A stretch of 64,000 bases of DNA from Dictyoglomus sp. (GTDB lineage: Bacteria; Dictyoglomota; Dictyoglomia; Dictyoglomales; Dictyoglomaceae): the NCBI GenBank assembly GCA_025060475.1, contig JANXBZ010000002.1, positions 1 to 64,000 on the forward strand, read 5' to 3'. Shown one piece after another: positions 1 through 64,000 of this stretch. How positions within the stretch are numbered: position 1 is the stretch's first letter; each line of letters begins with the position of its first letter. The position numbers and the translations under genes were made by a program. Below the pieces are notes generated by a model that was not told the origin of the DNA, ran no database searches, and saw only the letters and a list, made by a program, of their open reading frames with translations.

Positions 1-207
1 AGAACTAATTAATCCTGAAATAAATAAGAGGATTAAAAGAAATTTATCAAGATTATTATCTATTATCTTATTAAAAGGCAATTTGACTCTTGCAGTTAGA
101 TATATGACATATGGGATTTGAAAGATATAATGAAAGGATGCTAAAAATGTTCCTATATATTCAAATTTATCTTTTAAATTATTAACAATAGAATGAGATC
201 TATTCAC
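1..207 (-). CDS. partial membrane protein, C-terminus off left edge
   Basis: An open frame of 69 codons runs from a GTG at 207 to the window edge without a stop. The GTG lies inside the last codons of the diguanylate cyclase gene upstream, so translation is probably coupled to it. The visible peptide has an amphipathic start and two hydrophobic stretches (about residues 18-40 and 55-69), as in an integral membrane protein. I do not recognise the family. Being open over 69 codons in AT-rich DNA, with hydrophobic composition and tight overlap, favours a real gene, but no strong ribosome binding site is visible. Confidence 0.5.
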   Translation of the reverse strand, partial: MNRSHSIVNNLKDKFEYIGTFLASFHYIFQIPYVIYLTARVKLPFNKIIDNNLDKFLLILLFISGLISS

Positions 208-1663
208 TTTCATCATATTTCATTTTATACATTCTTTCGTCCGCTTTTTCAAGAAGTTTATCTAAATTTTCTCCATCCTTTGGGAAAAAGGAAATTCCAT
301 AGCTAAAGCCTATCATTATTCCTGTTATAAAATTCTCGCTTAAAAATTTGATATATAATCTTTTTACAATTTCCTCTGCTTTATCTTCATTAACATCAAG
401 AAGAATAATACAAAACTCATCCCCGCCATATCTTGCCAGTTTATCTTCTTCCCTTAAATTCTTTTTTAACCATTGGGCTACTTCTTTTAAAACTTCATCT
501 CCCTTAGAGTGTCCTAGTAGGTCATTAATACTTTTGAAATTGTCTAAATCTATAAAAACTAAAGCAAAATCTTCTTTAGTCTTTATTAAATATTCTGTGT
601 ATTGGTATAAAAATTTTCTGTTGGGAATACCTGTTAATTCATCTATTAAGGAGGATTCTTCTGCTAATTTTCTTGCTAAGGTTAATTCTTTTTCTCTTTC
701 TGATACTTTATCTACCATTTTTTTAAAACTTCTTGCCAATTCCCCAATTTCATCCTTTCTATTAATATCTAACTCTATGTTATATTTACCTTCAGCAATA
801 TCTTCTATGTTTTTCTGAAAGGTTTTCAGAGGCTCAAATATTGCAGATATAGCAAAATTACTTAAAAGAATAGATAAAATTAGTATGAATACTAGTGAAA
901 GAATAAAAGATCTTTGAAGAAAAAGGGAAATTTTAGAGGGTAAATCTTCATACTTATAGATTTTAAATTCAAAGGATCCATTTTTGGCATCTATGGGAGT
1001 TAATATACAAAGATAATTATCTTTATAGCAGTAATCTGAAGAAAAAGAAATTTCAGGTATATTAGGATCTGAGGAATAAGTATTTATTTTGGTTTTTATG
1101 ACAATACCAAAATCTAAAGTTTTTTCCCATTCTTTTAAGACTGAATCGTCTATGATATATCCGAAGATTAAAAAGGCATGATAGAACTTCTTTCCGTAGT
1201 TATCAAAAACGGGAGAAGAAGCATATACAAGAACTCCTCTTTTAGTTATATAGAATCCAGAAGTAATTGTTAAATTCTTTGGTAGTAAAATCTTTAATGG
1301 GATATTTTCAAAGGGACTTTTAATTATAATTTTTCCATTTTCTTTTAAAAGAGCAACTAAATCATAGTGAAAAGTATTTCTAACCCATGGTTCCAGATTA
1401 TTCTTAATCCAATTTTTATCCTTTTTAATAACGCCAAATTCTCCCATGTCATCCCAATAAGCATAATCTCTGATATGATTTTCAAGCTTTTTTATTTCTC
1501 GTACTAGAAAATACAAAAAGTTCTTTTTTACCTCTTGAGCTTTACTTTTGATGCTTTCCTCTACAAGGATATTAGAGATTAAAAAAGAAGAAATAAAAAC
1601 AGAGAAAGAAAAAAACAAAAGAACTAAGAATGATCCCAGTAGAATTTTTCTTCTTAGGCTCAT
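200..1663 (-). CDS. membrane diguanylate cyclase, CHASE4-HAMP-GGDEF
   Basis: Probably makes cyclic di-GMP from two GTP in response to an extracytoplasmic signal. The 487-residue protein starts with a membrane segment (about 8-32) and an outer CHASE4-type sensor containing the motif RDYAYWDD. A second membrane segment (about 255-277) and a HAMP linker follow. The C-terminal GGDEF domain has an intact GGDEF signature at 413-417 and an RxxD inhibitory site (REED, 404-407) at the usual five-residue spacing. The enzyme should therefore be active and product-inhibited. It is divergent from tRNA-Ser, and a CRP-like palindrome lies about 57-72 bp upstream of its ATG. The gene product at 1-207 overlaps its end and may act with it. 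Confidence 0.92.
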   Translation of the reverse strand: MSLRRKILLGSFLVLLFFSFSVFISSFLISNILVEESIKSKAQEVKKNFLYFLVREIKKLENHIRDYAYWDDMGEFGVIKKDKNWIKNNLEPWVRNTFHYDLVALLKENGKIIIKSPFENIPLKILLPKNLTITSGFYITKRGVLVYASSPVFDNYGKKFYHAFLIFGYIIDDSVLKEWEKTLDFGIVIKTKINTYSSDPNIPEISFSSDYCYKDNYLCILTPIDAKNGSFEFKIYKYEDLPSKISLFLQRSFILSLVFILILSILLSNFAISAIFEPLKTFQKNIEDIAEGKYNIELDINRKDEIGELARSFKKMVDKVSEREKELTLARKLAEESSLIDELTGIPNRKFLYQYTEYLIKTKEDFALVFIDLDNFKSINDLLGHSKGDEVLKEVAQWLKKNLREEDKLARYGGDEFCIILLDVNEDKAEEIVKRLYIKFLSENFITGIMIGFSYGISFFPKDGENLDKLLEKADERMYKMKYDESE

Positions 1664-1719
1664 TTTTCTCTCATAAAATTTTTAATTTTGTATTTTTATA
1701 TTATACTTCTATTTTTGTC

Positions 1720-1735
1720 TGTGACATAGATCACA
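1720..1735. promoter_or_regulatory. CRP-like palindrome
   Basis: The sequence is TGTGA-N6-TCACA, an exact match to both half-sites of the classical CRP consensus. It ends 2 bp before the extended -10 of the tRNA-Ser promoter and lies upstream of the divergent diguanylate cyclase gene. No CRP/FNR gene lies in the window, so the protein that would bind is unknown. Confidence 0.45.
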
Positions 1736-1737
1736 CA

Positions 1738-1746
1738 TGATATAAT
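1738..1746 (+). promoter_or_regulatory. extended -10 promoter of tRNA-Ser(CGA)
   Basis: TGATATAAT is a perfect extended -10 element (TGnTATAAT) whose TATAAT ends 6 bp before the tRNA 5' end. The other tRNA-Ser in the window (62187) has the same TGATATAAT element. Confidence 0.65.
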
Positions 1747-1752
1747 AAATAT

Positions 1753-1839
1753 GGAGAGGTGGCCGAGGGGATTAAGGCGCTCGCCTCGAAAGCGAGTAGG
1801 CTTAAAAGAGCCTCGTGGGTTCGAATCCCACCCTCTCCG
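1753..1839 (+). tRNA. tRNA-Ser(CGA)
   Basis: Cloverleaf with acceptor stem GGAGAGG/CCTCTCC, discriminator G, anticodon stem CTCGC/GCGAG with loop CTCGAAA (anticodon CGA at 1787-1789), a long variable arm typical of serine tRNAs, and T-loop TTCGAAT. It reads UCG codons. The 3' CCA is not encoded (the discriminator is followed by CCTTT), unlike the other three tRNAs here. A T-run starts immediately after the gene and probably ends the transcript. Confidence 0.95.
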
Positions 1840-1862
1840 CCTTTTTTTATTAAAACGATTGC

Positions 1863-1886
1863 TTGTAAACAAATATTATTGTAAAC
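1863..1886 (+). repeat. direct repeat TTGTAAAC x2 upstream of xylose-isomerase-like gene
   Basis: Two perfect copies of TTGTAAAC (1863-1870 and 1879-1886) are separated by 8 bp, about 35-55 bp before the start codon of the downstream gene. They could be a tandem regulator site overlapping the promoter. No matching regulator is evident. Confidence 0.35.
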
Positions 1887-1919
1887 TTATATAAAACTCA
1901 TTAAAAAGGAGGTTTTAAT

Positions 1920-3026
1920 ATGCCCTTTGTAGACCATCGTTCTCAAAAAATAAAAAGAAATAAAGAGGAATTATTAAAACACATGCAATCTTTTAAATTG
2001 GATCTTAAGTTTTCTGTCGGCATCTGGTATTTTACTCCAGGAGGAGGAAGATTTCATGAACCCTATGTAGAAACTAAAGGTATTCCTGAGAGAATAGAGA
2101 TGGCAGCAGAAATGGCAAAATTTGGGATAAAAGGAATAGAAGCTCATTATCCTGCAGAAGTGAATGAAGAGAATTTACATTTATATAAAAAGCTTGAGAA
2201 AGAGGCAGGAATTAGACTTGTTGCAGTACCTTTAAGTTTATTTTATGATAAGATCTTTGAATTTGGTTCTCTCTCTAATCCCTATGAAAAATATAGAAAA
2301 ATTGCCTATGAAAGACTGGTAAATGGATTAAAACTTGTAAAGGAGGCCAATGCGGATATATGTATCATTTGGCCTGGAATTGATGGATATACATATTCTT
2401 TTGGACATCTATATTATCATATGTGGGATACTTTTGAGGAATTAGTAGCTCAAGCTATGGATGAAGTTCCAGGAGTACAAGTAGCAATTGAACCTAAACC
2501 TTATGAACCTGCTCCTAATAACATTTATAGAACTACTTCTGATGGAATTTTAGCGGCAAGAGATATAGAATCAAGATTGAGAAATCCAGAAAATTTAAAA
2601 TTGTTAAAAGAGGGTCATGCTCTTGTTGGATTAAATCCAGAGGTAGGTCATGTAAGAATGGGTTTTGAAGATTTACCTTATTCCTATGCAAGAGTAGCCA
2701 GAGAAGGGAGATTGTTCCACACCCATTGGAATAGTCAGCCCTTGGGAAATTATGATCAAGATTTAAATGTTGGTGTTGTAGATTGGGATGCTACCGAGGC
2801 TCTTCTTTATACTCTAAAAATGGTAGGTTATCAAGGATACTTTGGAATTGATATAAATCCAGAGAGAATTCCTGTGCTTAAAGCTATAGAGATAAACACT
2901 AAGGTTCTGAATATTATGAATGAAAGGATTGAAAGACTTCCTCATGAAAAAATTATTGAATGCTACTTTGATCCAGAAAATCATAGGGGAGAATTGGAGT
3001 TAATATTGGCGGAGAACCATAGATAA
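1920..3026 (+). CDS. xylose-isomerase-like TIM-barrel sugar isomerase
   Basis: A 368-residue TIM-barrel protein of the xylose isomerase superfamily, most like the short class I (actinobacterial) xylose isomerases. It keeps the EPKP motif (E191, K193), the NPEVGH motif (E241, H244) and the YDQDL motif (D279, D281), which carry metal and catalytic residues in that family. Two things differ. The residue matching the metal-binding Asp in the usual FHID motif is His (H269, in FHTHW), and the HDDD segment of true XylA is absent. An aldose-ketose isomerase is likely; D-xylose as the true substrate is uncertain. An AGGAGG site precedes the ATG. The gene is monocistronic, ending in a hairpin. Confidence 0.75.
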   Translation: MPFVDHRSQKIKRNKEELLKHMQSFKLDLKFSVGIWYFTPGGGRFHEPYVETKGIPERIEMAAEMAKFGIKGIEAHYPAEVNEENLHLYKKLEKEAGIRLVAVPLSLFYDKIFEFGSLSNPYEKYRKIAYERLVNGLKLVKEANADICIIWPGIDGYTYSFGHLYYHMWDTFEELVAQAMDEVPGVQVAIEPKPYEPAPNNIYRTTSDGILAARDIESRLRNPENLKLLKEGHALVGLNPEVGHVRMGFEDLPYSYARVAREGRLFHTHWNSQPLGNYDQDLNVGVVDWDATEALLYTLKMVGYQGYFGIDINPERIPVLKAIEINTKVLNIMNERIERLPHEKIIECYFDPENHRGELELILAENHR

Positions 3027-3030
3027 TTTT

Positions 3031-3054
3031 TGGGGGAAGATTTTTCTTCCCCCA
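3031..3054 (+). terminator. hairpin after xylose-isomerase-like gene
   Basis: TGGGGGAAGA and its exact complement TCTTCCCCCA form a 10-bp stem with a TTTT loop, starting a few bases after the stop codon. There is no T-run on the 3' side, so it may be a processing or stability hairpin, or a non-canonical terminator. Confidence 0.5.
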
Positions 3055-3153
3055 TCACCTTATTAATCTTTACCTTTAGTCAAAAACCAAAGAAAAATAA
3101 AGAAAAATTATAATTTTAGGTAAAAATTATAAGAAAAAAAGAGTTCTTTTTCT

Positions 3154-3182
3154 TTGACTCAATATATAGGGTATGTTATTAT
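3154..3182 (+). promoter_or_regulatory. promoter of nrdR-nrdD-nrdG
   Basis: TTGACT (3154-3159), a 17-bp spacer and TATTAT (3177-3182) form a good vegetative promoter. The first NrdR box fills the spacer and the second covers the expected start site, so repressor binding would block polymerase. Confidence 0.7.
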
Positions 3183-3205
3183 TTGTTTAATACAATATAT
3201 AGTGG
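3157..3205. promoter_or_regulatory. tandem NrdR boxes
   Basis: Two 16-bp near-palindromes (3157-3172 and 3190-3205) each share about 13 of 16 bases with the known NrdR box (ACACTATATATAGTGT) and have the same core, CAATATATAG. They are 33 bp apart start to start, about three helical turns, as is usual for NrdR sites. They precede nrdR itself, which indicates autoregulation and joint control of the reductase genes. Confidence 0.75.
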
Positions 3206-3216
3206 AGAATATAAAA

Positions 3217-3687
3217 ATGAAATGTCCTTTCTGTGGAAACTCAGAAACAAATGTTTTGGATACTCGAGAAATTGAGAATCAGACAGTAGTCAGAAGAAGA
3301 AGAGTATGTCTTAGATGTGGTGAAAGATTCACTACCTATGAAAGAATAGAAGAGAAACCTATTTTAGTAATTAAAAAAGATGGAAGAAGGGAACCTTTTG
3401 ATAGGAATAAACTTCTTCTTGGTCTTCAGAGAGCTACGGTAAAGAGAAATATAGATAACGAGAAGTTAGAAGAAATAATTGACGAAATATTAGGAGATAT
3501 AAGAAAACAGGGATTAAGTGAAATAAGATCAAAAGACTTAGGAATGATGGTACTAGAAAGATTAAGATATTTGGATAAAGTTGCATATATTAGATTTGCT
3601 TCAGTATATCAGGAATTTAGTTCCGTCGAGGAATTTGCAAAACTTCTTTCCCAACTGGAGAAAGAAAAAGGAGAGAAGGAGGGCTAA
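3217..3687 (+). CDS. nrdR: transcriptional repressor NrdR
   Basis: Represses ribonucleotide reductase genes in response to nucleotide (dATP/ATP) levels. The 156-residue protein has an N-terminal zinc ribbon (CPFCG and CLRCG) with the conserved RRRR stretch, followed by an ATP-cone domain. The family is usually 150-160 residues. I start at the ATG at 3217, which gives the canonical MKCPFC start with GGAG upstream. An earlier in-frame ATG would add 21 residues translated from the promoter. It is followed after 6 bp by nrdD, with two NrdR boxes upstream. Confidence 0.95.
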   Translation: MKCPFCGNSETNVLDTREIENQTVVRRRRVCLRCGERFTTYERIEEKPILVIKKDGRREPFDRNKLLLGLQRATVKRNIDNEKLEEIIDEILGDIRKQGLSEIRSKDLGMMVLERLRYLDKVAYIRFASVYQEFSSVEEFAKLLSQLEKEKGEKEG

Positions 3688-3693
3688 ATAAAT

Positions 3694-5577
3694 ATGGGAA
3701 AGGAGGTTAATGATTTAATAAGAGAATATCTGGAGAAAAGTGACTGGAGAGTAAACGAAAATTCTAATATGGCTTATTCTCTTCAAGGATTAAATTATTA
3801 TCTTTATTCCAGCTTAATTGCAAGATACTGGTTAGAAGAAATTTATCCTAAAGATATTGCAAAGGCTCATCAAGAAGGAGATTTTCATATTCATGATTTA
3901 GGCTCTCTCTCCGTATATTGTGTGGGATGGGACTTAGAAGACTTATTATTAAGGGGTTTTGGAGGAGTAGAGGGTAAAATATCAAGTAAGCCAGCAAGAC
4001 ATTTTAGAACTGCTTTGGGACAAATTGTTAACTTTATGTTTACTCTTCAAGGAGAAGCAGCAGGTGCTATTGCCTTTTCTAATTTTGATACCTTTTTAGC
4101 ACCCTTTATAGCCTATGATAACCTTTCCTATAAAGAAGTGAAGCAGGCCCTCCAGGAGTTCATATTTAACTTAAATATACCTACAAGAACAGGGTTTCAA
4201 ACTCCCTTTACAAATCTTAGTTTTGATCTCACTGTTCCTGAAGATTTAAGAGATAAAAAGGTTATTATTGGTGGAGAAAGAAAAGATGCTACTTACTCAG
4301 AGTTTCAAAGGGAAATGGATATTCTAAATGAAGCTTTTTGTGAGGTAATGATTGAAGGAGATGCTCATGGAAGAATTTTTACTTTTCCTATTCCTACCTA
4401 TAGTATAACTAAAGATTTTCCTTGGGAAAAGTCAAATCTTACAAAAATATGGGAAATGACTGCAAAGTATGGAACTCCATACTTTTCCAATTTTGTAAAC
4501 TCAGATATGGATCCTTCTGATGTAAGAAGTATGTGTTGCAGGTTAAGATTAGATAATTCTCTTGTAAGACAAAGAGCTCTTACTTTTACTCTAAATACAT
4601 CGAATAAAAATGTAGAAGAACTAAAACACCGAGGAGGAGGCCTTTTTGGTGCTAATCCTTTAACAGGAAGTATTGGAGTTGTTACTATAAATCTTCCAAG
4701 ATTAGGATATCTTTCTAAAAATGAAGACGAATTCTTTGATAGATTAGCCTTTCTTATGGATTTAGCAAAGGAAAGTTTGGAAATAAAAAGAAAAGTTCTT
4801 GAGGATTTAACTCATAAAAATCTCTATCCCTATTCTAAGTATTATCTTTCCGGAGTTTATGAACTTACAGGACAATACTGGGGGAATCATTTTTCTACCA
4901 TTGGAGTTATAGGAATGCATGAAGCATGCATGAATCTTTTAAAGGAAGGAATAAATGAGGTAGGGGGTAGAGAGTTTGCCATTAAAGTATTAAAATTTAT
5001 GAGAGAAAGGCTTTTAAAATATCAGAAGGAAACAAATAACCTATATAATCTTGAAGCTACTCCTGCAGAAGGAACATCTTACAGGTTAGCTCGTATTGAT
5101 AAGATGAAGTTTAAGGATATATATACTTCGGGAGATAAGGAACCTTTTTATACAAACTCTACTCAGCTTCCTGTGAACTATTCCCAAGATCCTTTTGAAG
5201 TATTGGAACATCAAGATGAACTTCAAAGCCTATATACAGGTGGCACAGTTTTACATATCTTTTTGGGAGAGGCAATTGATGATATAAACTTAGTGAAAGA
5301 GGCAGTAAGATTAATCTCTTCCAATTATCGTCTTCCCTATTTTACCCTTACTCCTACCTTCAGTGTATGTCCTGAACATGGATATATAAAAGGGGAAAGG
5401 GAAAGTTGTCCCCATTGTGGAAAGGAAACGGAAATTTATTCAAGGGTTGTAGGATATTATAGACCTGTTAAAAGCTGGAATAGAGGTAAACAGGAAGAAT
5501 TTAAATTAAGAAAATCTTTTGTATTAACTTTAAAGGAGAGGAAGAGAATTGAAAATCTCAGGTTACCTGGGATTTAG
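3694..5577 (+). CDS. nrdD: anaerobic (class III) ribonucleoside-triphosphate reductase
   Basis: Reduces ribonucleoside triphosphates to deoxy forms with a glycyl radical, in the cytoplasm under anaerobic conditions. The 627-residue protein carries the CCRLRLD segment with active-site cysteine. A C-terminal zinc site follows (CPEH at 559-562 and CPHC at 572-575, so one ligand may be His). The glycyl-radical motif RVVGYY has the glycine at about 587. No N-terminal ATP-cone is apparent, so it is shorter than the E. coli enzyme (712) and may lack that allosteric domain. It lies between nrdR and its activase gene nrdG, which overlaps its 3' end by 29 bp. Confidence 0.96.
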   Translation: MGKEVNDLIREYLEKSDWRVNENSNMAYSLQGLNYYLYSSLIARYWLEEIYPKDIAKAHQEGDFHIHDLGSLSVYCVGWDLEDLLLRGFGGVEGKISSKPARHFRTALGQIVNFMFTLQGEAAGAIAFSNFDTFLAPFIAYDNLSYKEVKQALQEFIFNLNIPTRTGFQTPFTNLSFDLTVPEDLRDKKVIIGGERKDATYSEFQREMDILNEAFCEVMIEGDAHGRIFTFPIPTYSITKDFPWEKSNLTKIWEMTAKYGTPYFSNFVNSDMDPSDVRSMCCRLRLDNSLVRQRALTFTLNTSNKNVEELKHRGGGLFGANPLTGSIGVVTINLPRLGYLSKNEDEFFDRLAFLMDLAKESLEIKRKVLEDLTHKNLYPYSKYYLSGVYELTGQYWGNHFSTIGVIGMHEACMNLLKEGINEVGGREFAIKVLKFMRERLLKYQKETNNLYNLEATPAEGTSYRLARIDKMKFKDIYTSGDKEPFYTNSTQLPVNYSQDPFEVLEHQDELQSLYTGGTVLHIFLGEAIDDINLVKEAVRLISSNYRLPYFTLTPTFSVCPEHGYIKGERESCPHCGKETEIYSRVVGYYRPVKSWNRGKQEEFKLRKSFVLTLKERKRIENLRLPGI

Positions 5578-6250
5578 TTTAATAGATTTTCCTGAAAAAA
5601 TATCCTTTGTAATATTTACCCAAGGATGTAATTTTAGATGTCCATTTTGTCATAACCCTGAATTGATATCCACAAGAAAAAAGGGGGTATATTCTGAAGA
5701 ATTTATATTAGAAGAATTAGCAAGAAGAAGGAAATTGATAGATTCTGTAGTAATAACAGGAGGGGAGCCTACATTGCAAAAAGATCTTCCCAAATTTTTA
5801 TTTAAATTAAAAAAGAAAAGACTTTTTGTAAAATTAGATACCAATGGTAGTAACCCCTATATGTTGATGGAATTAATTCAAGCAAGACTAGTGGATTACG
5901 TTGCTCTTGATTTTAAGAACTCTAAAGAAAAATATGGAGAAACTATAGGTTTAAAAGAAGATTTAGCAGAGAAATATTACAAAAATCTTATGGAATCCTT
6001 AAAAATTCTAAAAAAAAGTAATATAAATTTTGAAGTAAGGACTACACTGGTTCCAAAATTAGTGAGAGAAAAAGATTTAAGAATTATCAAAGATGTTATT
6101 GGGGATGTTCCTTATTATTTACAGCAGTTTAATCCTGAGAAAACGTTAAATTTGGAATATAGATTTCAAAAACCATATTCCCCAGAAAAGGTTAAAGATT
6201 TTAAAGAAAAGGTTCAAGGAAAATTAAGAGGAGTTGTTAATTCTTCTTAA
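5549..6250 (+). CDS. nrdG: anaerobic ribonucleotide reductase activating protein
   Basis: A radical SAM enzyme that installs the glycyl radical on NrdD. The 233-residue protein has the CX3CX2C cluster motif at C27, C31 and C34 (CNFRCPFC) and a TGGEP motif near 75. The start is a TTG at 5549 preceded by AGGAGAGG; it lies inside nrdD, giving translational coupling. The NrdG/PflA-like family is typically 150-240 residues, so this is a full-length longer form. It converges on, and overlaps by 27 bp, the MFS gene on the other strand. Confidence 0.93.
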   Translation: MKISGYLGFSLIDFPEKISFVIFTQGCNFRCPFCHNPELISTRKKGVYSEEFILEELARRRKLIDSVVITGGEPTLQKDLPKFLFKLKKKRLFVKLDTNGSNPYMLMELIQARLVDYVALDFKNSKEKYGETIGLKEDLAEKYYKNLMESLKILKKSNINFEVRTTLVPKLVREKDLRIIKDVIGDVPYYLQQFNPEKTLNLEYRFQKPYSPEKVKDFKEKVQGKLRGVVNSS

Positions 6251-7450
6251 GATTAAAAGTGCAATAATAGATGCTACTGCTCCTTGGAGAAAATTAATCC
6301 TGTAACTTCCATAATCAATAATTAAACCTGAAAGAAAATAGGAAATAATCTGAGAAAAAGAAATAATTAAATTATTTAATCCTACAAAGCTTCCTGCCTT
6401 TTCCTTGGGAATATAACTCAATAAAAGGCTATAGGGGACAATGGATAATAAAGATAGGCTGATGCCATAGAGAATTAAAGGAGGATAAACATGAATTAAT
6501 CTATAGGTTTGTGAGAAAAGAACACTACTTATTGCCAAAAGTGCCAAACCAATAGCACTTAATTTTTCTTTAGAATATCTATCCGCAATAAAACCTATGG
6601 GAATGGTAGAAATCCAAGACAATATTCCAAAGATACCAAGAGCAATTATGTAATCTTTTAGAGAGGCAAAAAGGGCATCCTGAAAAAAAAGAAGAATAAA
6701 AGAACTAATGGAGGATATACTATACCATATTAGCCACTGCAATGCAAAAAGCTTAATCCATATTCCTCCTCTAAAATAATTAAGATCCATAACATCTTTT
6801 TTATATTCTTTCGCTTCTTCAGGAATAAGAAGAAGAAAAAGAAGAGAAAGGATTATTCCTAAATATATCAAAAGAAATTTTATAAAATCAGTATGGAGAA
6901 ATAAAATAAGAATGATATAAATTCCCTGAACTAGATAAGAGGAAAAGTTCAATATTCCTGTTGCTTTTGCAAAAAAATTCTTTGGTATCAAATCTGGAAC
7001 TAAGGACTGGAAAGGAGCAAATCCTGAAAAGAAGAAAGTAGAGATTAAAAAGGTATTTATATATAAGTCCTTTAGACTTTTTGACCTCTCAAACCTTAAA
7101 AGAGCTAAAACTAAAAAGATCAAACTGAAAATAACTATATATTTTCTTCCTTTTAAAACTTTAATCATTCTATCAGAAAGTAAGCCAATCAAAGGAGGAA
7201 CTATCATTCCTGCAAAACCTATTATAGACATTATAATTCCAATTTGAGTTTTTGAAGTTGTAAACTTGCTTATAAAAAATATCAAATTAAAACTTCGAAA
7301 GGCAGAAAACAGAGAAAATCCTATATTTCCAATTCCTAATAGAATTATTAAAGTGTATATCTCTTTTTTCTCAATAATTTCTCTTTTTAGTTCTTTTAAT
7401 TTCACGAAAGGATTCTTCCAAAGCTTTCTTTTTACTGTAATACCATGCAA
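6224..7450 (-). CDS. major facilitator superfamily transporter
   Basis: A 408-residue integral membrane protein with about 12 hydrophobic segments. After the second segment it has the MFS loop signature, here GLLSDRMIKVLKGRKY, and a second-half counterpart GFIADRYSKEKLS. Substrate cannot be told from sequence. The start is uncertain: the longest frame begins with TTG at 7450, with only a weak purine-rich stretch upstream. It stands alone between the convergent nrd operon and the end of the branched-chain operon. Confidence 0.85.
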   Translation of the reverse strand: MHGITVKRKLWKNPFVKLKELKREIIEKKEIYTLIILLGIGNIGFSLFSAFRSFNLIFFISKFTTSKTQIGIIMSIIGFAGMIVPPLIGLLSDRMIKVLKGRKYIVIFSLIFLVLALLRFERSKSLKDLYINTFLISTFFFSGFAPFQSLVPDLIPKNFFAKATGILNFSSYLVQGIYIILILFLHTDFIKFLLIYLGIILSLLFLLLIPEEAKEYKKDVMDLNYFRGGIWIKLFALQWLIWYSISSISSFILLFFQDALFASLKDYIIALGIFGILSWISTIPIGFIADRYSKEKLSAIGLALLAISSVLFSQTYRLIHVYPPLILYGISLSLLSIVPYSLLLSYIPKEKAGSFVGLNNLIISFSQIISYFLSGLIIDYGSYRINFLQGAVASIIALLILRRINNSS

Positions 7451-7521
7451 TCTTTCTTAAATCTCAATTACAATTTTCTTCTTTTAACTGCCTACTATAG
7501 ATAAGAATATGAATTCTTTGA

Positions 7522-7544
7522 GGGGGAAAAGAATATTTTCCCCC
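7522..7544 (-). terminator. hairpin at the end of the branched-chain operon
   Basis: GGGGGAAAA pairs perfectly with TTTTCCCCC around a 5-base loop, a few bases after the cimA stop on the minus strand. As with the hairpin at 3031-3054, no long T-run follows. It marks the end of the ilv-leu operon. Confidence 0.55.
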
Positions 7545-7549
7545 AAGTT

Positions 7550-9133
7550 TTAGTCTTCTTTTTCTTCTAAAAGCCCATATTCAAGACTTTCTACTAAGGC
7601 TTTCCAACTTGCCTCTATTATATTTGTAGAAACTCCAACAGTGCTCCAACTTCTTCCTTGATTATCCACAGAATCGATTAATACTCTTACTTTTGCTCCT
7701 GTTCCACTCTTTCCATTAATTACCCTTACTTTGAAATCGGAAAGTTGAATATTCTTTAATTGGGGATAGAATTCTGTGAGAGCTTTTCTTAGAGCTTGGT
7801 CGAGAGCATGTACAGGACCATTTCCTTCGGATGCTACATGGACAATTTTATCTTTGACCTTTAGTTTTAATGTTGCTTCAGTTATTGTTTCTCCATCTTC
7901 TCCTATTTTTTCTACTATGACTCTTAAACCAATTAAATCAAAAAGTTTTGTTTCTTGCCCTAAGGCATGTCTTACTAAAAGCTCAAAGGATGCTTCTGCA
8001 CCTTCAAAATAATACCCTTCATTTTCCAGTTCTGTAACCTTATCTAAAATCATTTTTGCTAAAGGTGAGTCTCTATCTAAATCTATATTAAATTCTCTTG
8101 CTTTTGAAACAATGGTACTTGTTCCTGAAAGTTCTGAAACTAATATTCTCCTCTTGTTTCCTACCTTTTCAGGATTTATATGTTCATAAGATTTAGGGTT
8201 TTTCAAAATGGCATTAACGTGTACTCCTCCCTTATGGGCAAAAGCGCTTCTTCCAACAAAGGGTGCCCAGGACTCAGGAGGAAGATTAGCAATTTCAGAA
8301 ATCCAATGAGATAAATCCGTAAGCTTTGCTAAATTTTCTTCAGGAAGTACGGGAATACCCATTTTTAACTGAAGTATAGGTATTATGGAGCATAAATTTG
8401 CATTTCCACATCTTTCCCCATACCCATTCATTGTACCCTGTACGTGAATAACTCCCTCTAAAACAGCAACTATAGTATTTGCTACTGCTAGTTCTGAATC
8501 ATTATGGGTATGAATTCCTAAAGGAGCTTTAATTTTTTCTTTAACCTTTCTAATAGCTTCAGCTATTTCCCAAGGCAGGGATCCTCCATTGGTATCTGCT
8601 AAAACTATACAATCTGCTCCTCCCTCTACTGCAGACTCCAATGTAGCTATAGCATAGGATGGGTCAGATTTAAACCCGTCAAAGAAATGTTCTGCATCAT
8701 AGATTACTTCTTTATTATGGGATTTTAAATACTTCACCGAATCGTATATTATTTGAAGGTTATTATCAAGGGTTGTTTTAAGAATCTCTATAACATGAAA
8801 GTCCCAACTTTTTCCAAAAATAGTCACTACTGGAGTGTCACTATCTAGTAAGGCTTTTAAATTAGGATCTGTTTCAGGTAGATTCTTTACTCTTCTTGTG
8901 CTTCCAAAAGCAGCAATTTTAGCATGTTTTAAGGGGATTTCTTTAACTCTTTTGAAAAAGTTCAGATCTTTAGGATTAGAACCAGGCCATCCTCCTTCAA
9001 TGTAGTCAATTCCAAAATCATCAAGCTTTTCTACTATTCTTAATTTATCCTCTAAAGAAAAAGAAATTCTTTCACTTTGGGCTCCATCTCTTAGAGTGGT
9101 ATCATAGAGATAAATTTTATTCATTAAGCTCAC
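7550..9133 (-). CDS. cimA: (R)-citramalate synthase
   Basis: Condenses pyruvate and acetyl-CoA to citramalate, the threonine-independent route to 2-oxobutyrate and isoleucine. The 527-residue protein has the LeuA-like TIM barrel ([11 protein letters not shown] near the start, [13 protein letters not shown] and [11 protein letters not shown]) and a C-terminal allosteric domain. The GWPGSNPKD segment and overall length match the CimA subfamily rather than LeuA or homocitrate synthase. It overlaps leuB by 17 bp; the start may be the downstream Met ([10 protein letters not shown]). LeuC, LeuD and LeuB next to it would complete the citramalate pathway. Confidence 0.9.
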
Positions 9134-10217
9134 CTCTCTCTATATATTTAACTATTAGATCTCCCATTTCTTCCGTAGAGACTAACTTCTTAGCATTGGG
9201 ATTATTGTTATATAAATCTTTAGTAAAATATCCTAAACTTAAAACTTTTTCTACTGCTTCTTCAATTAATTTTGCTTCTTTTTCTAAGTTTAGAGAATAT
9301 CTCAATAAGAAGGCACAGGATAAAATAGTTCCTAAGGGATTTGCAATATTTTTTCCCGCAATATCTGGAGCAGAGCCATGAATGGGTTCATATAAGCCTA
9401 TTTCTCCTTCCCCAAGACTTGCAGATGGAAGCATTCCAATAGATCCAGTTATCACTGCTGCTTCATCACTTAAAATATCTCCAAAGGTATTTTCTGTCAA
9501 AATAACATCAAATTGTCTAGGATTTCTTATTATTTGCATAGAACAATTATCTACATACATATGTTCTAAGATAATTTCAGAATACTCTTTAGAAATTTTC
9601 TCTACAACTTCTCTCCATAGTCTTGAAGTCTCTAAAATATTTGCCTTATCTACAGAGGTAACTTTCTTTCTTCTTTTCTCAGCAATAGAAAAGGCGACTC
9701 TTGCTATTCTTTCAATTTCTTTCTCTGAATAAATCATAGTATCTACCGCAAAAAACTCTCCATCTTTTTCATATCTTTCTTTAGGTTTTCCAAAATAAAG
9801 TCCTCCTGTAAGTTCTCGGATAATAACAAAATCTACATCTTTAACAATCTCGGGTTTTAGAGGAGAACTAAAAATTAAGGAATTATATGCCTTTATTGGT
9901 CTAATATTAGCAAATAGTTTCAAGCCTCCCCTAAGCCCTAAAAGGGCTTGTTCAGGACGAAGATGGGAAGGCAGGTTATCCCATTTTGGTCCTCCCACTG
10001 CGCCTAATAAAATTGCGTTGCTCTCCTTACAAAGATTAAAAGTTTCTTCAGGGAGAGGAGTTCCTTTCTCGTCAATAGCAACCCCTCCTGCTAGGGCAAA
10101 TTCCATCTCAAATTTATGTCCAAATACCCTCTCTATTGCTTTTAAAACTTTAATCCCTTGCTGGATTACTTCTGGTCCAATGCCATCTCCTGGTAATACT
10201 GCAATTTTGTAACTCAT
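9117..10217 (-). CDS. leuB: 3-isopropylmalate dehydrogenase
   Basis: Oxidatively decarboxylates 3-isopropylmalate in leucine synthesis with NAD, and probably also the methylmalate intermediate of the citramalate route. Its 366 residues begin with the family signature [15 protein letters not shown]. The protein carries the substrate-binding [18 protein letters not shown] stretch, the metal-binding [13 protein letters not shown] segment and the NAD-binding [10 protein letters not shown] motif. Length is normal. It overlaps leuD by 4 bp upstream and cimA downstream. Confidence 0.95.
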
Positions 10218-10717
10218 AATTCTCCCCCTTTAATTCTCTCTTTAGCAAAATTTATTAGCCCCCCCTTGTTTATAATTTCTTGAATTAAGGGGGGAAAAGG
10301 TTTTGTTTCAAATCTTTCTTTCGTGGAGAGATTTTCTACTATCCCATTGATAAAATCTACTCTTAAAAGATCCCCTTCTTTAATTCTTTCTACGGCAGAA
10401 GGAATTTCCAAAATAGGAAAACCAATATTTATAGCATTTCTATAAAAGATTCTTGCAAAGGATTTTGCAATGATGCATTGAATACCCGATGCTTTTAAAG
10501 CTATAGGAGCATGTTCTCGAGAGGAGCCACATCCAAAATTCTCTCCTACTACAAGAATGTTTTTCTCTTTAACCTTTTCATGAAATAAAGGATCTAAATC
10601 TTCCATACAATGAAGGGAAAGTTCATTAGGATCAGTGGTATTTAGATACCTTGCAGGAATAATTACATCGGTATCTATATTATCTCCATAACAAAGGGCT
10701 TTTCCTTGATAAATCAT
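10214..10717 (-). CDS. leuD: 3-isopropylmalate dehydratase small subunit
   Basis: Forms the isopropylmalate isomerase with LeuC and supplies the swivelling domain that closes the active site. The 167-residue protein has the signature [13 protein letters not shown] start at the ATG at 10717, not the upstream GTG or ATG options, because GGAGGTG lies just before it and it forms an ATGA overlap with the leuC stop. The size is that of the short (archaeal or thermophile type) LeuD, about 165 residues rather than about 200. Confidence 0.95.
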
Positions 10718-11991
10718 TCTTTCACCTCCACTTCCCAAGGTGCAGATATCCTTCCCAAGATGGCAGAAGCTGCTGCTACTGCAGGATTAGATAAATAAAC
10801 TTCACTCTTTGGATGTCCCATTCTTCCTACAAAGTTTCTATTAGTAGTACTTAAAGCTCTTTCTCCTTCTGCTAAAACCCCTAGATGTCCTCCTAAACAA
10901 GGACCACAACTGGGAGGAGTGATTATACCTCCAGCAGATAAAAATATTTCAATTAATCCCTCTTTTAAAGCGGACATATATATGGAAGGAGTTGCAGGGG
11001 TTATTATTAACCTTAAATTAGGATTAACCTTATGTCCCTTTAGAATCTTTGCAGCAATTCTTAAATCTTCTAATCTTCCATTGGTACAAGATCCAATATA
11101 TACCTGATCTAATGTTATATTTTTATTAATAACTTCAGAAATAGGATAGACATTACTAGGAAGATGGGGAAAAGCAACCATAGGTTCCAAATTTGAAACA
11201 TCCCATTCATATATTTCACTATAATTTGCGTCTTTATCGCTATAAAAAATTTCAAAATTTCTTTTGGCTCTACTCCTAACATACTCTAAGGTAATCTCAT
11301 CGGGCTCGATAATTCCACTTTTTGCTCCTGCTTCTATTGCCATATTGCATATAGTAAACCTGTCTGCCATTGAAAGACTTCTAATCACTTCTCCTGTAAA
11401 CTCCATAGCTTTGTATCTTGCTCCATCAACTCCTATCTTTCCTATAGTAAACAATATTAAATCTTTCCCCCCTACCCATTTTGGAAGTTTTCCATAATAA
11501 ATAAATTTTATAGACTCAGGAACTTTGAGCCAAATTTCTCCAAAAGTCATAGCATAAGCTAAATCAGTACTTCCAACTCCAGTAGAAAAAGCCCCTAAGG
11601 CACCATAGGTACAGGTATGGGAATCCGCACCGATTATACAATCTCCAGGTAAAACCAAGCCTTCTTCAGGAAGAAGAGCATGCTCTATTCCTACTCTTCC
11701 TCCATCGTAAAAGTATTTAATTCCCTGCTCTCTTGCAAATTCTCTAACTTCTTTTGCTTGCTGGGCTGACTTTATATCCTTATTAGGGGTATAGTGATCA
11801 GGAATCAAGGCAATTTTTTCAGGATCAAAGACCTTTTTCGCACCTATTTTTCTAAATTCCTTTATAGCTAAAGGAGCAGTAATGTCGTTAGCTAACATAA
11901 AATCTAATTTTACAAAGATCAAATCTCCAGGAGAAATCTCTTTATTATTTGAGTGTTTTAGAAGAATTTTTTCGGTAATAGTTAATCCCAT
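10714..11991 (-). CDS. leuC: 3-isopropylmalate dehydratase large subunit
   Basis: Aconitase-family subunit that binds a 4Fe-4S cluster and isomerises 2- to 3-isopropylmalate. Cluster cysteines lie in GSCTNG and in CGPCLGG (two), and the [17 protein letters not shown] signature is present. At 425 residues it is the short type found in archaea and thermophiles rather than the 466-residue enterobacterial form. It can also process citramalate for isoleucine synthesis. It lies 20 bp after leuA. Confidence 0.95.
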
Positions 11992-12011
11992 AAATTTTTC
12001 TCCCTTCTCAA

Positions 12012-13529
12012 TTAATTTTTAGTTCTTTCTTTATAACTTAAGAGATTACTAATTGCTCTTAAATATGCCTTTGCACTTGCCTCAATCACATCGGTGCTTG
12101 TTGCTCTTCCTACAAAAATATTTCCAGATTCATCGGAAATTTTGACTAAAGCTTCCCCTAAAGCATCAGTTCCTGAAGTTACAGATCGAAGAGAAAAGTC
12201 TAATAAATTATGTTCCACTTTAATAGACTCTGATATAGCTTTATACACTGCATCTACTGGTCCATTTCCTGTATTTACACTTTTTATCTTTTCTCCTCTT
12301 TTATCTATTACAATTGTTGCGGTGGGAACAATACCTAATCCACTAACTACCTGAAGATGCTCTAATTTTATCATTTCTTCAGATTCTCTAAATCCATTTT
12401 TAATCAAGGCTTCTAGATCTCTATCAGTAATTTCTTTCTTCTTATCTGCCAACTCCTTAAATCTTTTGAAGGCTTCATCTAATTCTTCTTTGTTTAAACT
12501 ATAACCAAGCTCTTCTAATCTTTTTTCAAAAGCATGTCTTCCTGAGTGTTTTCCTAAGACTATTCTACTCTCAGAAAGCCCAATACTTTCTGGAGACATA
12601 ATCTCATAAGTAGAGGGATCTTGAATTACTCCATGCTGATGAATTCCTGACTCATGGGTAAAGGCATTGTCTCCAACGATAGCTTTATTAGGCTGTATCA
12701 TTATTCCCGTAAGAGAACTAACTAGCCTACTTGTTTTATAAATTTCTTTTGTATTTATTCCTACATCTTTTCCCAATTTTCTCACTTTAATTGCCATGAC
12801 AATTTCTTCTAAGGCTGCATTTCCTGCTCTCTCTCCTAAACCATTTATAGTACATTCTACTTGTTGAGCTCCATTTATAATGGCAGACAAAGAATTTGCT
12901 ACAGCTAATCCTAAATCATTATGGCAATGAACACTAAGAATTACTTTATCAATATTTTTCACTTTTTCTCTGATTCTTTTTATCAGTTCTCCAAATTCCC
13001 AAGGTAAAGCATATCCTACTGTATCAGGAATATTTATGACTGTTGCTCCTGCATTAATTACTTCTTCAATAACTTTACACAGAAAATCAAAATTACTTCT
13101 CACTGCATCTTCTGGAGAAAATTCTACATCACTGCAATATTTTTTTGCATATTTTACTGCAAAGATTGCTTGTTCTAATACTTCTTCTTTTGTTTTTCTT
13201 AGTTTTTTTTCCATATGGATATCTGAGGTTGCAATAAAAGTATGTATTCTTGGATTTTCTGCATATTTTAAGGCTTCCCATGCTCTATCTATATCTTGTG
13301 GTATTGCTCTTGCTAATGCAGCTATTACAGGTCCTTTTACCTTTTCTGCTATAGTTTTTACTGCCTGAAATTCTCCTTCTGATGATATGGGAAATCCTGC
13401 CTCAATTATATCTACATTTAATTTAGCTAATTGTTTTGCAATTTCTAATTTTTCTTCTACATTTAAACTAACCCCTGGGGTTTGTTCTCCATCTCTTAGT
13501 GTGGTGTCAAAGATATAAATCTTTTCCAT
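12012..13529 (-). CDS. leuA: 2-isopropylmalate synthase
   Basis: Commits 2-oxoisovalerate to leucine by condensation with acetyl-CoA. The 505-residue protein has the [14 protein letters not shown] start, the metal-binding [12 protein letters not shown] motif, [14 protein letters not shown], and a C-terminal LeuA regulatory domain (about 395-500) for leucine feedback. It is paralogous to cimA in the same operon, but the GEQTPG signature and QHGVI stretch mark it as true LeuA. It lies 13 bp after ilvC. Confidence 0.95.
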
Positions 13530-13542
13530 TAAAAGACACCTC

Positions 13543-14541
13543 CTATTCTTGTGCCTTTAGCCAAGGCATCATCTTTCTTAAAACCTTTCCTACCTTTTCA
13601 ATTAGGTGTTCTTCATCCTTCTTTAGGAGGGCATTAAATACAGGTCTTCCTACTTGATTCTCTAAAATCCATTCCCTTGCAAATATTCCCTCTTGAATTT
13701 CCTTCAGGATTTTTTGCATCTCTTTACGGGTCTCTTCGTTAATAATTCTTGGTCCCCTTGTTATATCTCCATACTTTGCAGTATCACTTACTGCTTTTCT
13801 CATAAAAGTTATCCCACCTTGATTTATAAGATCTACTATGAGTTTTAACTCGTGAAGACATTCATAATAAGCAACCTCAGGTTGATATCCTGCATTAACC
13901 AATGTTTCAAAGCCTGCCTTTATTAAAGCTGTTACTCCTCCGCAAAGAACTACTTGTTCTCCAAAAAGATCTGTTTCTGTTTCCTCTTTAAAAGTAGTTT
14001 CCAAAACTCCTGCTCTTGTAGCTCCTATTCCTTTTGCATAAGAGAGGGCTATGTCTTTACAGTTTTGGGAGTAGTCTTGATGGACTGCAAAAAGGGCAGG
14101 AACTCCTTTACCTTCCATATAAAGTTGTCTTACTAGAGGACCAGGTCCCTTGGGAGCAACCATGAATACATCTACAAAGGGAGGAGGTACAATTTGGTGA
14201 TAGTGAATATTAAACCCATGAGCAAATCCTAAAGCTTTATAAGGTTTCAAATTTGGTGCTACTTTTTCCTTATATACTTGAGCTTGTTCCGTATCAGGAA
14301 ATAAAAACATAATTATATCTGCCTTTTGAACTGCAGTTTCTATATCATAAACTTCCATTCCTTCTTCTATAGCTCTTTTCCATGATTCTCCATTTGGTCT
14401 TAATCCAAGAATAACCTTTAAACCACTATCTTTTAGATTGTTAGAATGAGCTCTTCCCTGACTACCATATCCTAAAACTGCAATAATCTTATCCTTAAGA
14501 ATATCCATATTGACATCAGAATCATAATAAACTTTTGCCAT
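13543..14541 (-). CDS. ilvC: ketol-acid reductoisomerase
   Basis: Converts acetolactate or acetohydroxybutyrate to the dihydroxy acids of valine and isoleucine synthesis using NADPH and Mg2+. The 332-residue class I enzyme has a Rossmann motif [13 protein letters not shown] and the LRPNGESW cofactor loop. The metal-binding segment [10 protein letters not shown] carries the conserved Asp and Glu. Length is typical of class I. It lies between ilvN (15 bp) and leuA (13 bp). Confidence 0.96.
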
Positions 14542-14556
14542 TTTATAAACCTCCCT

Positions 14557-15048
14557 TTATTTACTATTTAATCTCATCCCTCGAGGCATAACTATTTTCC
14601 CTGTTCTCACCATCTCTTTTATTCCATAGGGCTCTAAATTCTTTACAAAGGCATCAATCTTCTCGCTATCTCCAGTAATTTCAATAATTAATTCTCTCTC
14701 ACTAACATCTACAATACTTGCTCTAAAAATTTCCACAAGATCTATTATTGCCCTTCTGTTATTGGTATCAGAATTCACCCTAATTAAAGCCAATTCCCTT
14801 TCTACGACAGGAACATCAGTAAAATCATTCACCTTTAATACGACTATTAATTTATAAAGTTGTTTTGTAATCTGTTCTAAAACTTTTTCATCACCGTCGA
14901 CGACTAAGGTTATGCGAGAAATTTCAGAGGATTCTGTGGTATTCACAGCTAAGCTTTCAATATTGTATCCTCTTCTACTAAAGAGTCCTGCAATTCTTGC
15001 TAGAACTCCAGGTTTATTCTCCACTAAAAGGGAGAGGGTGTGTTTCAT
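14557..15048 (-). CDS. ilvN: acetolactate synthase regulatory (small) subunit
   Basis: Regulates the catalytic IlvB subunit and carries valine feedback. The 163-residue protein has an N-terminal ACT domain (KHTLSLLVENKPGVLARIAG) and the C-terminal ALS small-subunit domain. I start at the ATG at 15048 because GGAGGTGG sits 8 bp before it; the GTG three codons upstream lies within that site. It directly follows ilvB. Confidence 0.95.
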   Translation of the reverse strand: MKHTLSLLVENKPGVLARIAGLFSRRGYNIESLAVNTTESSEISRITLVVDGDEKVLEQITKQLYKLIVVLKVNDFTDVPVVERELALIRVNSDTNNRRAIIDLVEIFRASIVDVSERELIIEITGDSEKIDAFVKNLEPYGIKEMVRTGKIVMPRGMRLNSK

Positions 15049-15060
15049 TACTTCCACCTC

Positions 15061-16731
15061 CTAATCTATCATCATCTTATCTATGGATCCTCCTGCAGGA
15101 ACCATAGGAAATACATTTTCCTCTCTTACAACCTTAAAGTCTATTATAGTAGGAGCATCATTTTTTTCTAAAGCCCAATAAATAGCATCTTCAACCTCAG
15201 AAGGTTTTTCTACTCTTCTTCCATAAATTCCGTAAGCGGATGCTAATTTTACAAAGTCAGGAGCAAAATCAAAAAGAGTACAAGAATATCTTTTTCTATA
15301 GAAAAGTTCTTGCCATTGTCTTACCATACCTAAACAACTGTTATTTAAAATAAATATTTTTATGGGTAATTTTTGACAAACAGCAGTAGCTAATTCTTGA
15401 ATATTCATTTGAATGCTTCCATCTCCAGCTATATCAATTACTAGTTTATCAGGGTTCGCAATTTGTGCTCCAATGGCAGCAGGTAGTCCAAATCCCATAG
15501 TTCCTAAGCCACCAGAAGTAATAAATTGCCTAGGATATTTAACTTTATAAAACTGAGCAGCCCACATTTGATTTTGTCCTACTTCAGTAACCACAATAGC
15601 GGAACCTTTTGTAATTTCATATATTTTCTCGATAACATATTGAGGTTTAATAACTTCATCACTGTTTTTATATTTTAATGGATATTTTTCTTTCCACTCT
15701 TTGATTTGTGCCCACCAATTAGGGTTATTTTTTTCTTCAACTTCTTCATACAATCTTTGAAGAGCAATTTTTGCATCTGCTACAATAGGAACAGATGCAG
15801 AAACATTTTTTCCGATTTCTGCAGGATCAATATCTATATGAATTATTTTTGCGTTAGGAGCAAAGGTATCTACTCTTCCTGTAGATCTATCACTAAATCT
15901 AACTCCTACTGCGATAATTAAATCACTGTTGTTTACAGTAAAATTAGCATAAGCTGCTCCATGCATTCCCAAAAAACCACAATAGAGATGATGATCTTCG
16001 GGAATAGCACCCTTTCCCATAAGAGTGGTAATCACAGGGGTATTAATTTTTTCTGCAAGTTTAAGTAGTTCTGATGATGCGTTAGAACTTATTACTCCAC
16101 CTCCTGCTAAAATTACTGGTTTTTCTGCAGATTTTATAAGATTTATTGCTTTTTTAATCTGTAATGGATGGGGATCGTAAGTAGGTTTATATCCTGGGAG
16201 ATTTATATTAGAAGGATAACTATAATTTATTTTTGCCATAAAAACATCTGCAGGAATATCAATAAGAACAGGCCCCTTTCTTCCTGTGGTTGCTATATAA
16301 AAAGCTTCTTTAAAAACTGTAAGTACCTTTTCAGGATCTTTAACTAAATAATTATGCTTTGTAATGGGCATAGTTATTCCAGTAATATCTGCTTCTTGAA
16401 AGGAATCTTTTCCCAGAACGTTAGTTCTTACTTGTCCTGTAATAGCGATAACAGGAGAGGAATCCATGAAGGCAGTAGCTAAACCTGTTACTAAATTTGT
16501 AGCCCCAGGTCCTGAAGTTGCAACACAAACTCCTACTTTTCCGGAAGCTCTAGCATATCCGTCTGCTGCATGGGCAGCTCCTTGTTCATGTCTTACCAAC
16601 ACATGTCTTAAAGAGGAATCATATAATGCATCGTAAAAACCAATAACTGCTCCCCCAGGATAACCAAAAATAACCTCCACTCCCTCTTCCTGCAAGAATT
16701 TTATTATTGCTTGTGCCACTGTCATTTCCAT
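15061..16731 (-). CDS. ilvB: acetolactate synthase catalytic subunit
   Basis: Thiamine-diphosphate enzyme that makes acetolactate or acetohydroxybutyrate from pyruvate and 2-oxobutyrate. Its 556 residues contain the catalytic glutamate E49 in RHEQGAAHAADGYARA and a central FAD-binding region. The ThDP motif starts at GDGS and ends in NN. AAGGAGG precedes the ATG. It is the first gene of the operon, directly behind the T-box terminator. The operon lacks ilvD and ilvE, which must be elsewhere. Confidence 0.96.
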   Translation of the reverse strand: MEMTVAQAIIKFLQEEGVEVIFGYPGGAVIGFYDALYDSSLRHVLVRHEQGAAHAADGYARASGKVGVCVATSGPGATNLVTGLATAFMDSSPVIAITGQVRTNVLGKDSFQEADITGITMPITKHNYLVKDPEKVLTVFKEAFYIATTGRKGPVLIDIPADVFMAKINYSYPSNINLPGYKPTYDPHPLQIKKAINLIKSAEKPVILAGGGVISSNASSELLKLAEKINTPVITTLMGKGAIPEDHHLYCGFLGMHGAAYANFTVNNSDLIIAVGVRFSDRSTGRVDTFAPNAKIIHIDIDPAEIGKNVSASVPIVADAKIALQRLYEEVEEKNNPNWWAQIKEWKEKYPLKYKNSDEVIKPQYVIEKIYEITKGSAIVVTEVGQNQMWAAQFYKVKYPRQFITSGGLGTMGFGLPAAIGAQIANPDKLVIDIAGDGSIQMNIQELATAVCQKLPIKIFILNNSCLGMVRQWQELFYRKRYSCTLFDFAPDFVKLASAYGIYGRRVEKPSEVEDAIYWALEKNDAPTIIDFKVVREENVFPMVPAGGSIDKMMID

Positions 16732-16751
16732 AAAATTCTTCCTCCTTTCTT

Positions 16752-16794
16752 AAAAGTAAAGGCTTCTCCACCTTTTAAAAAAGGGTGAGAAGCC
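16752..16794 (-). terminator. T-box regulated terminator (ilv-leu leader)
   Basis: On the minus strand GGCTTCTCACCC and GGTGGAGAAGCC form a long stem followed by a T-rich run, placed just before ilvB. It competes with the antiterminator formed by the T-box sequence at 16795-16812. Confidence 0.85.
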
Positions 16795-17026
16795 TCCCAC
16801 GGTACCACCTTTTTTGGTCCTTGATTTTTTTGGACCTCTCTTTCCTTTAACGCAGGAATAACGGAAAACCCTACTTATTAGAAAGGAAGGTTTAAAAACC
16901 CTCCTCCAACTTCGAGCTTTCAGCTCCAAGGCGAGTTCCACAGGCTATACTACTGGGTTTCACCGTACCCCAGCTCTCTGTAAAGTAATCACCTGTGTAC
17001 TACTCCTCTTCTTCGCCATTGATAAC
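16752..17026 (-). promoter_or_regulatory. T-box riboswitch, leucine specifier
   Basis: Leader that senses uncharged tRNA and allows read-through into ilvB. Visible parts are stem I (AGTAGTA, then the AGAGAGCTGGGG distal stem), a specifier region reading GAA-CTC-GCC followed by TTGGAGC, the T-box GGTGGTACCG at 16802-16811, and the terminator. The candidate specifier CTC (16933-16935) is a leucine codon, matching the leucine/valine/isoleucine operon. The same GAA-xxx-GCC context appears in the trp leader with TGG, which supports the assignment. Confidence 0.9.
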
Positions 17027-17032
17027 TATATT

Positions 17033-17061
17033 AAGTTAATTTGGTATATTACCATAGTCAA
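17033..17061 (-). promoter_or_regulatory. promoter of the ilv-leu leader
   Basis: Minus-strand TTGACT (17056-17061), a 17-bp spacer and TAACTT (17033-17038). The -35 is good and the -10 weak, but the position fits a start just before T-box stem I. Confidence 0.5.
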
Positions 17062-17151
17062 ATTTAAATGTAAAGAGGGGTTTTGATATTTAAGTAAGAA
17101 AAGTTTCATGATAAACTTTAAGAAAAATAAAGATTTTGGGAAAAATCTTTC

Positions 17152-18453
17152 ATGTATGGTAGAGTTTTATACTTATTCTTAAGAGATCTAAGAATAAAAA
17201 ATAATAATGCTTTCTATGATGCTGTAAAAAATTCAATAGAGTTAATTCCTTTATTTATTTTCGAAGAAAAGGAATATAATCTCTTTCAAAGGAAATTTCT
17301 TATTTCCGCTCTTTTTCTGTTAAATTTAGAGCTTGAAAAGTTAAAATCCCTTTTGTATGTCGTAAACTCTTATTTTTCCTACGAAACTTTAAATTTTATA
17401 TATGAAAGAATAAAACCTGAGGCTATTTATTTGAATAAAGATTTTACATGGAAATTTGAAGAAAAAGAGAAATTATTGGAAGACTTTTGTAGAAAAAAGG
17501 GTATAGTTCTAAAGTTCTATGACGGAAATTTTTTAGTTAATCCCATGCTAATAGATAAAAGGAAAGTTTTTACGCCCTTTTATAAAAAATGGGTAAATTA
17601 TTTAGATGTTAAAGACTATACTGAGATGGAAAATATTCCTTTTATAAATACCCCTTTAGTTGAAATAACAAAATTTAGAGATCTAGAAATATTAAAGGAG
17701 GCAGATTTAAAAATAATAAATTCAGGTTTTAATAGATTAAAAGAATTTGATTTTGAAACTTATGATAAAAATCGCAATTTTTTAAGTATAGATGGAACTT
17801 CTAAACTCTCTCCTTTTATTAACTTTGGTGTCATATCTATAAAGGAAATTTATAAAAAAATAAAAAACATTTATAACTCTCAATTTTTAAAAGAACTTGC
17901 TTTCAGAGAATTCTGGTATCATATAAGGCTAAATTTTCCTGAAACAAGGAATATTGAATTCCAAGAAAAAAAGAGAAAAATTTCGTGGCTTAATAACGAT
18001 TATTTTATAGAGAAATTTAAGAAAGGTGAAACAGGATATCCTATAATAGATGCATGTATAAGACAGCTTATTTCCGAAGGATGGATTAATAATAGAGCAA
18101 GAATGCTTCTAGCATCTTTTCTCACAAAAACATTGCTTACTGATTGGAGAATAGGAGAAAAATTTTTTAAAGATTTTCTTGTTGATTATGATGAAGTTTT
18201 AAACATTCAGAATTGGCAATGGTCTGCATCGGTGGGAGCAGATCCAAGGCCCTTGAGAATTTTTAATCCTATATTACAATCTCAAAGATATGATTCAGAT
18301 TGTATTTTCATTAAAAAGTATATACCAGAATTAAAGAATGAAGAATGTTATAAAATTCATAATCCTCTAAAATACAAGATTTCCTATGTGAAACCTATAG
18401 TGAATTTTTATATCCAACGAGATATTGCTCGAAATTTATACAAAAAAATGTGA
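17152..18453 (+). CDS. phrB: deoxyribodipyrimidine photolyase
   Basis: Probably repairs UV-induced cyclobutane pyrimidine dimers using light and FAD. The 433-residue protein has an N-terminal alpha/beta domain with the RDLRIKNN motif (usually RDLRxxDN). The helical FAD domain contains the segments ARMLLASFLTKTLLTDWR and NWQWSASVGADPRPLRIFNP, which are diagnostic of the family. Length is close to the usual 420-480. It could in principle be a cryptochrome, but the gene stands alone and class I photolyase is likelier. The start codon has only a weak purine-rich site before it. Confidence 0.9.
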   Translation: MYGRVLYLFLRDLRIKNNNAFYDAVKNSIELIPLFIFEEKEYNLFQRKFLISALFLLNLELEKLKSLLYVVNSYFSYETLNFIYERIKPEAIYLNKDFTWKFEEKEKLLEDFCRKKGIVLKFYDGNFLVNPMLIDKRKVFTPFYKKWVNYLDVKDYTEMENIPFINTPLVEITKFRDLEILKEADLKIINSGFNRLKEFDFETYDKNRNFLSIDGTSKLSPFINFGVISIKEIYKKIKNIYNSQFLKELAFREFWYHIRLNFPETRNIEFQEKKRKISWLNNDYFIEKFKKGETGYPIIDACIRQLISEGWINNRARMLLASFLTKTLLTDWRIGEKFFKDFLVDYDEVLNIQNWQWSASVGADPRPLRIFNPILQSQRYDSDCIFIKKYIPELKNEECYKIHNPLKYKISYVKPIVNFYIQRDIARNLYKKM

Positions 18454-18473
18454 AGATATTATTTTATTTTTAT

Positions 18474-18932
18474 TCATCGAGAGTAATAAGTCAAAGCATA
18501 ACTATAAGTAGGATTTTCTGATTTATAGTATATATTGTTATAATTCCTAGAAGATTCAACCCAATTCCATATATCGTCCCAATCTGTATAGTAATCTTGC
18601 CACTGAATTACATTATATGGTTTGTTATTGTATGGACATATCAGTGTTTCTGAGAAATATAAAGGATTATAAAGTAAAAAAGTGGTGAAAGACCATGCAT
18701 CTATAGGGTAAGATTTATTTCTCAAATAGTACACTTCCAATGCTTCTTTAATCAACTTCATATTATATTTTTGTGTATTTCTTTTAGATTCTAATAAGAT
18801 CTCATAATATACGGGAACCCCTATGCCTATTATTATACCTAATATTAAAATCACAACTAAAACTTCTATAATGCTAAATCCCATATTTTTGTACTCTTTG
18901 GAAGTTTTTTTAAAATTATCAAAAATATACAT
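18474..18932 (-). CDS. type IV pilin-like (pseudopilin) protein
   Basis: A 152-residue protein with a prepilin signal. A charged leader of 18 residues ends in Gly, then FSIIEV opens a long hydrophobic helix (about 19-42) with Glu at +5, the hallmark of type IV pilins and pseudopilins cleaved by prepilin peptidase. The C-terminal part is Tyr-, Trp- and Asn-rich and not recognised. No pilus assembly genes lie nearby, so its partner system is elsewhere. It converges with the photolyase gene, 20 bp apart. Confidence 0.85.
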   Translation of the reverse strand: MYIFDNFKKTSKEYKNMGFSIIEVLVVILILGIIIGIGVPVYYEILLESKRNTQKYNMKLIKEALEVYYLRNKSYPIDAWSFTTFLLYNPLYFSETLICPYNNKPYNVIQWQDYYTDWDDIWNWVESSRNYNNIYYKSENPTYSYALTYYSR

Positions 18933-18996
18933 AATGCTTTAGACCTCCATAATTGTTTTCTTCAAGCATTTTTATTCAAAGAGCTTTTTTAAATTA

Positions 18997-19025
18997 TTGA
19001 CGATTTTTTTGAAATATTATATAAA
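18997..19025 (+). promoter_or_regulatory. promoter of the ROK gene
   Basis: TTGACG (18997-19002), a 17-bp spacer and TATAAA (19020-19025), about 42 bp before the ATG. Confidence 0.6.
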
Positions 19026-19067
19026 ATCATGTTAAAGTATATAAAATTTTAAACAAGGAGTGAAGAT

Positions 19068-20234
19068 ATGTCTAAGATAGGAAGACCTAATATTATTAAT
19101 GAGATTAATAGGGGATTAATTCTTCATTTAGTAAGAGAAGAGGGTCCCATATCTCGGGCAAAGATTGCAAGAAAACTTGGACTCTCAAGACCAACAGTAT
19201 CCGCTCATGTTCAAGATCTCATAAAGGAAGGATTAGTTTTAGAAGTAGGAAAGGGAGAGACTAAAAAAGGTAGAAAGGACATTTTATTGGTTTATAATGC
19301 AAAGCATGGATATATTTTGGCAGGTGATTTGGAAGGATCTTTCTTTAGACTTGCCATCTCAGATATGTCAGGAAAAATAGAATATGAAGAAGTAATAAAA
19401 ACCCAAGAATTAAGAGAAAAAAATCTTATGTATCCTCAAAATTTTCCAATAATTCTAAAGAAGATTTTAGAGAAAAATGGAATTCAAGGAGAAAACCTAA
19501 AAATACTAAGTTTTGGAATAACAGGTATTATTGACGAAGGAAGATTAATGTTATCCCCTGGCCTTCCTGAGTGGAACAATGCTCCTTTAGGAAAGATATT
19601 GGAGGAAGAATTTCCTTCTTCCTTGGTAATTTTAGAAAGGGATGTAAATATGGCAGTATTGGGAGAATATTGGAAAGGTGCAGGAAGGGGAAAGGAAAAT
19701 ATAGTTTATATAACTATTAGTACTGGAATTGGAGCAGGAATAATAATAAATGGGAAAATATATGAAGGTAAAAATAAGTTTGCAGGAGAGATAGGATACA
19801 TGTCAATAGATGATCCCAATTACATATATCCTGGAGTTTTGAATACCCCCTTTGGTTCCTTAGAATGGAATTCTTCATGGTCAGGAATACAAAAGAGATT
19901 GCAGCAGCTTGGTAAGAGTTATAAGACTATTGAAGAAATTTTTGAAAACTATGAAAAGGATAAGGAATTAAAGGAAATCATAGATATTTCTGCAGAAAAT
20001 CTTGCAAGAGCAATAGTTAATGTTACTACTGTATTGGCACCTGAAATTATCATTATTGGAGGAATTTTGGGAAGATATCTTGATATTTTATTACCTAAAA
20101 TGGAAAAAATCTTTGAACATTATCTACCAATTGATATAAATATTGTTTCTTCTCCCTTAGGAAATAATGCAGTAATATGGGGAAGTATATATAAAGCCTT
20201 AAATATTTATCATTCGTGTCCCGTTATTGTATGA
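19068..20234 (+). CDS. ROK-family transcriptional regulator
   Basis: A likely sugar-responsive repressor of the XylR/NagC type. The 388-residue protein has an N-terminal winged helix-turn-helix (about 18-65, ISRAKIARKLGLSRPTVSAH) and a C-terminal ROK domain with GIGAGIIINGKIYEG and AGEIGYM. The usual ROK zinc site (His in GEIGHM and a CxCGxxGC cluster) is missing: His is Tyr and the region has no cysteines. It could therefore sense sugar without zinc. AAGGAG precedes the ATG. It overlaps the convergent phosphoesterase gene by 11 bp; its targets are unknown. Confidence 0.87.
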   Translation: MSKIGRPNIINEINRGLILHLVREEGPISRAKIARKLGLSRPTVSAHVQDLIKEGLVLEVGKGETKKGRKDILLVYNAKHGYILAGDLEGSFFRLAISDMSGKIEYEEVIKTQELREKNLMYPQNFPIILKKILEKNGIQGENLKILSFGITGIIDEGRLMLSPGLPEWNNAPLGKILEEEFPSSLVILERDVNMAVLGEYWKGAGRGKENIVYITISTGIGAGIIINGKIYEGKNKFAGEIGYMSIDDPNYIYPGVLNTPFGSLEWNSSWSGIQKRLQQLGKSYKTIEEIFENYEKDKELKEIIDISAENLARAIVNVTTVLAPEIIIIGGILGRYLDILLPKMEKIFEHYLPIDINIVSSPLGNNAVIWGSIYKALNIYHSCPVIV

Positions 20235-21084
20235 TGATTTCAAATGTTTTTATGCCTCTTAGGATATTTTCTTCCCAGTCCTTTAGATTTTTTAAGTATC
20301 CGAAGGGACATCTATAGATATTAATTCCATCTTTATTTAGGATTAAGGGATTATGTTCATGACCGCAAATTAAATATTTTATTTTCTTATTTTTCAAAAG
20401 AATATCTCCTAGATATTTACTTCCAAGATAGGCAGAAAAGAAGTTTTTTGTATATATTAACTCCTCAAAGGGAAGGGTGTGTATAACCGTTACAATAATT
20501 TCTACTTTATTCTTAATATCTTCTATTTGTCTTTCCAATTCTTCTTTCATTACCTTACAAATCTCTTGATTAGAAAGTATCTTTCCTGAATCATCTCTAA
20601 AAACCACGAGTTTCCAATATATTTCTCTCCATCTTAAATTTCCATATTCACCCTTTTCATATTCCTCAATACTAAATTCTTCACTTCCTAAAGAATAATC
20701 ATACCATCCTACATTTCCCACAAATCCAACTTTATTTATAATCAATGGAGAAGAGGGAAGATAATGAAAATTATTTATTTTAGCAATTTTTTCAAGAATC
20801 TTTCTATACTTTTCAGAACTACTTATACCGTCTTCAATCCATAGATCGTGATTTCCAGGAACATATACTTTATAAAAATTCATGTCCTTTAACACTTCAA
20901 AGAACATATTTATATCCTCTATTTTTCTTGATATATCTCCTGCAAAAATAAAAACATCAGCGTTAAAGGAAGATAGTTTATCTCTTATTTTTAACAAAAA
21001 CTCCTTTACTTCTTCTTTCTTTAGGCCATTTCTAAGCCTTATATAGTCCAAGTGAATATCAGAGAGAGCTAGGATCTTCATCAA
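20224..21084 (-). CDS. calcineurin-like metallophosphoesterase
   Basis: A 286-residue protein with the full set of dinuclear-metal motifs: DIH at 9-11, GDISRK, GNHD, an isolated His in VIHTLPF, and GHEHNP. These predict a phosphoesterase; the substrate is unknown. It is the last gene of a minus-strand run with the membrane protein (4-bp overlap) and the alcohol dehydrogenase. Confidence 0.85.
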   Translation of the reverse strand: MMKILALSDIHLDYIRLRNGLKKEEVKEFLLKIRDKLSSFNADVFIFAGDISRKIEDINMFFEVLKDMNFYKVYVPGNHDLWIEDGISSSEKYRKILEKIAKINNFHYLPSSPLIINKVGFVGNVGWYDYSLGSEEFSIEEYEKGEYGNLRWREIYWKLVVFRDDSGKILSNQEICKVMKEELERQIEDIKNKVEIIVTVIHTLPFEELIYTKNFFSAYLGSKYLGDILLKNKKIKYLICGHEHNPLILNKDGINIYRCPFGYLKNLKDWEENILRGIKTFEIIIQ

Positions 21085-21488
21085 AGTACATAGTTTATTA
21101 GTCTATAAATAAATTCTACTACAGGCTTAATAAAGGAGAAAATAATAGAATTTTGAGAAATTTGAGATTGAATATTATAAGGTAAAAATTTAAGAATTAC
21201 TCCATAAGCAATTATGAGGAAACTTCCACCAAAAATTACAGAAAGAATTAGAGAAGGTAAGGCTAACAATATATATGAGAATATAAAGGTAAGGATAAAG
21301 GCAAATATGTTTGATGGGATATAAGGAGGAAATCGAAGGTATTTCATATAAAAGGGAAGAAGAGCGGAAGAGATAAAAAAAGCAATGACTATTGATAAAA
21401 TAAGAGCTATTTTATTACTAAAAATTTCCTTTAATCCTTTAAGGGCAAGTCCTATTATAGTTAAAACACAGATAAGATCAAATATCAT
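21081..21488 (-). CDS. small integral membrane protein, unknown
   Basis: A 135-residue protein with about four hydrophobic helices and almost no soluble part. The first helix and the GLKEIFSNK turn loosely resemble CvpA-type membrane proteins, but I would not assign it. It overlaps both neighbours by 4 bp (alcohol dehydrogenase upstream, phosphoesterase downstream), so it is surely translated as part of that set. Confidence 0.75.
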   Translation of the reverse strand: MIFDLICVLTIIGLALKGLKEIFSNKIALILSIVIAFFISSALLPFYMKYLRFPPYIPSNIFAFILTFIFSYILLALPSLILSVIFGGSFLIIAYGVILKFLPYNIQSQISQNSIIFSFIKPVVEFIYRLINYVL

Positions 21489-22504
21489 TCAGAATCCTCC
21501 CAAACAATTAAAATCCTTAAAGCCTTTCCTGATAATCCCGTTTCTACTGCTTTATGAATCTCCTTTAAAGGAAATTTATGGGAAATTATTCTTTTTACGT
21601 CAATTCTCTTATTGGCAATTAATTCTAAGGCTCTGCTATTGGTATAAGGGTTTACAAAAGAACCCATCAAAGTTATTTCTTTATAATATATATCAAAGGG
21701 AGAGATATTCAGAATTTCTTTCTTATCTGCAACACCAAAAATTAAGACTTTTCCTCCTCTTCTTACACTATTTATGGCAAGCTCAACAGTATCTGCTCTT
21801 CCCACAGCTTCTATGGCGATATCTACTCCAACTCCTGTTAACTTTTTAATTTCTGATGCGACATCCTCTTTTTGAGGATCAAAGGTATGAGCAAAAAAGG
21901 ATTCTGCTATTTCTCTTTTTTCCTTGACAGGTTCCGATAGAAAAACCTTTGATGCCCCATATATATATGCAAGTTGTAGAAGAATCAATCCTAAGGCTCC
22001 TCCCCCAATTACTAAGACTGTATCTCCTGGCTTTATCTTAATCTTTTCTATACCATGCAAGGCACAGGCACAAGGTTCCATCATTGCTCCTTCTTCGGGT
22101 GAAACTCCAGCAGGAAGCTTATAAAGTTTGTCATAGGGAACAGCACAGTAATCGGAAAATCCTCCATCAAGGTCTACTCCTAAAGCTTTTAAATTCTCAC
22201 AAAGATGAATCTCTCCTCTTCTGCAAAAATAGCAGTTTCCACAGGATATATTGGGATCAATAGCCACAAGATCACCAATTTTAAAACCTTTAACTTCAGA
22301 ACCTATTTCCACTATCTTTCCCGAAAATTCATGTCCTCTTATTATATTAGGCTTTCCATAACCTTTTCCTGAAAATATGTGCAAATCCGTACCACATATT
22401 CCCGCTGCTAATACTTTTATAAGGACCTCAGAAGGTTTTATAAAAGGCTTAGGACATTCTCTTAATACTAATTTGCCAGTTTCATCTAACATAGCTCCTA
22501 ACAT
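21485..22504 (-). CDS. zinc-dependent alcohol/polyol dehydrogenase (MDR family)
   Basis: A 339-residue medium-chain dehydrogenase. Catalytic zinc ligands are at C37, H58 and E59, and the structural zinc cysteines at C88, C91, C94 and C102. The NAD-binding motif is GGGALG. It is closest in feel to sorbitol and threonine dehydrogenases, acting on a polyol or sugar alcohol, but substrate cannot be fixed. It overlaps the VOC gene by 7 bp, and follows MFS and VOC genes in what looks like a small catabolic operon. Confidence 0.87.
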   Translation of the reverse strand: MLGAMLDETGKLVLRECPKPFIKPSEVLIKVLAAGICGTDLHIFSGKGYGKPNIIRGHEFSGKIVEIGSEVKGFKIGDLVAIDPNISCGNCYFCRRGEIHLCENLKALGVDLDGGFSDYCAVPYDKLYKLPAGVSPEEGAMMEPCACALHGIEKIKIKPGDTVLVIGGGALGLILLQLAYIYGASKVFLSEPVKEKREIAESFFAHTFDPQKEDVASEIKKLTGVGVDIAIEAVGRADTVELAINSVRRGGKVLIFGVADKKEILNISPFDIYYKEITLMGSFVNPYTNSRALELIANKRIDVKRIISHKFPLKEIHKAVETGLSGKALRILIVWEDSE

Positions 22505-22905
22505 AAATTTTCACTCCTTTTCTGAAGAGAATCAGGTAACATTTGCATTATCTCAATTTTATTACCATCGGGATCTCTTATCCATGCCTGATAATTTCCA
22601 TCAATTCCTAAAGAAGGTTCTATATCTATATGCCATCCTTTACTTTTTATTTTCTCAACGGTTTCAAAAATATTATCAGTAATAAGACAAATATGCATAA
22701 AGTTTTGATTTTCTTTTTGAACAATCTCTTTCTTGGGAAAAAGTTCTAGATATTGATCTTCTGCAATCTTTAAATATACAAGAATAAGCTTACCATCTTT
22801 TTCTAAATTAAAAAGCTTTTTAAATCCTAAAACTTTTTCATAGAAGTTTAAGGATTTTTCAAGATCTGATACCTCAAGGGCAATATGTCCTATTCCCTTT
22901 ATCAT
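22498..22905 (-). CDS. VOC (glyoxalase/bleomycin-resistance fold) protein
   Basis: A 135-residue protein with two babbb repeats. It starts GIGHIALEVSDLEKSLNFY and ends with YQAWIRDPDGNKIEIMQ, with His and Glu at the positions that usually bind metal. It could be a lactoylglutathione-lyase-like or methylmalonyl-CoA-epimerase-like enzyme; neither is certain. It lies 28 bp after an MFS gene and overlaps the dehydrogenase gene. Confidence 0.85.
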   Translation of the reverse strand: MIKGIGHIALEVSDLEKSLNFYEKVLGFKKLFNLEKDGKLILVYLKIAEDQYLELFPKKEIVQKENQNFMHICLITDNIFETVEKIKSKGWHIDIEPSLGIDGNYQAWIRDPDGNKIEIMQMLPDSLQKRSENLC

Positions 22906-22933
22906 TCTCTTCTTCGTTTATATTATACTATAA

Positions 22934-24175
22934 TCAAAAAGAATTTTCTTTTCTTGGGTCTTTAATCTTTTTAATGAGGAAGAAAAGGTTAAAGATTCCA
23001 ACTAAGAGGGAAATTGAAAATAAAGTCTCATATCCAAATAGATCAGATATTTTTCCTGCAATAAGTGGAGATAGAAAAGAAAAAGGAGCAATTAATAGAT
23101 TTAAAACTCCAATGTATAGTTCTTTTTTATTCTTTGGGGCTAAATCCAAAGTAATTGCTAAATCTCCTACCATAAAAGAGCTATATATTAAGCCAATTAA
23201 CATGAAAACAATATATATAAAGAAAGCTGAATTTCCAAAAAGAAGTAAAATTAAAGAAAGAATACTAAGAGATCTCCCAATAATTAAGGTAATCTTATGT
23301 CCCCATCTATCTCCAATAGGTCCAAAAAGAAAAGAGGATATTCCTTGAGATACAAGAAGTATTCCTGTAAAATCAGCAACAATCTTATCTGGAATAGAGA
23401 ATTTTTTCAATGCAAATACAACTATAAAAGATGTGTATGCTCCTGCTAAAGCTCCTAATACTCTGTTTATTATATAATTTCTAAAATTTCCGTCTTTTAA
23501 AACTATATTTATTCCTTTTATATATTCAGAAAATTTTACATCATCTTTTTTATCCTCATCGGGTTCCTCTCGAGTTAATGCTAAAAATATAAATGAAAAA
23601 AGTAGAGCAATACCTGCACATAAAAAGGAATATCCAAAATTCTTCGGGAAGGAATAATTAGATAGGAAATATCTTGCTAGGCTTGCACCACCAACTCCCA
23701 TCAATGCTCCAAGACCATTTCCCATTGCAAAATATGTTCCTCTTCTTGCAGGATGAATAACCTTCTCAATCAAGCTCATCCAAGGAGGCCCTAAAAATCC
23801 CATGGAGAATGTTGCTATTCCTAACATAAGAAGGGAAAGATAAAGAGCAAGCTTAGGATTATAGGGAACTATAAAAAAGGATATAAAAGCCATAAATAAA
23901 TAGGGAAGTCTTTCTCCTAAAGTAAATTTTAAAACCACATTTAATTTTTTGGATGCCTTTTCAGAAACCTTAGCACCTAAGATTGCAGGAATTCCCCATC
24001 CTAAATTAGCAATTGCAGGAATAAGACCAATCTCAATATTTCCTGCTCCAAGATTTTTAGCAAATAGAGGAAATAAAGTAAGAATTGACCCAAAAGTCAT
24101 TCCCAAACTAAAAAGGGCAAAATCAATACTATCTACAATAAAATTCCAACGATAATCTTTTTCACTTAAAGGCAT
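22934..24175 (-). CDS. major facilitator superfamily transporter
   Basis: A 413-residue membrane protein with about 12 transmembrane segments and a late loop GPIGDRWGHKI matching the MFS inter-repeat motif. The substrate is unknown. It opens the gene run that continues with VOC, dehydrogenase, small membrane protein and phosphoesterase. It lies 48 bp after znuB, so read-through from the zinc operon is possible. Confidence 0.87.
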   Translation of the reverse strand: MPLSEKDYRWNFIVDSIDFALFSLGMTFGSILTLFPLFAKNLGAGNIEIGLIPAIANLGWGIPAILGAKVSEKASKKLNVVLKFTLGERLPYLFMAFISFFIVPYNPKLALYLSLLMLGIATFSMGFLGPPWMSLIEKVIHPARRGTYFAMGNGLGALMGVGGASLARYFLSNYSFPKNFGYSFLCAGIALLFSFIFLALTREEPDEDKKDDVKFSEYIKGINIVLKDGNFRNYIINRVLGALAGAYTSFIVVFALKKFSIPDKIVADFTGILLVSQGISSFLFGPIGDRWGHKITLIIGRSLSILSLILLLFGNSAFFIYIVFMLIGLIYSSFMVGDLAITLDLAPKNKKELYIGVLNLLIAPFSFLSPLIAGKISDLFGYETLFSISLLVGIFNLFFLIKKIKDPRKENSF

Positions 24176-24223
24176 AGCAAAAATATAATACCAAAAATTG
24201 GTAAGGAAAGCAAATTATTTAAA

Positions 24224-25015
24224 TTATTTTCTCTTAAAAACCGATATTAAAAACAAAAGGGTAAGAATTAAAATTATTGATGCACCACTAGGAAGGTTAA
24301 AATAAAAAGATAAGGTAAGACCAGAAATAATTCCTATAAAGCTTACTATTGAAGAAAAAATTATCATTTCCTTAAGACTTTTGGACCAAGGAAGAACAAT
24401 AGAAGAGGGAATAACCAATAATGCAGAAATTAAAGTAATTCCAATTAATTTACTTGCTAAAACAATGGAAACAGCGGACAAACTTAATATGACCTCTTCT
24501 AGAATAAAAGTATTTATTCCTGAAACCTGTGCAGAGGTAGAATCAAAGATGATATAAACAATTTTCCAGTAATTTCTGAAAATAAAGAGAATTAAAATTA
24601 AAAGGAAAAACAAGGTAATTAGAATATCTTCGGTAGTTATTGCAAGGATATTGCCAAAAAGATAGCTAAATAAGTCCACAGAATATCCTTTATGCATATA
24701 AAGAAAAATAGCTCCCAATGCCATAGAGGAGGTATAAAATATCCCTATGGGAACATCTTCCTTTAATTTTATTTTTCTTTTTATATAAGGCATAACCCAC
24801 ACAATAATTAATGCAAAAATCAAAGCCAAAATAAGAGGATTTACTCCTAGAAGTATTCCTAAGGCTATTCCTCCAAAAGATGCATGACTAATTCCCGAAC
24901 CCATAAAGGTCATTCCTTTAAGAACTAAGTAAGAGCCTATAATGGAAGTAATTATAGAAAGAAGGAAACCTGAAATTATGGCTCTTTGCATAAAGGAATA
25001 AGAAAGAAAATTCAT
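24224..25015 (-). CDS. znuB: zinc/manganese ABC transporter permease
   Basis: A 263-residue ABC-3 family permease with about eight hydrophobic segments, including GSGISHASFGGIALG near 37 and SKLIGITLISALLVIPS near 190, both typical of ZnuB/MntB. It imports a divalent metal, most likely zinc, with ZnuC and ZnuA. It overlaps znuC by 4 bp and is the last gene of the three. Confidence 0.93.
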   Translation of the reverse strand: MNFLSYSFMQRAIISGFLLSIITSIIGSYLVLKGMTFMGSGISHASFGGIALGILLGVNPLILALIFALIIVWVMPYIKRKIKLKEDVPIGIFYTSSMALGAIFLYMHKGYSVDLFSYLFGNILAITTEDILITLFFLLILILFIFRNYWKIVYIIFDSTSAQVSGINTFILEEVILSLSAVSIVLASKLIGITLISALLVIPSSIVLPWSKSLKEMIIFSSIVSFIGIISGLTLSFYFNLPSGASIILILTLLFLISVFKRK

Positions 25016-25764
25016 TGTTTTTCTTCTCCTTCGTGGGTTAACAATAGAAATTCTTCCCCATATATCTCCTTTAAGGTCTTATGCAATCTCAAATCCTTGG
25101 GACATCCATGTAAGAAAATTCTTCTATTCAAACAGGCTAACTTATTAACTCTCTTTGTTATTACTCCTATATCATGGGATACTAAAATTATTGTTAATCC
25201 CTTTTTATTTAGATATTGCAAAAGACTGTAGAATTTTTCTTGAGTAGTAATATCCACTCCAATGGTAGGCTCATCCAATACAAGAAGTTTTGGTTCCTGT
25301 ACTAAAGCTTTTGCTACTAATACTCTTTGTTGTTGTCCCCCTGATAGCTCTCTAAATAATTTATCCTTATAATCCCACATCTCTACATGATTAAGAGCCC
25401 TCTCAACAATCTCTTCATCTTCTTTACTAATATTTCTCCAATTGTTTACAACCTTTCTTCCAAGTAATACTAAGTCCCAAACTCTTATTGGAAAATAACT
25501 CTCAATCTCTGCTCTTTGTGCAATATATCCTATCTTTTTCCTTTCTTCTCCTAACTTCCATGGTGCTTTTCCAAAAACTTCAACTTTTCCTTTTTTTGGT
25601 CTTAAAAGTCCTAAAATTATTTTAATTAGTGTGGTTTTTCCAGCACCATTGGGACCTATTATCCCCCAGAAATCTCCCTCTTCAACAATGAAATCTATAT
25701 CTTTCAAAATGAAAGTATTGTCATAGCCAAAGGATAAATTTTCTATTTCAATTATTTTGTTCAC
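25012..25764 (-). CDS. znuC: zinc/manganese ABC transporter ATPase
   Basis: A 250-residue ATPase with Walker A GPNGAGKTT, signature LSGGQQQR and Walker B LLVLDEPT, and an H-loop in LVSHD. It powers metal import through ZnuB. It overlaps znuA by 17 bp and znuB by 4 bp, the usual tight arrangement. Confidence 0.95.
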   Translation of the reverse strand: MNKIIEIENLSFGYDNTFILKDIDFIVEEGDFWGIIGPNGAGKTTLIKIILGLLRPKKGKVEVFGKAPWKLGEERKKIGYIAQRAEIESYFPIRVWDLVLLGRKVVNNWRNISKEDEEIVERALNHVEMWDYKDKLFRELSGGQQQRVLVAKALVQEPKLLVLDEPTIGVDITTQEKFYSLLQYLNKKGLTIILVSHDIGVITKRVNKLACLNRRIFLHGCPKDLRLHKTLKEIYGEEFLLLTHEGEEKQ

Positions 25765-26575
25765 TAAAAATCATCTCCAATATTTTTATGTTTTCTCTCA
25801 TCATTGAAAAATAATCTTTGTCATAACCTAATGGGTCTAAGGTTATCAATTTTGCTCCTGTTTCTTTGGAAATCATATTTAAAACAGGAGATATATTATA
25901 AGGTTCTTTTAGAATATATTTAATCTTTTTTTCTTTAATTAAATTAATTATTTCTGCAACTTTTCTTGGAGAAGGTTCTTTTCCTTCTCCTTCTTCGATT
26001 ATTCCTAAGGTTTTTATATTATATCTCTTAAAAAAGTAATACCAAGCGGGATGGTAAATAATTACTTCTTTTTTCTTATATTTTGAAAACTTTATTTTTA
26101 TTTCTCTATCTAATTCCTCTAATTTCTTTATTAGATCTTTAAAATTTTTATAGTAATATTCTTTATTTTTGATATCCATGCTTTTTAGTTTTTCATAGAT
26201 ATTTTCTGAGACCTTTTTTGCAAGGATGGGATCGAGCCATATATGAGGATTATTATCTTCAAATTTTATGTTGTAAGATACATTAAGAAGTTTTTTTCTT
26301 TTATCCTTAAGAATATTTTCCACCCAGTAATCTATATCCCCTCCATTTATAATAACCAATTCCGCTTTTTCGACTAATTTAAAAGTCTCAGGTTTTGGCT
26401 CAAAAACATGGGGATTAACATTTTTTGGAAGTATCAATAAAAATTCCCAATATTTTCCTCCTATAAAACTGGATAAGCTTTGTAAAGGAGGAATAGATAC
26501 TAAAGCCTTTCTTATTTCCCCTTCACTTTCTATAAAAAAGATTAATAGAATAATTAAAATAATAACTTTCTTCAT
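25748..26575 (-). CDS. znuA: zinc/manganese ABC transporter binding protein
   Basis: A 275-residue metal-binding protein of the ZnuA/TroA family. I start at the ATG at 26575, which gives a proper signal peptide (MKKVII, then a hydrophobic run); the longest frame would add 19 residues. Metal ligands are visible as His in NPHVFEP, His in HIWLDP, His in IIYHPAWYYFF, and Asp near the end (ITLDPLGYD). The His-rich loop of many zinc-specific members is absent, so manganese cannot be excluded. The -10 element lies only 9 bp from the ATG. Confidence 0.92.
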   Translation of the reverse strand: MKKVIILIILLIFFIESEGEIRKALVSIPPLQSLSSFIGGKYWEFLLILPKNVNPHVFEPKPETFKLVEKAELVIINGGDIDYWVENILKDKRKKLLNVSYNIKFEDNNPHIWLDPILAKKVSENIYEKLKSMDIKNKEYYYKNFKDLIKKLEELDREIKIKFSKYKKKEVIIYHPAWYYFFKRYNIKTLGIIEEGEGKEPSPRKVAEIINLIKEKKIKYILKEPYNISPVLNMISKETGAKLITLDPLGYDKDYFSMMRENIKILEMIFSEQNN

Positions 26576-26584
26576 AACAAAAAT

Positions 26585-26590
26585 ATTATA
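26585..26590 (-). promoter_or_regulatory. candidate -10 of znu operon, possibly leaderless
   Basis: A perfect minus-strand TATAAT ends 9 bp before the znuA ATG, leaving room for a 5' leader of only about 2-3 bases. No Shine-Dalgarno sequence is visible. The -35 (TTACAT at 17 bp) is weak. Confidence 0.4.
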
Positions 26591-26675
26591 GTCAATTTCA
26601 ACCAATAATGTAAAATAAATTTTTAAAGACAAGTAGAGTTAAAATATTATAAACTGTGAAAAAGAGGAATAAAAA

Positions 26676-27111
26676 ATGAAAAAAGTTTTAATTTCTTATT
26701 ATTCGAGAACAGGATTTACTGAGAAGTTGGCAAAGAGACTTCAAGAGGAACTAAATTGTGATATTGAGGAAATTATAGATAAAGTAAATACATCTTAAGA
26801 AGAAATACCATAATCGAGCCCATTAAAAAAGATCCTAAGGATTATGATTTTGTAATAATCTGTTCTCCTATATGGGTAGGAGCAGATTTGAAGTAGAAAG
26901 GATTGTAGGAAAAAATCCTTCCTAAACTTGAATTCCTTTTGGACTATGTAAAACAGAATTAAAGTATAGGAGCTTCTATCCAGGAATTAAGTCTTTAGGA
27001 TCGAAAAAGACATCTTTTCCATTCTTGGGGTATCTTCAAGGGAAAAAAGTAAATGTATCAGTATCTAGAAACATCAATATATTACGAGATATAAATTACT
27101 TAATTAGTTAA
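26676..27111 (+). pseudogene. decayed flavodoxin-like gene
   Basis: It starts ATG AAA AAA with an AGAGGA site upstream and encodes 40 residues of a flavodoxin start, with the FMN phosphate-loop-like SYYSRTGFTEKLAK, before a TAA. A second frame then continues the fold (IEPIKKDPKDYDFVIICSP, then IWVGAD) but with at least four more in-frame stops. It ends with recognisable sequence up to a stop at 27111. A frameshift plus several stops in an otherwise coherent reading indicates a gene in decay. It is the only such relic in the window and explains the otherwise gene-less 26633-27133. Confidence 0.85.
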
Positions 27112-27133
27112 ATTATCAGTTTTTTAAAAAATT

Positions 27134-28984
27134 TTATATTCTTCCTGTAGGTTTTATAAAGGGCAAAATAAATTTAAATTGTCCCCACCACCAAACAGGA
27201 GCCATATAAGGATTATCTGAGCTTGGGAAATTAGTCCAGTAATAATTATCCTGGGCACAGAATTTTATAGTTATAGTGAATATAAGGGCAGGATTTTCCT
27301 CTAAAAAAAGTTTTATAAACTCCATAATAAGCTCCTTTGATTTTGGGTTTTCAGGGGGAACTAAAATTAACCTCTCTATAATCTCATCTACTATTTTGTT
27401 TTTCCATCTTATGAAATTTTGAGTTGTAGCAATTCTTCCTATAGATTTATAAAACTTTGAATGATACTGAGGGATAGCAAGGTATATATCTACAGAGGGA
27501 ATACTCCAATAAGATATAACATCAAAATTTCCTAGAGATAACTTTGTTAAAAAGTTAACTATTTCTAAGGTTTCTACATTTACATCTATTCCAAATCTTC
27601 TCCATTGTTCTGCAACTAAAAAAGCTAACCTTGTCCCCTGAATCTCAGATCCTGCAGGTGCTGTAATTGTAATTTTCCATGGTTTTCCATCAGGAAGAAG
27701 CCATTTCCCTTTTTGATCCCTTCTAAATCCATTTTTCAATAACAATTTTTCTGCTTCCTCTTTAGAATATCTCCACCAACCTATTCCCCATATTTCTCTG
27801 GCCTGTCCTTCAAAAGAAATTCCCTTTCTTTTTATATGTTCCTCAATTTTAAAGGGAATATTAGAATCCCAAGGTTTAAAACCATTTTCTAATTCAAAAT
27901 CTTTTAACCAATCTTCTAGAGCCAAATAATATTCTTCAGTTAAAGATCCTGTGGCACCTATAAATAAGGGACTCAATCTTAATATTCCATTAAATCCAGA
28001 AACTACTATATCAATAATATCAATGGCTAAGGTTAAAGCCCATCTTACATCTTTTAAATTATATGGATATTTTTCTAGATTCATTCCAATAGCTCTTGAT
28101 CTTACGTCCCCCATCCATGCCCAAGGAAAATCTCTATACCATACCCTTGAAAAAGGATTACTTCTTCTTAAAACTTCCCATGCTTCGGGAGTTAAATCGG
28201 TAATCAGATCTAATTCATGTCTTGATTGAGCCATAATTTTTTTCTCATCGGGACCATAATAGATAAATAAAACATACTTAGGAGAAGGCATTCCGTAGAT
28301 TTGTCCTACGCTAGTTCTAATCCAATCTTCTCTTCTCTCAAAGAGCCACCAATATCCTGATGGATCATATTTATTTAGAATATAAGGACCTAAAGAAACA
28401 GGAGGATAAAACTCGTATTTTAAAGGATCTTTTATTCTTTCGAATTTATGTTTTGGCATTATATAACAGGTAGAGAATACAAGGGCAGTGAAGATATAAT
28501 GAAAAGACGGAGAAGGATTATTAAATTCAAAAACAACAGTGTAGTCGTCAGTTTTGTATACCTTAGATACATAATGGTTAAAATAATCACTATAAACTAG
28601 TCCTATATTTTTCATTTGATAATTTACAGTAAAGACCACATCATCGGCAGTAAAAGGTTTATTATCACTCCAATAGATTCCTTTTCTTAATTTTACCGTC
28701 ATTTTTCTATAATTTTTATCATAATGAGGAGGAGATTCAGCTAAAGCATTGATAATTTTTCCTGTCTGTGGATCATGATACCAGAGAGCATCAAATAGCA
28801 TTTGATGAGCACCATTTCCCGGAAGAAATCCAGGCTTCCAAAAATTGAAATCTTTTGGGTTCATTATTCTTCCATGAAGGGCATCTACAATTAGAAGTTC
28901 GTTGCGAGGCAAGTTTGTTAATACTTGCGATGAGGATGTGGTTAGTATAACTAAAATAAAAATGAAAATTAATTTTTTCATCAT
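27134..28984 (-). CDS. ABC transporter solute-binding protein, family 5
   Basis: A 616-residue secreted protein with an N-terminal signal (MMKKLIFIFILVILTTSSS). It has the family 5 (oligopeptide/oligosaccharide) layout, including WSDNKPFTADDVVFTVNYQ near 105. In thermophiles such proteins often bind sugars as well as peptides, so the ligand is open. No permease or ATPase genes are adjacent, so it is an orphan component. The gene starts ATGATG; a G-rich tract lies just upstream, and ldh lies before it on the same strand. Confidence 0.88.
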   Translation of the reverse strand: MMKKLIFIFILVILTTSSSQVLTNLPRNELLIVDALHGRIMNPKDFNFWKPGFLPGNGAHQMLFDALWYHDPQTGKIINALAESPPHYDKNYRKMTVKLRKGIYWSDNKPFTADDVVFTVNYQMKNIGLVYSDYFNHYVSKVYKTDDYTVVFEFNNPSPSFHYIFTALVFSTCYIMPKHKFERIKDPLKYEFYPPVSLGPYILNKYDPSGYWWLFERREDWIRTSVGQIYGMPSPKYVLFIYYGPDEKKIMAQSRHELDLITDLTPEAWEVLRRSNPFSRVWYRDFPWAWMGDVRSRAIGMNLEKYPYNLKDVRWALTLAIDIIDIVVSGFNGILRLSPLFIGATGSLTEEYYLALEDWLKDFELENGFKPWDSNIPFKIEEHIKRKGISFEGQAREIWGIGWWRYSKEEAEKLLLKNGFRRDQKGKWLLPDGKPWKITITAPAGSEIQGTRLAFLVAEQWRRFGIDVNVETLEIVNFLTKLSLGNFDVISYWSIPSVDIYLAIPQYHSKFYKSIGRIATTQNFIRWKNKIVDEIIERLILVPPENPKSKELIMEFIKLFLEENPALIFTITIKFCAQDNYYWTNFPSSDNPYMAPVWWWGQFKFILPFIKPTGRI

Positions 28985-28988
28985 TTAT

Positions 28989-28994
28989 ATTATA
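28989..28994 (-). promoter_or_regulatory. candidate -10 directly before solute-binding gene
   Basis: Minus-strand TATAAT lies 4 bp before the first of two tandem ATG codons. No -35 match is seen because the upstream DNA is the C-rich strand of the G-rich tract. If used, transcription would begin at or within the first codons. Confidence 0.3.
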
Positions 28995-28998
28995 ACAC

Positions 28999-29042
28999 TC
29001 CCCCTGAGAGGGGGGACCCAGGGGGAAGGGGAGATAAGGGGG
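28999..29042 (+). other. G-rich tract with hairpin, candidate G-quadruplex
   Basis: In a strongly AT-rich genome, this stretch has runs of 6, 5, 4 and 5 G (29010-29015, 29021-29025, 29028-29031, 29038-29042) with loops of 5, 2 and 6 bases. It is preceded by CCCCC, which can pair with the first G-run around TGAGA. It fills the 69-bp gap between ldh and the solute-binding gene; their mRNA would carry the C-rich strand. Confidence 0.6.
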
Positions 29043-29053
29043 TTCATAGAATT

Positions 29054-30013
29054 CTATGACAAAATTTTCTCTTTTTCAATATTTATAGATTCAAGAACAG
29101 CTTTAATAGTTTTTATTGATATTATTAAGTCCTTTTTTTCTTCTTCTGTAAAGTCTATATCTAAAATTTTTTTGATTCCGTTTCTTCCTACTATAGATAA
29201 TAGACTTAATGGAACATCTTTTATTCCTAAAATTTCAGGATGAACAGAAGATACTGGAAGAATTCTGTTCTCATCTCTTAATATTGCTGAGACAATTTCT
29301 ACTAATGCTAATCCTATAGCAAAATGGGTTGCTCCTTTATATTCAATTATTTTATATGCAGATTCTCTTATTTCCTTTAATATCTCCCTCATAACCTCCT
29401 GGTTAAAACACTTTTTACCACAGACAGGACAAAATTCTGAAATATGTATACCTCCTATATGGGTCAAGCTCCATACTGCAACAGATGTATCACCATGTTC
29501 TCCAATAACATATGCTGTTAAAGATCTGGGATCTACATTGCAGTGTTGGGAGAGAAGATAAGCAAAGCGAGAACTGTCAAGAATTGTTCCTGATCCTATA
29601 ACCTTATTTCTTGGAAAATTAGATAACTTCCATGTAATATATGTAAGAATATCTACAGGATTTGATACTACTAAGAAAATACCCTTAAATCCTGTATCAA
29701 CAATCTTGGGAATTAAATCTCGAAATATTTCCAAATTTCTATCTATTAGTTGTAGTCTTGTTTCTCCTGGTTTTTGCTTTGCTCCTGCAGTGATTACTAC
29801 TATATCAGAATCCTTTGCTTCTTTAAGTTCTCCTGCTGTTATTTTTACAGGTTTCGTAAAGGGAATACCATGGGAAAGGTCCATGGCTTCTCCTAATGCT
29901 CTTTTTTTATCTATATCATAGAGAACTATTTCTTCAACTATTCCCCTCTGCATTAGACTATAAGCAAAGGAGGTTCCTACTAGTCCTGCTCCTACAATTA
30001 ATATCTTGCTCAT
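29054..30013 (-). CDS. ldh: L-lactate dehydrogenase
   Basis: Interconverts pyruvate and lactate with NADH, a fermentation sink. The 319-residue protein has the NAD motif GAGLVGTS, the active-site loop KQKPGETR with Gln (not Arg) at the specificity position, which marks it as lactate rather than malate dehydrogenase, and the catalytic GEHGDTS. An inserted CPVCGKKC pair of CxxC-like motifs near 205-212 is unusual and could bind metal or form disulfides. A clear promoter and AGGTAGGTG ribosome site precede it. Confidence 0.92.
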   Translation of the reverse strand: MSKILIVGAGLVGTSFAYSLMQRGIVEEIVLYDIDKKRALGEAMDLSHGIPFTKPVKITAGELKEAKDSDIVVITAGAKQKPGETRLQLIDRNLEIFRDLIPKIVDTGFKGIFLVVSNPVDILTYITWKLSNFPRNKVIGSGTILDSSRFAYLLSQHCNVDPRSLTAYVIGEHGDTSVAVWSLTHIGGIHISEFCPVCGKKCFNQEVMREILKEIRESAYKIIEYKGATHFAIGLALVEIVSAILRDENRILPVSSVHPEILGIKDVPLSLLSIVGRNGIKKILDIDFTEEEKKDLIISIKTIKAVLESINIEKEKILS

Positions 30014-30049
30014 ACAATCACCTACCTTTTTGGTATTAATTCTTGTAAA

Positions 30050-30078
30050 AGGATATCATGATAGAAAAATTAAGTCAA
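30050..30078 (-). promoter_or_regulatory. promoter of ldh
   Basis: Minus-strand TTGACT (30073-30078), 17-bp spacer, TATCCT (30050-30055). It lies back to back with the promoter of the cation-efflux gene. Confidence 0.6.
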
Positions 30079-30091
30079 GGGATTTTAATAT

Positions 30092-30119
30092 TTGACAAAA
30101 ATTAAATATGGATTAAAAT
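30092..30119 (+). promoter_or_regulatory. promoter of the cation-efflux gene
   Basis: TTGACA (30092-30097), 16-bp spacer, TAAAAT (30114-30119), about 49 bp before the ATG. Confidence 0.65.
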
Positions 30120-30167
30120 CTTCTCTAAGAAAAATTAAAAAACTAGTAAATAAAAAAAATAAAAATT

Positions 30168-31088
30168 ATGAGATTTAATGACTGGTTTTTAAAAAAAATA
30201 TATTCTCAGAAAGAGATTGGAAGAAAAGAAATAGGATATTTAGAGGGTTGGATTAGTATAATTGGGAATATTATTCTCTTTATTTTTAAATTTATTTCTG
30301 GAATTTATTTAAATAGTATTTCTTTAACTGCAGATGCCTTTCATTCTTTGTCCGATGTTCTTACTTCAATAGTTGTAATATTGGGATTTAAGTTCGGAGA
30401 AAAACCTGCGGACAAAAAGCATCCCTTTGGACATGGAAGAATTGAGCAGATTGCAACCCTTATTATAGCCTTTATGCTTCTTATTATCGCTTATGACCTT
30501 GGAAAAAGTTCCTTTGAAAGGATAATAAAACCGCAGAAAGTTTCTTTTAATATTTTTATTGTATTTTTAATGTTCTTTTCCGCCTTATTTAAGGAATGGA
30601 TGGCGAGATTTTCAATTTTTTTAGGTAACAAAATTAATTCCTCAACTCTTATTGCTGATGCATGGCATCATAGAAGTGATGCTTTTGCTTCAGCTTTGGT
30701 TGCCTTTGGCCTTTTAGCTATAAATTACGGTTTATATATTATAGATGGAATCATGGGTTTTTTTGTTTCCCTGCTTCTCTTATGGGTTGGTATTGATCTT
30801 ATAAAAAACTCTTCAAGTTTTCTAATAGGAGAAGCACCAACTCAAGAGTTTATTAATAAAATTAAGAATATTGTTTTCTCAATTCCAGGAGTATTAGATT
30901 ATCATGATATTTCAATTCATGATTATCAGAACAAAAAGGTAATAACTTTACATATAGTTGTAGATAACAATATCTCAGCAAAGGATGCCCATGATATAGC
31001 TTTGAAGGTTCAAGATTCAATAAAAGAAAATATTCAAGGCTCACAGGTTATTGTTCATATAGATCCCAAAGGAGAGAGGGAGGATTAA
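30168..31088 (+). CDS. cation diffusion facilitator (metal efflux) transporter
   Basis: Exports divalent metal ions such as zinc, iron or manganese in exchange for protons. The 306-residue protein has about six membrane segments, with metal-site motifs TADAFHSLSD and ADAWHHRSDAFASALVAFG (HxxxD pairs), and a cytoplasmic C-terminal domain from about 215. Metal preference is not certain. No ribosome site is obvious before the ATG. A terminator stem overlaps its stop codon. Confidence 0.93.
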   Translation: MRFNDWFLKKIYSQKEIGRKEIGYLEGWISIIGNIILFIFKFISGIYLNSISLTADAFHSLSDVLTSIVVILGFKFGEKPADKKHPFGHGRIEQIATLIIAFMLLIIAYDLGKSSFERIIKPQKVSFNIFIVFLMFFSALFKEWMARFSIFLGNKINSSTLIADAWHHRSDAFASALVAFGLLAINYGLYIIDGIMGFFVSLLLLWVGIDLIKNSSSFLIGEAPTQEFINKIKNIVFSIPGVLDYHDISIHDYQNKKVITLHIVVDNNISAKDAHDIALKVQDSIKENIQGSQVIVHIDPKGERED

Positions 31089-31102
31089 TTCCTCCCTTTA
31101 TT
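31078..31102 (+). terminator. terminator overlapping the end of the efflux gene
   Basis: GGGAGGA and TCCTCCC form a 7-bp stem with a short loop that contains the stop codon, followed by TTTATTTAT. The 3' end of the coding sequence doubles as the terminator stem. Confidence 0.6.
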
Positions 31103-31292
31103 TATAAAGAGAAACAAATCTTCTGATTGATCTATCATATGTTTTTTCTATATCAGAAGGAAAATAACATGCAGGAAGTTCTCCATGGCTTCTATGATAG
31201 GCTAAACATTCACAGCATAGGCCTTTTCTTGAACAAGGCTCATAGGTGCAATTACAGTTTTTTAAATTTTTTTGAATTTTACACTCTGTCAT
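31098..31292 (-). CDS. small Cys-rich protein (DUF6485-like)
   Basis: A 64-residue protein with eight cysteines (4, 13, 15, 20, 26, 27, 29, 42) and a conserved-looking core [20 protein letters not shown] followed by YHR and ELPAC. I recognise this as the small uncharacterised DUF6485-type family; it probably binds an Fe-S cluster or zinc. A strong GGAGGG site precedes the ATG. It is divergent from a radical SAM/SPASM gene across 64 bp, which suggests a shared control region or partnership, not proven. Confidence 0.8.
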
Positions 31293-31356
31293 TTCTACCC
31301 TCCTTAAATTCCAAAGTTTTTAATAATATAACATAGAAAAATAGAAACAGTAAAAT

Positions 31357-32346
31357 ATGGAAAAAGAATTTGCTTTTCAATGGCATATAACTAATTCTTG
31401 TAACTTAAGATGTAAACATTGCTATCAAGAAGAATTTGATAGGGAAAAAGATCTTTCTCCAAATTTATTAGAAAAGATTATAAGAGATATAATTGGTGTT
31501 TTAAAAGAAAATAATTATTCATCCTTAAGTATAAATATCACAGGCGGAGAGCCCTTAATCTCTCCTCTTCTTTTTCCAGTTCTTAATATCCTTGAAAAAG
31601 AAGATTTTGTGAAGGATTTTAGTATTATAACCAATGGTGAATATCTTGGAAAAATGCAGGATAAATTAGCTTTGTATAGGAAATTAAAATATTTAAAAAT
31701 TTCTCTTGAGGGAGCAAAGGAAGAGAGCAATGATTATATTAGAGGTAGAGGAAATTTTAATAGGGTCGTAGAAATTTTAAAGGAATGTAAATTGAAAAAG
31801 GTTCTTATGTTTACTCTTGCAAAATATAACTATAAAGAAATTTATGAAATGATAAAACTTACAAATAAAATAGGAGGAATAGGTTTAATTCTTGAAAGAT
31901 TCATCCCTTTAGGAAAAGGAAGAGAAATTATAAAAGAGACCCTAGGAATGAAAGAATGGTTTGAAGTATGTAGTTTTATTTCAGAAATTTATGGTCTTTC
32001 TCCTTATAGCCTTTTACCATATAAGGCTTTTTATATAAACATAAAAGATAACGAAATTTATGGGGCATTATGTAATTTAGGAGATGAATCCATGTGTCTT
32101 ATGCCTGATGGAATTGTTTTTCCTTGTAGGAGACTTCCCATAGAAATAGGAGATTTAAGGAAAGAAAGTTTTTCAAATGTTCTTTTAAGATTAAGAAAGT
32201 TTAGAAACCTTTTGAATAAAAAGAATTTAGAAGGAATATGTTCCTCTTGTAATATAAAAAATTGTATAGGTTGTAGAGCTTTGAGTTATGCTTTATCAAA
32301 GAATCTTTTTAAAGAAGATATTCAATGCTTTTATTTAAAACTATAA
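31357..32346 (+). CDS. radical SAM protein with SPASM-like C-terminus
   Basis: A 329-residue radical SAM enzyme with the CX3CX2C motif at C15, C19 and C22 (CNLRCKHC) and ITGGEP near 66. The C-terminal segment has further cysteines (CLMPDGIVFPC, then CSSCNIKNCIGC and a final Cys), as in SPASM domains that bind auxiliary clusters and often modify peptides or proteins. The substrate is unknown. No clear ribosome site precedes the ATG. It overlaps the convergent exonuclease gene by 6 bp; its divergent neighbour is an eight-cysteine small protein. Confidence 0.88.
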   Translation: MEKEFAFQWHITNSCNLRCKHCYQEEFDREKDLSPNLLEKIIRDIIGVLKENNYSSLSINITGGEPLISPLLFPVLNILEKEDFVKDFSIITNGEYLGKMQDKLALYRKLKYLKISLEGAKEESNDYIRGRGNFNRVVEILKECKLKKVLMFTLAKYNYKEIYEMIKLTNKIGGIGLILERFIPLGKGREIIKETLGMKEWFEVCSFISEIYGLSPYSLLPYKAFYINIKDNEIYGALCNLGDESMCLMPDGIVFPCRRLPIEIGDLRKESFSNVLLRLRKFRNLLNKKNLEGICSSCNIKNCIGCRALSYALSKNLFKEDIQCFYLKL

Positions 32347-32835
32347 CTCTTCTAATTTCTCTTTTAACTTTTTTAAGTTTATCACATCCTCTTTGTTATA
32401 TTCTAATAAAAGATGAAGAGCATAGGGATCATTATGATGAATATACCTATACCAAAGCTCTACAGCTATCCTTCCATCTATATCTTTTAATTTTCTTTCA
32501 ATTCCAAGCCTTCTTTCTACAGCCTTAAGACCTCCATAGAGTCCCCTTCTCCAACAAATATACATAAGGTCTATATGAGAAAAATAACTTTTCAGATCAA
32601 GATTAAGTTTTGATCTTATAAAGGGAAGGTCAAATCTTGAGCCATTATAGGTGTAAATTATACCAACATTTTTTAAAACATATAAAAGATTGTAAATAGT
32701 AATTTCTTTATCTACAAGTTGAATTAAATTTTCTTCGTCTCCTCTTTCTATAAAAATACCAATAACAGTAATATGAGAAAATTCTGGAAAAAGCCCAGTA
32801 GTCTCTATATCTAAATATGCTCTAAATTTTTCCAT
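32341..32835 (-). CDS. RNase H-fold DEDD exonuclease (YprB-like)
   Basis: A 164-residue 3'-5' exonuclease domain protein. DEDDy motifs are visible: Asp and Glu in YLDIETTG, Asp in YNGSRFDLPFI, Asp in SHIDLMYICW, and YNKEDV near the end. It is like the nuclease domain of YprB/predicted ribonuclease H-like proteins, acting on DNA or RNA. It lies 12 bp after the Gfo/Idh/MocA gene, so it may be in that operon by position only. Confidence 0.82.
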   Translation of the reverse strand: MEKFRAYLDIETTGLFPEFSHITVIGIFIERGDEENLIQLVDKEITIYNLLYVLKNVGIIYTYNGSRFDLPFIRSKLNLDLKSYFSHIDLMYICWRRGLYGGLKAVERRLGIERKLKDIDGRIAVELWYRYIHHNDPYALHLLLEYNKEDVINLKKLKEKLEEL

Positions 32836-32847
32836 GAAACTTTTAAT

Positions 32848-34053
32848 TTAATACTCGTAATTTATCTCTATTTTCCTTCCCCTTTCAGAGGATTCTAATA
32901 TAGCATCACATATTACTGCACATCTATATCCATCTAAGAAAGTAGCACCATAAGGCTCTACAGGCTTGTTATTAACAATACAGTCAATAAAATGATAAAG
33001 TTCATGAACAAAGGTATGCTCCCATCCGATGATATGTCCATGGGGCCACCATTTATCATAAAAGGGATGAAAGGATTCCGTAACAAGTATATTCCGAAAT
33101 CCTCTAATCTCTTTTCTTTCATTATTGAGATATAATTCCAATTCGTTCATTCTCTCCAAGTTGAAAACTAATGTTCCCTTTGAGCCATTAATTTCAATAA
33201 CCTGATGGTTCTTTCTTCCTGCACAGAACCTTGATGCCTCTAAGGTTCCTAGGGCACCATTTTTAAACTCTACCAATGCTACAAAGGCATCATCTACATC
33301 TACTTCTTCCTTTTTCGCAGGATCTTTTTCAGAATATCTTTCTTTTATAAAAGTTTTTACTATAGCACTTACACTTTTAGGCTCTCCTACTAAAAATCTT
33401 GCAAGATCAATTATGTGGGAACCTATATCTCCTAAGGCTCCACTTCCTGATATTTCTTTTTTCAGTCTCCAAACCAATGGAAAATTGGGATCCATAATCC
33501 ATTCCTGAAGATATCTAGCTCTAAAATGGTAAATTTCTCCTAGGGTTCCCTCTTCAATTAATTCCTTTGCAAGTCTTATAGCGGGTACAAATCTATAATT
33601 AAAGGCAACCATATTTTTCCCAGGGGAATTCATTGCTGTTTCGAGCATTCTTTTTGCCTCATTGGAGTCTCTTGCTAGAGGTTTTTCGCATATTACATGT
33701 TTTCCCAGTTTCAAGGCTAAAATACACGGCTCCTCATGAAGATTGTTAGGGCCACTATTATCAAAAATTTGTACTTCTGGGTCTTCTAGCATTTCTTTCC
33801 AGTTGGTATAGTATTTTTGAAAGCCATATCTTCTTGCTGATTCCTTTACTTTTTCCTCAGATCTTCCACATAGAGCAACAAGCTTTGGAATTCCTGAAGG
33901 AGGCCAATAAATGTATGGGATTTTTTTATATGCATTGACATGAGCTTTTCCCATGAAAGCATAGCCCAAAATTCCTATTCCAATTTCAGGAATATCTCCT
34001 GAGAATCCTTTTACATCTCCCATACTTACAAATCCAACTTTTTTCTCTTCCAT
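32848..34053 (-). CDS. Gfo/Idh/MocA-family oxidoreductase
   Basis: A 401-residue NAD(P)-dependent sugar or inositol-type dehydrogenase. The Rossmann motif is GILGYAFMGKAH (about 27-38), with the family EKPLA motif near 119 and the GDIGSHIIDLARFL segment near 208. It has a 20-residue extension before the Rossmann domain, which might mean a later start. The exact sugar is unknown. It is cotranscribed with a TIM-barrel epimerase (10 bp gap) behind a LacI regulator. Confidence 0.88.
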   Translation of the reverse strand: MEEKKVGFVSMGDVKGFSGDIPEIGIGILGYAFMGKAHVNAYKKIPYIYWPPSGIPKLVALCGRSEEKVKESARRYGFQKYYTNWKEMLEDPEVQIFDNSGPNNLHEEPCILALKLGKHVICEKPLARDSNEAKRMLETAMNSPGKNMVAFNYRFVPAIRLAKELIEEGTLGEIYHFRARYLQEWIMDPNFPLVWRLKKEISGSGALGDIGSHIIDLARFLVGEPKSVSAIVKTFIKERYSEKDPAKKEEVDVDDAFVALVEFKNGALGTLEASRFCAGRKNHQVIEINGSKGTLVFNLERMNELELYLNNERKEIRGFRNILVTESFHPFYDKWWPHGHIIGWEHTFVHELYHFIDCIVNNKPVEPYGATFLDGYRCAVICDAILESSERGRKIEINYEY

Positions 34054-34063
34054 AAATTTCCTC

Positions 34064-35053
34064 CTACCACCAAACTTCTTTTAGAGGAGCTTTAATGATC
34101 AAAGGTTTTAAAAATTGGATACATTTTTCACAGCCATCTTCTCGAGACATGACAGGATCTTCATGTTCATAAGATAGAACATAGTCATATCCTACAGTAA
34201 CAAGGGCAGTAATTATTCTTTTCCAATTAACATTTCCCCATCCTGGCACTCGAAATCTAAATCCTCTATCAGGTCTCATCCAAGAACCTGTAGGAATTAC
34301 CCCAGATCTCGGAAGCTCGTCTTCTTGAAGTTCAGAATCCTTAGCATGTACATGAAAGATCCTTTTTCCTAATCTTTTTATAAAAATTACAGGATCAATA
34401 AACTGCCAAACAAAATGGGAGGGATCAAAATTAAAACCAAATTCAGGTCTTTCTTCTAATACTTTTAAAGCTTTTTCTGCAGTCTCAATATTATATGCTA
34501 TTTCTGTTGGATGAACTTCAAGAGCAAACTTTACTCCATATTCTTTGAATTTATCCAATATTTTATTCCATCTTTCTGCAAAGAGATCCCAAGCTCTTTC
34601 ATAAATTTCCTCATTCTTTGGAGGAAATATATACCACTTCTCCCATACATGGGAGCCTGTAAATCCATTTACTATTGGCCTTTCCTGAATTCCCTCTTCA
34701 CAAAGTATAGATACTGCTCGAGCCGTTTCTATCATTCTTTCCATACCATACTTTATTTTTTCCTCTGGATTCTTTGAGGGAGCCCAATCATCTGTAGATT
34801 CATCTAAGGGACCTAAGACCAATTGTCCTTCTAAATGGTTAGATACTGCAGAAATTTTTAAGTTATATTTTTCCAAGGTATTTTTTAATTTTTTAACATA
34901 TTCTCTATCAGAAACTACTTTATCAATATCAAGATGGTTACTTCCTTTCCAAGCAGAAAGCTCTACCATCTCATATCCAAGAGAAGAAACATATTGAGCT
35001 ACTTCCTCTATAGGTTTTTCGTTATAGAGGACCGTAAAAATACCAATTTTCAT
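34064..35053 (-). CDS. sugar phosphate isomerase/epimerase (TIM barrel)
   Basis: A 329-residue xylose-isomerase-like TIM-barrel protein (AP endonuclease 2 family) with metal-site residues in ALEVHPTEIAYN, FNFDPSHFVWQ, VHAKDSE and YEHEDPV. Proteins of this family, paired with Gfo/Idh/MocA dehydrogenases, isomerise or epimerise sugars or inositols. The pair probably degrades an oxidised sugar intermediate. The substrate is not assignable. Confidence 0.87.
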   Translation of the reverse strand: MKIGIFTVLYNEKPIEEVAQYVSSLGYEMVELSAWKGSNHLDIDKVVSDREYVKKLKNTLEKYNLKISAVSNHLEGQLVLGPLDESTDDWAPSKNPEEKIKYGMERMIETARAVSILCEEGIQERPIVNGFTGSHVWEKWYIFPPKNEEIYERAWDLFAERWNKILDKFKEYGVKFALEVHPTEIAYNIETAEKALKVLEERPEFGFNFDPSHFVWQFIDPVIFIKRLGKRIFHVHAKDSELQEDELPRSGVIPTGSWMRPDRGFRFRVPGWGNVNWKRIITALVTVGYDYVLSYEHEDPVMSREDGCEKCIQFLKPLIIKAPLKEVWW

Positions 35054-35077
35054 GATATTTAGTCCTCCTTTTATGTT

Positions 35078-35719
35078 TTATTCACTTAGTGCTTCAATTA
35101 TTGCCTGCGTAAATTGAGGCAGAGAGTCAGGAACTCTTCCTGTAATAACATTTCCATCTCTTCTTGCAGGAAGGGGTTCAAAATCTCCTCCTGCATTTAT
35201 AATGTCGTCTACTATAGCATCCCAACAGGTCACTTTTCTTCCCTTTATAATATCTGTTCCAAAATTTCTATCTACAGAGATAAAGACCTGAGGACCATGA
35301 CAGATTGCAGCAACAATTTTTCCCATTTTATACATGTCTGCAACAAGTTTTAAAGTATTCTTATCACATCTTAAAAAATCTGGAGCAAAGCCTCCTGGAA
35401 TTATTACCGCGTCATAATCTTCTGGTTTGGCTTGAGATATTTCGATTATATTGTATCTCACTCCTTCTCCCATGACTACTATGGGAACTGTTGTTCCAAA
35501 TCTTCCTGTTATAGGTTTTTCTGCCCACCATGGTCTTGTGTGAAAGCCTGGACCTTTAAGGGAAACTACTCCAACAGATACTTTTGCCCCCTCCTCACTT
35601 AATCTTAGAATTGGATAGAGTAATTCGACATCTTCAAATTCATGGGCACATAATATTAAAACGTGCTTTCCTTTAAGCTTACTACTAGGATTTTCAATAT
35701 AATCCTTCCTAATACTCAT
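35078..35719 (-). CDS. DJ-1/PfpI-family protein
   Basis: A 213-residue protein of the DJ-1/PfpI superfamily with the nucleophile elbow AAICHGPQ (Cys) and the PGGFAPDFLR motif. Members act as deglycases, chaperones or proteases. I start at the ATG at 35719 because GGGGG lies 9 bp before it; the longest frame adds 13 residues that overlap lacI. The position directly behind a LacI regulator and before sugar enzymes suggests a role in handling reactive sugars, which is inference. Confidence 0.85.
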   Translation of the reverse strand: MSIRKDYIENPSSKLKGKHVLILCAHEFEDVELLYPILRLSEEGAKVSVGVVSLKGPGFHTRPWWAEKPITGRFGTTVPIVVMGEGVRYNIIEISQAKPEDYDAVIIPGGFAPDFLRCDKNTLKLVADMYKMGKIVAAICHGPQVFISVDRNFGTDIIKGRKVTCWDAIVDDIINAGGDFEPLPARRDGNVITGRVPDSLPQFTQAIIEALSE

Positions 35720-35735
35720 TGGAAAAAACCCCCTT

Positions 35736-36767
35736 TCAAGATTTTTTAGGTGGAGCACAAGACTCTCTAATTATAAGCTTAGTAGGTAAGATAACTTCTT
35801 TTGCTTTTTTTCTTCGTCTTCTCAATCTTTCAAGCAATAGTAGACCTGCATTTTTTCCAAGTTCATAAGAAGGTTGATATATAGCAGTTATAGAAGGGGA
35901 GAAGTATTTAAACCATTCCATATCATCAAAGGATATAACTGAGAGGTCATCAGGGATTTTTAATTCCAGCTCCTGAATTGCTGAAATTAATCCCAATGTC
36001 ATAAGGTTGTTTGATGATATTATTGCTGTTGGTGGATCTTCCAAAGATAAGAGCTCTTTTCCCTTAATATATCCCCCATCTCTTTTAAAATCTCCTTCTT
36101 TTATTAAGCTATCATCTCTTGGGATTTTATTTTTATCTAATGCCTGAAGGTATCCCTCCAGTCTTTCCTTTCCTGTTGTAGTATCCAAAGGTCCTGTAAT
36201 GATTCCTATTCTTTTATGGCCAAGGTTTATCAAGTATTCTGTTGCCAAGAAGGTTCCCGAGATATTATCTACTAGTACCACATCGGTATCTATTCCCTTT
36301 ATTCTTCTGTCCACGAGTACCACAGGGATATTTTGAGATATGAAGATTTCCAAATTTTTTCTTGTTTCAGTACTTTTACTTGGGGTAATAATAATTCCAT
36401 CCACCTGTTTGCTATACAAAACTTCAATATATTCTCTTTCCTTATCAATATTCTCATCGGAGTTACAGAGGATGAGGTTATACTTATAATTTAGCAAAGT
36501 ATCCTCAACACCTCTGACCACTTCAGGATAGAAGAGATTTGTGATATTAGAGACAATTAAGCCAACGGTATGGGTAGTTTTCTTTCTTAGGCTTCTTGCG
36601 ACGATGTTAGGTCTATAGCCCAATTCTTTTATAGCGGAGAGAACTTTCTTTTTAGTTTCCTCTTCCACATGTCTTGTTTTATTTATCACATGGGATACAG
36701 TGCTTACTGATACCCCTGCTAACTTGGCTACATCTTTCATGGTTGGTGGTTTTATAACTTTCTTCAT
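35736..36767 (-). CDS. LacI-family transcriptional regulator
   Basis: A 343-residue repressor with the N-terminal LacI helix-turn-helix (TMKDVAKLAGVSVSTVSHV, about 8-26), hinge helix (YRPNIVARSLR) and periplasmic-binding-like effector domain. It probably controls the PfpI-epimerase-dehydrogenase genes that follow (17 bp to the next start), and perhaps the divergent glycosyltransferase genes. GGAGG lies before its ATG. The effector is unknown. Confidence 0.93.
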   Translation of the reverse strand: MKKVIKPPTMKDVAKLAGVSVSTVSHVINKTRHVEEETKKKVLSAIKELGYRPNIVARSLRKKTTHTVGLIVSNITNLFYPEVVRGVEDTLLNYKYNLILCNSDENIDKEREYIEVLYSKQVDGIIITPSKSTETRKNLEIFISQNIPVVLVDRRIKGIDTDVVLVDNISGTFLATEYLINLGHKRIGIITGPLDTTTGKERLEGYLQALDKNKIPRDDSLIKEGDFKRDGGYIKGKELLSLEDPPTAIISSNNLMTLGLISAIQELELKIPDDLSVISFDDMEWFKYFSPSITAIYQPSYELGKNAGLLLLERLRRRRKKAKEVILPTKLIIRESCAPPKKS

Positions 36768-36843
36768 TTTCTATTATCGCCTCCTATTTTCCTTGATATT
36801 TGTAAATTTTGTAATACTTTTATTAAAAAACAAATTTTTCTAA

Positions 36844-36871
36844 TTGTAAAGAAATTTTTCTATGTTATAAT
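36844..36871 (+). promoter_or_regulatory. promoter of the glycosyltransferase set
   Basis: TTGTAA (36844-36849), 16-bp spacer, TATAAT (36866-36871), 16 bp before the ATG, leaving a short leader. The spacer contains the inverted repeat AGAAA-TT-TTTCT, a possible operator. Confidence 0.55.
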
Positions 36872-36887
36872 ATAAAGGTTATAAATT

Positions 36888-38030
36888 ATGAAAATCACAG
36901 TCAATATAATCTCTGAAGCTTTAGCATGGGATGTTAAGGGACAAGGAGTATATACTGCAAGTTTGTCCCTTATAGAAGCTTTAAAGAGAAGAGAAGAATT
37001 AGAAGTAAATATAAACGGTAGAGGACTGTACGATATTGCTCATCTTCATACTCCTGGTCCCTATGCGGTAAGTAAAGGGATGATTTCTGGAAGAAGACTA
37101 GTTATTTCAGCCCATGTAATTCCTGCATCTTTAATTGGAAGTCTTGTTCTTGTAAATATCTGGCTTCCATTTTTTACGCAATATTTAAAATATTATTATA
37201 ATTTAGCTGATTGTGTAATAGCTGTTTCTCCTAAGGTTAAAGAAGAATTGGAAAATCTTGGAATAAAAGCTCCTATCTATTTTGTACCAAACCCTGTAAA
37301 TTTGGAGAGATTTTATCCCTCTATTGAAAAAAAGAAAAGAATAAGAGAAAAATTAGGTATTTCTATGTTAGATTTTGTGGCTGTAAGTTCAGGACAAATT
37401 CAACCAAGAAAAGGTATCGATACTTTTATTGAGGTTGCAAGGAAATTACCTGATGTAAAATTTGTATGGGTAGGAGGACAACCCTTTTCAGTTCTTACTG
37501 CAGGATTTATTGAGCTCCAAGAAAAGATCAAAAATGCTCCTTCTAATGTGATTTTTACAGGAATTGTTCCCTATGAAGAAATGCCTGATTATTACAATTT
37601 AGGTGATGTGTTTTTCTTTCCTTCTTATCAAGAAAATCTTCCTATGGCAGTATTAGAGGCTTCATCCTGTGGTCTTCCTCTTCTTTTAAGGGATATCTTG
37701 GAATATAAGGAACCTTTTGGTGGTTTCTTTATTCCTGCGAAGAATGATAGTGAATTTTTAGGATATTTATTAAAATTGAAAGAAGATAAGACCTTTTATA
37801 TGGAATATAAAGAAAGAGCTTTACAATTATCGAAAAATTATAGTTTAGATAATATTGGTAATAAAGTATTAGAGATTTACAAAGAAGTACTAAAAAATCC
37901 TCCAAGATATAAAAGAGATTGGATAACTTTGGAAAAAATGAGAGAAGAAGGAAAAAAGATTTGGAAATACCTGGGATATCCTAATGTTAAAAGAAGGAGA
38001 GAATTGGGGAAATGGAAAGAATTAGAGTAA
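36888..38030 (+). CDS. glycosyltransferase, GT4 family
   Basis: A 380-residue GT-B fold enzyme of family GT4. The C-terminal donor half shows SSGQIQPRKGIDTFIEVARK and FFFPSYQENLPMAVLEASSCG (E-x7-E pattern). The acceptor half contains SAHVIPASLIGSLV. It is clearly paralogous to the next gene in both halves. A nucleotide-sugar transferase for a lipid or cell-envelope glycan is likely. It ends inside the next gene (19-bp overlap). Confidence 0.87.
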   Translation: MKITVNIISEALAWDVKGQGVYTASLSLIEALKRREELEVNINGRGLYDIAHLHTPGPYAVSKGMISGRRLVISAHVIPASLIGSLVLVNIWLPFFTQYLKYYYNLADCVIAVSPKVKEELENLGIKAPIYFVPNPVNLERFYPSIEKKKRIREKLGISMLDFVAVSSGQIQPRKGIDTFIEVARKLPDVKFVWVGGQPFSVLTAGFIELQEKIKNAPSNVIFTGIVPYEEMPDYYNLGDVFFFPSYQENLPMAVLEASSCGLPLLLRDILEYKEPFGGFFIPAKNDSEFLGYLLKLKEDKTFYMEYKERALQLSKNYSLDNIGNKVLEIYKEVLKNPPRYKRDWITLEKMREEGKKIWKYLGYPNVKRRRELGKWKELE

Positions 38031-39046
38031 ATCTTATTTTTAAACCAGGAATTCCTTCCGCTCGTAAAAAAGGCGGTGGAGACCAAACTGCATGTCTTAT
38101 GCTTTATTCTGCTCTTAAAAGAAGAGATGACGTAGAAGTATTTTTAAATGGAACTACTAAGGAAGAGCCTTTTGATATAGTACATTTTCATTCCTTTGGA
38201 GATGTTTTCTTTAGATATGCAAGAAAGGAATATCAAGATAGGATTATATTCACAGCTCATGTAATACCAGATACTATGATAGGAAGTGCAATATTGGCGG
38301 ATAAATGGAAGGGAGTATTTTCACAATATCTTCTCCTTATATACAATCAAGCAAGAGTTGTTATTGCAGTTTCTCCTTTTGAGGCAGAAAAATTAAGAGA
38401 AATGGGTGTAAAATCTGAAATTGTAGTTATTCCTAATGGAATAGATCTTAGAGAGTTTAAAAAAGATAAGGAATTAAGAATAAAAACAAGAAAAGAATAT
38501 GGAATAGAAGATGAAGAAATTGTCTTTCTTTCTGTAGGTCATCTTATTAAAAGAAAAGGATTTGATACTTTTGTAAAAATGGCAGAAAAATTTCCCGAAT
38601 ATAGATTCGTTTGGGTAGGAGATATTCCATTTTCCTTCTTAAGCGGAGGATTTGCTGAAGTAAAAAGAATAAAAGAAAATCCCCCTAAAAATTTAATCTT
38701 TACTGGCGGAAAACCTCATGAAGAACTGCCAAAATTTTATAATATGGCGGATATATTTTTCTTTCCATCTCGACAGGAAAATTTTAGTGTTGCTGTTTTA
38801 GAGGCAGCATCCTGCGGTCTTCCACTTCTTTTACGAGATCTTCCAGAATATAAAGAGCCTCTTGCTGATTCCTATATTGCAGGGAATGAGGAGAACTTTG
38901 AAGAAAAAATTAGACTTCTTGCAGAAAATGAAGAACTGAGAGAAGAATATTCAAAAAGGGCATTAGAACTTGCAAAAAAATATGACATAGATAGAATTGC
39001 TGAAGAAACTGTCAATCTTTATAAAAGAATATTAGAAAAGTCGTGA
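38012..39046 (+). CDS. glycosyltransferase, GT4 family, paralogue of previous
   Basis: A 344-residue GT4 enzyme. It shares with its neighbour the TAHVIPDTMIGSAI stretch, the VGHLIKRKGFDTFVKMAEK element and FFFPSRQENFSVAVLEAASC, so the two arose by tandem duplication and probably act in sequence on related acceptors. It starts 19 bp before the end of the preceding gene and overlaps the third by 4 bp. Confidence 0.87.
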   Translation: MERIRVNLIFKPGIPSARKKGGGDQTACLMLYSALKRRDDVEVFLNGTTKEEPFDIVHFHSFGDVFFRYARKEYQDRIIFTAHVIPDTMIGSAILADKWKGVFSQYLLLIYNQARVVIAVSPFEAEKLREMGVKSEIVVIPNGIDLREFKKDKELRIKTRKEYGIEDEEIVFLSVGHLIKRKGFDTFVKMAEKFPEYRFVWVGDIPFSFLSGGFAEVKRIKENPPKNLIFTGGKPHEELPKFYNMADIFFFPSRQENFSVAVLEAASCGLPLLLRDLPEYKEPLADSYIAGNEENFEEKIRLLAENEELREEYSKRALELAKKYDIDRIAEETVNLYKRILEKS

Positions 39047-40200
39047 AAATAGCCTTTTTTACTATAAATTACCTTCCAAATACTGGTGGAGCAGCGATAT
39101 CTGTTGAAACCTATAGAAAAGCATTAGAAGAGTTAGGAGATGAGGTCTATGTTTTTGCTCCTAAATATCCTCCTTGGTTTCCTCCCTATAATGATTCTAA
39201 AAGAATTTTTAGATATCCTGCTCTTTTTATAAAAAGTATAAATCCTCATCCTATACCTCTTCCTTTTACCTTCTTCATAGAAGATTTTTTTAGAAAACAA
39301 AATTTTAACATCATTCACACCCACCATCCTTATATTATTGGGAAAACTGCTTTAAAGTTGTCGAAAAAATATAAAATTCCCCTTGTTTTTACTTATCATA
39401 CTTTATATCACAAATATGTCCATTATATTCCTCTTTTTCCTCAGAAAATAAAAGAAAAAATTGCAATAATTACAAGTATAAATTTTACAAACAAAGTAGA
39501 CTTGGTCATAGCTCCTTCCTCTGAAATAAAAGAAATGATAAGTAACTTAGGAACAAAAACAAGAATAGAAGTATTGCCTACTGGTCTTGATTTATCTTTA
39601 TGGGAGAGGGCAGATAGAGAGAAATTTTTATCTGATAAACCTTGGAGAAATAAAAAAATTCTTCTTTATACAGGAAGATTGGCAAAGGAAAAAAATCTTG
39701 AATTTTTGCTTAATTCTTTAGCTCCTCTTCTTAGAAGAAGAGAAGATACTGTTCTTCTTATTGTAGGAGATGGGGATGAAAGAAAAAATCTTGAAAATCT
39801 AAGGAATAGACTTTTATTAAGAAATAAAGTTTTTTTCTTAGGATGGTTCCCTAGGGAGAAATTAGTAGATTTTTATACCTCTGCTCATATATTTGTATTT
39901 CCTTCTATTACAGAAACTCAAGGATTAGTTACTTTAGAAGCTATGGCAGGTGGATGTGCAATCGTTGCAGTAGATGCTACAGGAACAAAAAGTCTTGTTT
40001 CTGATGGTGTAGAAGGATTCTTATCCCCTCTTAATTCTCAAATTTTTTCTCAGAAAGTTGAGATTCTTCTTGATAATCCAGATCTTCTTTACAGGATGAA
40101 AACTAATGCAAAGGCAAAAGCTCAAAATTTTTCCATTAAGAATTTAGCGAAGAAATTGCAAGAATTTTATAGAGAAATTGTGAAAGAAAGAGAAAAATAG
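39043..40200 (+). CDS. glycosyltransferase, GT4 family (glycolipid type)
   Basis: A 385-residue GT4 enzyme of a different branch from the two before it. The start is a GTG overlapping the previous stop. The N-terminal NYLPNTGGAAISVETYRKAL, the HTHHPYIIGKTAL stretch and FPSITETQGLVTLEAMAGG resemble diacylglycerol glucosyltransferases of the alpha-monoglucosyl type. A membrane glycolipid role is my best guess. The three genes are translationally linked. Confidence 0.85.
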   Translation: MKIAFFTINYLPNTGGAAISVETYRKALEELGDEVYVFAPKYPPWFPPYNDSKRIFRYPALFIKSINPHPIPLPFTFFIEDFFRKQNFNIIHTHHPYIIGKTALKLSKKYKIPLVFTYHTLYHKYVHYIPLFPQKIKEKIAIITSINFTNKVDLVIAPSSEIKEMISNLGTKTRIEVLPTGLDLSLWERADREKFLSDKPWRNKKILLYTGRLAKEKNLEFLLNSLAPLLRRREDTVLLIVGDGDERKNLENLRNRLLLRNKVFFLGWFPREKLVDFYTSAHIFVFPSITETQGLVTLEAMAGGCAIVAVDATGTKSLVSDGVEGFLSPLNSQIFSQKVEILLDNPDLLYRMKTNAKAKAQNFSIKNLAKKLQEFYREIVKEREK

Positions 40201-40263
40201 AAAAAAATATAAGAAATTTCCAATTAATTAGGATTAATTAGATTTTTTCTGGGATATTCTCTA

Positions 40264-40292
40264 TTGAAGTTAAAAGGGTGATTCTATATATT
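40264..40292 (+). promoter_or_regulatory. promoter of groES-groEL
   Basis: TTGAAG (40264-40269), 17-bp spacer, TATATT (40287-40292); the CIRCE operator begins 10 bp further on, over the initial transcribed region. Confidence 0.7.
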
Positions 40293-40302
40293 TAGATTGG
40301 AT

Positions 40303-40329
40303 TTAGCACTCACTTGATAAGATTGCTAA
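40303..40329. promoter_or_regulatory. CIRCE operator (HrcA site)
   Basis: TTAGCACTC, 9 bases, GATTGCTAA: the classical CIRCE inverted repeat with one mismatch in the right arm (consensus GAGTGCTAA). It controls groES-groEL by the heat-sensitive repressor HrcA, whose gene is not in this window. Confidence 0.93.
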
Positions 40330-40355
40330 CAAAATTTATGGAAAGGAGGTAGATT

Positions 40356-40646
40356 ATGAAGCTCAGACCTATTGGTGATCGCGTTGTTGTTAAGGTATTG
40401 GAACAAGAAGAAAAAACGAAAGGGGGAATTGTATTACCAGATACCGCTAAAGAAAAACCTCAACAAGGTAAAGTTGTTGCTGTAGGGACAGGAAGGATCT
40501 TAGATAATGGTCAAAAAGTCCCTCTCGAGATCAAAGAGGGAGATACTGTGATTTTTGCTAAGTATGCAGGTACTGAAGTTAAGATTGAAGGAGAAGAATA
40601 TTTGATTCTCAGCGAAAGAGATATTTTGGCAGTAGTTGAAAAATAA
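40356..40646 (+). CDS. groES: co-chaperonin GroES
   Basis: A 96-residue heptameric lid of the chaperonin. The [12 protein letters not shown] start, the mobile loop [18 protein letters not shown] and the end [14 protein letters not shown] are typical. AAAGGAGG precedes the ATG. First gene of the CIRCE-controlled operon; groEL follows after 21 bp. Confidence 0.97.
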
Positions 40647-40667
40647 GAAAAAGGAGGGTGATAGAGG

Positions 40668-42284
40668 ATGGCAGCTAAAATTATAAGTTTAAATATGGAA
40701 GCACGAACTGCTTTAATCAGAGGATTAGATACTGTTGCAGATACTGTAAAGATAACCTTAGGACCTAGAGGAAGAAATGTAGTATTGGAGAAAAAATTTG
40801 GAGCACCTGTCATAACTAATGATGGAGTAACCATTGCGAAGGAAATTGATCTTGAAGATCCTTTTGAAAATATGGGAGCTCAGCTTGTTAAAGAAGTTGC
40901 TTCTAAAACTAACGATGTAGCTGGAGATGGTACAACTACAGCAACAGTTCTAGCTCAAGCTTTAGTTCATGAGGGATTGAAGAGTGTTGTTGCAGGTGCT
41001 AATCCAATGTACGTAAAAAGAGGAATCGAAAAAGCAGTTGAAGCAGTAGTCGAAGAGTTAAAGAAGATTGCAAGACCTGTTGAGACAAAAGAGGATATTG
41101 CTCATGTAGCTGCAATTTCTGCTAATAATGATGAAGAAATTGGACAATTAATTGCAGATGCCATGGACAAAGTAGGAAAAGATGGAGTAATAACTGTTGA
41201 AGAATCTCAAGGTATTGGAACTACCCTTGAGGTTGTAGAAGGAATGCAATTTGATAGAGGATATATTTCTCCTTATATGATTACTGATGCAGAAAGAATG
41301 GAAGCAGTATTAGAAGAACCTTACATTCTCATAACTGATAGAAAAATTAGCGCAGTAAACGATATTATACCAATCTTAGAAAAAGTAGTACAAACTGGAA
41401 AACCTTTAGTAATTATTGCAGAGGATGTAGAAGGTGAAGCATTAGCTACCCTTGTAGTAAATAAACTTCGTGGAGTATTACAATCTCTTGCAGTAAAAGC
41501 ACCTGGATTTGGAGATAGAAGAAAAGCTATGCTTCAGGATATAGCTATTTTAACAGGTGGAGAGTTTATCTCTGAAGAAACAGGAATAAAATTAGAGAAT
41601 GTAACCCTTAATATGCTTGGAAGAGCAGAAAAAGTTAGAGCTAATAAAGATAAAACAACAATTGTTGGAGGTAAAGGAAATAGAAAAGATATCGAAGCAA
41701 GAATTGCTCAAATAAGGAAACAATTAGAAGAGACCGATTCCGAATTTGATAGGGAAAAGCTACAAGAAAGACTTGCAAAGTTAGCAGGAGGAGTAGCAGT
41801 GATTAAGGCAGGAGCTGCAACAGAAGTAGAATTAAAAGAAAAGAAACATAGAATAGAAGATGCGCTTTCTGCCACAAAAGCTGCAGTTGAAGAGGGAATT
41901 GTGCCTGGTGGTGGGGTAGCATTAATTAGAGCAATGAAGGCACTAGATAATGTGAAAGTTAATAATGAAGATGAGAAAATTGGCGTAGATATAGTAAGAA
42001 GAGTTTTAGATGTACCATTAAAGTTAATAGCAAATAATGCTGGTAAAGAAGGATCAATTATTGCTGAAAAAGTTAAAGAGATGGATGGACCTATGGGATA
42101 CGATGCTGCAAGAGACAGATTTGTAAATATGTTTGAGGCAGGAATTGTAGATCCATGTAAAGTAACAAGATCTGCTCTTCAAAATGCTGCAAGTATTGCA
42201 GCCTTAGTGTTAACTACTGAAGGACTTGTTGCTGAAAAACCTGAAAAGGAAAAACAAACTCCACCTCCACCACCTGAGTACTAA
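40668..42284 (+). CDS. groEL: chaperonin GroEL
   Basis: A 538-residue ATP-dependent chaperonin (60 kDa). Shows ATP-site motifs [29 protein letters not shown] and [10 protein letters not shown]. The C-terminus differs from most GroEL proteins: instead of Gly-Gly-Met repeats it ends [16 protein letters not shown]. That tail lines the floor of the folding cavity in other species, so cavity chemistry may differ. GGAGGGTG precedes the ATG; a strong terminator follows. Confidence 0.98.
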
Positions 42285-42300
42285 TCCAAAAAAGAAATAA

Positions 42301-42333
42301 AAGCCCCCAAGAATTTCTTGGGGGCTTTTTTAT
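42301..42333 (+). terminator. terminator after groEL
   Basis: AAGCCCCCAAGAA pairs with TTCTTGGGGGCTT around a 1-base centre (a shorter stem with a small loop is realistic), followed by a T-run. A classic rho-independent terminator. Confidence 0.92.
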
Positions 42334-42342
42334 TTTTGTTTT

Positions 42343-42418
42343 TGGTGGCCCTACGGGGATTCGAACCCCGGTTTTTGGGTTGAGAACCCAACGTCCTAGT
42401 CCTCTAGACGATAGGGCC
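42343..42418 (-). tRNA. tRNA-Glu(CTC)
   Basis: Minus-strand cloverleaf: acceptor GGCCCTA/TAGGGCC, the Glu-type D-arm TCGTCTAG, anticodon stem TTGGG/CCCAA with loop TTCTCAA (anticodon CTC, for GAG), T-arm GGTTCGAATCC. Discriminator A and CCA are encoded. It follows tRNA-Gln by 9 bp and shares its transcript. Confidence 0.95.
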
Positions 42419-42427
42419 TTTATTTTT

Positions 42428-42502
42428 TGGCTGGGGAGGATGGATTCGAACCATCCCTACCTGATCCAGAGTCAGGCGTCCTACCAGCTAGACGACTCCC
42501 CA
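42428..42502 (-). tRNA. tRNA-Gln(CTG)
   Basis: Minus-strand cloverleaf: acceptor TGGGGAG/CTCCCCA, anticodon stem CCTGA/TCAGG with loop CTCTGGA (anticodon CTG, for CAG), T-arm GGTTCGAATCC, discriminator G and encoded CCA. First gene of a two-tRNA transcript. Confidence 0.95.
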
Positions 42503-42521
42503 AACCGTGTTTACAAAGATT

Positions 42522-42550
42522 ATATTATTAGATAATCCTGATCTTGTCAA
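42522..42550 (-). promoter_or_regulatory. promoter of the tRNA-Gln/Glu unit
   Basis: Minus-strand TTGACA (42545-42550), 17-bp spacer, TAATAT (42522-42527), about 20 bp before the tRNA. Confidence 0.75.
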
Positions 42551-42637
42551 TGGTGGAGAAAAACTTTGAGCTTTAATTGTTTTCTCTTTTTCTTTTCAAC
42601 TTTTTATAGCAAATTTTGGTTATAATATTAGGGGTAC

Positions 42638-42666
42638 TTGCATCTTTAAAAAAGTTAGTATATAAT
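42638..42666 (+). promoter_or_regulatory. promoter of the trp operon
   Basis: TTGCAT (42638-42643), 17-bp spacer, TATAAT (42661-42666). It places the transcript start just before the T-box stem I. Confidence 0.7.
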
Positions 42667-42672
42667 CTATAT

Positions 42673-42972
42673 CACTCTGTAAAAGGCGAAGATCGGGAGT
42701 AGTAGCCATCGTAGGCAGGATTCAGAGAGGCTGGGAAAAGGTGTGAGCCAGCTATCCTGCAGATGGTGAATGGGCCCGGGAGCTTTGGACCGAAAAGGGG
42801 TATAACCCCTGAGTAGGCTCCAACGGATGTTGCCACCGTTATCAGGGCAAAGGGTATCGGAGCAAAGAGGATCTCCCGTACCCGAAAAGAGAGAGGCAAT
42901 GTTGCCTAAGTAAGGTGGCACCACGAGAAGAAAGAGCCTTCTCGTCCTTTAATGGGCGAGAAGGCTTTTTTA
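42673..42972 (+). promoter_or_regulatory. T-box riboswitch, tryptophan specifier
   Basis: Leader sensing uncharged tRNA-Trp. Visible parts are GGGAGTAGTAG at the base of stem I, the AGAGAGGCTGGG distal stem, and a specifier region reading GAA-TGG-GCC followed by CGGGAGC. The T-box AAGGTGGCACCACG is at 42912-42925 and a terminator at 42936-42972. The specifier TGG (42771-42773) is the only tryptophan codon, matching trpE downstream. The AUG-less region has no real protein gene. Confidence 0.93.
42936..42972 (+). terminator. T-box regulated terminator (trp leader)
   Basis: GCCTTCTCGTCC pairs with GGGCGAGAAGGC around a 6-base loop and is followed by a T-run. It ends transcription when tRNA-Trp is charged. 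Confidence 0.9.
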
Positions 42973-42991
42973 TTTTAAGGAGGTGTTTTTA

Positions 42992-44422
42992 TTGTTTAAT
43001 TTTAAAATTCCAGAAAACTTAGAAGGCTATGATTACTTTCCTTTAGTTTTCGATCTTCCAGGAGACTGGGAGACCCCAGTAAGTCTTATTTCTAAAGTAA
43101 AAAACGAAGAATACTTTTTTCTCTTAGAAAGTGCAGAGGGTGGAGAAAAGATAGGAAGATACTCTTTCTTAAGCTGGAGACCTAAAAAGATTTTTTCTTT
43201 TCCATATAACTATTCTAATGATATACTTTCGGAGCTTTCTTTACAATTTCCTCCTTCTAGAATATATCAAGAAAAGGAATTACCAAGATTCTTAGGGGGT
43301 ATAGTAGGATTTATAAGCTATGATTTAATAAGGCAGTGGGAAAAACTTCCTGATTCTACTGAAGATAATTTGAGTTTTCCTTTAGCCTCTTTTCAGCTTA
43401 CTGATTTTCTTATAGTTTTTGACCATCTAAAGAGAAAGATAAGTATCATTCTTTTAATATCTAAGAATGAGCTTAAGAATAAAGATGTTTTAAGGGAGTA
43501 TAGGGAAAAGATTAGAGAAATTTTAGATATTTTTAATCGTTCTCCTCAGAGGAGTAATCCTTATAACTTAACTTTTCCTTTAGAATCTTTTACTTCAGAA
43601 AATGAATACAAGGAAATGGTTAAAAAAGCATTAGAGTATATCAGAGAAGGAGAGATATTTCAGGTGGTTCTCTCTCAAAGATTTCACACGAGATATCCTT
43701 TAGATCCTTATCTTCTTTATAGAGCATTAAGATTTATAAATCCTTCCCCATATATGTTCTTTCTTCGCTTTAAAGATATTTATTTAATTGGTGCTTCTCC
43801 TGAAGCCCTAGTTCGAGTGGAAAAGGGAAAAGGTGAAGTAAGACCCATAGCAGGAACAAGACCGCGAGGAAATGATCCCTTAGAAGATGAACTCTTAGAA
43901 AAGGAATTGATAAATAATGAAAAGGAAAGAGCAGAGCATATTATGCTTTTAGATCTAGGAAGAAATGATCTTGGAAGGGTTGCAGAAATAGGCAGTGTTA
44001 AAGTGGAAGAATTAATGAAGATTGAGAAATATTCTCATGTAATGCATCTTGTGAGTACTGTATCTTGTAAGGTTAAAGAAAATATTCATCCTCTAGAAGT
44101 TTTAAGAGCTTGTTTTCCTGCAGGAACAGTTTCAGGGGCTCCCAAAATAAGAGCTATGGAAATAATAGAGGAATTAGAAAAATTTAAAAGAGGGCCATAT
44201 GCAGGGGGTATAGGTTATCTTTCCTTTGATGGAAACTTAGATACTTGTATAACTATTAGAAGTTTCTTTTTAAAAGGGGAAGACTTATATCTTCAAGTTG
44301 GGGCAGGAATTGTTTATGATTCAGATCCCAAAAAGGAATATGAAGAGACAATAAATAAAGCTAAGGCACTTTTTGAGGCTATAAAAATTTCAGGGGGGTT
44401 AGATTATGCTTTTACTTATTGA
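42992..44422 (+). CDS. trpE: anthranilate synthase component I
   Basis: Makes anthranilate from chorismate with ammonia supplied by TrpG. I start at TTG 42992 because AAGGAGG lies 8 bp before it; the GTG at 42983 is inside that site. The 476-residue protein has the tryptophan feedback motif [14 protein letters not shown] and chorismate-site segments IAGTRPRG and [11 protein letters not shown]. First gene of a complete trpEGDCFBA operon, so control is double: T-box and feedback inhibition. Confidence 0.96.
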
Positions 44423-44978
44423 TAATTATGATTCCTTTACCTACAACCTATACCAATTCTTGTCTGAGTTTATAGAAGTAGTGGTTTATAGAAATGATAA
44501 AATAACTATTGAAGAAATTGAAAAAATTAATCCTCAAGGGATTGTGATATCTCCTGGACCATCAATTCCTGAAAAGGCAGGAATAAGTATTCCTATTATT
44601 AAGCATTTTAAAGATCGATTACCCATATTAGGAATCTGTTTGGGACATCAGGCTTTGGGTTCTGCCTTTGGAACGAAAATTGTAAAAACATTACCAATGC
44701 ATGGAAAGGTATCTGAGATTTATCATATTCCCCATCCTCTTTTTGAAAATATTGAAAATCCCTTTATAGCAACAAGATATCATTCTCTAATTGTAGATTA
44801 CAACACTTTATCCCCATCTTTAAGAATAATTGCCTGGACTAAAGATAGGATTATTATGGGAATTCAATATGAAACTAAACCTGTATTTGGACTTCAGTTT
44901 CATCCTGAATCTGCTTTTACTCCAAAAGGTAAAGAAATATTAAAAAATTTCCTTAAAATAGGAGGGTTAATAAAATGA
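44406..44978 (+). CDS. trpG: anthranilate synthase component II (glutamine amidotransferase)
   Basis: Releases ammonia from glutamine for TrpE. The 190-residue class I amidotransferase has nucleophile C78 in GICLGHQALG and the His/Glu pair in FHPES. It is a separate gene, not fused to trpD as in enterobacteria. It overlaps trpE by 17 bp and trpD by 4 bp. It might also serve p-aminobenzoate synthesis. Confidence 0.96.
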   Translation: MLLLIDNYDSFTYNLYQFLSEFIEVVVYRNDKITIEEIEKINPQGIVISPGPSIPEKAGISIPIIKHFKDRLPILGICLGHQALGSAFGTKIVKTLPMHGKVSEIYHIPHPLFENIENPFIATRYHSLIVDYNTLSPSLRIIAWTKDRIIMGIQYETKPVFGLQFHPESAFTPKGKEILKNFLKIGGLIK

Positions 44979-45994
44979 TAAAGGAGATTATTAAAAAACT
45001 TTCTATGGGAAATAATCTTTCTTTTGAAGAATCTCAACAAATAGTTGAAAGCATTGAGAGAGAGGAAATAACAGAAGCACAACTTGGGGGTATTCTTCTC
45101 TCTTTAAGGGTTAAGGGAGAAACACCTGAAGAAATTGCAGGGTTTATATCTTCTCTTCATAAAAAGGCAAAAAAAGTAATGAATAAGTCTCCTGCCATTG
45201 ATGTTTGTGGAACAGGAGGGGATCAGGCAAAAACTTTTAATATTTCCACAGGGGTAGCCTTTGTTTTAGCAAGTCTTGGTATTCCTGTAGCAAAGCATGG
45301 AAATCGAGCAGTATCAAGTAGGTCTGGAAGTATTGATGTAATTGAAGCCCTAGGTGTAAAATTTTCGGAAGATCCCGAAAAGGTAGCAGAAGAAATAGAT
45401 AAAGTAGGATTAAGCTTTATCTTTGCTCCTTATTTTCATCCCGTGGTAGGAAAGGCGGGAAAGGTAAGGAGAGAGTTGGGGATTGGAACTATTTTTAATC
45501 TTGCAGGTCCTATGCTGAATCCTGCCAATTTACAAGCACAAATTTTAGGTGTATACTCATTAAATATTTTAAAAAAATTAGCTGAATCTGCAAAGATTCT
45601 AGGACGAAAAAATATTTTATTTTATCATGGGAGAGAAGATGGAATAGACGAGATCTCATTAAGTGGTCCCACAGAGATGGCTTGGGTAAAGGAAAAGGAT
45701 ATAGATTATTTTGTCTTTCATCCCAAAGATATAGGACTTAGAACCTATCCTTTAGAGGAATTTGTTGGGGGTACTCCCCAAGAAAATGCAGAAATTCTTA
45801 TAAATATCTTTAAAGGAAAAGGAACTCCTGCTCAAACAGATATTCTTTCCTTAAATAGTGCCTTTGGTCTTTTAGTGTTAGGAAAGGTTAAGAATGTTAA
45901 AGAGGGATTTGAAAGAATAAAAGAACATATTTTAGAAGGTAAAGTATACCAATTTTTAGAGAGGTTAAGGGGGATGAAAGAATGGGTATACTAG
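44975..45994 (+). CDS. trpD: anthranilate phosphoribosyltransferase
   Basis: Joins anthranilate to PRPP. Its 339 residues include the PRPP motif CGTGGDQAKTFNIST and the NRAVSSRSGS stretch. Length is normal for a non-fused TrpD. It overlaps trpG by 4 bp (ATGA) and trpC by 13 bp. Confidence 0.96.
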   Translation: MIKEIIKKLSMGNNLSFEESQQIVESIEREEITEAQLGGILLSLRVKGETPEEIAGFISSLHKKAKKVMNKSPAIDVCGTGGDQAKTFNISTGVAFVLASLGIPVAKHGNRAVSSRSGSIDVIEALGVKFSEDPEKVAEEIDKVGLSFIFAPYFHPVVGKAGKVRRELGIGTIFNLAGPMLNPANLQAQILGVYSLNILKKLAESAKILGRKNILFYHGREDGIDEISLSGPTEMAWVKEKDIDYFVFHPKDIGLRTYPLEEFVGGTPQENAEILINIFKGKGTPAQTDILSLNSAFGLLVLGKVKNVKEGFERIKEHILEGKVYQFLERLRGMKEWVY

Positions 45995-46794
45995 AAGAAT
46001 TAGTAGAAGAAAAAAGGAAATACTTAAAAAAAAGAAGTTTTATCATTCCTATATCATTACCAGAAAAGGAAAAAGATATTTTTTTTAAAACTATAAATCT
46101 TCCTGGATTAAAATTAATTGCAGAGATAAAGCCTTCTTCTCCTGTCAAGGGAAAGCTTTTGAAAAACTTTTCTCTTTCTGAAATTGCAGAAATATATGAT
46201 GAAATGGAAGAAGTATCTTGTATCTCTGTTTTAACAGCAGAAAGTTTTTCAGCAAGTTTAATGAATCTACAACTAGTAAGAAAAATTACAAAAAAGCCTA
46301 TCCTTCAAAAGGACTTTATTATTACCTTTGAACAAGTATATGAGGGAAGAATTTTAGGAGCAGATGCTATTCTTCTTATTGCAAGGATTCTTTCAGAAAA
46401 GGAATTAGAGAATCTATATAATCTTTCTAAGGATTTGAATTTAGAACCAATTATAGAGATATATGAAAAAGAAGAACTAGAAAAAGTATTACCTTTAAAT
46501 CCAAGAATTTTAATGATAAACAACAGAAATTTAGATAATTTTCAAGTAAATATATCTCATACTTTGGAGCTATTACCTTATATCCCAAAGAATATTCATG
46601 TAATAAGTGCCAGTGGTATAAAAAGTGGAAAGGATGTGGAAGTTTTATATAAAGCAGGAGTAAAGGGAATCTTGGTAGGAGAAAGTATTGTATCAAGTTC
46701 TGATCCCAAAGAGAAAATAAAAGAACTTTTAAAACCATTAAAATCTAAAATTATTTTTGAAAAAATAGTCTACGAACATAACCCTAATTTTTAA
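45982..46794 (+). CDS. trpC: indole-3-glycerol phosphate synthase
   Basis: Closes the indole ring in the cytoplasm. The 270-residue TIM barrel has EIKPSSPVKG, ILQKDFI and ISASGIKSG, the family motifs with catalytic Lys and Glu. The usual EIKxxSPSKG has a Val in place of the second Ser. It is not fused to TrpF. It lies inside the trp operon with 4 bp to trpF. Confidence 0.95.
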   Translation: MGILEELVEEKRKYLKKRSFIIPISLPEKEKDIFFKTINLPGLKLIAEIKPSSPVKGKLLKNFSLSEIAEIYDEMEEVSCISVLTAESFSASLMNLQLVRKITKKPILQKDFIITFEQVYEGRILGADAILLIARILSEKELENLYNLSKDLNLEPIIEIYEKEELEKVLPLNPRILMINNRNLDNFQVNISHTLELLPYIPKNIHVISASGIKSGKDVEVLYKAGVKGILVGESIVSSSDPKEKIKELLKPLKSKIIFEKIVYEHNPNF

Positions 46795-46798
46795 GATT

Positions 46799-47428
46799 AT
46801 GTGGATAAAAATTTGTGGAATTAAAGATGTTTTTTCTGCTTTACATGTATACTCAGAAGGTGGCAATGCTCTAGGTTTTATATTTGTTCCTGAAAGTAAA
46901 AGATTTTTGTCCATAGAAGATGCAAAAAAAATAGCACCTTTTATAAAATCAATTCCTATTCTTAAAATTGGGGTTTTTCAAAATGTAAAAAGGAATGAAG
47001 TTAGCGAAGTGTTAAAAATATTTCCCTTGGACGGAATCCAATTTCATGGAGATGAATCTCCATCTTTCTGTAAAGAATTTAAAGATTTCTTTCTCATAAA
47101 GGCTTTTAATTTAGTTAACAATATTTCTTTAGATAATATTAAAAAAGAAATTTCAAAATACTCTTTTTGTCATATTCTTTTAGATAGAAGAAAAGATTCT
47201 TTTCGAATTTCTTGGGAGGAATTTTTAGAGAAGGCATATTTAATCTCAAAAGACTTTCCTGTAATTCTTGCAGGAGGAATTAATGAAGAGAATTTAGATT
47301 CTGCTTTGAGCATAAATCCCTGGGGAATTGATCTCTCTAGTGGTGTAGAAAATGAGAAAGGAGAAAAAGATTTGGAAAAAATATCAAGATTTTTGAGGAA
47401 GGTGAGAAAAAAAGATGAGACTTCCTGA
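46799..47428 (+). CDS. trpF: phosphoribosylanthranilate isomerase
   Basis: Amadori isomerase of tryptophan synthesis. The 209-residue TIM barrel starts [12 protein letters not shown] (catalytic Cys) and has [12 protein letters not shown] and [10 protein letters not shown], with the catalytic Asp in [10 protein letters not shown]. It is a monofunctional type. It has no obvious ribosome site and starts 4 bp after trpC; it overlaps trpB by 14 bp. Confidence 0.95.
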
Positions 47429-48617
47429 TGAAAGGGGATATTTCGGAGAGTTTGGAGGAAGATTTGTTCCCGAGACTTTGATGGAGCCTCTTTTAGAATT
47501 GGAAAGAGCATATAAGGAAATAGAAAGGGATAAAAATTTTTGGGAAGAATATAAAAAATATCTGAAAGAGTATGTGGGAAGACCTACTCCTCTTTATTTT
47601 GCCAAAAATCTGTCTTCATATATTAATGCAAAGGTATATTTAAAAAGAGAAGATTTATGTCATACAGGGGCTCATAAAATAAATAATGCTCTTGGACAAG
47701 CACTTTTAGCAAAATATCTTGGAAAAAAAAGAATAATTGCGGAGACGGGAGCAGGACAACATGGGGTTGCAGTGGCAACGGTATGCGCCCTTTTAGGATT
47801 TGAATGTACCATATATATGGGAGAAGAGGATTGTAATAGGCAAAAGATGAATGTTTTAAGGATGAAGCTTCTTGGAGCAAAGGTTATTCCCGTAAAAACA
47901 GGCTCAAGGACATTAAAATCCGCTATAAATTCAGCTTTAAGGGATTGGGTAAGCCATCCTGAAGATACTTATTATCTCTTGGGTTCTGTAGTAGGACCTC
48001 ATCCCTATCCCATGATTGTAAGAGATTTTCAGAAAATTATTGGAGAAGAAGCAAAAGAACAGATTTTAGAAATGGAAAATACTTTACCCAATTACTTAAT
48101 AGCCTGTGTTGGGGGAGGCAGTAATGCTATTGGACTTTTTTATCCCTTTTTAAAGGATCCTGTGAAAATTATTGGAGTAGAAGGAGGGGGAAAAGGGATT
48201 GATTCAAATCTTCATTCAGCAAGTATTTGTGCAGGAAGGGTGGGAGTTCTTCATGGAGCAAAAATGTTTCTCCTTCAAGACGAATATGGAAATATCTTAG
48301 ATACCCATTCTATATCAGCAGGATTAGATTATCCTGGGGTTGGTCCTGAACATAGCTTTTTAGCGAAGATAGGTAGAGTAAAATATGATTATGCAACCGA
48401 TGATATGGCATTAAAGGGATTCTTAGCTTTGACAAAATTAGAGGGAATTATTCCTGCTTTAGAGAGTGCCCATGCCTTAGGGTATCTCTTGGAAAAAAGA
48501 AGAGAATTTCCTGAGGAAAACCCCATAATTATTGTTAATCTTTCAGGAAGAGGAGATAAAGATTTAGATATTATCTATAAAGCAATGGAGGAGAATAATG
48601 AGCAAAATCTTGGATAA
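47415..48617 (+). CDS. trpB: tryptophan synthase beta subunit
   Basis: PLP enzyme joining indole and serine. The 400-residue protein has the PLP lysine in [15 protein letters not shown] and the [15 protein letters not shown] stretch, and the phosphate loop [10 protein letters not shown]. It is the canonical TrpB1 form that pairs with TrpA, which overlaps its end by 20 bp. Confidence 0.97.
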
Positions 48618-49356
48618 ATTTAAAGAAAAGAAAAAATTAATATTTATCCCTTTCTTTGTTGCAGGATATCCTTCCTTTTTCTTCTTGGAAGATTTTCTTT
48701 TAAAATATAAAGATAAGATAGATATATTGGAATTGGGAATTCCCTTTTCTGATCCTATAGCGGATGGTCCTATATTAGAAGAAGTGAATTATCAAGCTAT
48801 TAAAAAAGGAGTAAATTTTGAGAATACGATAAATTGGCTTAAAGAGAAAAAAATTCCATCTCAAATTACTACAATTCTTCTTCTTTATTTTAATTTAATT
48901 TATCAAAATTTAGAAAAAAATCTTCAAAGAATAAAGGAGGTGGGAATAGAAGGATTAGTTATTCCAGATCTTCCCTTTGAAGAGGCAGAAAGTTTTCTAG
49001 AGCTTTTTAAAAGCTATAATTTGGATTTAATATTCTTTTTATCACCAACAACTAATAAAGATAGAAAAGAAAAAATATTAAAGTTGGCAGAAAGTTTTAT
49101 TTACTGTATATCAGTGAAAGGCGTTACTGGAGAAAGAGAAGAGCTTTCTTCTGATGGAATAAGATTTATAAAGGGAATTAGAGAGAAAAGTAATAAACCC
49201 TTAGTTTGGGGTTTTGGTTTAAGTAGAAGAGAACATATAAGAGCATTAAAGGGATTGGTAGATGGTGTAATAGTAGGGAGTGCTTTTGCAAAAAGAATAT
49301 TAGAAGGAAAAGATTTTGAATCATATTTTCTTGATCTTTTTGAAGAAACTTTATGA
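48598..49356 (+). CDS. trpA: tryptophan synthase alpha subunit
   Basis: Cleaves indole-3-glycerol phosphate to indole, passed to TrpB. The 252-residue TIM barrel shows [15 protein letters not shown] (catalytic Asp; the catalytic Glu lies in ILELGIP), [10 protein letters not shown] and the phosphate loop [10 protein letters not shown]. Length is normal. It is the last gene of the tryptophan set; the xylanase gene follows only 14 bp later with no terminator. Confidence 0.96.
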
Positions 49357-49370
49357 GGGGTTTTTAAACG

Positions 49371-50438
49371 ATGAGAAACTTTTTGTTTTTTACTGTATTC
49401 TTACTCTCAATTTTTTTATCACTCTCATGTGAGGAGGAAAAAATGAACAAGGAAATCCCAGCTTTAAAGGAAGTTTATAAAAATTATTTTCCTATTGGAG
49501 CTGCAGTAAATCCGACTACCATAAATACTCATAAAGCTCTTTTAGAAAAACACTTCAATAGTATTACACCTGAAAATCAAATGAAATGGGAGATTATTCA
49601 TCCATCGCCTGATGTTTATAATTTCTCTGAAGCGGATAAAATTGTTGAATTTGCTCTTAAAAATAATATGAAAATTAGAGGACATACTCTTCTTTGGCAT
49701 CAGCAAGTTCCTTCATGGGTATTTAGAGATGATAAGGGGAATCTTGTAAGTAAGGAGGTTCTTCTAAAGAGGCTTGAAGAACATATCAAGAGGGTAGTTG
49801 GATATTACAAAGGAAAAGTTTATGCCTGGGATGTGGTGAATGAAGCAATCTCTGACAATCCTTCTGAATTCTTAAGGGATGCTCCCTGGTATAAAATTGG
49901 TGGGGAAGAGATTATAGAAAAAGCCTTTATTTGGGCTCATGAGGCAGATCCTAATGCCTTATTATTTTATAATGATTACAATTTGGAAGAACCAAGAAAA
50001 AGAGACAAAGCTTATGAATTGGTAAAAAGACTTAAGGAAAAGAAAATACCTATTCATGGTGTTGGTATTCAAGGACATTGGACATTGAGCTGGCCTACTC
50101 CAAGTATGTTAGAGGAATCTATTAAAAAATTTCAATCCTTAGGAGTACAAGTTCAAATTACGGAGTTTGATATCTCCATATATTATGATAGAAACGAGAA
50201 TGCTAATTTTACAGATCCTCCTTTAGATCGTATTGAAAGACAAGCAGAGATTTATAAAAAAGCCTTTGAAGTTTTAAGAAGATATAAAAATGTTATTACT
50301 GGAGTAACTTTCTGGGGGGTAGCTGATGATGCTACTTGGCTTGATTACTGGCCAGTTAGAGGGAGAAAAGATCATCCTTTACTTTTTGATGTGAAACATA
50401 GTCCTAAAAAAGCCTTTTGGGAAGTTATTAATTTATAG
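49371..50438 (+). CDS. xynA: endo-1,4-beta-xylanase, GH10
   Basis: Cuts the xylan backbone. The 355-residue GH10 protein has acid/base E158 (WDVVNEAI) and nucleophile E265 (QITEFDI). Residues 1-20 form a signal peptide ending SLSC, a lipobox-like site with Ser rather than Leu at -3, so lipid anchoring or secretion is likely. It resembles XynA described from Dictyoglomus. A second in-frame ATG (49443) right after the signal has a strong GAGGAGG site and would give a cytoplasmic form. It lies 14 bp behind trpA and 14 bp before a DOMON gene. Confidence 0.95.
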   Translation: MRNFLFFTVFLLSIFLSLSCEEEKMNKEIPALKEVYKNYFPIGAAVNPTTINTHKALLEKHFNSITPENQMKWEIIHPSPDVYNFSEADKIVEFALKNNMKIRGHTLLWHQQVPSWVFRDDKGNLVSKEVLLKRLEEHIKRVVGYYKGKVYAWDVVNEAISDNPSEFLRDAPWYKIGGEEIIEKAFIWAHEADPNALLFYNDYNLEEPRKRDKAYELVKRLKEKKIPIHGVGIQGHWTLSWPTPSMLEESIKKFQSLGVQVQITEFDISIYYDRNENANFTDPPLDRIERQAEIYKKAFEVLRRYKNVITGVTFWGVADDATWLDYWPVRGRKDHPLLFDVKHSPKKAFWEVINL

Positions 50439-50452
50439 GAGGTTTTATAAAA

Positions 50453-51013
50453 ATGAAAAATTTGATAATTTTTATTTTGATAATTTCCATTCTTTCTTCT
50501 TTTGTTTTAGCTCAGGAAAAACCCACATCATCACCTAAGATTGATGGAAAACTTTCTCCTAACGAATATCAGAATTATGCTAGTTTTTCTAATGGAGAGT
50601 TTAGAATATTCTGGAGCATAATAGAGGACGAAGTTTATATTTTGATGATAGGAAAGACAAAGGGATGGGTAGCCTTAGGAATTAATCCTACGGTGAAAGC
50701 AGGAAATGCGGACTATATAATTGGCTATGTAACAGATAAAGAAGTAAAGGTCCTAGATTATTTTGCTCCAGAAGCCCATGTGAGGCATACATTAGATACA
50801 AAACTTGAAGGGAAAAATGATATATTAGAGTTTGCAGGATCGGAAGATAAAGAATTTACGTATATAGAGTTAAAAAGAAAGCTTTCTACTAAGGACAAGT
50901 ATGATAAAGATTTCCCAAAATCTGGAAAACTAAACATAGTTTGGGCATTAGGACCTAATGATGATCCTTCTTCAAAGCATATAAAAGCAGGTTATGGCGT
51001 TTTGAGTTACTAA
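50453..51013 (+). CDS. secreted DOMON-domain protein
   Basis: A 186-residue exported protein: signal peptide 1-21 (ending LAQ) and a single DOMON-type beta-sandwich with the hallmark KGWVALGINP at about 68-77. DOMON domains bind heme or sugar and are structurally related to family 9 carbohydrate-binding modules. As it directly follows the GH10 gene (14 bp) with its own GGAGG site, it may assist xylan binding or electron transfer. That is inference; no enzyme function is assigned. Confidence 0.83.
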   Translation: MKNLIIFILIISILSSFVLAQEKPTSSPKIDGKLSPNEYQNYASFSNGEFRIFWSIIEDEVYILMIGKTKGWVALGINPTVKAGNADYIIGYVTDKEVKVLDYFAPEAHVRHTLDTKLEGKNDILEFAGSEDKEFTYIELKRKLSTKDKYDKDFPKSGKLNIVWALGPNDDPSSKHIKAGYGVLSY

Positions 51014-51030
51014 AATTACTAAATAGTAAA

Positions 51031-51071
51031 GAGCCAATGGTATAGAAATTTTAATATTATACCATTGGCTC
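51031..51071. terminator. bidirectional hairpin between DOMON and purC genes
   Basis: GAGCCAATGGTATA and TATACCATTGGCTC form a perfect 14-bp stem with a 13-base AT-rich loop, midway between convergent genes. It has only short T-rich flanks and probably serves both strands. Confidence 0.75.
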
Positions 51072-51089
51072 TCATTTAAATTAATTTAA

Positions 51090-52112
51090 TTAGTTTAATA
51101 GTAATTCTTCTAATTTTTTCATGATATCCTTAATGGGTGGAGTTTCAAACCATTCTCTTTTTGTAAGTTCATTAGCATAGGCTTTGTAAATTAGAGAAAT
51201 AAGGTTTGCAAGTTCTTTAGGAAGAGAGGGAGGAGCACTTACAAAATCTTTCCATTGAAATCTATCTTTCTTTTTTGCCTCTTCAACTTCTTTGTACCAT
51301 GGAGTTTTTCTGTAATATATTCTTGCAATTTCTTTGCTTACGGGTAGTCCATTATATGTAAATCTACATTCATCTAAAGTTCCAACTGCATCTACTAACA
51401 TGAAATTTCTCTCGAGATCAAAGGCAAATTCTACTTTTCCGTCTTCGTTCATGAGACCAATTCTTTCTCCCGCTTTTGTTATTTCGTTATCTATAAACAA
51501 AGTAAGATCAATTAATTTCTGGAATTCTTCCTCTTCAAACCCACTTATGTTTTTTGCTTCTTCGTAGGAAAGATATCTATCATTTACTTCAAGTTTTGTG
51601 GAGAAATCTACGATAGGTTTTTCAAGTTTTTCTCCTGGGGTAGGATCTTTCTTCAGTCCTAAATCTTCCAATTTTAAACTTCCTTCTTTTAATCTTCTAA
51701 AAACTGAAGAACCTTCAGGAAGGGAATTTCTATATATAACCTCTAAAGGAATGAGAAAATTTCCTTTTTCTAGTTTAAATATAGAATAATCGTAAATTTT
51801 ATCTTTTAACTCAGGTTTCAGTACTCTTACCATCTTAAATTCCATAACATTTGAGGGTGACTTCAGTTCTGAAAGAGTCTTTATTCTATCATCTTCTATG
51901 AGTCCCAAGTAGTGGGTTTTTATTCCCTTTTCTTCTAATTTTTCAAAGAAATATGCGGTAGTAATACAGATTGCTTTTCCTTTCTCTTCAATATGATCTG
52001 GCATTTCTCCATAATCAAAAACAGAATATCTGTCTGAAAAAATAAATCTTCCCCTTCCTAGAGTTTTTTCTGTGGGATTTTCTAGAATTATAAGATCCTT
52101 TACACTACCCAT
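51090..52112 (-). CDS. purC: SAICAR synthetase, long form
   Basis: Adds aspartate to CAIR in purine synthesis. At 340 residues it is much longer than the usual 235-245 bacterial PurC. It shows LGRGRFIFSDRYSVFDYGEMPD (ATP-binding and substrate start), RLKEGS, and TLDECRFTY near 247. The length and shape suggest the long PurC subfamily; the extra C-terminal segment (from about 275) is unassigned. GAGGAGG precedes the ATG. It overlaps purE by 13 bp. Confidence 0.87.
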   Translation of the reverse strand: MGSVKDLIILENPTEKTLGRGRFIFSDRYSVFDYGEMPDHIEEKGKAICITTAYFFEKLEEKGIKTHYLGLIEDDRIKTLSELKSPSNVMEFKMVRVLKPELKDKIYDYSIFKLEKGNFLIPLEVIYRNSLPEGSSVFRRLKEGSLKLEDLGLKKDPTPGEKLEKPIVDFSTKLEVNDRYLSYEEAKNISGFEEEEFQKLIDLTLFIDNEITKAGERIGLMNEDGKVEFAFDLERNFMLVDAVGTLDECRFTYNGLPVSKEIARIYYRKTPWYKEVEEAKKKDRFQWKDFVSAPPSLPKELANLISLIYKAYANELTKREWFETPPIKDIMKKLEELLLN

Positions 52113-52576
52113 CTTCTTACCTCCTCATCGTCTTTTTCTAGTTCTTCCTTCTTTTCTTTCTGATAAGCTTCTAGTCTTTCAGCAAGTTCTTTATATTTTA
52201 AAGCAAGAATTTTGCATGCAGAAAGACCCGCTTGTTCTGGTTCTAGTACTGTTAATGGTGCAACACCAGATGGCATTCTTAAAGTAGAGAATATGTCAAC
52301 CCCTGAAAACTTTTCGCTATATGGAGGGCAGGCAATTACAGGTTTTGTAGTGTTTGCATCTACAAAACCACTTAAAGCATTGCTTCTTCCTGCTACAGTT
52401 ATGAAAACCACATCTTCTTTTTCATATTCTTTTATTATTTCTAAAACCTTCAAAGGTACTTTATGGGCAGATGCTACTCTCATTACATATTCTACGCCCA
52501 GCTTTTTTAAGGTTTCTGCAATTTTTTTGGACCAGTCTAAATCTCCCTTAGATCCCATAATAATGACTACCTTCAT
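52100..52576 (-). CDS. purE: AIR carboxylase, class II PurE
   Basis: Makes CAIR from AIR. The 158-residue protein resembles the class II (animal and Treponema) PurE that uses CO2 directly, not the class I type needing N5-CAIR from PurK. Evidence: RVASAHKVP (class I has SAHRTP), FITVAGRSNALSG in place of IAGAGGAAHL, and FSTLRMPSGVAPLTVL. I start at ATG 52576 because GGAGGT lies before it; the longer frame adds 18 residues. It follows thiD closely and may be cotranscribed with the thi operon. Confidence 0.88.
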   Translation of the reverse strand: MKVVIIMGSKGDLDWSKKIAETLKKLGVEYVMRVASAHKVPLKVLEIIKEYEKEDVVFITVAGRSNALSGFVDANTTKPVIACPPYSEKFSGVDIFSTLRMPSGVAPLTVLEPEQAGLSACKILALKYKELAERLEAYQKEKKEELEKDDEEVRRWVV

Positions 52577-52601
52577 TTTATTACCTCCATTTTTTTTATT
52601 T

Positions 52602-53438
52602 TTATATCCTAAGAGGAGCTGACTTGTCAAAGGATATATTGATTATTTTTTTCCCTTTCCCAATATTTATAGCATTTTTAATGCTTTTTATTATATAGTT
52701 TTTTGTCTTCAAAAAGGCACTGTAGTAATCATAACCCATGGCCAAGAAAGTAGCTAAAGCTGAAGAGAAAGTACAACCCGTTCCATGTACTTCTTTTTCG
52801 GTGTTTATTCTTTTACTGGATTTTATGTAAAAATTATTATCTTTGAAGAGAATATCAATAATCTTTTCTCCCTCCCAGTGCCCTCCCTTTATTACTACAG
52901 TTTTTGCTCCGAGTTCTCTTAAGATTTTGGCAGAGAGTTTTGCATCTTCTATATTTTTTATTTTAATTTTTGTGAGAATCTCTGCTTCGGGAATATTCGG
53001 AGTAATAATGTCACAAAGAGAAATTAGGTTTTTTAATTCTTCTAAGGCAGACTCCTCAAGGAGAGAAACTCCTGTTGTTGGTCTTATAATGGGATCAAGG
53101 ACAATATTTTTAAGATTATATTTTTTAATTATGTTGCAAACAATACTGATAATGTTTTTTGAATATAGAACACCAATTTTTACCGCGTCTATCATACAGT
53201 CGGAAAGAATTATTTCAAGATTTTTTAGTATTATCTTCTCATCTATTTTAAATACTTCGTAGACCTTTTGGGTGTCTTGAATGGTTAAACAAGTAGGTAT
53301 ACATAATGCATATCCTCCAAGAGAATGTATGGTCTTCAGGTCAGAAAGTAAACCTGCTCCTCCTGAAGGATCATATCCTGCTATTACAAGAATCTTTTTT
53401 ATATTATCTACTGTTTTTGATGGCACAAAGTTCACCAC
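52602..53438 (-). CDS. thiD: hydroxymethylpyrimidine (phosphate) kinase
   Basis: Phosphorylates HMP-P to HMP-PP for thiamine synthesis. Its 278 residues contain the ribokinase-fold motifs AGYDPSGGAGLLSDLK and HGTGCTFSSALATFLA (anion hole and catalytic base in VHGTG). It overlaps the end of thiC by 35 bp, so the exact start (GTG at 53438 or a later GTG) is uncertain. Last thiamine gene of the operon. Confidence 0.93.
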   Translation of the reverse strand: MVNFVPSKTVDNIKKILVIAGYDPSGGAGLLSDLKTIHSLGGYALCIPTCLTIQDTQKVYEVFKIDEKIILKNLEIILSDCMIDAVKIGVLYSKNIISIVCNIIKKYNLKNIVLDPIIRPTTGVSLLEESALEELKNLISLCDIITPNIPEAEILTKIKIKNIEDAKLSAKILRELGAKTVVIKGGHWEGEKIIDILFKDNNFYIKSSKRINTEKEVHGTGCTFSSALATFLAMGYDYYSAFLKTKNYIIKSIKNAINIGKGKKIINISFDKSAPLRI

Positions 53439-54660
53439 ACATAGAGCAGGTATCTTCTAAATTTTCTCTATATTTCTTTGCCCTTTCAGGATCTATAGAA
53501 TATTCAATTATTCTTTCCCAATCTAGGTCTCTTCTTGCTTTTGAGATTTCAAGATCTTTAATTAGTGCTCTTTTAAATCCTCTTACCAGATTAGCACTAT
53601 GGGCAGCAATCTTAAAGGCAATAATACCCTCTTTTACATCTTCTAAGTCAGGAAGTCTCAAATGTTCTGCTGGAGTTACATAACAAAGAAAGTCTGCTCC
53701 GCTTAAAGCTGAAATTAAAGCTCCCATACTTCCTGAAATATGGTCGTAACCTGCAGCAATATCAGTAGTGAGAGGTCCGAGAACATACAGGGGAGCATCA
53801 TTACATAACCTTTTAATAAACTTTACACTAGCTGTTATCTCATCTGCTCTCATATGTCCTGGCCCCTCAATAATTACTTGAACTCCAAAGTCTCTTGCTT
53901 TCTTTGCAAGTTTGCTTACAATTATAGTTTCTTCTATCTGTAAAGGATCAAAGGAATCAAAGATACAACCAGGTCTTAAAGCATCTCCTATACTAATCAC
54001 AGCATCATATTTTTTTAATATTTTAAGTACCTCATCAAAATATTCATAATATGGATTTTCCTTGTTATTCTCTAACATCCATTTATAAATCATAGATCCA
54101 CCACGGGATACAATATTTAAAATTCTTTGAGAAGTTTTTATCTTTTCTATTAACTCCATATTTAATCCTGCATGAATAGTAACAAAATCTACACCCATCT
54201 CTACATGCTCTTCTAATACTTCAAGAAAATCCTTTGATTTTGTTTTTGTAAAATCTTTTGCTCTTATGGCAAGATCATAAACAGGTACACTTCCTACTAT
54301 AAAATTAAATTCTTTCAAAAGTTTCTCTTTAAAGGATTTAGCATATTTTCCGCAAGAAAGATCCATTACGGATTCTACACCATATTTTTCACAAAGTTCT
54401 GCTTTCTTGAGTTCTATATCAAATGAAGAATACTCAGCAGTCACACCTATATTCGCATTTATTTTAACAGTACAATCCTTTCCAATGGCAAAATATTTAT
54501 TTCTTTTTCGATTTTTATTAGCGGGGATGACCGTCTTTCCCTCGGAGATATTAGAAATTAGTTTTTCTATCGATATTTCTTCATTTATTAGAGAAAGTTC
54601 CATTTCAAGGGTTGTAATTTTTTCCTTTGCTTTCTCAAGAATTGTTTTTTCCATGCTCAT
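53404..54660 (-). CDS. thiC: phosphomethylpyrimidine synthase
   Basis: Unusual radical SAM enzyme that rearranges AIR into the HMP-P pyrimidine. The 418-residue protein is the short form without the N-terminal extension of E. coli ThiC (631). It has GDALRPGCIFDS, the segment VIIEGPGHM and a C-terminal cluster motif CSMCGELC. This reads CX2CX3C, one residue tighter than the CX2CX4C usually quoted for this family. It overlaps thiE by 26 bp and shares its AIR substrate with the purine pathway. Confidence 0.93.
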   Translation of the reverse strand: MSMEKTILEKAKEKITTLEMELSLINEEISIEKLISNISEGKTVIPANKNRKRNKYFAIGKDCTVKINANIGVTAEYSSFDIELKKAELCEKYGVESVMDLSCGKYAKSFKEKLLKEFNFIVGSVPVYDLAIRAKDFTKTKSKDFLEVLEEHVEMGVDFVTIHAGLNMELIEKIKTSQRILNIVSRGGSMIYKWMLENNKENPYYEYFDEVLKILKKYDAVISIGDALRPGCIFDSFDPLQIEETIIVSKLAKKARDFGVQVIIEGPGHMRADEITASVKFIKRLCNDAPLYVLGPLTTDIAAGYDHISGSMGALISALSGADFLCYVTPAEHLRLPDLEDVKEGIIAFKIAAHSANLVRGFKRALIKDLEISKARRDLDWERIIEYSIDPERAKKYRENLEDTCSMCGELCAIKNSR

Positions 54661-55306
54661 ACTCCTCCAGAATTTTAAAAATTTTTTCTATCTTTTCTTT
54701 AATATTTTCCGATGATACAATCTCTCTTACCATAGCAATACATTTTCCACCATTTTTTAAAACCAAAGGAAGATTATGCTCATTTATTCCTCCTATGGCA
54801 ACAATAGGAATATTTATATGGGAAGTCGCCCATTTTAAGATTTCAAGTCCTATGGGCGGATGAGGATTTTCCTTCGTATAGCTCTCAAATATGGGACCAA
54901 GTCCTATATAGTCTGCTCCTTCTTCATAAGCTTTTATAACCTGTTCTTTATTGTGAACAGTTATTCCGATTATATAATTTTCTCCAAGAAATTCTCTTGC
55001 AGAAGAAAGGGGATAATCATCTTGTCCTAAATGTACTCCGTCTCCCTCCACCATTTTACATAAATCTAAATGATCATTTATTATGAGAACAGCTTTATAT
55101 TTAAGGGTAAGATCTCTTAAAGCAAGTGCTTCTTTATATTTTTCTCTTAAACTTTTCTTTTTTTCTCTGTACTGTATAATTTTTACTCCTGCATCAAGCA
55201 TTATTTCTACTACTTCTATATTCTTTCTACCCAAGGAAAAGTTTTCCGCGGTAATACAATAAAGATTTGGTTTTTTAAAATAATATAATTTTTCATTTTT
55301 CATCAA
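54635..55306 (-). CDS. thiE: thiamine phosphate synthase
   Basis: Joins HMP-PP and the thiazole phosphate. The 223-residue TIM barrel shows IIQYREKKKS, IINDHLDL, GVHLGQDD and YIGLGPIFES, all family motifs (pyrophosphate and Mg binding). Length is normal. It overlaps thiF upstream by 14 bp and thiC downstream. Confidence 0.95.
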   Translation of the reverse strand: MMKNEKLYYFKKPNLYCITAENFSLGRKNIEVVEIMLDAGVKIIQYREKKKSLREKYKEALALRDLTLKYKAVLIINDHLDLCKMVEGDGVHLGQDDYPLSSAREFLGENYIIGITVHNKEQVIKAYEEGADYIGLGPIFESYTKENPHPPIGLEILKWATSHINIPIVAIGGINEHNLPLVLKNGGKCIAMVREIVSSENIKEKIEKIFKILEEYEHGKNNS

Positions 55307-55901
55307 TAAGCACCATCCTTAAAAGTTCATCACATTGCATACTAGAAACTGCTATGACCTTTGGAGCTAAGGGGCGAAATCTTGTGTTATCACTAACAAA
55401 ATCACCAATAACAGATAAATTTTTTAATCTTTTTATGATGATATTTTCAGAATCTCCATAACCACACACTCCTGACGCCATAACTATTTTTTTTCCTAAG
55501 GATAAGGCAGTTTCTAGAAGAAGAATTTTTACTTCTGCTTTATCTACTCCCTCAAAGATAATATCTCCTTGAGAAAGGATATTTCTTGCATTTTCTTCGT
55601 TTATTTTTAATTGATAGGTAATGATATTACAGTTTTTATTTATGAGTAAGATATTTTCTTTCAAAGCAAGAACCTTAGGCATTCCTATTTGATGAAAAAA
55701 ATAAAACTGCCTATTTAAATTAGAAAGCTCTACTTTATCAAAATCTACTAAAATAAAATTGGAAAATCCCGTTCTTGCTAGTGTAATAGCAGCATTTGAT
55801 CCCAGACCTCCGCATCCTACAATTACAACTTTTATGTTTTCTATCTTTCTTAGATCGTCCTCTGAAAAGTATTCTAGAAGCATACTATGAAAATCTGTCA
55901 T
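55293..55901 (-). CDS. thiF: ThiF-family sulfur-carrier adenylyltransferase
   Basis: Activates the C-terminal Gly of ThiS with ATP so that sulfur can be loaded. The 202-residue E1-like protein has the nucleotide motif GCGGLGSNAA and the DFDKVELSNLNRQ signature. The CxxC zinc pairs of longer ThiF proteins are not evident, as in the short ThiF/HesA-like form common in anaerobes. It overlaps thiH by 4 bp and thiE by 14 bp. Confidence 0.9.
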   Translation of the reverse strand: MTDFHSMLLEYFSEDDLRKIENIKVVIVGCGGLGSNAAITLARTGFSNFILVDFDKVELSNLNRQFYFFHQIGMPKVLALKENILLINKNCNIITYQLKINEENARNILSQGDIIFEGVDKAEVKILLLETALSLGKKIVMASGVCGYGDSENIIIKRLKNLSVIGDFVSDNTRFRPLAPKVIAVSSMQCDELLRMVLIDEK

Positions 55902-56998
55902 GCAACTACCCCCTTAACCCAGTTGGTAAATTCAGGGCGATACCCTTTTCTTTTTATTACCTCAATTATCTCCTCTACACTTCTTTTATCCTCATTCTCA
56001 AATTGATTTCCTGAATAATACTCTTTAGAATAACCTCCTACGCAGGTTTTTGATCCTGCGGACATCTTTGTAATACCATAACCTATAAGAGCATCACGGA
56101 ACTTAGAATTTTCACGCGTTGATAAAGGAATACCGACATTTTTTAAATAAATTCTGGCAGAAAAAATAAACCTCAACATCATTTTATCTGTAATTTTAAA
56201 GCTTTCCTTAAAATTCGTTCCTGCAGGGCGAAATCTTGGAAAGGATACATTTATCTCAGCGTTAGGAAACTTTTTCATAAGATATTCTGCATGAAGGATC
56301 ATCTTAAAAACATCTTCTATGGGATCATTTAATCCTAAAAGGACTCCTAAGGTTACTTCCTTCACTCCTCCCTTTAATGCTCTCTCTTGAGTATATAAGC
56401 GATAATAATAATCTCTTTTAGGTCCATAAGGATGAAGTTTATCGTAAACCTCTTTATTATAAGTTTCCTGATATTGGGTTACCCCAGTAAGCCCATTTTG
56501 AGCTAATATTTTGTATTCTTCTTCCTTTAAAGAGTAAACTTCAACTGCTACTTCAGAAAACATATCTTTTGCTATTTTTACCCCAGAAAGAATATATTCA
56601 AAAGGAGTATTTATCATGTCACATCCAGTAAGAAGAAGAATGCTATCTATGCCAAAAGACTTAATGGTTTTAAGCTCTTTTAAAATTTCTTCTTCGTTAA
56701 GTTTTATTCTTTTCAGATTTCTGTTTTCCATGGAAAATCCACAATAAGAACATCCACAGGTACAGTAGTTAGAAAGATAAAGTGGAGTAAAAAGATTTAT
56801 TACTTTTCCAAAATATCTTTCTGTTATTTTTTTAGATACTTCTGCCATGAGATAAAGATTTTCATCATTATCATCTAAAAGTAAAATTAAAAGCTCATAG
56901 GGAGAAAGTTTCTCTTTAAAAAGGAAATTCTCTATGCTAGTTTTCTGATTTCTCTCTTTTAAAATTTTGTCTGCTTCTTTTAAAACCTCTTCTATCAC
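55898..56998 (-). CDS. thiH: 2-iminoacetate synthase
   Basis: Radical SAM enzyme splitting tyrosine into dehydroglycine (2-iminoacetate) and p-cresol to feed the thiazole ring. The 366-residue protein has CX3CX2C in NYCTCGCSYCGF and the LLLTGCDMINTP stretch. Presence of ThiH instead of the oxygen-dependent ThiO fits an anaerobe. It lies between thiG and thiF with 4-bp overlaps. Confidence 0.94.
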   Translation of the reverse strand: MIEEVLKEADKILKERNQKTSIENFLFKEKLSPYELLILLLDDNDENLYLMAEVSKKITERYFGKVINLFTPLYLSNYCTCGCSYCGFSMENRNLKRIKLNEEEILKELKTIKSFGIDSILLLTGCDMINTPFEYILSGVKIAKDMFSEVAVEVYSLKEEEYKILAQNGLTGVTQYQETYNKEVYDKLHPYGPKRDYYYRLYTQERALKGGVKEVTLGVLLGLNDPIEDVFKMILHAEYLMKKFPNAEINVSFPRFRPAGTNFKESFKITDKMMLRFIFSARIYLKNVGIPLSTRENSKFRDALIGYGITKMSAGSKTCVGGYSKEYYSGNQFENEDKRSVEEIIEVIKRKGYRPEFTNWVKGVVA

Positions 56999-57771
56999 TT
57001 TGTTTCACCTCTTATAAGATCAGTTAAAGGTGAAGAAGGAGATGCATGTTCTTGTTCCTTTGGAAGTCCAATTTCATAGGCTAATCTTCCTGCAGAAACC
57101 GCCATACTAAAAGCCTTTGTCATGGAGAAAGGATCAGGAGATGTAGCAATGGCAGTATTTATAAGTACAGCGTCTGCTCCAAGTTCCATGGCTTTTGCTG
57201 CATGGGAGGGTCTTCCTATTCCTGCATCAATTATTACAGGAATGTTTATTTCATTTATAATAGCTTTAAGTAAGAGTTCACAATCGATTCCCTTATTGCT
57301 CCCAATAGGAGATCCAAGGGGCATTACAGCAGAGACACCTATGTCTTCTAGTTTCTTTGCAAGAACAAGATCGGGAAAGATATATGGAAAGACCTTAAAT
57401 CCTTCTTTTACTAGAATTTCCGCTGCTTTCAAGGTTTCCTCATTGTCTGGAAGAAGATATTTCAGTTCTCCCGATATTTCGATTTTTATCCAATCTGAAT
57501 TTGTAATTTCTCTTCCAATCATGGCAATTTTTACTGCTTCTTTATAATTTCGTGCTCCAGAAGTATTTATCATGATTACTGCTTCTTTAGGAAGAAAGTC
57601 AAGAACCGAATATCCTTTTCCTTTTTCCGGATTTATTCTTCTTACTGCTACTGCAAAGACTTCTATATTTAGCTCTTCGTATATTCTTTTTAAAATGCTA
57701 TAATCTGGAAGTTTTCCTGTTCCCACAAAAAGTCTATTTTTAATTGATTTTCCACCTACTATAAAGCTCAT
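56995..57771 (-). CDS. thiG: thiazole synthase
   Basis: Builds the thiamine thiazole from DXP, iminoacetate and ThiS thiocarboxylate. The 258-residue TIM barrel shows LFVGTGKL, WIKIEISGE (catalytic Lys), VMPLGSPIGSNKG and DAGIGRPSHAAKAMELGADA. Length is typical. Second gene of the operon, 3 bp after thiS. Confidence 0.95.
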   Translation of the reverse strand: MSFIVGGKSIKNRLFVGTGKLPDYSILKRIYEELNIEVFAVAVRRINPEKGKGYSVLDFLPKEAVIMINTSGARNYKEAVKIAMIGREITNSDWIKIEISGELKYLLPDNEETLKAAEILVKEGFKVFPYIFPDLVLAKKLEDIGVSAVMPLGSPIGSNKGIDCELLLKAIINEINIPVIIDAGIGRPSHAAKAMELGADAVLINTAIATSPDPFSMTKAFSMAVSAGRLAYEIGLPKEQEHASPSSPLTDLIRGETK

Positions 57772-57774
57772 ACT

Positions 57775-57969
57775 TTACCCTCCACCTACTAATGTAACAA
57801 TCTCGATATAGTCTTTTTCTTTTAGTTTATATGTTCCCCACTGATCTCTTTTTATAATTTCGCCATTAATAAGAATTGCTATTCTTTCTGAATTATAATT
57901 AAGATGCTCAAGAAGTTCCTTTATACTTCCCTCAAAGTTTATTTCCATATCATTTACGTAAATTTTCAT
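57775..57969 (-). CDS. thiS: sulfur carrier protein ThiS
   Basis: Small ubiquitin-like carrier for the thiazole sulfur. Its 64 residues end in VGGG, so the C-terminal Gly-Gly needed for thiocarboxylate formation is present. First gene behind the TPP riboswitch. AGGAGTGACAAGAAG lies upstream of the ATG. Confidence 0.94.
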   Translation of the reverse strand: MKIYVNDMEINFEGSIKELLEHLNYNSERIAILINGEIIKRDQWGTYKLKEKDYIEIVTLVGGG

Positions 57970-58000
57970 CTTCTTGTCACTCCTTTTTTGATATAAAAAA

Positions 58001-58029
58001 AAGACCGCTGGGAATACCGAAGCGGTCTT
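58001..58029 (-). terminator. TPP-riboswitch controlled terminator
   Basis: Minus-strand AAGACCGCT and AGCGGTCTT form a 9-bp stem with loop TCGGTATTCCC, followed by eight T. It lies between the aptamer and thiS and is the expression platform. Confidence 0.9.
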
Positions 58030-58056
58030 TTAAAAATTTTCAATATTTTCATACTA

Positions 58057-58150
58057 TTTCCCTCCGCCGGTATTACCCGGATCAGGTTCTAAGGGTCGAG
58101 GTCGGGATACTAGACCTCCTCTCAGCCGAGCTTATCCCCTCAGCTCCCCT
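58057..58150 (-). promoter_or_regulatory. TPP riboswitch (THI element)
   Basis: Minus-strand aptamer with the conserved pieces GGGGAGCTGAGGGG, CTGAGAGG, ACCTGATCCGGGTAATACC and GCGGAGGGAA. Binding of thiamine diphosphate favours the terminator at 58001-58029 and switches off thiS-G-H-F-E-C-D. A -35-like TTGACA lies at 58182-58187; its -10 partner is weak. Confidence 0.95.
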
Positions 58151-58215
58151 AATATAATCTTAAATTTTCAATTTATTATAATGTCAAAGGAAAGAAAGTG
58201 CAAGGAAAATATTAC

Positions 58216-58887
58216 CTAAGTTGCTTTTAATTTATTAACTATCGACTCTAATTCCTCTATTTTCTTTTCAAGATGTAAAATTCTTATGGTTAAATCCTCT
58301 ATTATTTGAGAATAGGGGTCTGGTAAATTTCCATGAGCTAAAGCATCATTCTCAACCTTTTTTCCATTTTGAATTATTATTCTTCCAGGAACTCCAACTA
58401 CAGTACAGTTAGGAGGAACAGATTTTAATACCACAGAACCTGCTCCAATTCTAACATTATCTCCAATAGTTATGGGACCTAAGATTTTTGCTCCTGCTCC
58501 AATGACTACATTATTTCCAATAGTGGGATGCCTTTTTCCTTTTTCTCTTCCTGTTCCTCCAAGGGTTACTCCTTGATATAGAAGAACATTATCTCCAATT
58601 TCTGTGGTTTCTCCAATTACTACTCCCATTCCATGATCTATAAAGAATCCCTTCCCAATTTTTGCACCTGGATGTATTTCTATTCCCGTTAGAAACCTTG
58701 AAATATGGGAAATTAATCTTGGAATTACTGGAATTTTCATTTTCCAGAGAAAATGGGCAAATCTGTGAATAAGTATTGCATGAAAACCTGGATAACAGAG
58801 GATTACTTCGAGAAAATTTTTTGCTGCAGGATCTTTTTCAAATATAGCTTTATAATCCGCTTTTATGGTTTCCCATATTTTTCTCAT
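58216..58887 (-). CDS. cysE: serine O-acetyltransferase
   Basis: Acetylates serine as the first step of cysteine synthesis. The 223-residue protein has the N-terminal helical domain and the left-handed hexapeptide repeats ([37 protein letters not shown]), a catalytic His in IDHG and the [14 protein letters not shown] loop. Its C-terminal part continues about 40 residues past the feedback segment, ending in a short coiled helix. No cysK lies beside it. Confidence 0.93.
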
Positions 58888-59000
58888 TTATTCACCTCAA
58901 TTAATACTTTTTTAGTGTAAATTATTTTAACATAAATTTTTATTTTGTAAAGTTTTGATTATAATTAAGAATATATTTCAAAATTCAAGGAGGGAGAAAG

Positions 59001-59930
59001 ATGCCAAATTTAAAAGGGAGAGATTTACTCTCTATATCTGATCTTAATAGAGAAGAAATAGAAGAGATATATTTTTTGGCAAAAAATTTTAAAATTGATT
59101 TCTATGCAGGCAAAAAACAAACTGATTATCTAAGGGGGAAAACGGTAGCACTCTTTTTTGAGAAACCTTCTACGAGAACAAGAATCTCCTTTGAGGTCGG
59201 GGTCTATCAATTGGGAGGCTACCCATTATATTTAAATGCTCAAGATTTACAGCTAAAGAGAGGAGAAACTCTTTCCGATACTGCAAGGGTATTAGAAAGA
59301 TATGTGGATGGAATAATGGCAAGGGTATTCTCTCATACCACTCTAGAAGAATTAGCAAGATATTCTAAGATACCTGTTATTAATGGACTTTCCGATTTGG
59401 AACATCCTTGCCAGATTCTTTCAGATTATTTTACTATTCGAGAAAAAAAGGGCGAGGGGAGATTAAAAATTGTTTATCTTGGAGATGGAAATAATGTAGC
59501 TAATTCTCTTATACTTTGTGGGAGTATATTGGGAATGGATGTAATTTGTTCTTCACCTAAAGATTTTTATCCTAATTTAGAGATTTTAAAAAGAGCAAAA
59601 GAAATTTCAAAAAAAACTGGAGCCAGAATTGAAATTATAGAAGATCCTAAAGAAGCAGTTAAAGATGCAGATGTTCTTTATACTGATGTATGGATAAGTA
59701 TGGGACAAGAAGAAGAAAGAGAAAAAAGACTCAAAACCTTTCCTCCTTATCAGTTAAATAGTAAACTTCTTTCTTTAGCAAAAGAGGATGTAATAGTTAT
59801 GCATTGTCTTCCTGCTCATAGAGGAGAAGAAATTACTAATGATGTAATGGATGGTCCAAATTCTATTGTTTTTGATCAGGCGGAGAATAGGCTTCATGTT
59901 CAAAAGGCAATATTAGCTCTTTTAATATAA
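59001..59930 (+). CDS. argF: ornithine carbamoyltransferase
   Basis: Makes citrulline from ornithine and carbamoyl phosphate for arginine. The 309-residue enzyme shows the carbamoyl phosphate motif EKPSTRTR, LEHPCQILSDY, and the ornithine motifs DVWISMGQE and HCLPAHRGEEIT. Length is typical. AAGGAGGGAG precedes the ATG. Other arginine genes are not in the window. Transcribed divergently from cysE. Confidence 0.96.
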   Translation: MPNLKGRDLLSISDLNREEIEEIYFLAKNFKIDFYAGKKQTDYLRGKTVALFFEKPSTRTRISFEVGVYQLGGYPLYLNAQDLQLKRGETLSDTARVLERYVDGIMARVFSHTTLEELARYSKIPVINGLSDLEHPCQILSDYFTIREKKGEGRLKIVYLGDGNNVANSLILCGSILGMDVICSSPKDFYPNLEILKRAKEISKKTGARIEIIEDPKEAVKDADVLYTDVWISMGQEEEREKRLKTFPPYQLNSKLLSLAKEDVIVMHCLPAHRGEEITNDVMDGPNSIVFDQAENRLHVQKAILALLI

Positions 59931-59970
59931 AATAAAAATACAAGAACAATATTTTTAAAGGAGGCTAAGT

Positions 59971-61359
59971 ATGGCTAATATTAAGATTGCTTTTATTGGG
60001 GCTGGAAGTGTAAGATATACCTTAACTCTTATTTCTGATCTTTGTAAAATAAAAGAATTACAAGACTCTTTTGTTTCTTTGATGGATATTGACGAAGAAA
60101 GATTAGATGCAGTCTTTAGACTTTCTAAGAGGTTAAATGATGAGTTTTCTTCCTCTTTAAAGATTGAAAAAACAAATAAACTTCAAGAAGCTTTAGAGGG
60201 AGCGAATTACGTTATAAATACTGCTTTGGCTCGTGCAGAAGGGCATGAGGATGGATATGTTCAATATGAAATTATGAGAGACGTGGGAGAGAAATATGGA
60301 TATTATAGGGGAATAGATAGTCAGGAATTTAATATGGTTTCAGATTATTATACTATTGGGGGATTTAATCAATTAAAAATGTCCCTTGAAATAGCAAGGG
60401 CTGTAGAGAAATATTCTCCCAAGGCGTTTATTTTACAAACTGCAAATCCTGTTTTTGAGATTACTCAACTGGTTTTAAGACAAACCAATGCGAAAATTAT
60501 AGGTTTTTGTCATGGATATGGAGGAGTATTTGATGTGATTCATGCCTTAGGCTTAGATCCTAATAAAGTTGATTGGCAAGTAGCAGGAGTAAATCATGGA
60601 ATATGGCTTAATAGATTTTTATATGAGGGTAAAAATGCTTATCCTCTTCTTGATAAATGGATAGAAGAAAAATCTTTAGAATGGGAACCGAGGAACCCTT
60701 GGGATGTTCAGCTTAGTCCCGCGAGTATAGACATGTATAAATTTTACGGGATGCTTCCTATTGGTGATACTCCTAGAAATGGTTCTTGGAAATATCATTA
60801 TAATCTTGAGACAAAAAGAAAATGGTATGGAAAATTTGGAGGAATAGATAATGAAGTGGAAAGACCTAAATTTTATGAAACTTTAAGAGCTTTAAAGAGA
60901 AGTTTAATAGAATTATCAAAAAATGATGAAATAAAACTTTCTCAAATCTTTCCAGAAATTGGAAAGAAAGAATTAAGTGGAGAGCAACAAATCCCCTTTA
61001 TAAATGCAATAGAAAATAATAAAAGAACAAGGTTAATATTAAATATTCCTAATAATGGAATTATTTCCGAAATTCCTAGGGATATTGTAGTTGAAGTTCC
61101 TGTATGGGTTGATAAAGAGGGAATTCATCCTGAAAATATTTCTCCTGATTTAACCTCACGAATCAAAAAATTCTTTCTTATCCCGAGAATTATGAGAATG
61201 GAATTTGCTTTAGAAGCATTTATAACTGGGGATAGAAAAGTTCTTGAAGAGATTTTAATAAGAGATCCAAGAACAAAATCCTATGAACAGGTAAAGGGAG
61301 TTATTGAAGAAATTTTAAATTTACCCTTTAATAAGGAGATGAAAGAGCATTATAAATAA
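59971..61359 (+). CDS. glycoside hydrolase family 4 (alpha-glucuronidase/alpha-glucosidase type)
   Basis: NAD- and Mn-dependent glycosidase. The 462-residue protein has the Rossmann motif IGAGSVR (9-15), TANP at 157-160, and metal ligands C180 (in FCHGYGG) and H209 (GVNHG). The residues after the metal Cys (CHG) place it with the alpha-glucuronidase/alpha-glucosidase branch of GH4, not the 6-phospho enzymes. With the GH10 xylanase, alpha-glucuronidase on glucuronoxylan side chains is plausible. AAAGGAGG precedes the ATG, 40 bp after argF. It overlaps the convergent epimerase gene. Confidence 0.87.
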   Translation: MANIKIAFIGAGSVRYTLTLISDLCKIKELQDSFVSLMDIDEERLDAVFRLSKRLNDEFSSSLKIEKTNKLQEALEGANYVINTALARAEGHEDGYVQYEIMRDVGEKYGYYRGIDSQEFNMVSDYYTIGGFNQLKMSLEIARAVEKYSPKAFILQTANPVFEITQLVLRQTNAKIIGFCHGYGGVFDVIHALGLDPNKVDWQVAGVNHGIWLNRFLYEGKNAYPLLDKWIEEKSLEWEPRNPWDVQLSPASIDMYKFYGMLPIGDTPRNGSWKYHYNLETKRKWYGKFGGIDNEVERPKFYETLRALKRSLIELSKNDEIKLSQIFPEIGKKELSGEQQIPFINAIENNKRTRLILNIPNNGIISEIPRDIVVEVPVWVDKEGIHPENISPDLTSRIKKFFLIPRIMRMEFALEAFITGDRKVLEEILIRDPRTKSYEQVKGVIEEILNLPFNKEMKEHYK

Positions 61360-62125
61360 ATTCTTTACTATAATTTAGGTCTTCCAAAGGATTCTTAAAA
61401 GAGGTCTCTATGGTAAGAGGTCCATTATAATCTATTTCTTTTAATCTATTAAATATTTTAGAAAATTCTATATTTCCTTCTCCCAATCTTAAATATTTTC
61501 TTTTTCCTTCATCATCAAAACTTTGTCCATCGTAGTCTCTTACATGAATATTTTTTAAAAACTTTAAAATACTCACAGGATATTTATCAAGAGAAAATTC
61601 TGTAGAGAAAAGATATTCGGTATCTATAGTTATTCCCACATTTTTGGAATATCTATTGATGAGATTTTCAAAAAATAGAGGGGGATTAGGAAGATAAGGT
61701 ACATTCTCAATTGTTAATGTTACGTTATATTTCATAGAATACTCTACCATTTTATCAAATATGGGAAAAATTGTTTTTAAGAGGGAGTTTACATCAGATC
61801 TAAAAGGAGGATGGAGTACAATTACTGGAATATTATGTTCACCTGCTTTTTTTATCAACCTACTTAAAGATGGAAATATATCCTTAAAGGATTTATGGAG
61901 AATATTTTTAGGAGAATGGAGAGTAACTATCTTTCCTTGGTATTTTAGAGACTCATACAATATCAAGTTAATCATCTCTTCGTCAAAAACTTTTGCTATG
62001 AATAATTCAACCCCCATGTATCCTGAAGAGATAATCTTTTCCATTGCAAATATAGTTGCTTTTACTTTCTCTTCAGGACTACTTTCTGGATCCAAAAAAC
62101 TTGCAGTGGAACATGAGATAAACAT
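61328..62125 (-). CDS. sugar phosphate isomerase/epimerase family protein
   Basis: A 265-residue xylose-isomerase-like TIM-barrel protein of the AP endonuclease 2 family. Metal-site candidates are Glu in LTIENVPYLP, Asp in TIDTEYLFST, His/Asp in IHVRDYDG and Glu in LTIETSF. The reaction and sugar are unknown. It overlaps the GH4 gene by 32 bp on the opposite strand. Confidence 0.8.
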   Translation of the reverse strand: MFISCSTASFLDPESSPEEKVKATIFAMEKIISSGYMGVELFIAKVFDEEMINLILYESLKYQGKIVTLHSPKNILHKSFKDIFPSLSRLIKKAGEHNIPVIVLHPPFRSDVNSLLKTIFPIFDKMVEYSMKYNVTLTIENVPYLPNPPLFFENLINRYSKNVGITIDTEYLFSTEFSLDKYPVSILKFLKNIHVRDYDGQSFDDEGKRKYLRLGEGNIEFSKIFNRLKEIDYNGPLTIETSFKNPLEDLNYSKEFIYNALSSPY

Positions 62126-62166
62126 TATTTTTTTCTCTCAAAAAACTTTTTTCTAATTATATACTA

Positions 62167-62175
62167 TGATATAAT
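62167..62175 (+). promoter_or_regulatory. extended -10 promoter of tRNA-Ser(UGA)
   Basis: TGATATAAT, identical to the element before the other tRNA-Ser, 11 bp before the tRNA. The -35 region is only T-rich. Confidence 0.65.
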
Positions 62176-62186
62176 GAAAACACAAA

Positions 62187-62275
62187 GGGGAGGTGTCCGA
62201 ATTGGCAAGGGGCCGGTCTTGAAAACCGGTAAGGCCCTCGTGGCCATGTGGGTTCGAGTCCCACCCTCCCCGCCA
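62187..62275 (+). tRNA. tRNA-Ser(TGA)
   Basis: Cloverleaf with acceptor GGGGAGG/CCTCCCC, anticodon stem CCGGT/ACCGG with loop CTTGAAA (anticodon TGA at 62220-62222, for UCA), long variable arm, T-arm GGTTCGAGTCC, discriminator G and encoded CCA. Confidence 0.95.
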
Positions 62276-62329
62276 ACTTTTTAATTTTTAATAATTCTTT
62301 TATTTATTTTTTTCATGGAGGTAATTTAT

Positions 62330-62821
62330 ATGGTTAAAATCGGTGTAATATCTGACACGCATCTTCCTTCTCGTTCTCCTTTTTTACCTCCTATTATTTT
62401 GGAAAAATTACACGGAGTTGAAATGATCCTTCATGCAGGAGACTGGGAGGAGTTATTCTTTTTAAAAGAATTGGAAAAAATAGCCCCTGTATATGGAGTG
62501 CAAGGAAATATGGATTCCTTAGAAGTTAAGAAAAAATTTCCAGTAAAAAGAATTATAGAAGTAGAGAATATAAAAATTGGATTAATTCACGGCGGAGGAA
62601 GTCCTTTTGGAATAAAGGAAAGAATAAAAAAAGAGTTTTTAGGAGAGGAAGTTAAGGCTATAGTTTTTGGCCATACTCATCATGCCTTAATGGAATGGGA
62701 TGAGGATATATTTTTCTTTAACCCTGGCTCTCCTACTGATAAAATTTTTACCACGAAAAATTCTATTGGGTTTCTCTATGTGGATAAAGATAAGGTTTGG
62801 GGAGAAATTGTAGAATTATGA
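62330..62821 (+). CDS. YfcE/MJ0936-type phosphodiesterase
   Basis: A 163-residue metallophosphoesterase of the small YfcE/MJ0936 group. Metal motifs are visible: [22 protein letters not shown] (Asn), IHGG and FGHTHHA. I start at the ATG at 62330 because GGAGGT lies just before it; the longer frame starts inside that site. It probably acts on a phosphodiester such as a cyclic nucleotide; not certain. Its stop overlaps the next start by 3 bp. Confidence 0.88.
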
Positions 62822-64000
62822 AGAAGATTAGTGAAATTGCCGAGTATTTGAATATAGGTGAGGAGAATTATCAACCTTATGGATGGTATATTGCAAAGGT
62901 TAATTGGAGTCTTTTAAAGTTTTTACAGGATAAACCTGATGGTAAATTAATTTTAATTACCTCTATAAATCCTACGCCTGCAGGAGAGGGAAAAACCACA
63001 ACAACGATAGGTTTAGGAGATGCCTTATCCTTATTAGGGAAAAAAACAATGATTTGCTTAAGAGAACCTTCTTTAGGTCCATTTTTTGGGGTTAAAGGAG
63101 GAGCTGTTGGAGGCGGAAAGGCAAAGGTTGTTCCCGATTTAGAGATCAATTTGCATTTTACAGGAGATATTCATGCAGTATCTTCTGCTCATAATCTTTT
63201 ATCAGCTTTGATTGATAATCATGTTTATCATGGAAATGAATTGAGAATAGATACAAGACAAATTCTGTGGAAAAGATGTATAGATATGAATGATAGACAA
63301 TTAAGATTTATAATAAGTGGACTTGGGGGAAAGAAAAATGGTTTTCCTCGAGAGGATGGTTTTGAAATAACTGCAGCTTCGGAGATCATGGCCATATTAT
63401 CTTTAGCAAAAAACTTAAAGGATTTAAAAGAAAGGTTAGAAAATATTATTATTGGGATTAATAGTGAGGGAAATCCTGTTTTTTGTAAGGATCTAAAGGC
63501 AGAAGATGCCATGTGTATTCTTTTAAAGGATGCTTTATCTCCCAATTTAGTTCAATCTCAAGAGGGCACTCCTGCTTTTATTCATGGTGGTCCTTTTGCG
63601 AATATTGCTCATGGTTGTAATTCTCTTATAGCTACAAAATTAGCTTTAAAGCTTTCTGATTATGTAGTTACAGAAGCAGGATTCGGTTCAGACTTAGGAG
63701 GAGAAAAATTTCTAAATATTAAATGCAGGATTGGAGAGATAAATCCATCTTGTGTGGTATTAGTGGTCTCTATTAGAGCTTTAAAGTTTCATGGTGGAGC
63801 TAAAAAAAGAGATTTAGATAAGGAAAATATTGATGCATTAAAAAAAGGTATTCCTAATCTACTTCATCATGTTTATATAATTAAAGAAATTTTTCATTTA
63901 CCTTTAGTTATTGCAGTAAATAAATTTCCCTTTGATTCCCAGAGGGAAATCGAAATTCTCGAAGAAATACTTAAAGAAAGAAATTTAAGATATGCAATCT
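62818..64000 (+). CDS. fhs: formate-tetrahydrofolate ligase, 3' end off the window
   Basis: ATP-dependent enzyme making 10-formyl-THF from formate, part of one-carbon metabolism and of the anaerobic acetyl-CoA type pathways. About 394 codons are present and the frame is open to the edge. Visible motifs are the nucleotide loop [44 protein letters not shown] and [14 protein letters not shown] full-length protein is about 555 residues. It starts with ATGA overlapping the stop of the phosphodiesterase gene and has no strong ribosome site of its own. Confidence 0.96.

Follow-up and report, generated by a model that had tools for sequence, protein, structure and literature searches.

A divergent gene pair in a Dictyoglomus contig

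The window analysed here, a 64,000-nucleotide stretch of a Dictyoglomus sp. contig, contains a gene for a small cysteine-rich protein and a gene for a radical SAM/SPASM enzyme that point away from each other (Table 1). The original prediction had described a 64-residue protein with eight cysteines and a radical SAM/SPASM enzyme diverging from a 64-bp gap, and we confirmed the open reading frames, their coordinates and the gap. Both are real genes, with Pfam domains scoring over the cut-off and orthologues that are kept across Dictyoglomota. Promoter-like matches in the intergenic region were weak and occurred on both strands (14, as compared with 9.6, sd 3.2, in shuffled sequences). On the other side of the small gene, a cation diffusion facilitator (CDF) gene converges on it, with a terminator-like inverted repeat between the two. 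About 4 kb from this CDF efflux gene lies a gene set that, from translations read by eye, resembles a metal-uptake ABC transporter (permease, ATPase and binding protein).

Table 1. Coordinates of features in the window and in the loci of homologues
Feature	Sequence	Position	Strand	Evidence or remark
Set resembling metal-uptake ABC transporter	Window	24224-26632	-	Translations read by eye
CDF transporter	Window	30168-31088	+	PF01545 150.9 bits, PF16916 75.1 bits; convergent with DUF6485 gene
Terminator-like inverted repeat	Window	31076-31097	both	Between convergent CDF and DUF6485 genes
DUF6485 small Cys-rich protein, 64 aa	Window	31098-31292	-	PF20095 36.4 bits (gathering cut-off 24); core motif in 140/140 homologues
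Intergenic region between divergent DUF6485 and enzyme genes	Window	31293-31356		Exactly 64 bp
Radical SAM/SPASM enzyme, 329 aa	Window	31357-32346	+	Radical_SAM PF04055 67.6 bits (cut-off 29.5), SPASM PF13186 31.4 bits (cut-off 21.5)
RNase_H_2 protein	Window	32341-32835	-	PF13482 142.7 bits; overlaps 3' end of enzyme gene
Enzyme relative	L217	3036-4357		Directly before PqqD-like gene
Enzyme relative	L219	425-1722		Directly before PqqD-like gene
Enzyme relative	L220	6971-8274		Directly before PqqD-like gene
Small Cys protein downstream of DUF6485	L153	8283-8804		Zixibacteria
Small Cys protein downstream of DUF6485	L165	8269-8796		Zixibacteria
Small Cys protein downstream of DUF6485	L176	4907-5443		Zixibacteria

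DUF6485: cysteine/histidine core and distribution

The small protein falls into an existing Pfam family, DUF6485 (PF20095), a membership that could not be seen from the sequence alone. It matches the family over nearly its full length, and nothing notable sets it apart: the window copy is a typical member that merely adjoins a radical SAM gene. Its eight cysteines are at positions 4, 13, 15, 20, 26, 27, 29 and 42. All 140 DUF6485 sequences, including the window copy (L013), matched the pattern C-x-C-[TS]-x(2,5)-C-x5-C-x2-C-x3-H-x8-C-x-F-x4-E-x4-R, which we derived in the present analysis and did not take from Pfam; its Cys/His core, which is followed by F, E and R, was common to all loci examined. 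Cys27 was absent from just two of the 140 proteins (L089 and L100), and these were also the only two without Cys4, a joint loss which hints that both residues share one site. The protein is conserved along most of its length and has no leader/core layout, as had been predicted, and because all 140 sequences fit the Cys/His core there is no variable segment that could serve as a core peptide.

The cysteines and the histidine (a core of C13, C15, C20, C26, C29, H33 and C42 together with the pair C4/C27) are most likely metal ligands, and would form one or two sites for zinc or an iron-sulfur cluster. Beyond them lies a conserved C-terminal stretch that includes E49 and R54. No NCBIfam model matched the small protein at E values up to 0.01, and a PDB sequence search with the single protein returned nothing at E values up to 1. 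When the DUF6485 profile was used instead, there was a single chance-level match, to ribosomal eL37 (E 0.21). The CxC motifs suggested a likeness to ferredoxin:thioredoxin reductase, and such reductases are presumably among the PDB chains; the profile search returned none of them and this likeness was dropped. An AlphaFold2 model made with 65 sequences was of low confidence (mean pLDDT 66, pTM 0.46), and Foldseek found no match for this low-confidence model in the PDB at E values up to 10; the model was given no weight as evidence. A text search of the open-access literature found no paper naming DUF6485 or PF20095. In L062 DUF6485 seemed to be fused into a larger protein (a 411-aa frame), but this was rejected, judging the translation by eye, as a spurious upstream frame in GC-rich DNA.

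We surveyed 193 genomes, seven from Dictyoglomota and 186 from outside this phylum. DUF6485 was present in 62 of them, in a single copy in all but one (61/62), and named records show the family in numerous bacterial phyla as well as in some archaea. Outside Dictyoglomota, COX1 was found in 5/56 carriers of DUF6485 versus 77/130 non-carriers (Fisher p = 3e-11); for a strong PFOR match the counts were 53/56 versus 72/130 (p = 2e-8, at a hand-set threshold). Both tests assume independent genomes, an assumption that does not fully hold, although most of the genomes come from different families. PFOR_II was unspecific at E 0.001, where it matched 182/193 genomes and also aerobe controls, and a best-E cut of ~1e-18 was therefore chosen manually once the table had been seen; the COX1 result is independent of this cut. 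DUF6485 is strongly tied to anaerobe-like genomes and is rare where a COX1-type oxidase is present. The main interest of the locus is DUF6485 itself, with an invariant Cys/His core in ~64 residues and nearly always one copy per genome, and the identity of its metal would inform anaerobic cell biology.

The radical SAM/SPASM enzyme and its linkage to DUF6485

The CX3CX2C motif of the enzyme is CNLRCKHC (residues 15-22). Seven C-terminal cysteines (239, 257, 295, 298, 303, 306 and 324) are invariant in all six aligned Dictyoglomota sequences and are putative auxiliary cluster ligands of the SPASM domain, a domain that typically binds two such clusters according to PMC9012708. Among the 25 matches listed of 73, none of the named NCBIfam equivalogs reached its cut-off. 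The best model was SbtM (TIGR04082; 118 bits, cut-off 350); the enzyme scored 109 bits with the ACGX-system rSAM model (TIGR04340, cut-off 400) and 107 bits with AhbD heme b synthase (TIGR04545, cut-off 500). With radical SAM/SPASM enzymes (PF04055 plus PF13186) it shares the CX3CX2C motif, a SPASM domain over the cut-off and the seven C-terminal cysteines, but its scores with these three models lie between one fifth and one third of the respective cut-offs and we therefore filed it under none of them. The enzyme is an orphan in a huge enzyme superfamily and an unassigned member of its SPASM group, and no paper combining radical SAM, SPASM and Dictyoglomus came out of the open-access text search. 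The CX3CX2C cluster would be the place where the enzyme cleaves SAM, and the auxiliary clusters would be in use while it oxidises or crosslinks its substrate.

Three relatives of the enzyme (L217, L219 and L220) lie directly before PqqD-like genes, in what are possible RiPP-type systems. These neighbours suggest peptide substrates in the organisms concerned, and the arrangement is like that of PqqE-type SPASM RiPP maturases with PqqD/RRE. The pair in the window differs from such systems in two respects, as a search of the window genome for PqqD (PF05402) gave no match and DUF6485 does not have a leader and a core.

All seven Dictyoglomota genomes in the survey carry the enzyme and six carry DUF6485. 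The seventh (G001) has an enzyme fragment starting at base 20 of a contig, and because the fragment begins at the contig edge its neighbour is not visible. The divergent pair was found in all six genomes where it could be seen, and the aligned starts were 40-64 bp apart. These genomes represent two genera, and co-occurrence of the pair beyond one genus, which the original prediction had set as its test, was thus observed. Identity to the window sequences was 81-91% for the small protein and 52-75% for the enzyme; the small protein is far more conserved than the enzyme, a contrast that does not point to a co-evolving enzyme/substrate pair.

The neighbours of the pair could be followed in four wider Dictyoglomota loci (L222-L225). 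The RNase_H_2 gene adjoins the enzyme gene in the window and in L222, L223 and L225 and is absent from L224. Neither L222 nor L223 has the two genes that lie past RNase_H_2 in the window; on the enzyme side, L225 has the same gene order as the window. The window also has a lactate/malate dehydrogenase gene beside the CDF gene; no such gene was seen in the sequence available for L222-L225, where L224 and L225 extend for less than 0.9 kb on that side. One reading of the adjacency is that it is pure inherited gene order, with neither function nor shared regulation, which would fit a linkage seen only in Dictyoglomota and the fact that CDF is retained too, as RNase_H_2 is in most loci. We regard this as distinctly unlikely, since the block of CDF, DUF6485 and enzyme genes is intact in all four wider loci while the outer genes were rearranged. 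That the pair was kept through two genera despite this rearrangement favours some functional or regulatory link, and the two genes may be co-regulated in Dictyoglomota.

Outside Dictyoglomota we analysed 132 loci. They comprise 54 loci that sample a range of bacterial families (a 55th was left out because no ORF matched) and a named set of 78. The named set consists of the top 80 among 537 confirmed relatives, ranked by likeness to the Dictyoglomota protein, minus two from Dictyoglomota. A search with the enzyme profile found a clear member of the enzyme family near DUF6485 in none of the 132: the top match had 86.8 bits and lay at 4.6 kb, as compared with 591-623 bits for the Dictyoglomota pairs. 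In 96 of these loci each flank spanned 2 kb or more, and in 11 one flank was shorter than 500 bp, so that a few linked pairs could be hidden.

At the level of whole genomes, strong orthologues of the enzyme (283-473 bits) were present in 6/186 genomes outside Dictyoglomota and weaker ones (185-218 bits) in four more, these tiers having been set after the scores were seen. Five of the six genomes with a strong orthologue also carry DUF6485 (p = 0.01), but the signal was gone once the four weaker ones were added (5/10, p = 0.17). None of these ten genomes has both genes linked: in G147 they are ~512 kb apart, and in the other co-carriers they are on different contigs. The closest outside lineage (G052, G193 and G194) has both genes in 3/3 genomes, likewise on different contigs; in G052 the enzyme gene adjoins purine synthesis genes, identified by eye. 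Conversely, 51 of the 56 outside genomes that carry DUF6485 have no clear orthologue of the enzyme. A dedicated system of enzyme and small protein was not supported by these numbers, and the neighbourhood check that the original prediction had proposed gave no enzyme-family match above 87 bits in the 132 outside loci.

Could the enzyme nevertheless modify the small protein in Dictyoglomota, by a thioether, a carbon-carbon crosslink or similar, having recruited it as a substrate while most DUF6485 proteins are unmodified? Apart from DUF6485, no conserved small gene was found next to the enzyme in this phylum, the linkage was kept across two genera, and the PqqD-type recognition proteins next to enzyme relatives indicate that the enzyme family includes likely peptide maturases. 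We nonetheless consider such a modification very improbable, because the Dictyoglomota DUF6485 proteins keep the same motif as those in genomes without the enzyme. The closest outside lineage, moreover, keeps both genes unlinked, the window genome has no PqqD match and the protein has no variable core region. The narrower proposal of a RiPP precursor was rejected on the missing variable core, the missing PqqD match and the lack of linkage to the enzyme outside Dictyoglomota. The pair is most likely not one of enzyme and substrate.

We think it probable that DUF6485 is a stand-alone metal-binding protein of anaerobes and that the orphan enzyme is separate from it, the two being joined by a conserved divergent promoter and not by a dedicated enzyme-substrate relationship. 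There would then be two separately working genes with one shared divergent promoter region that was kept in Dictyoglomota, and DUF6485, probably a cytosolic protein, would work without the enzyme in most organisms. Among the loci analysed, this pairing of a known Pfam family with an orphan enzyme is limited to one lineage, the small phylum Dictyoglomota.

Other neighbours of DUF6485

In the diverse sample DUF6485 had no constant partner, as no Pfam family accounted for more than 3 of the 97 genes immediately beside it. Among the best 80 of the 537 relatives, a different radical SAM family lies close to DUF6485 on the same strand in 14 loci, from Aminicenantes, Omnitrophota, Zixibacteria and one unclassified bacterium. 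The two members that were scanned have a Radical_SAM domain only and no SPASM domain. The family occurs in two different gene orders, downstream of DUF6485 (L118, L121, L122, L124, L125 and L149) or upstream of it (L131, L132 and L141), and in further loci it is one gene away (L138, L153, L161, L165 and L176). Three of the Aminicenantes loci (L122, L124 and L125) also have a NifU_N-type gene just upstream, checked against Pfam in one. Counting any radical SAM motif, we found 14/252 among genes adjacent to DUF6485 versus 8/719 among genes at least four genes away (p = 2e-4, a value that ignores kinship, the excess coming mostly from few lineages). This excess is the main result pointing to a wider link between DUF6485 and radical SAM enzymes, and it does so weakly; the diverse sample showed no excess beside DUF6485 (2/104 adjacent versus 7/255 at least four genes away).

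The original prediction had offered a cluster donor or electron partner as its alternative. In one reading of this kind, DUF6485 would be an Fe-S/thiol redox carrier in anaerobes, supplying a variety of radical SAM enzymes with electrons or clusters, and the Dictyoglomota enzyme would be a co-regulated client. Eight cysteines and one histidine offer possible ligands for this role, the distribution is linked to anaerobes, and both the other radical SAM family and the NifU_N-type genes are consistent with it. SPASM enzymes can also need electron transfer between molecules, as PMC10470005 describes for PapB, a SPASM-type enzyme for which intermolecular electron transfer was shown to matter. We consider a carrier of this kind unlikely, however, given the diverse sample, and given that the radical SAM load per Mb did not differ between anaerobe-like carriers and non-carriers (13.4 vs 12.9, p = 0.58, from counts of loose first-look candidates). 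The raw count was slightly higher in carriers (31.5 vs 26, p = 0.02), a difference that we put down to genome size as an assumption of the analysis. The motif could equally bind zinc, and the PDB searches gave no solved relative. The more general proposal, that DUF6485 is an anaerobe-wide small Fe-S/thiol electron or cluster partner to which each lineage links its own radical SAM client, is in our judgement quite improbable; if it were true, the clients would be the SPASM enzyme in Dictyoglomota and the different radical SAM family in Aminicenantes, Omnitrophota and Zixibacteria.

Some further neighbours recur within lineages. The RNase_H_2 gene, which is one gene further out in Dictyoglomota, adjoins DUF6485 in six of the named loci (L128, L143, L145, L146, L151 and L158), where it is divergent from DUF6485 and an RNase PH gene lies just downstream. 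Neighbours of the RNase PH, QueH and dCMP-deaminase-like (by eye) types were found mostly in Chloroflexota-type records. We considered these genes, together with RNase_H_2, as constant partners of DUF6485 and read them instead as lineage gene order. In three Zixibacteria loci, a further small cysteine-containing protein is conserved just downstream of DUF6485 (Table 1).
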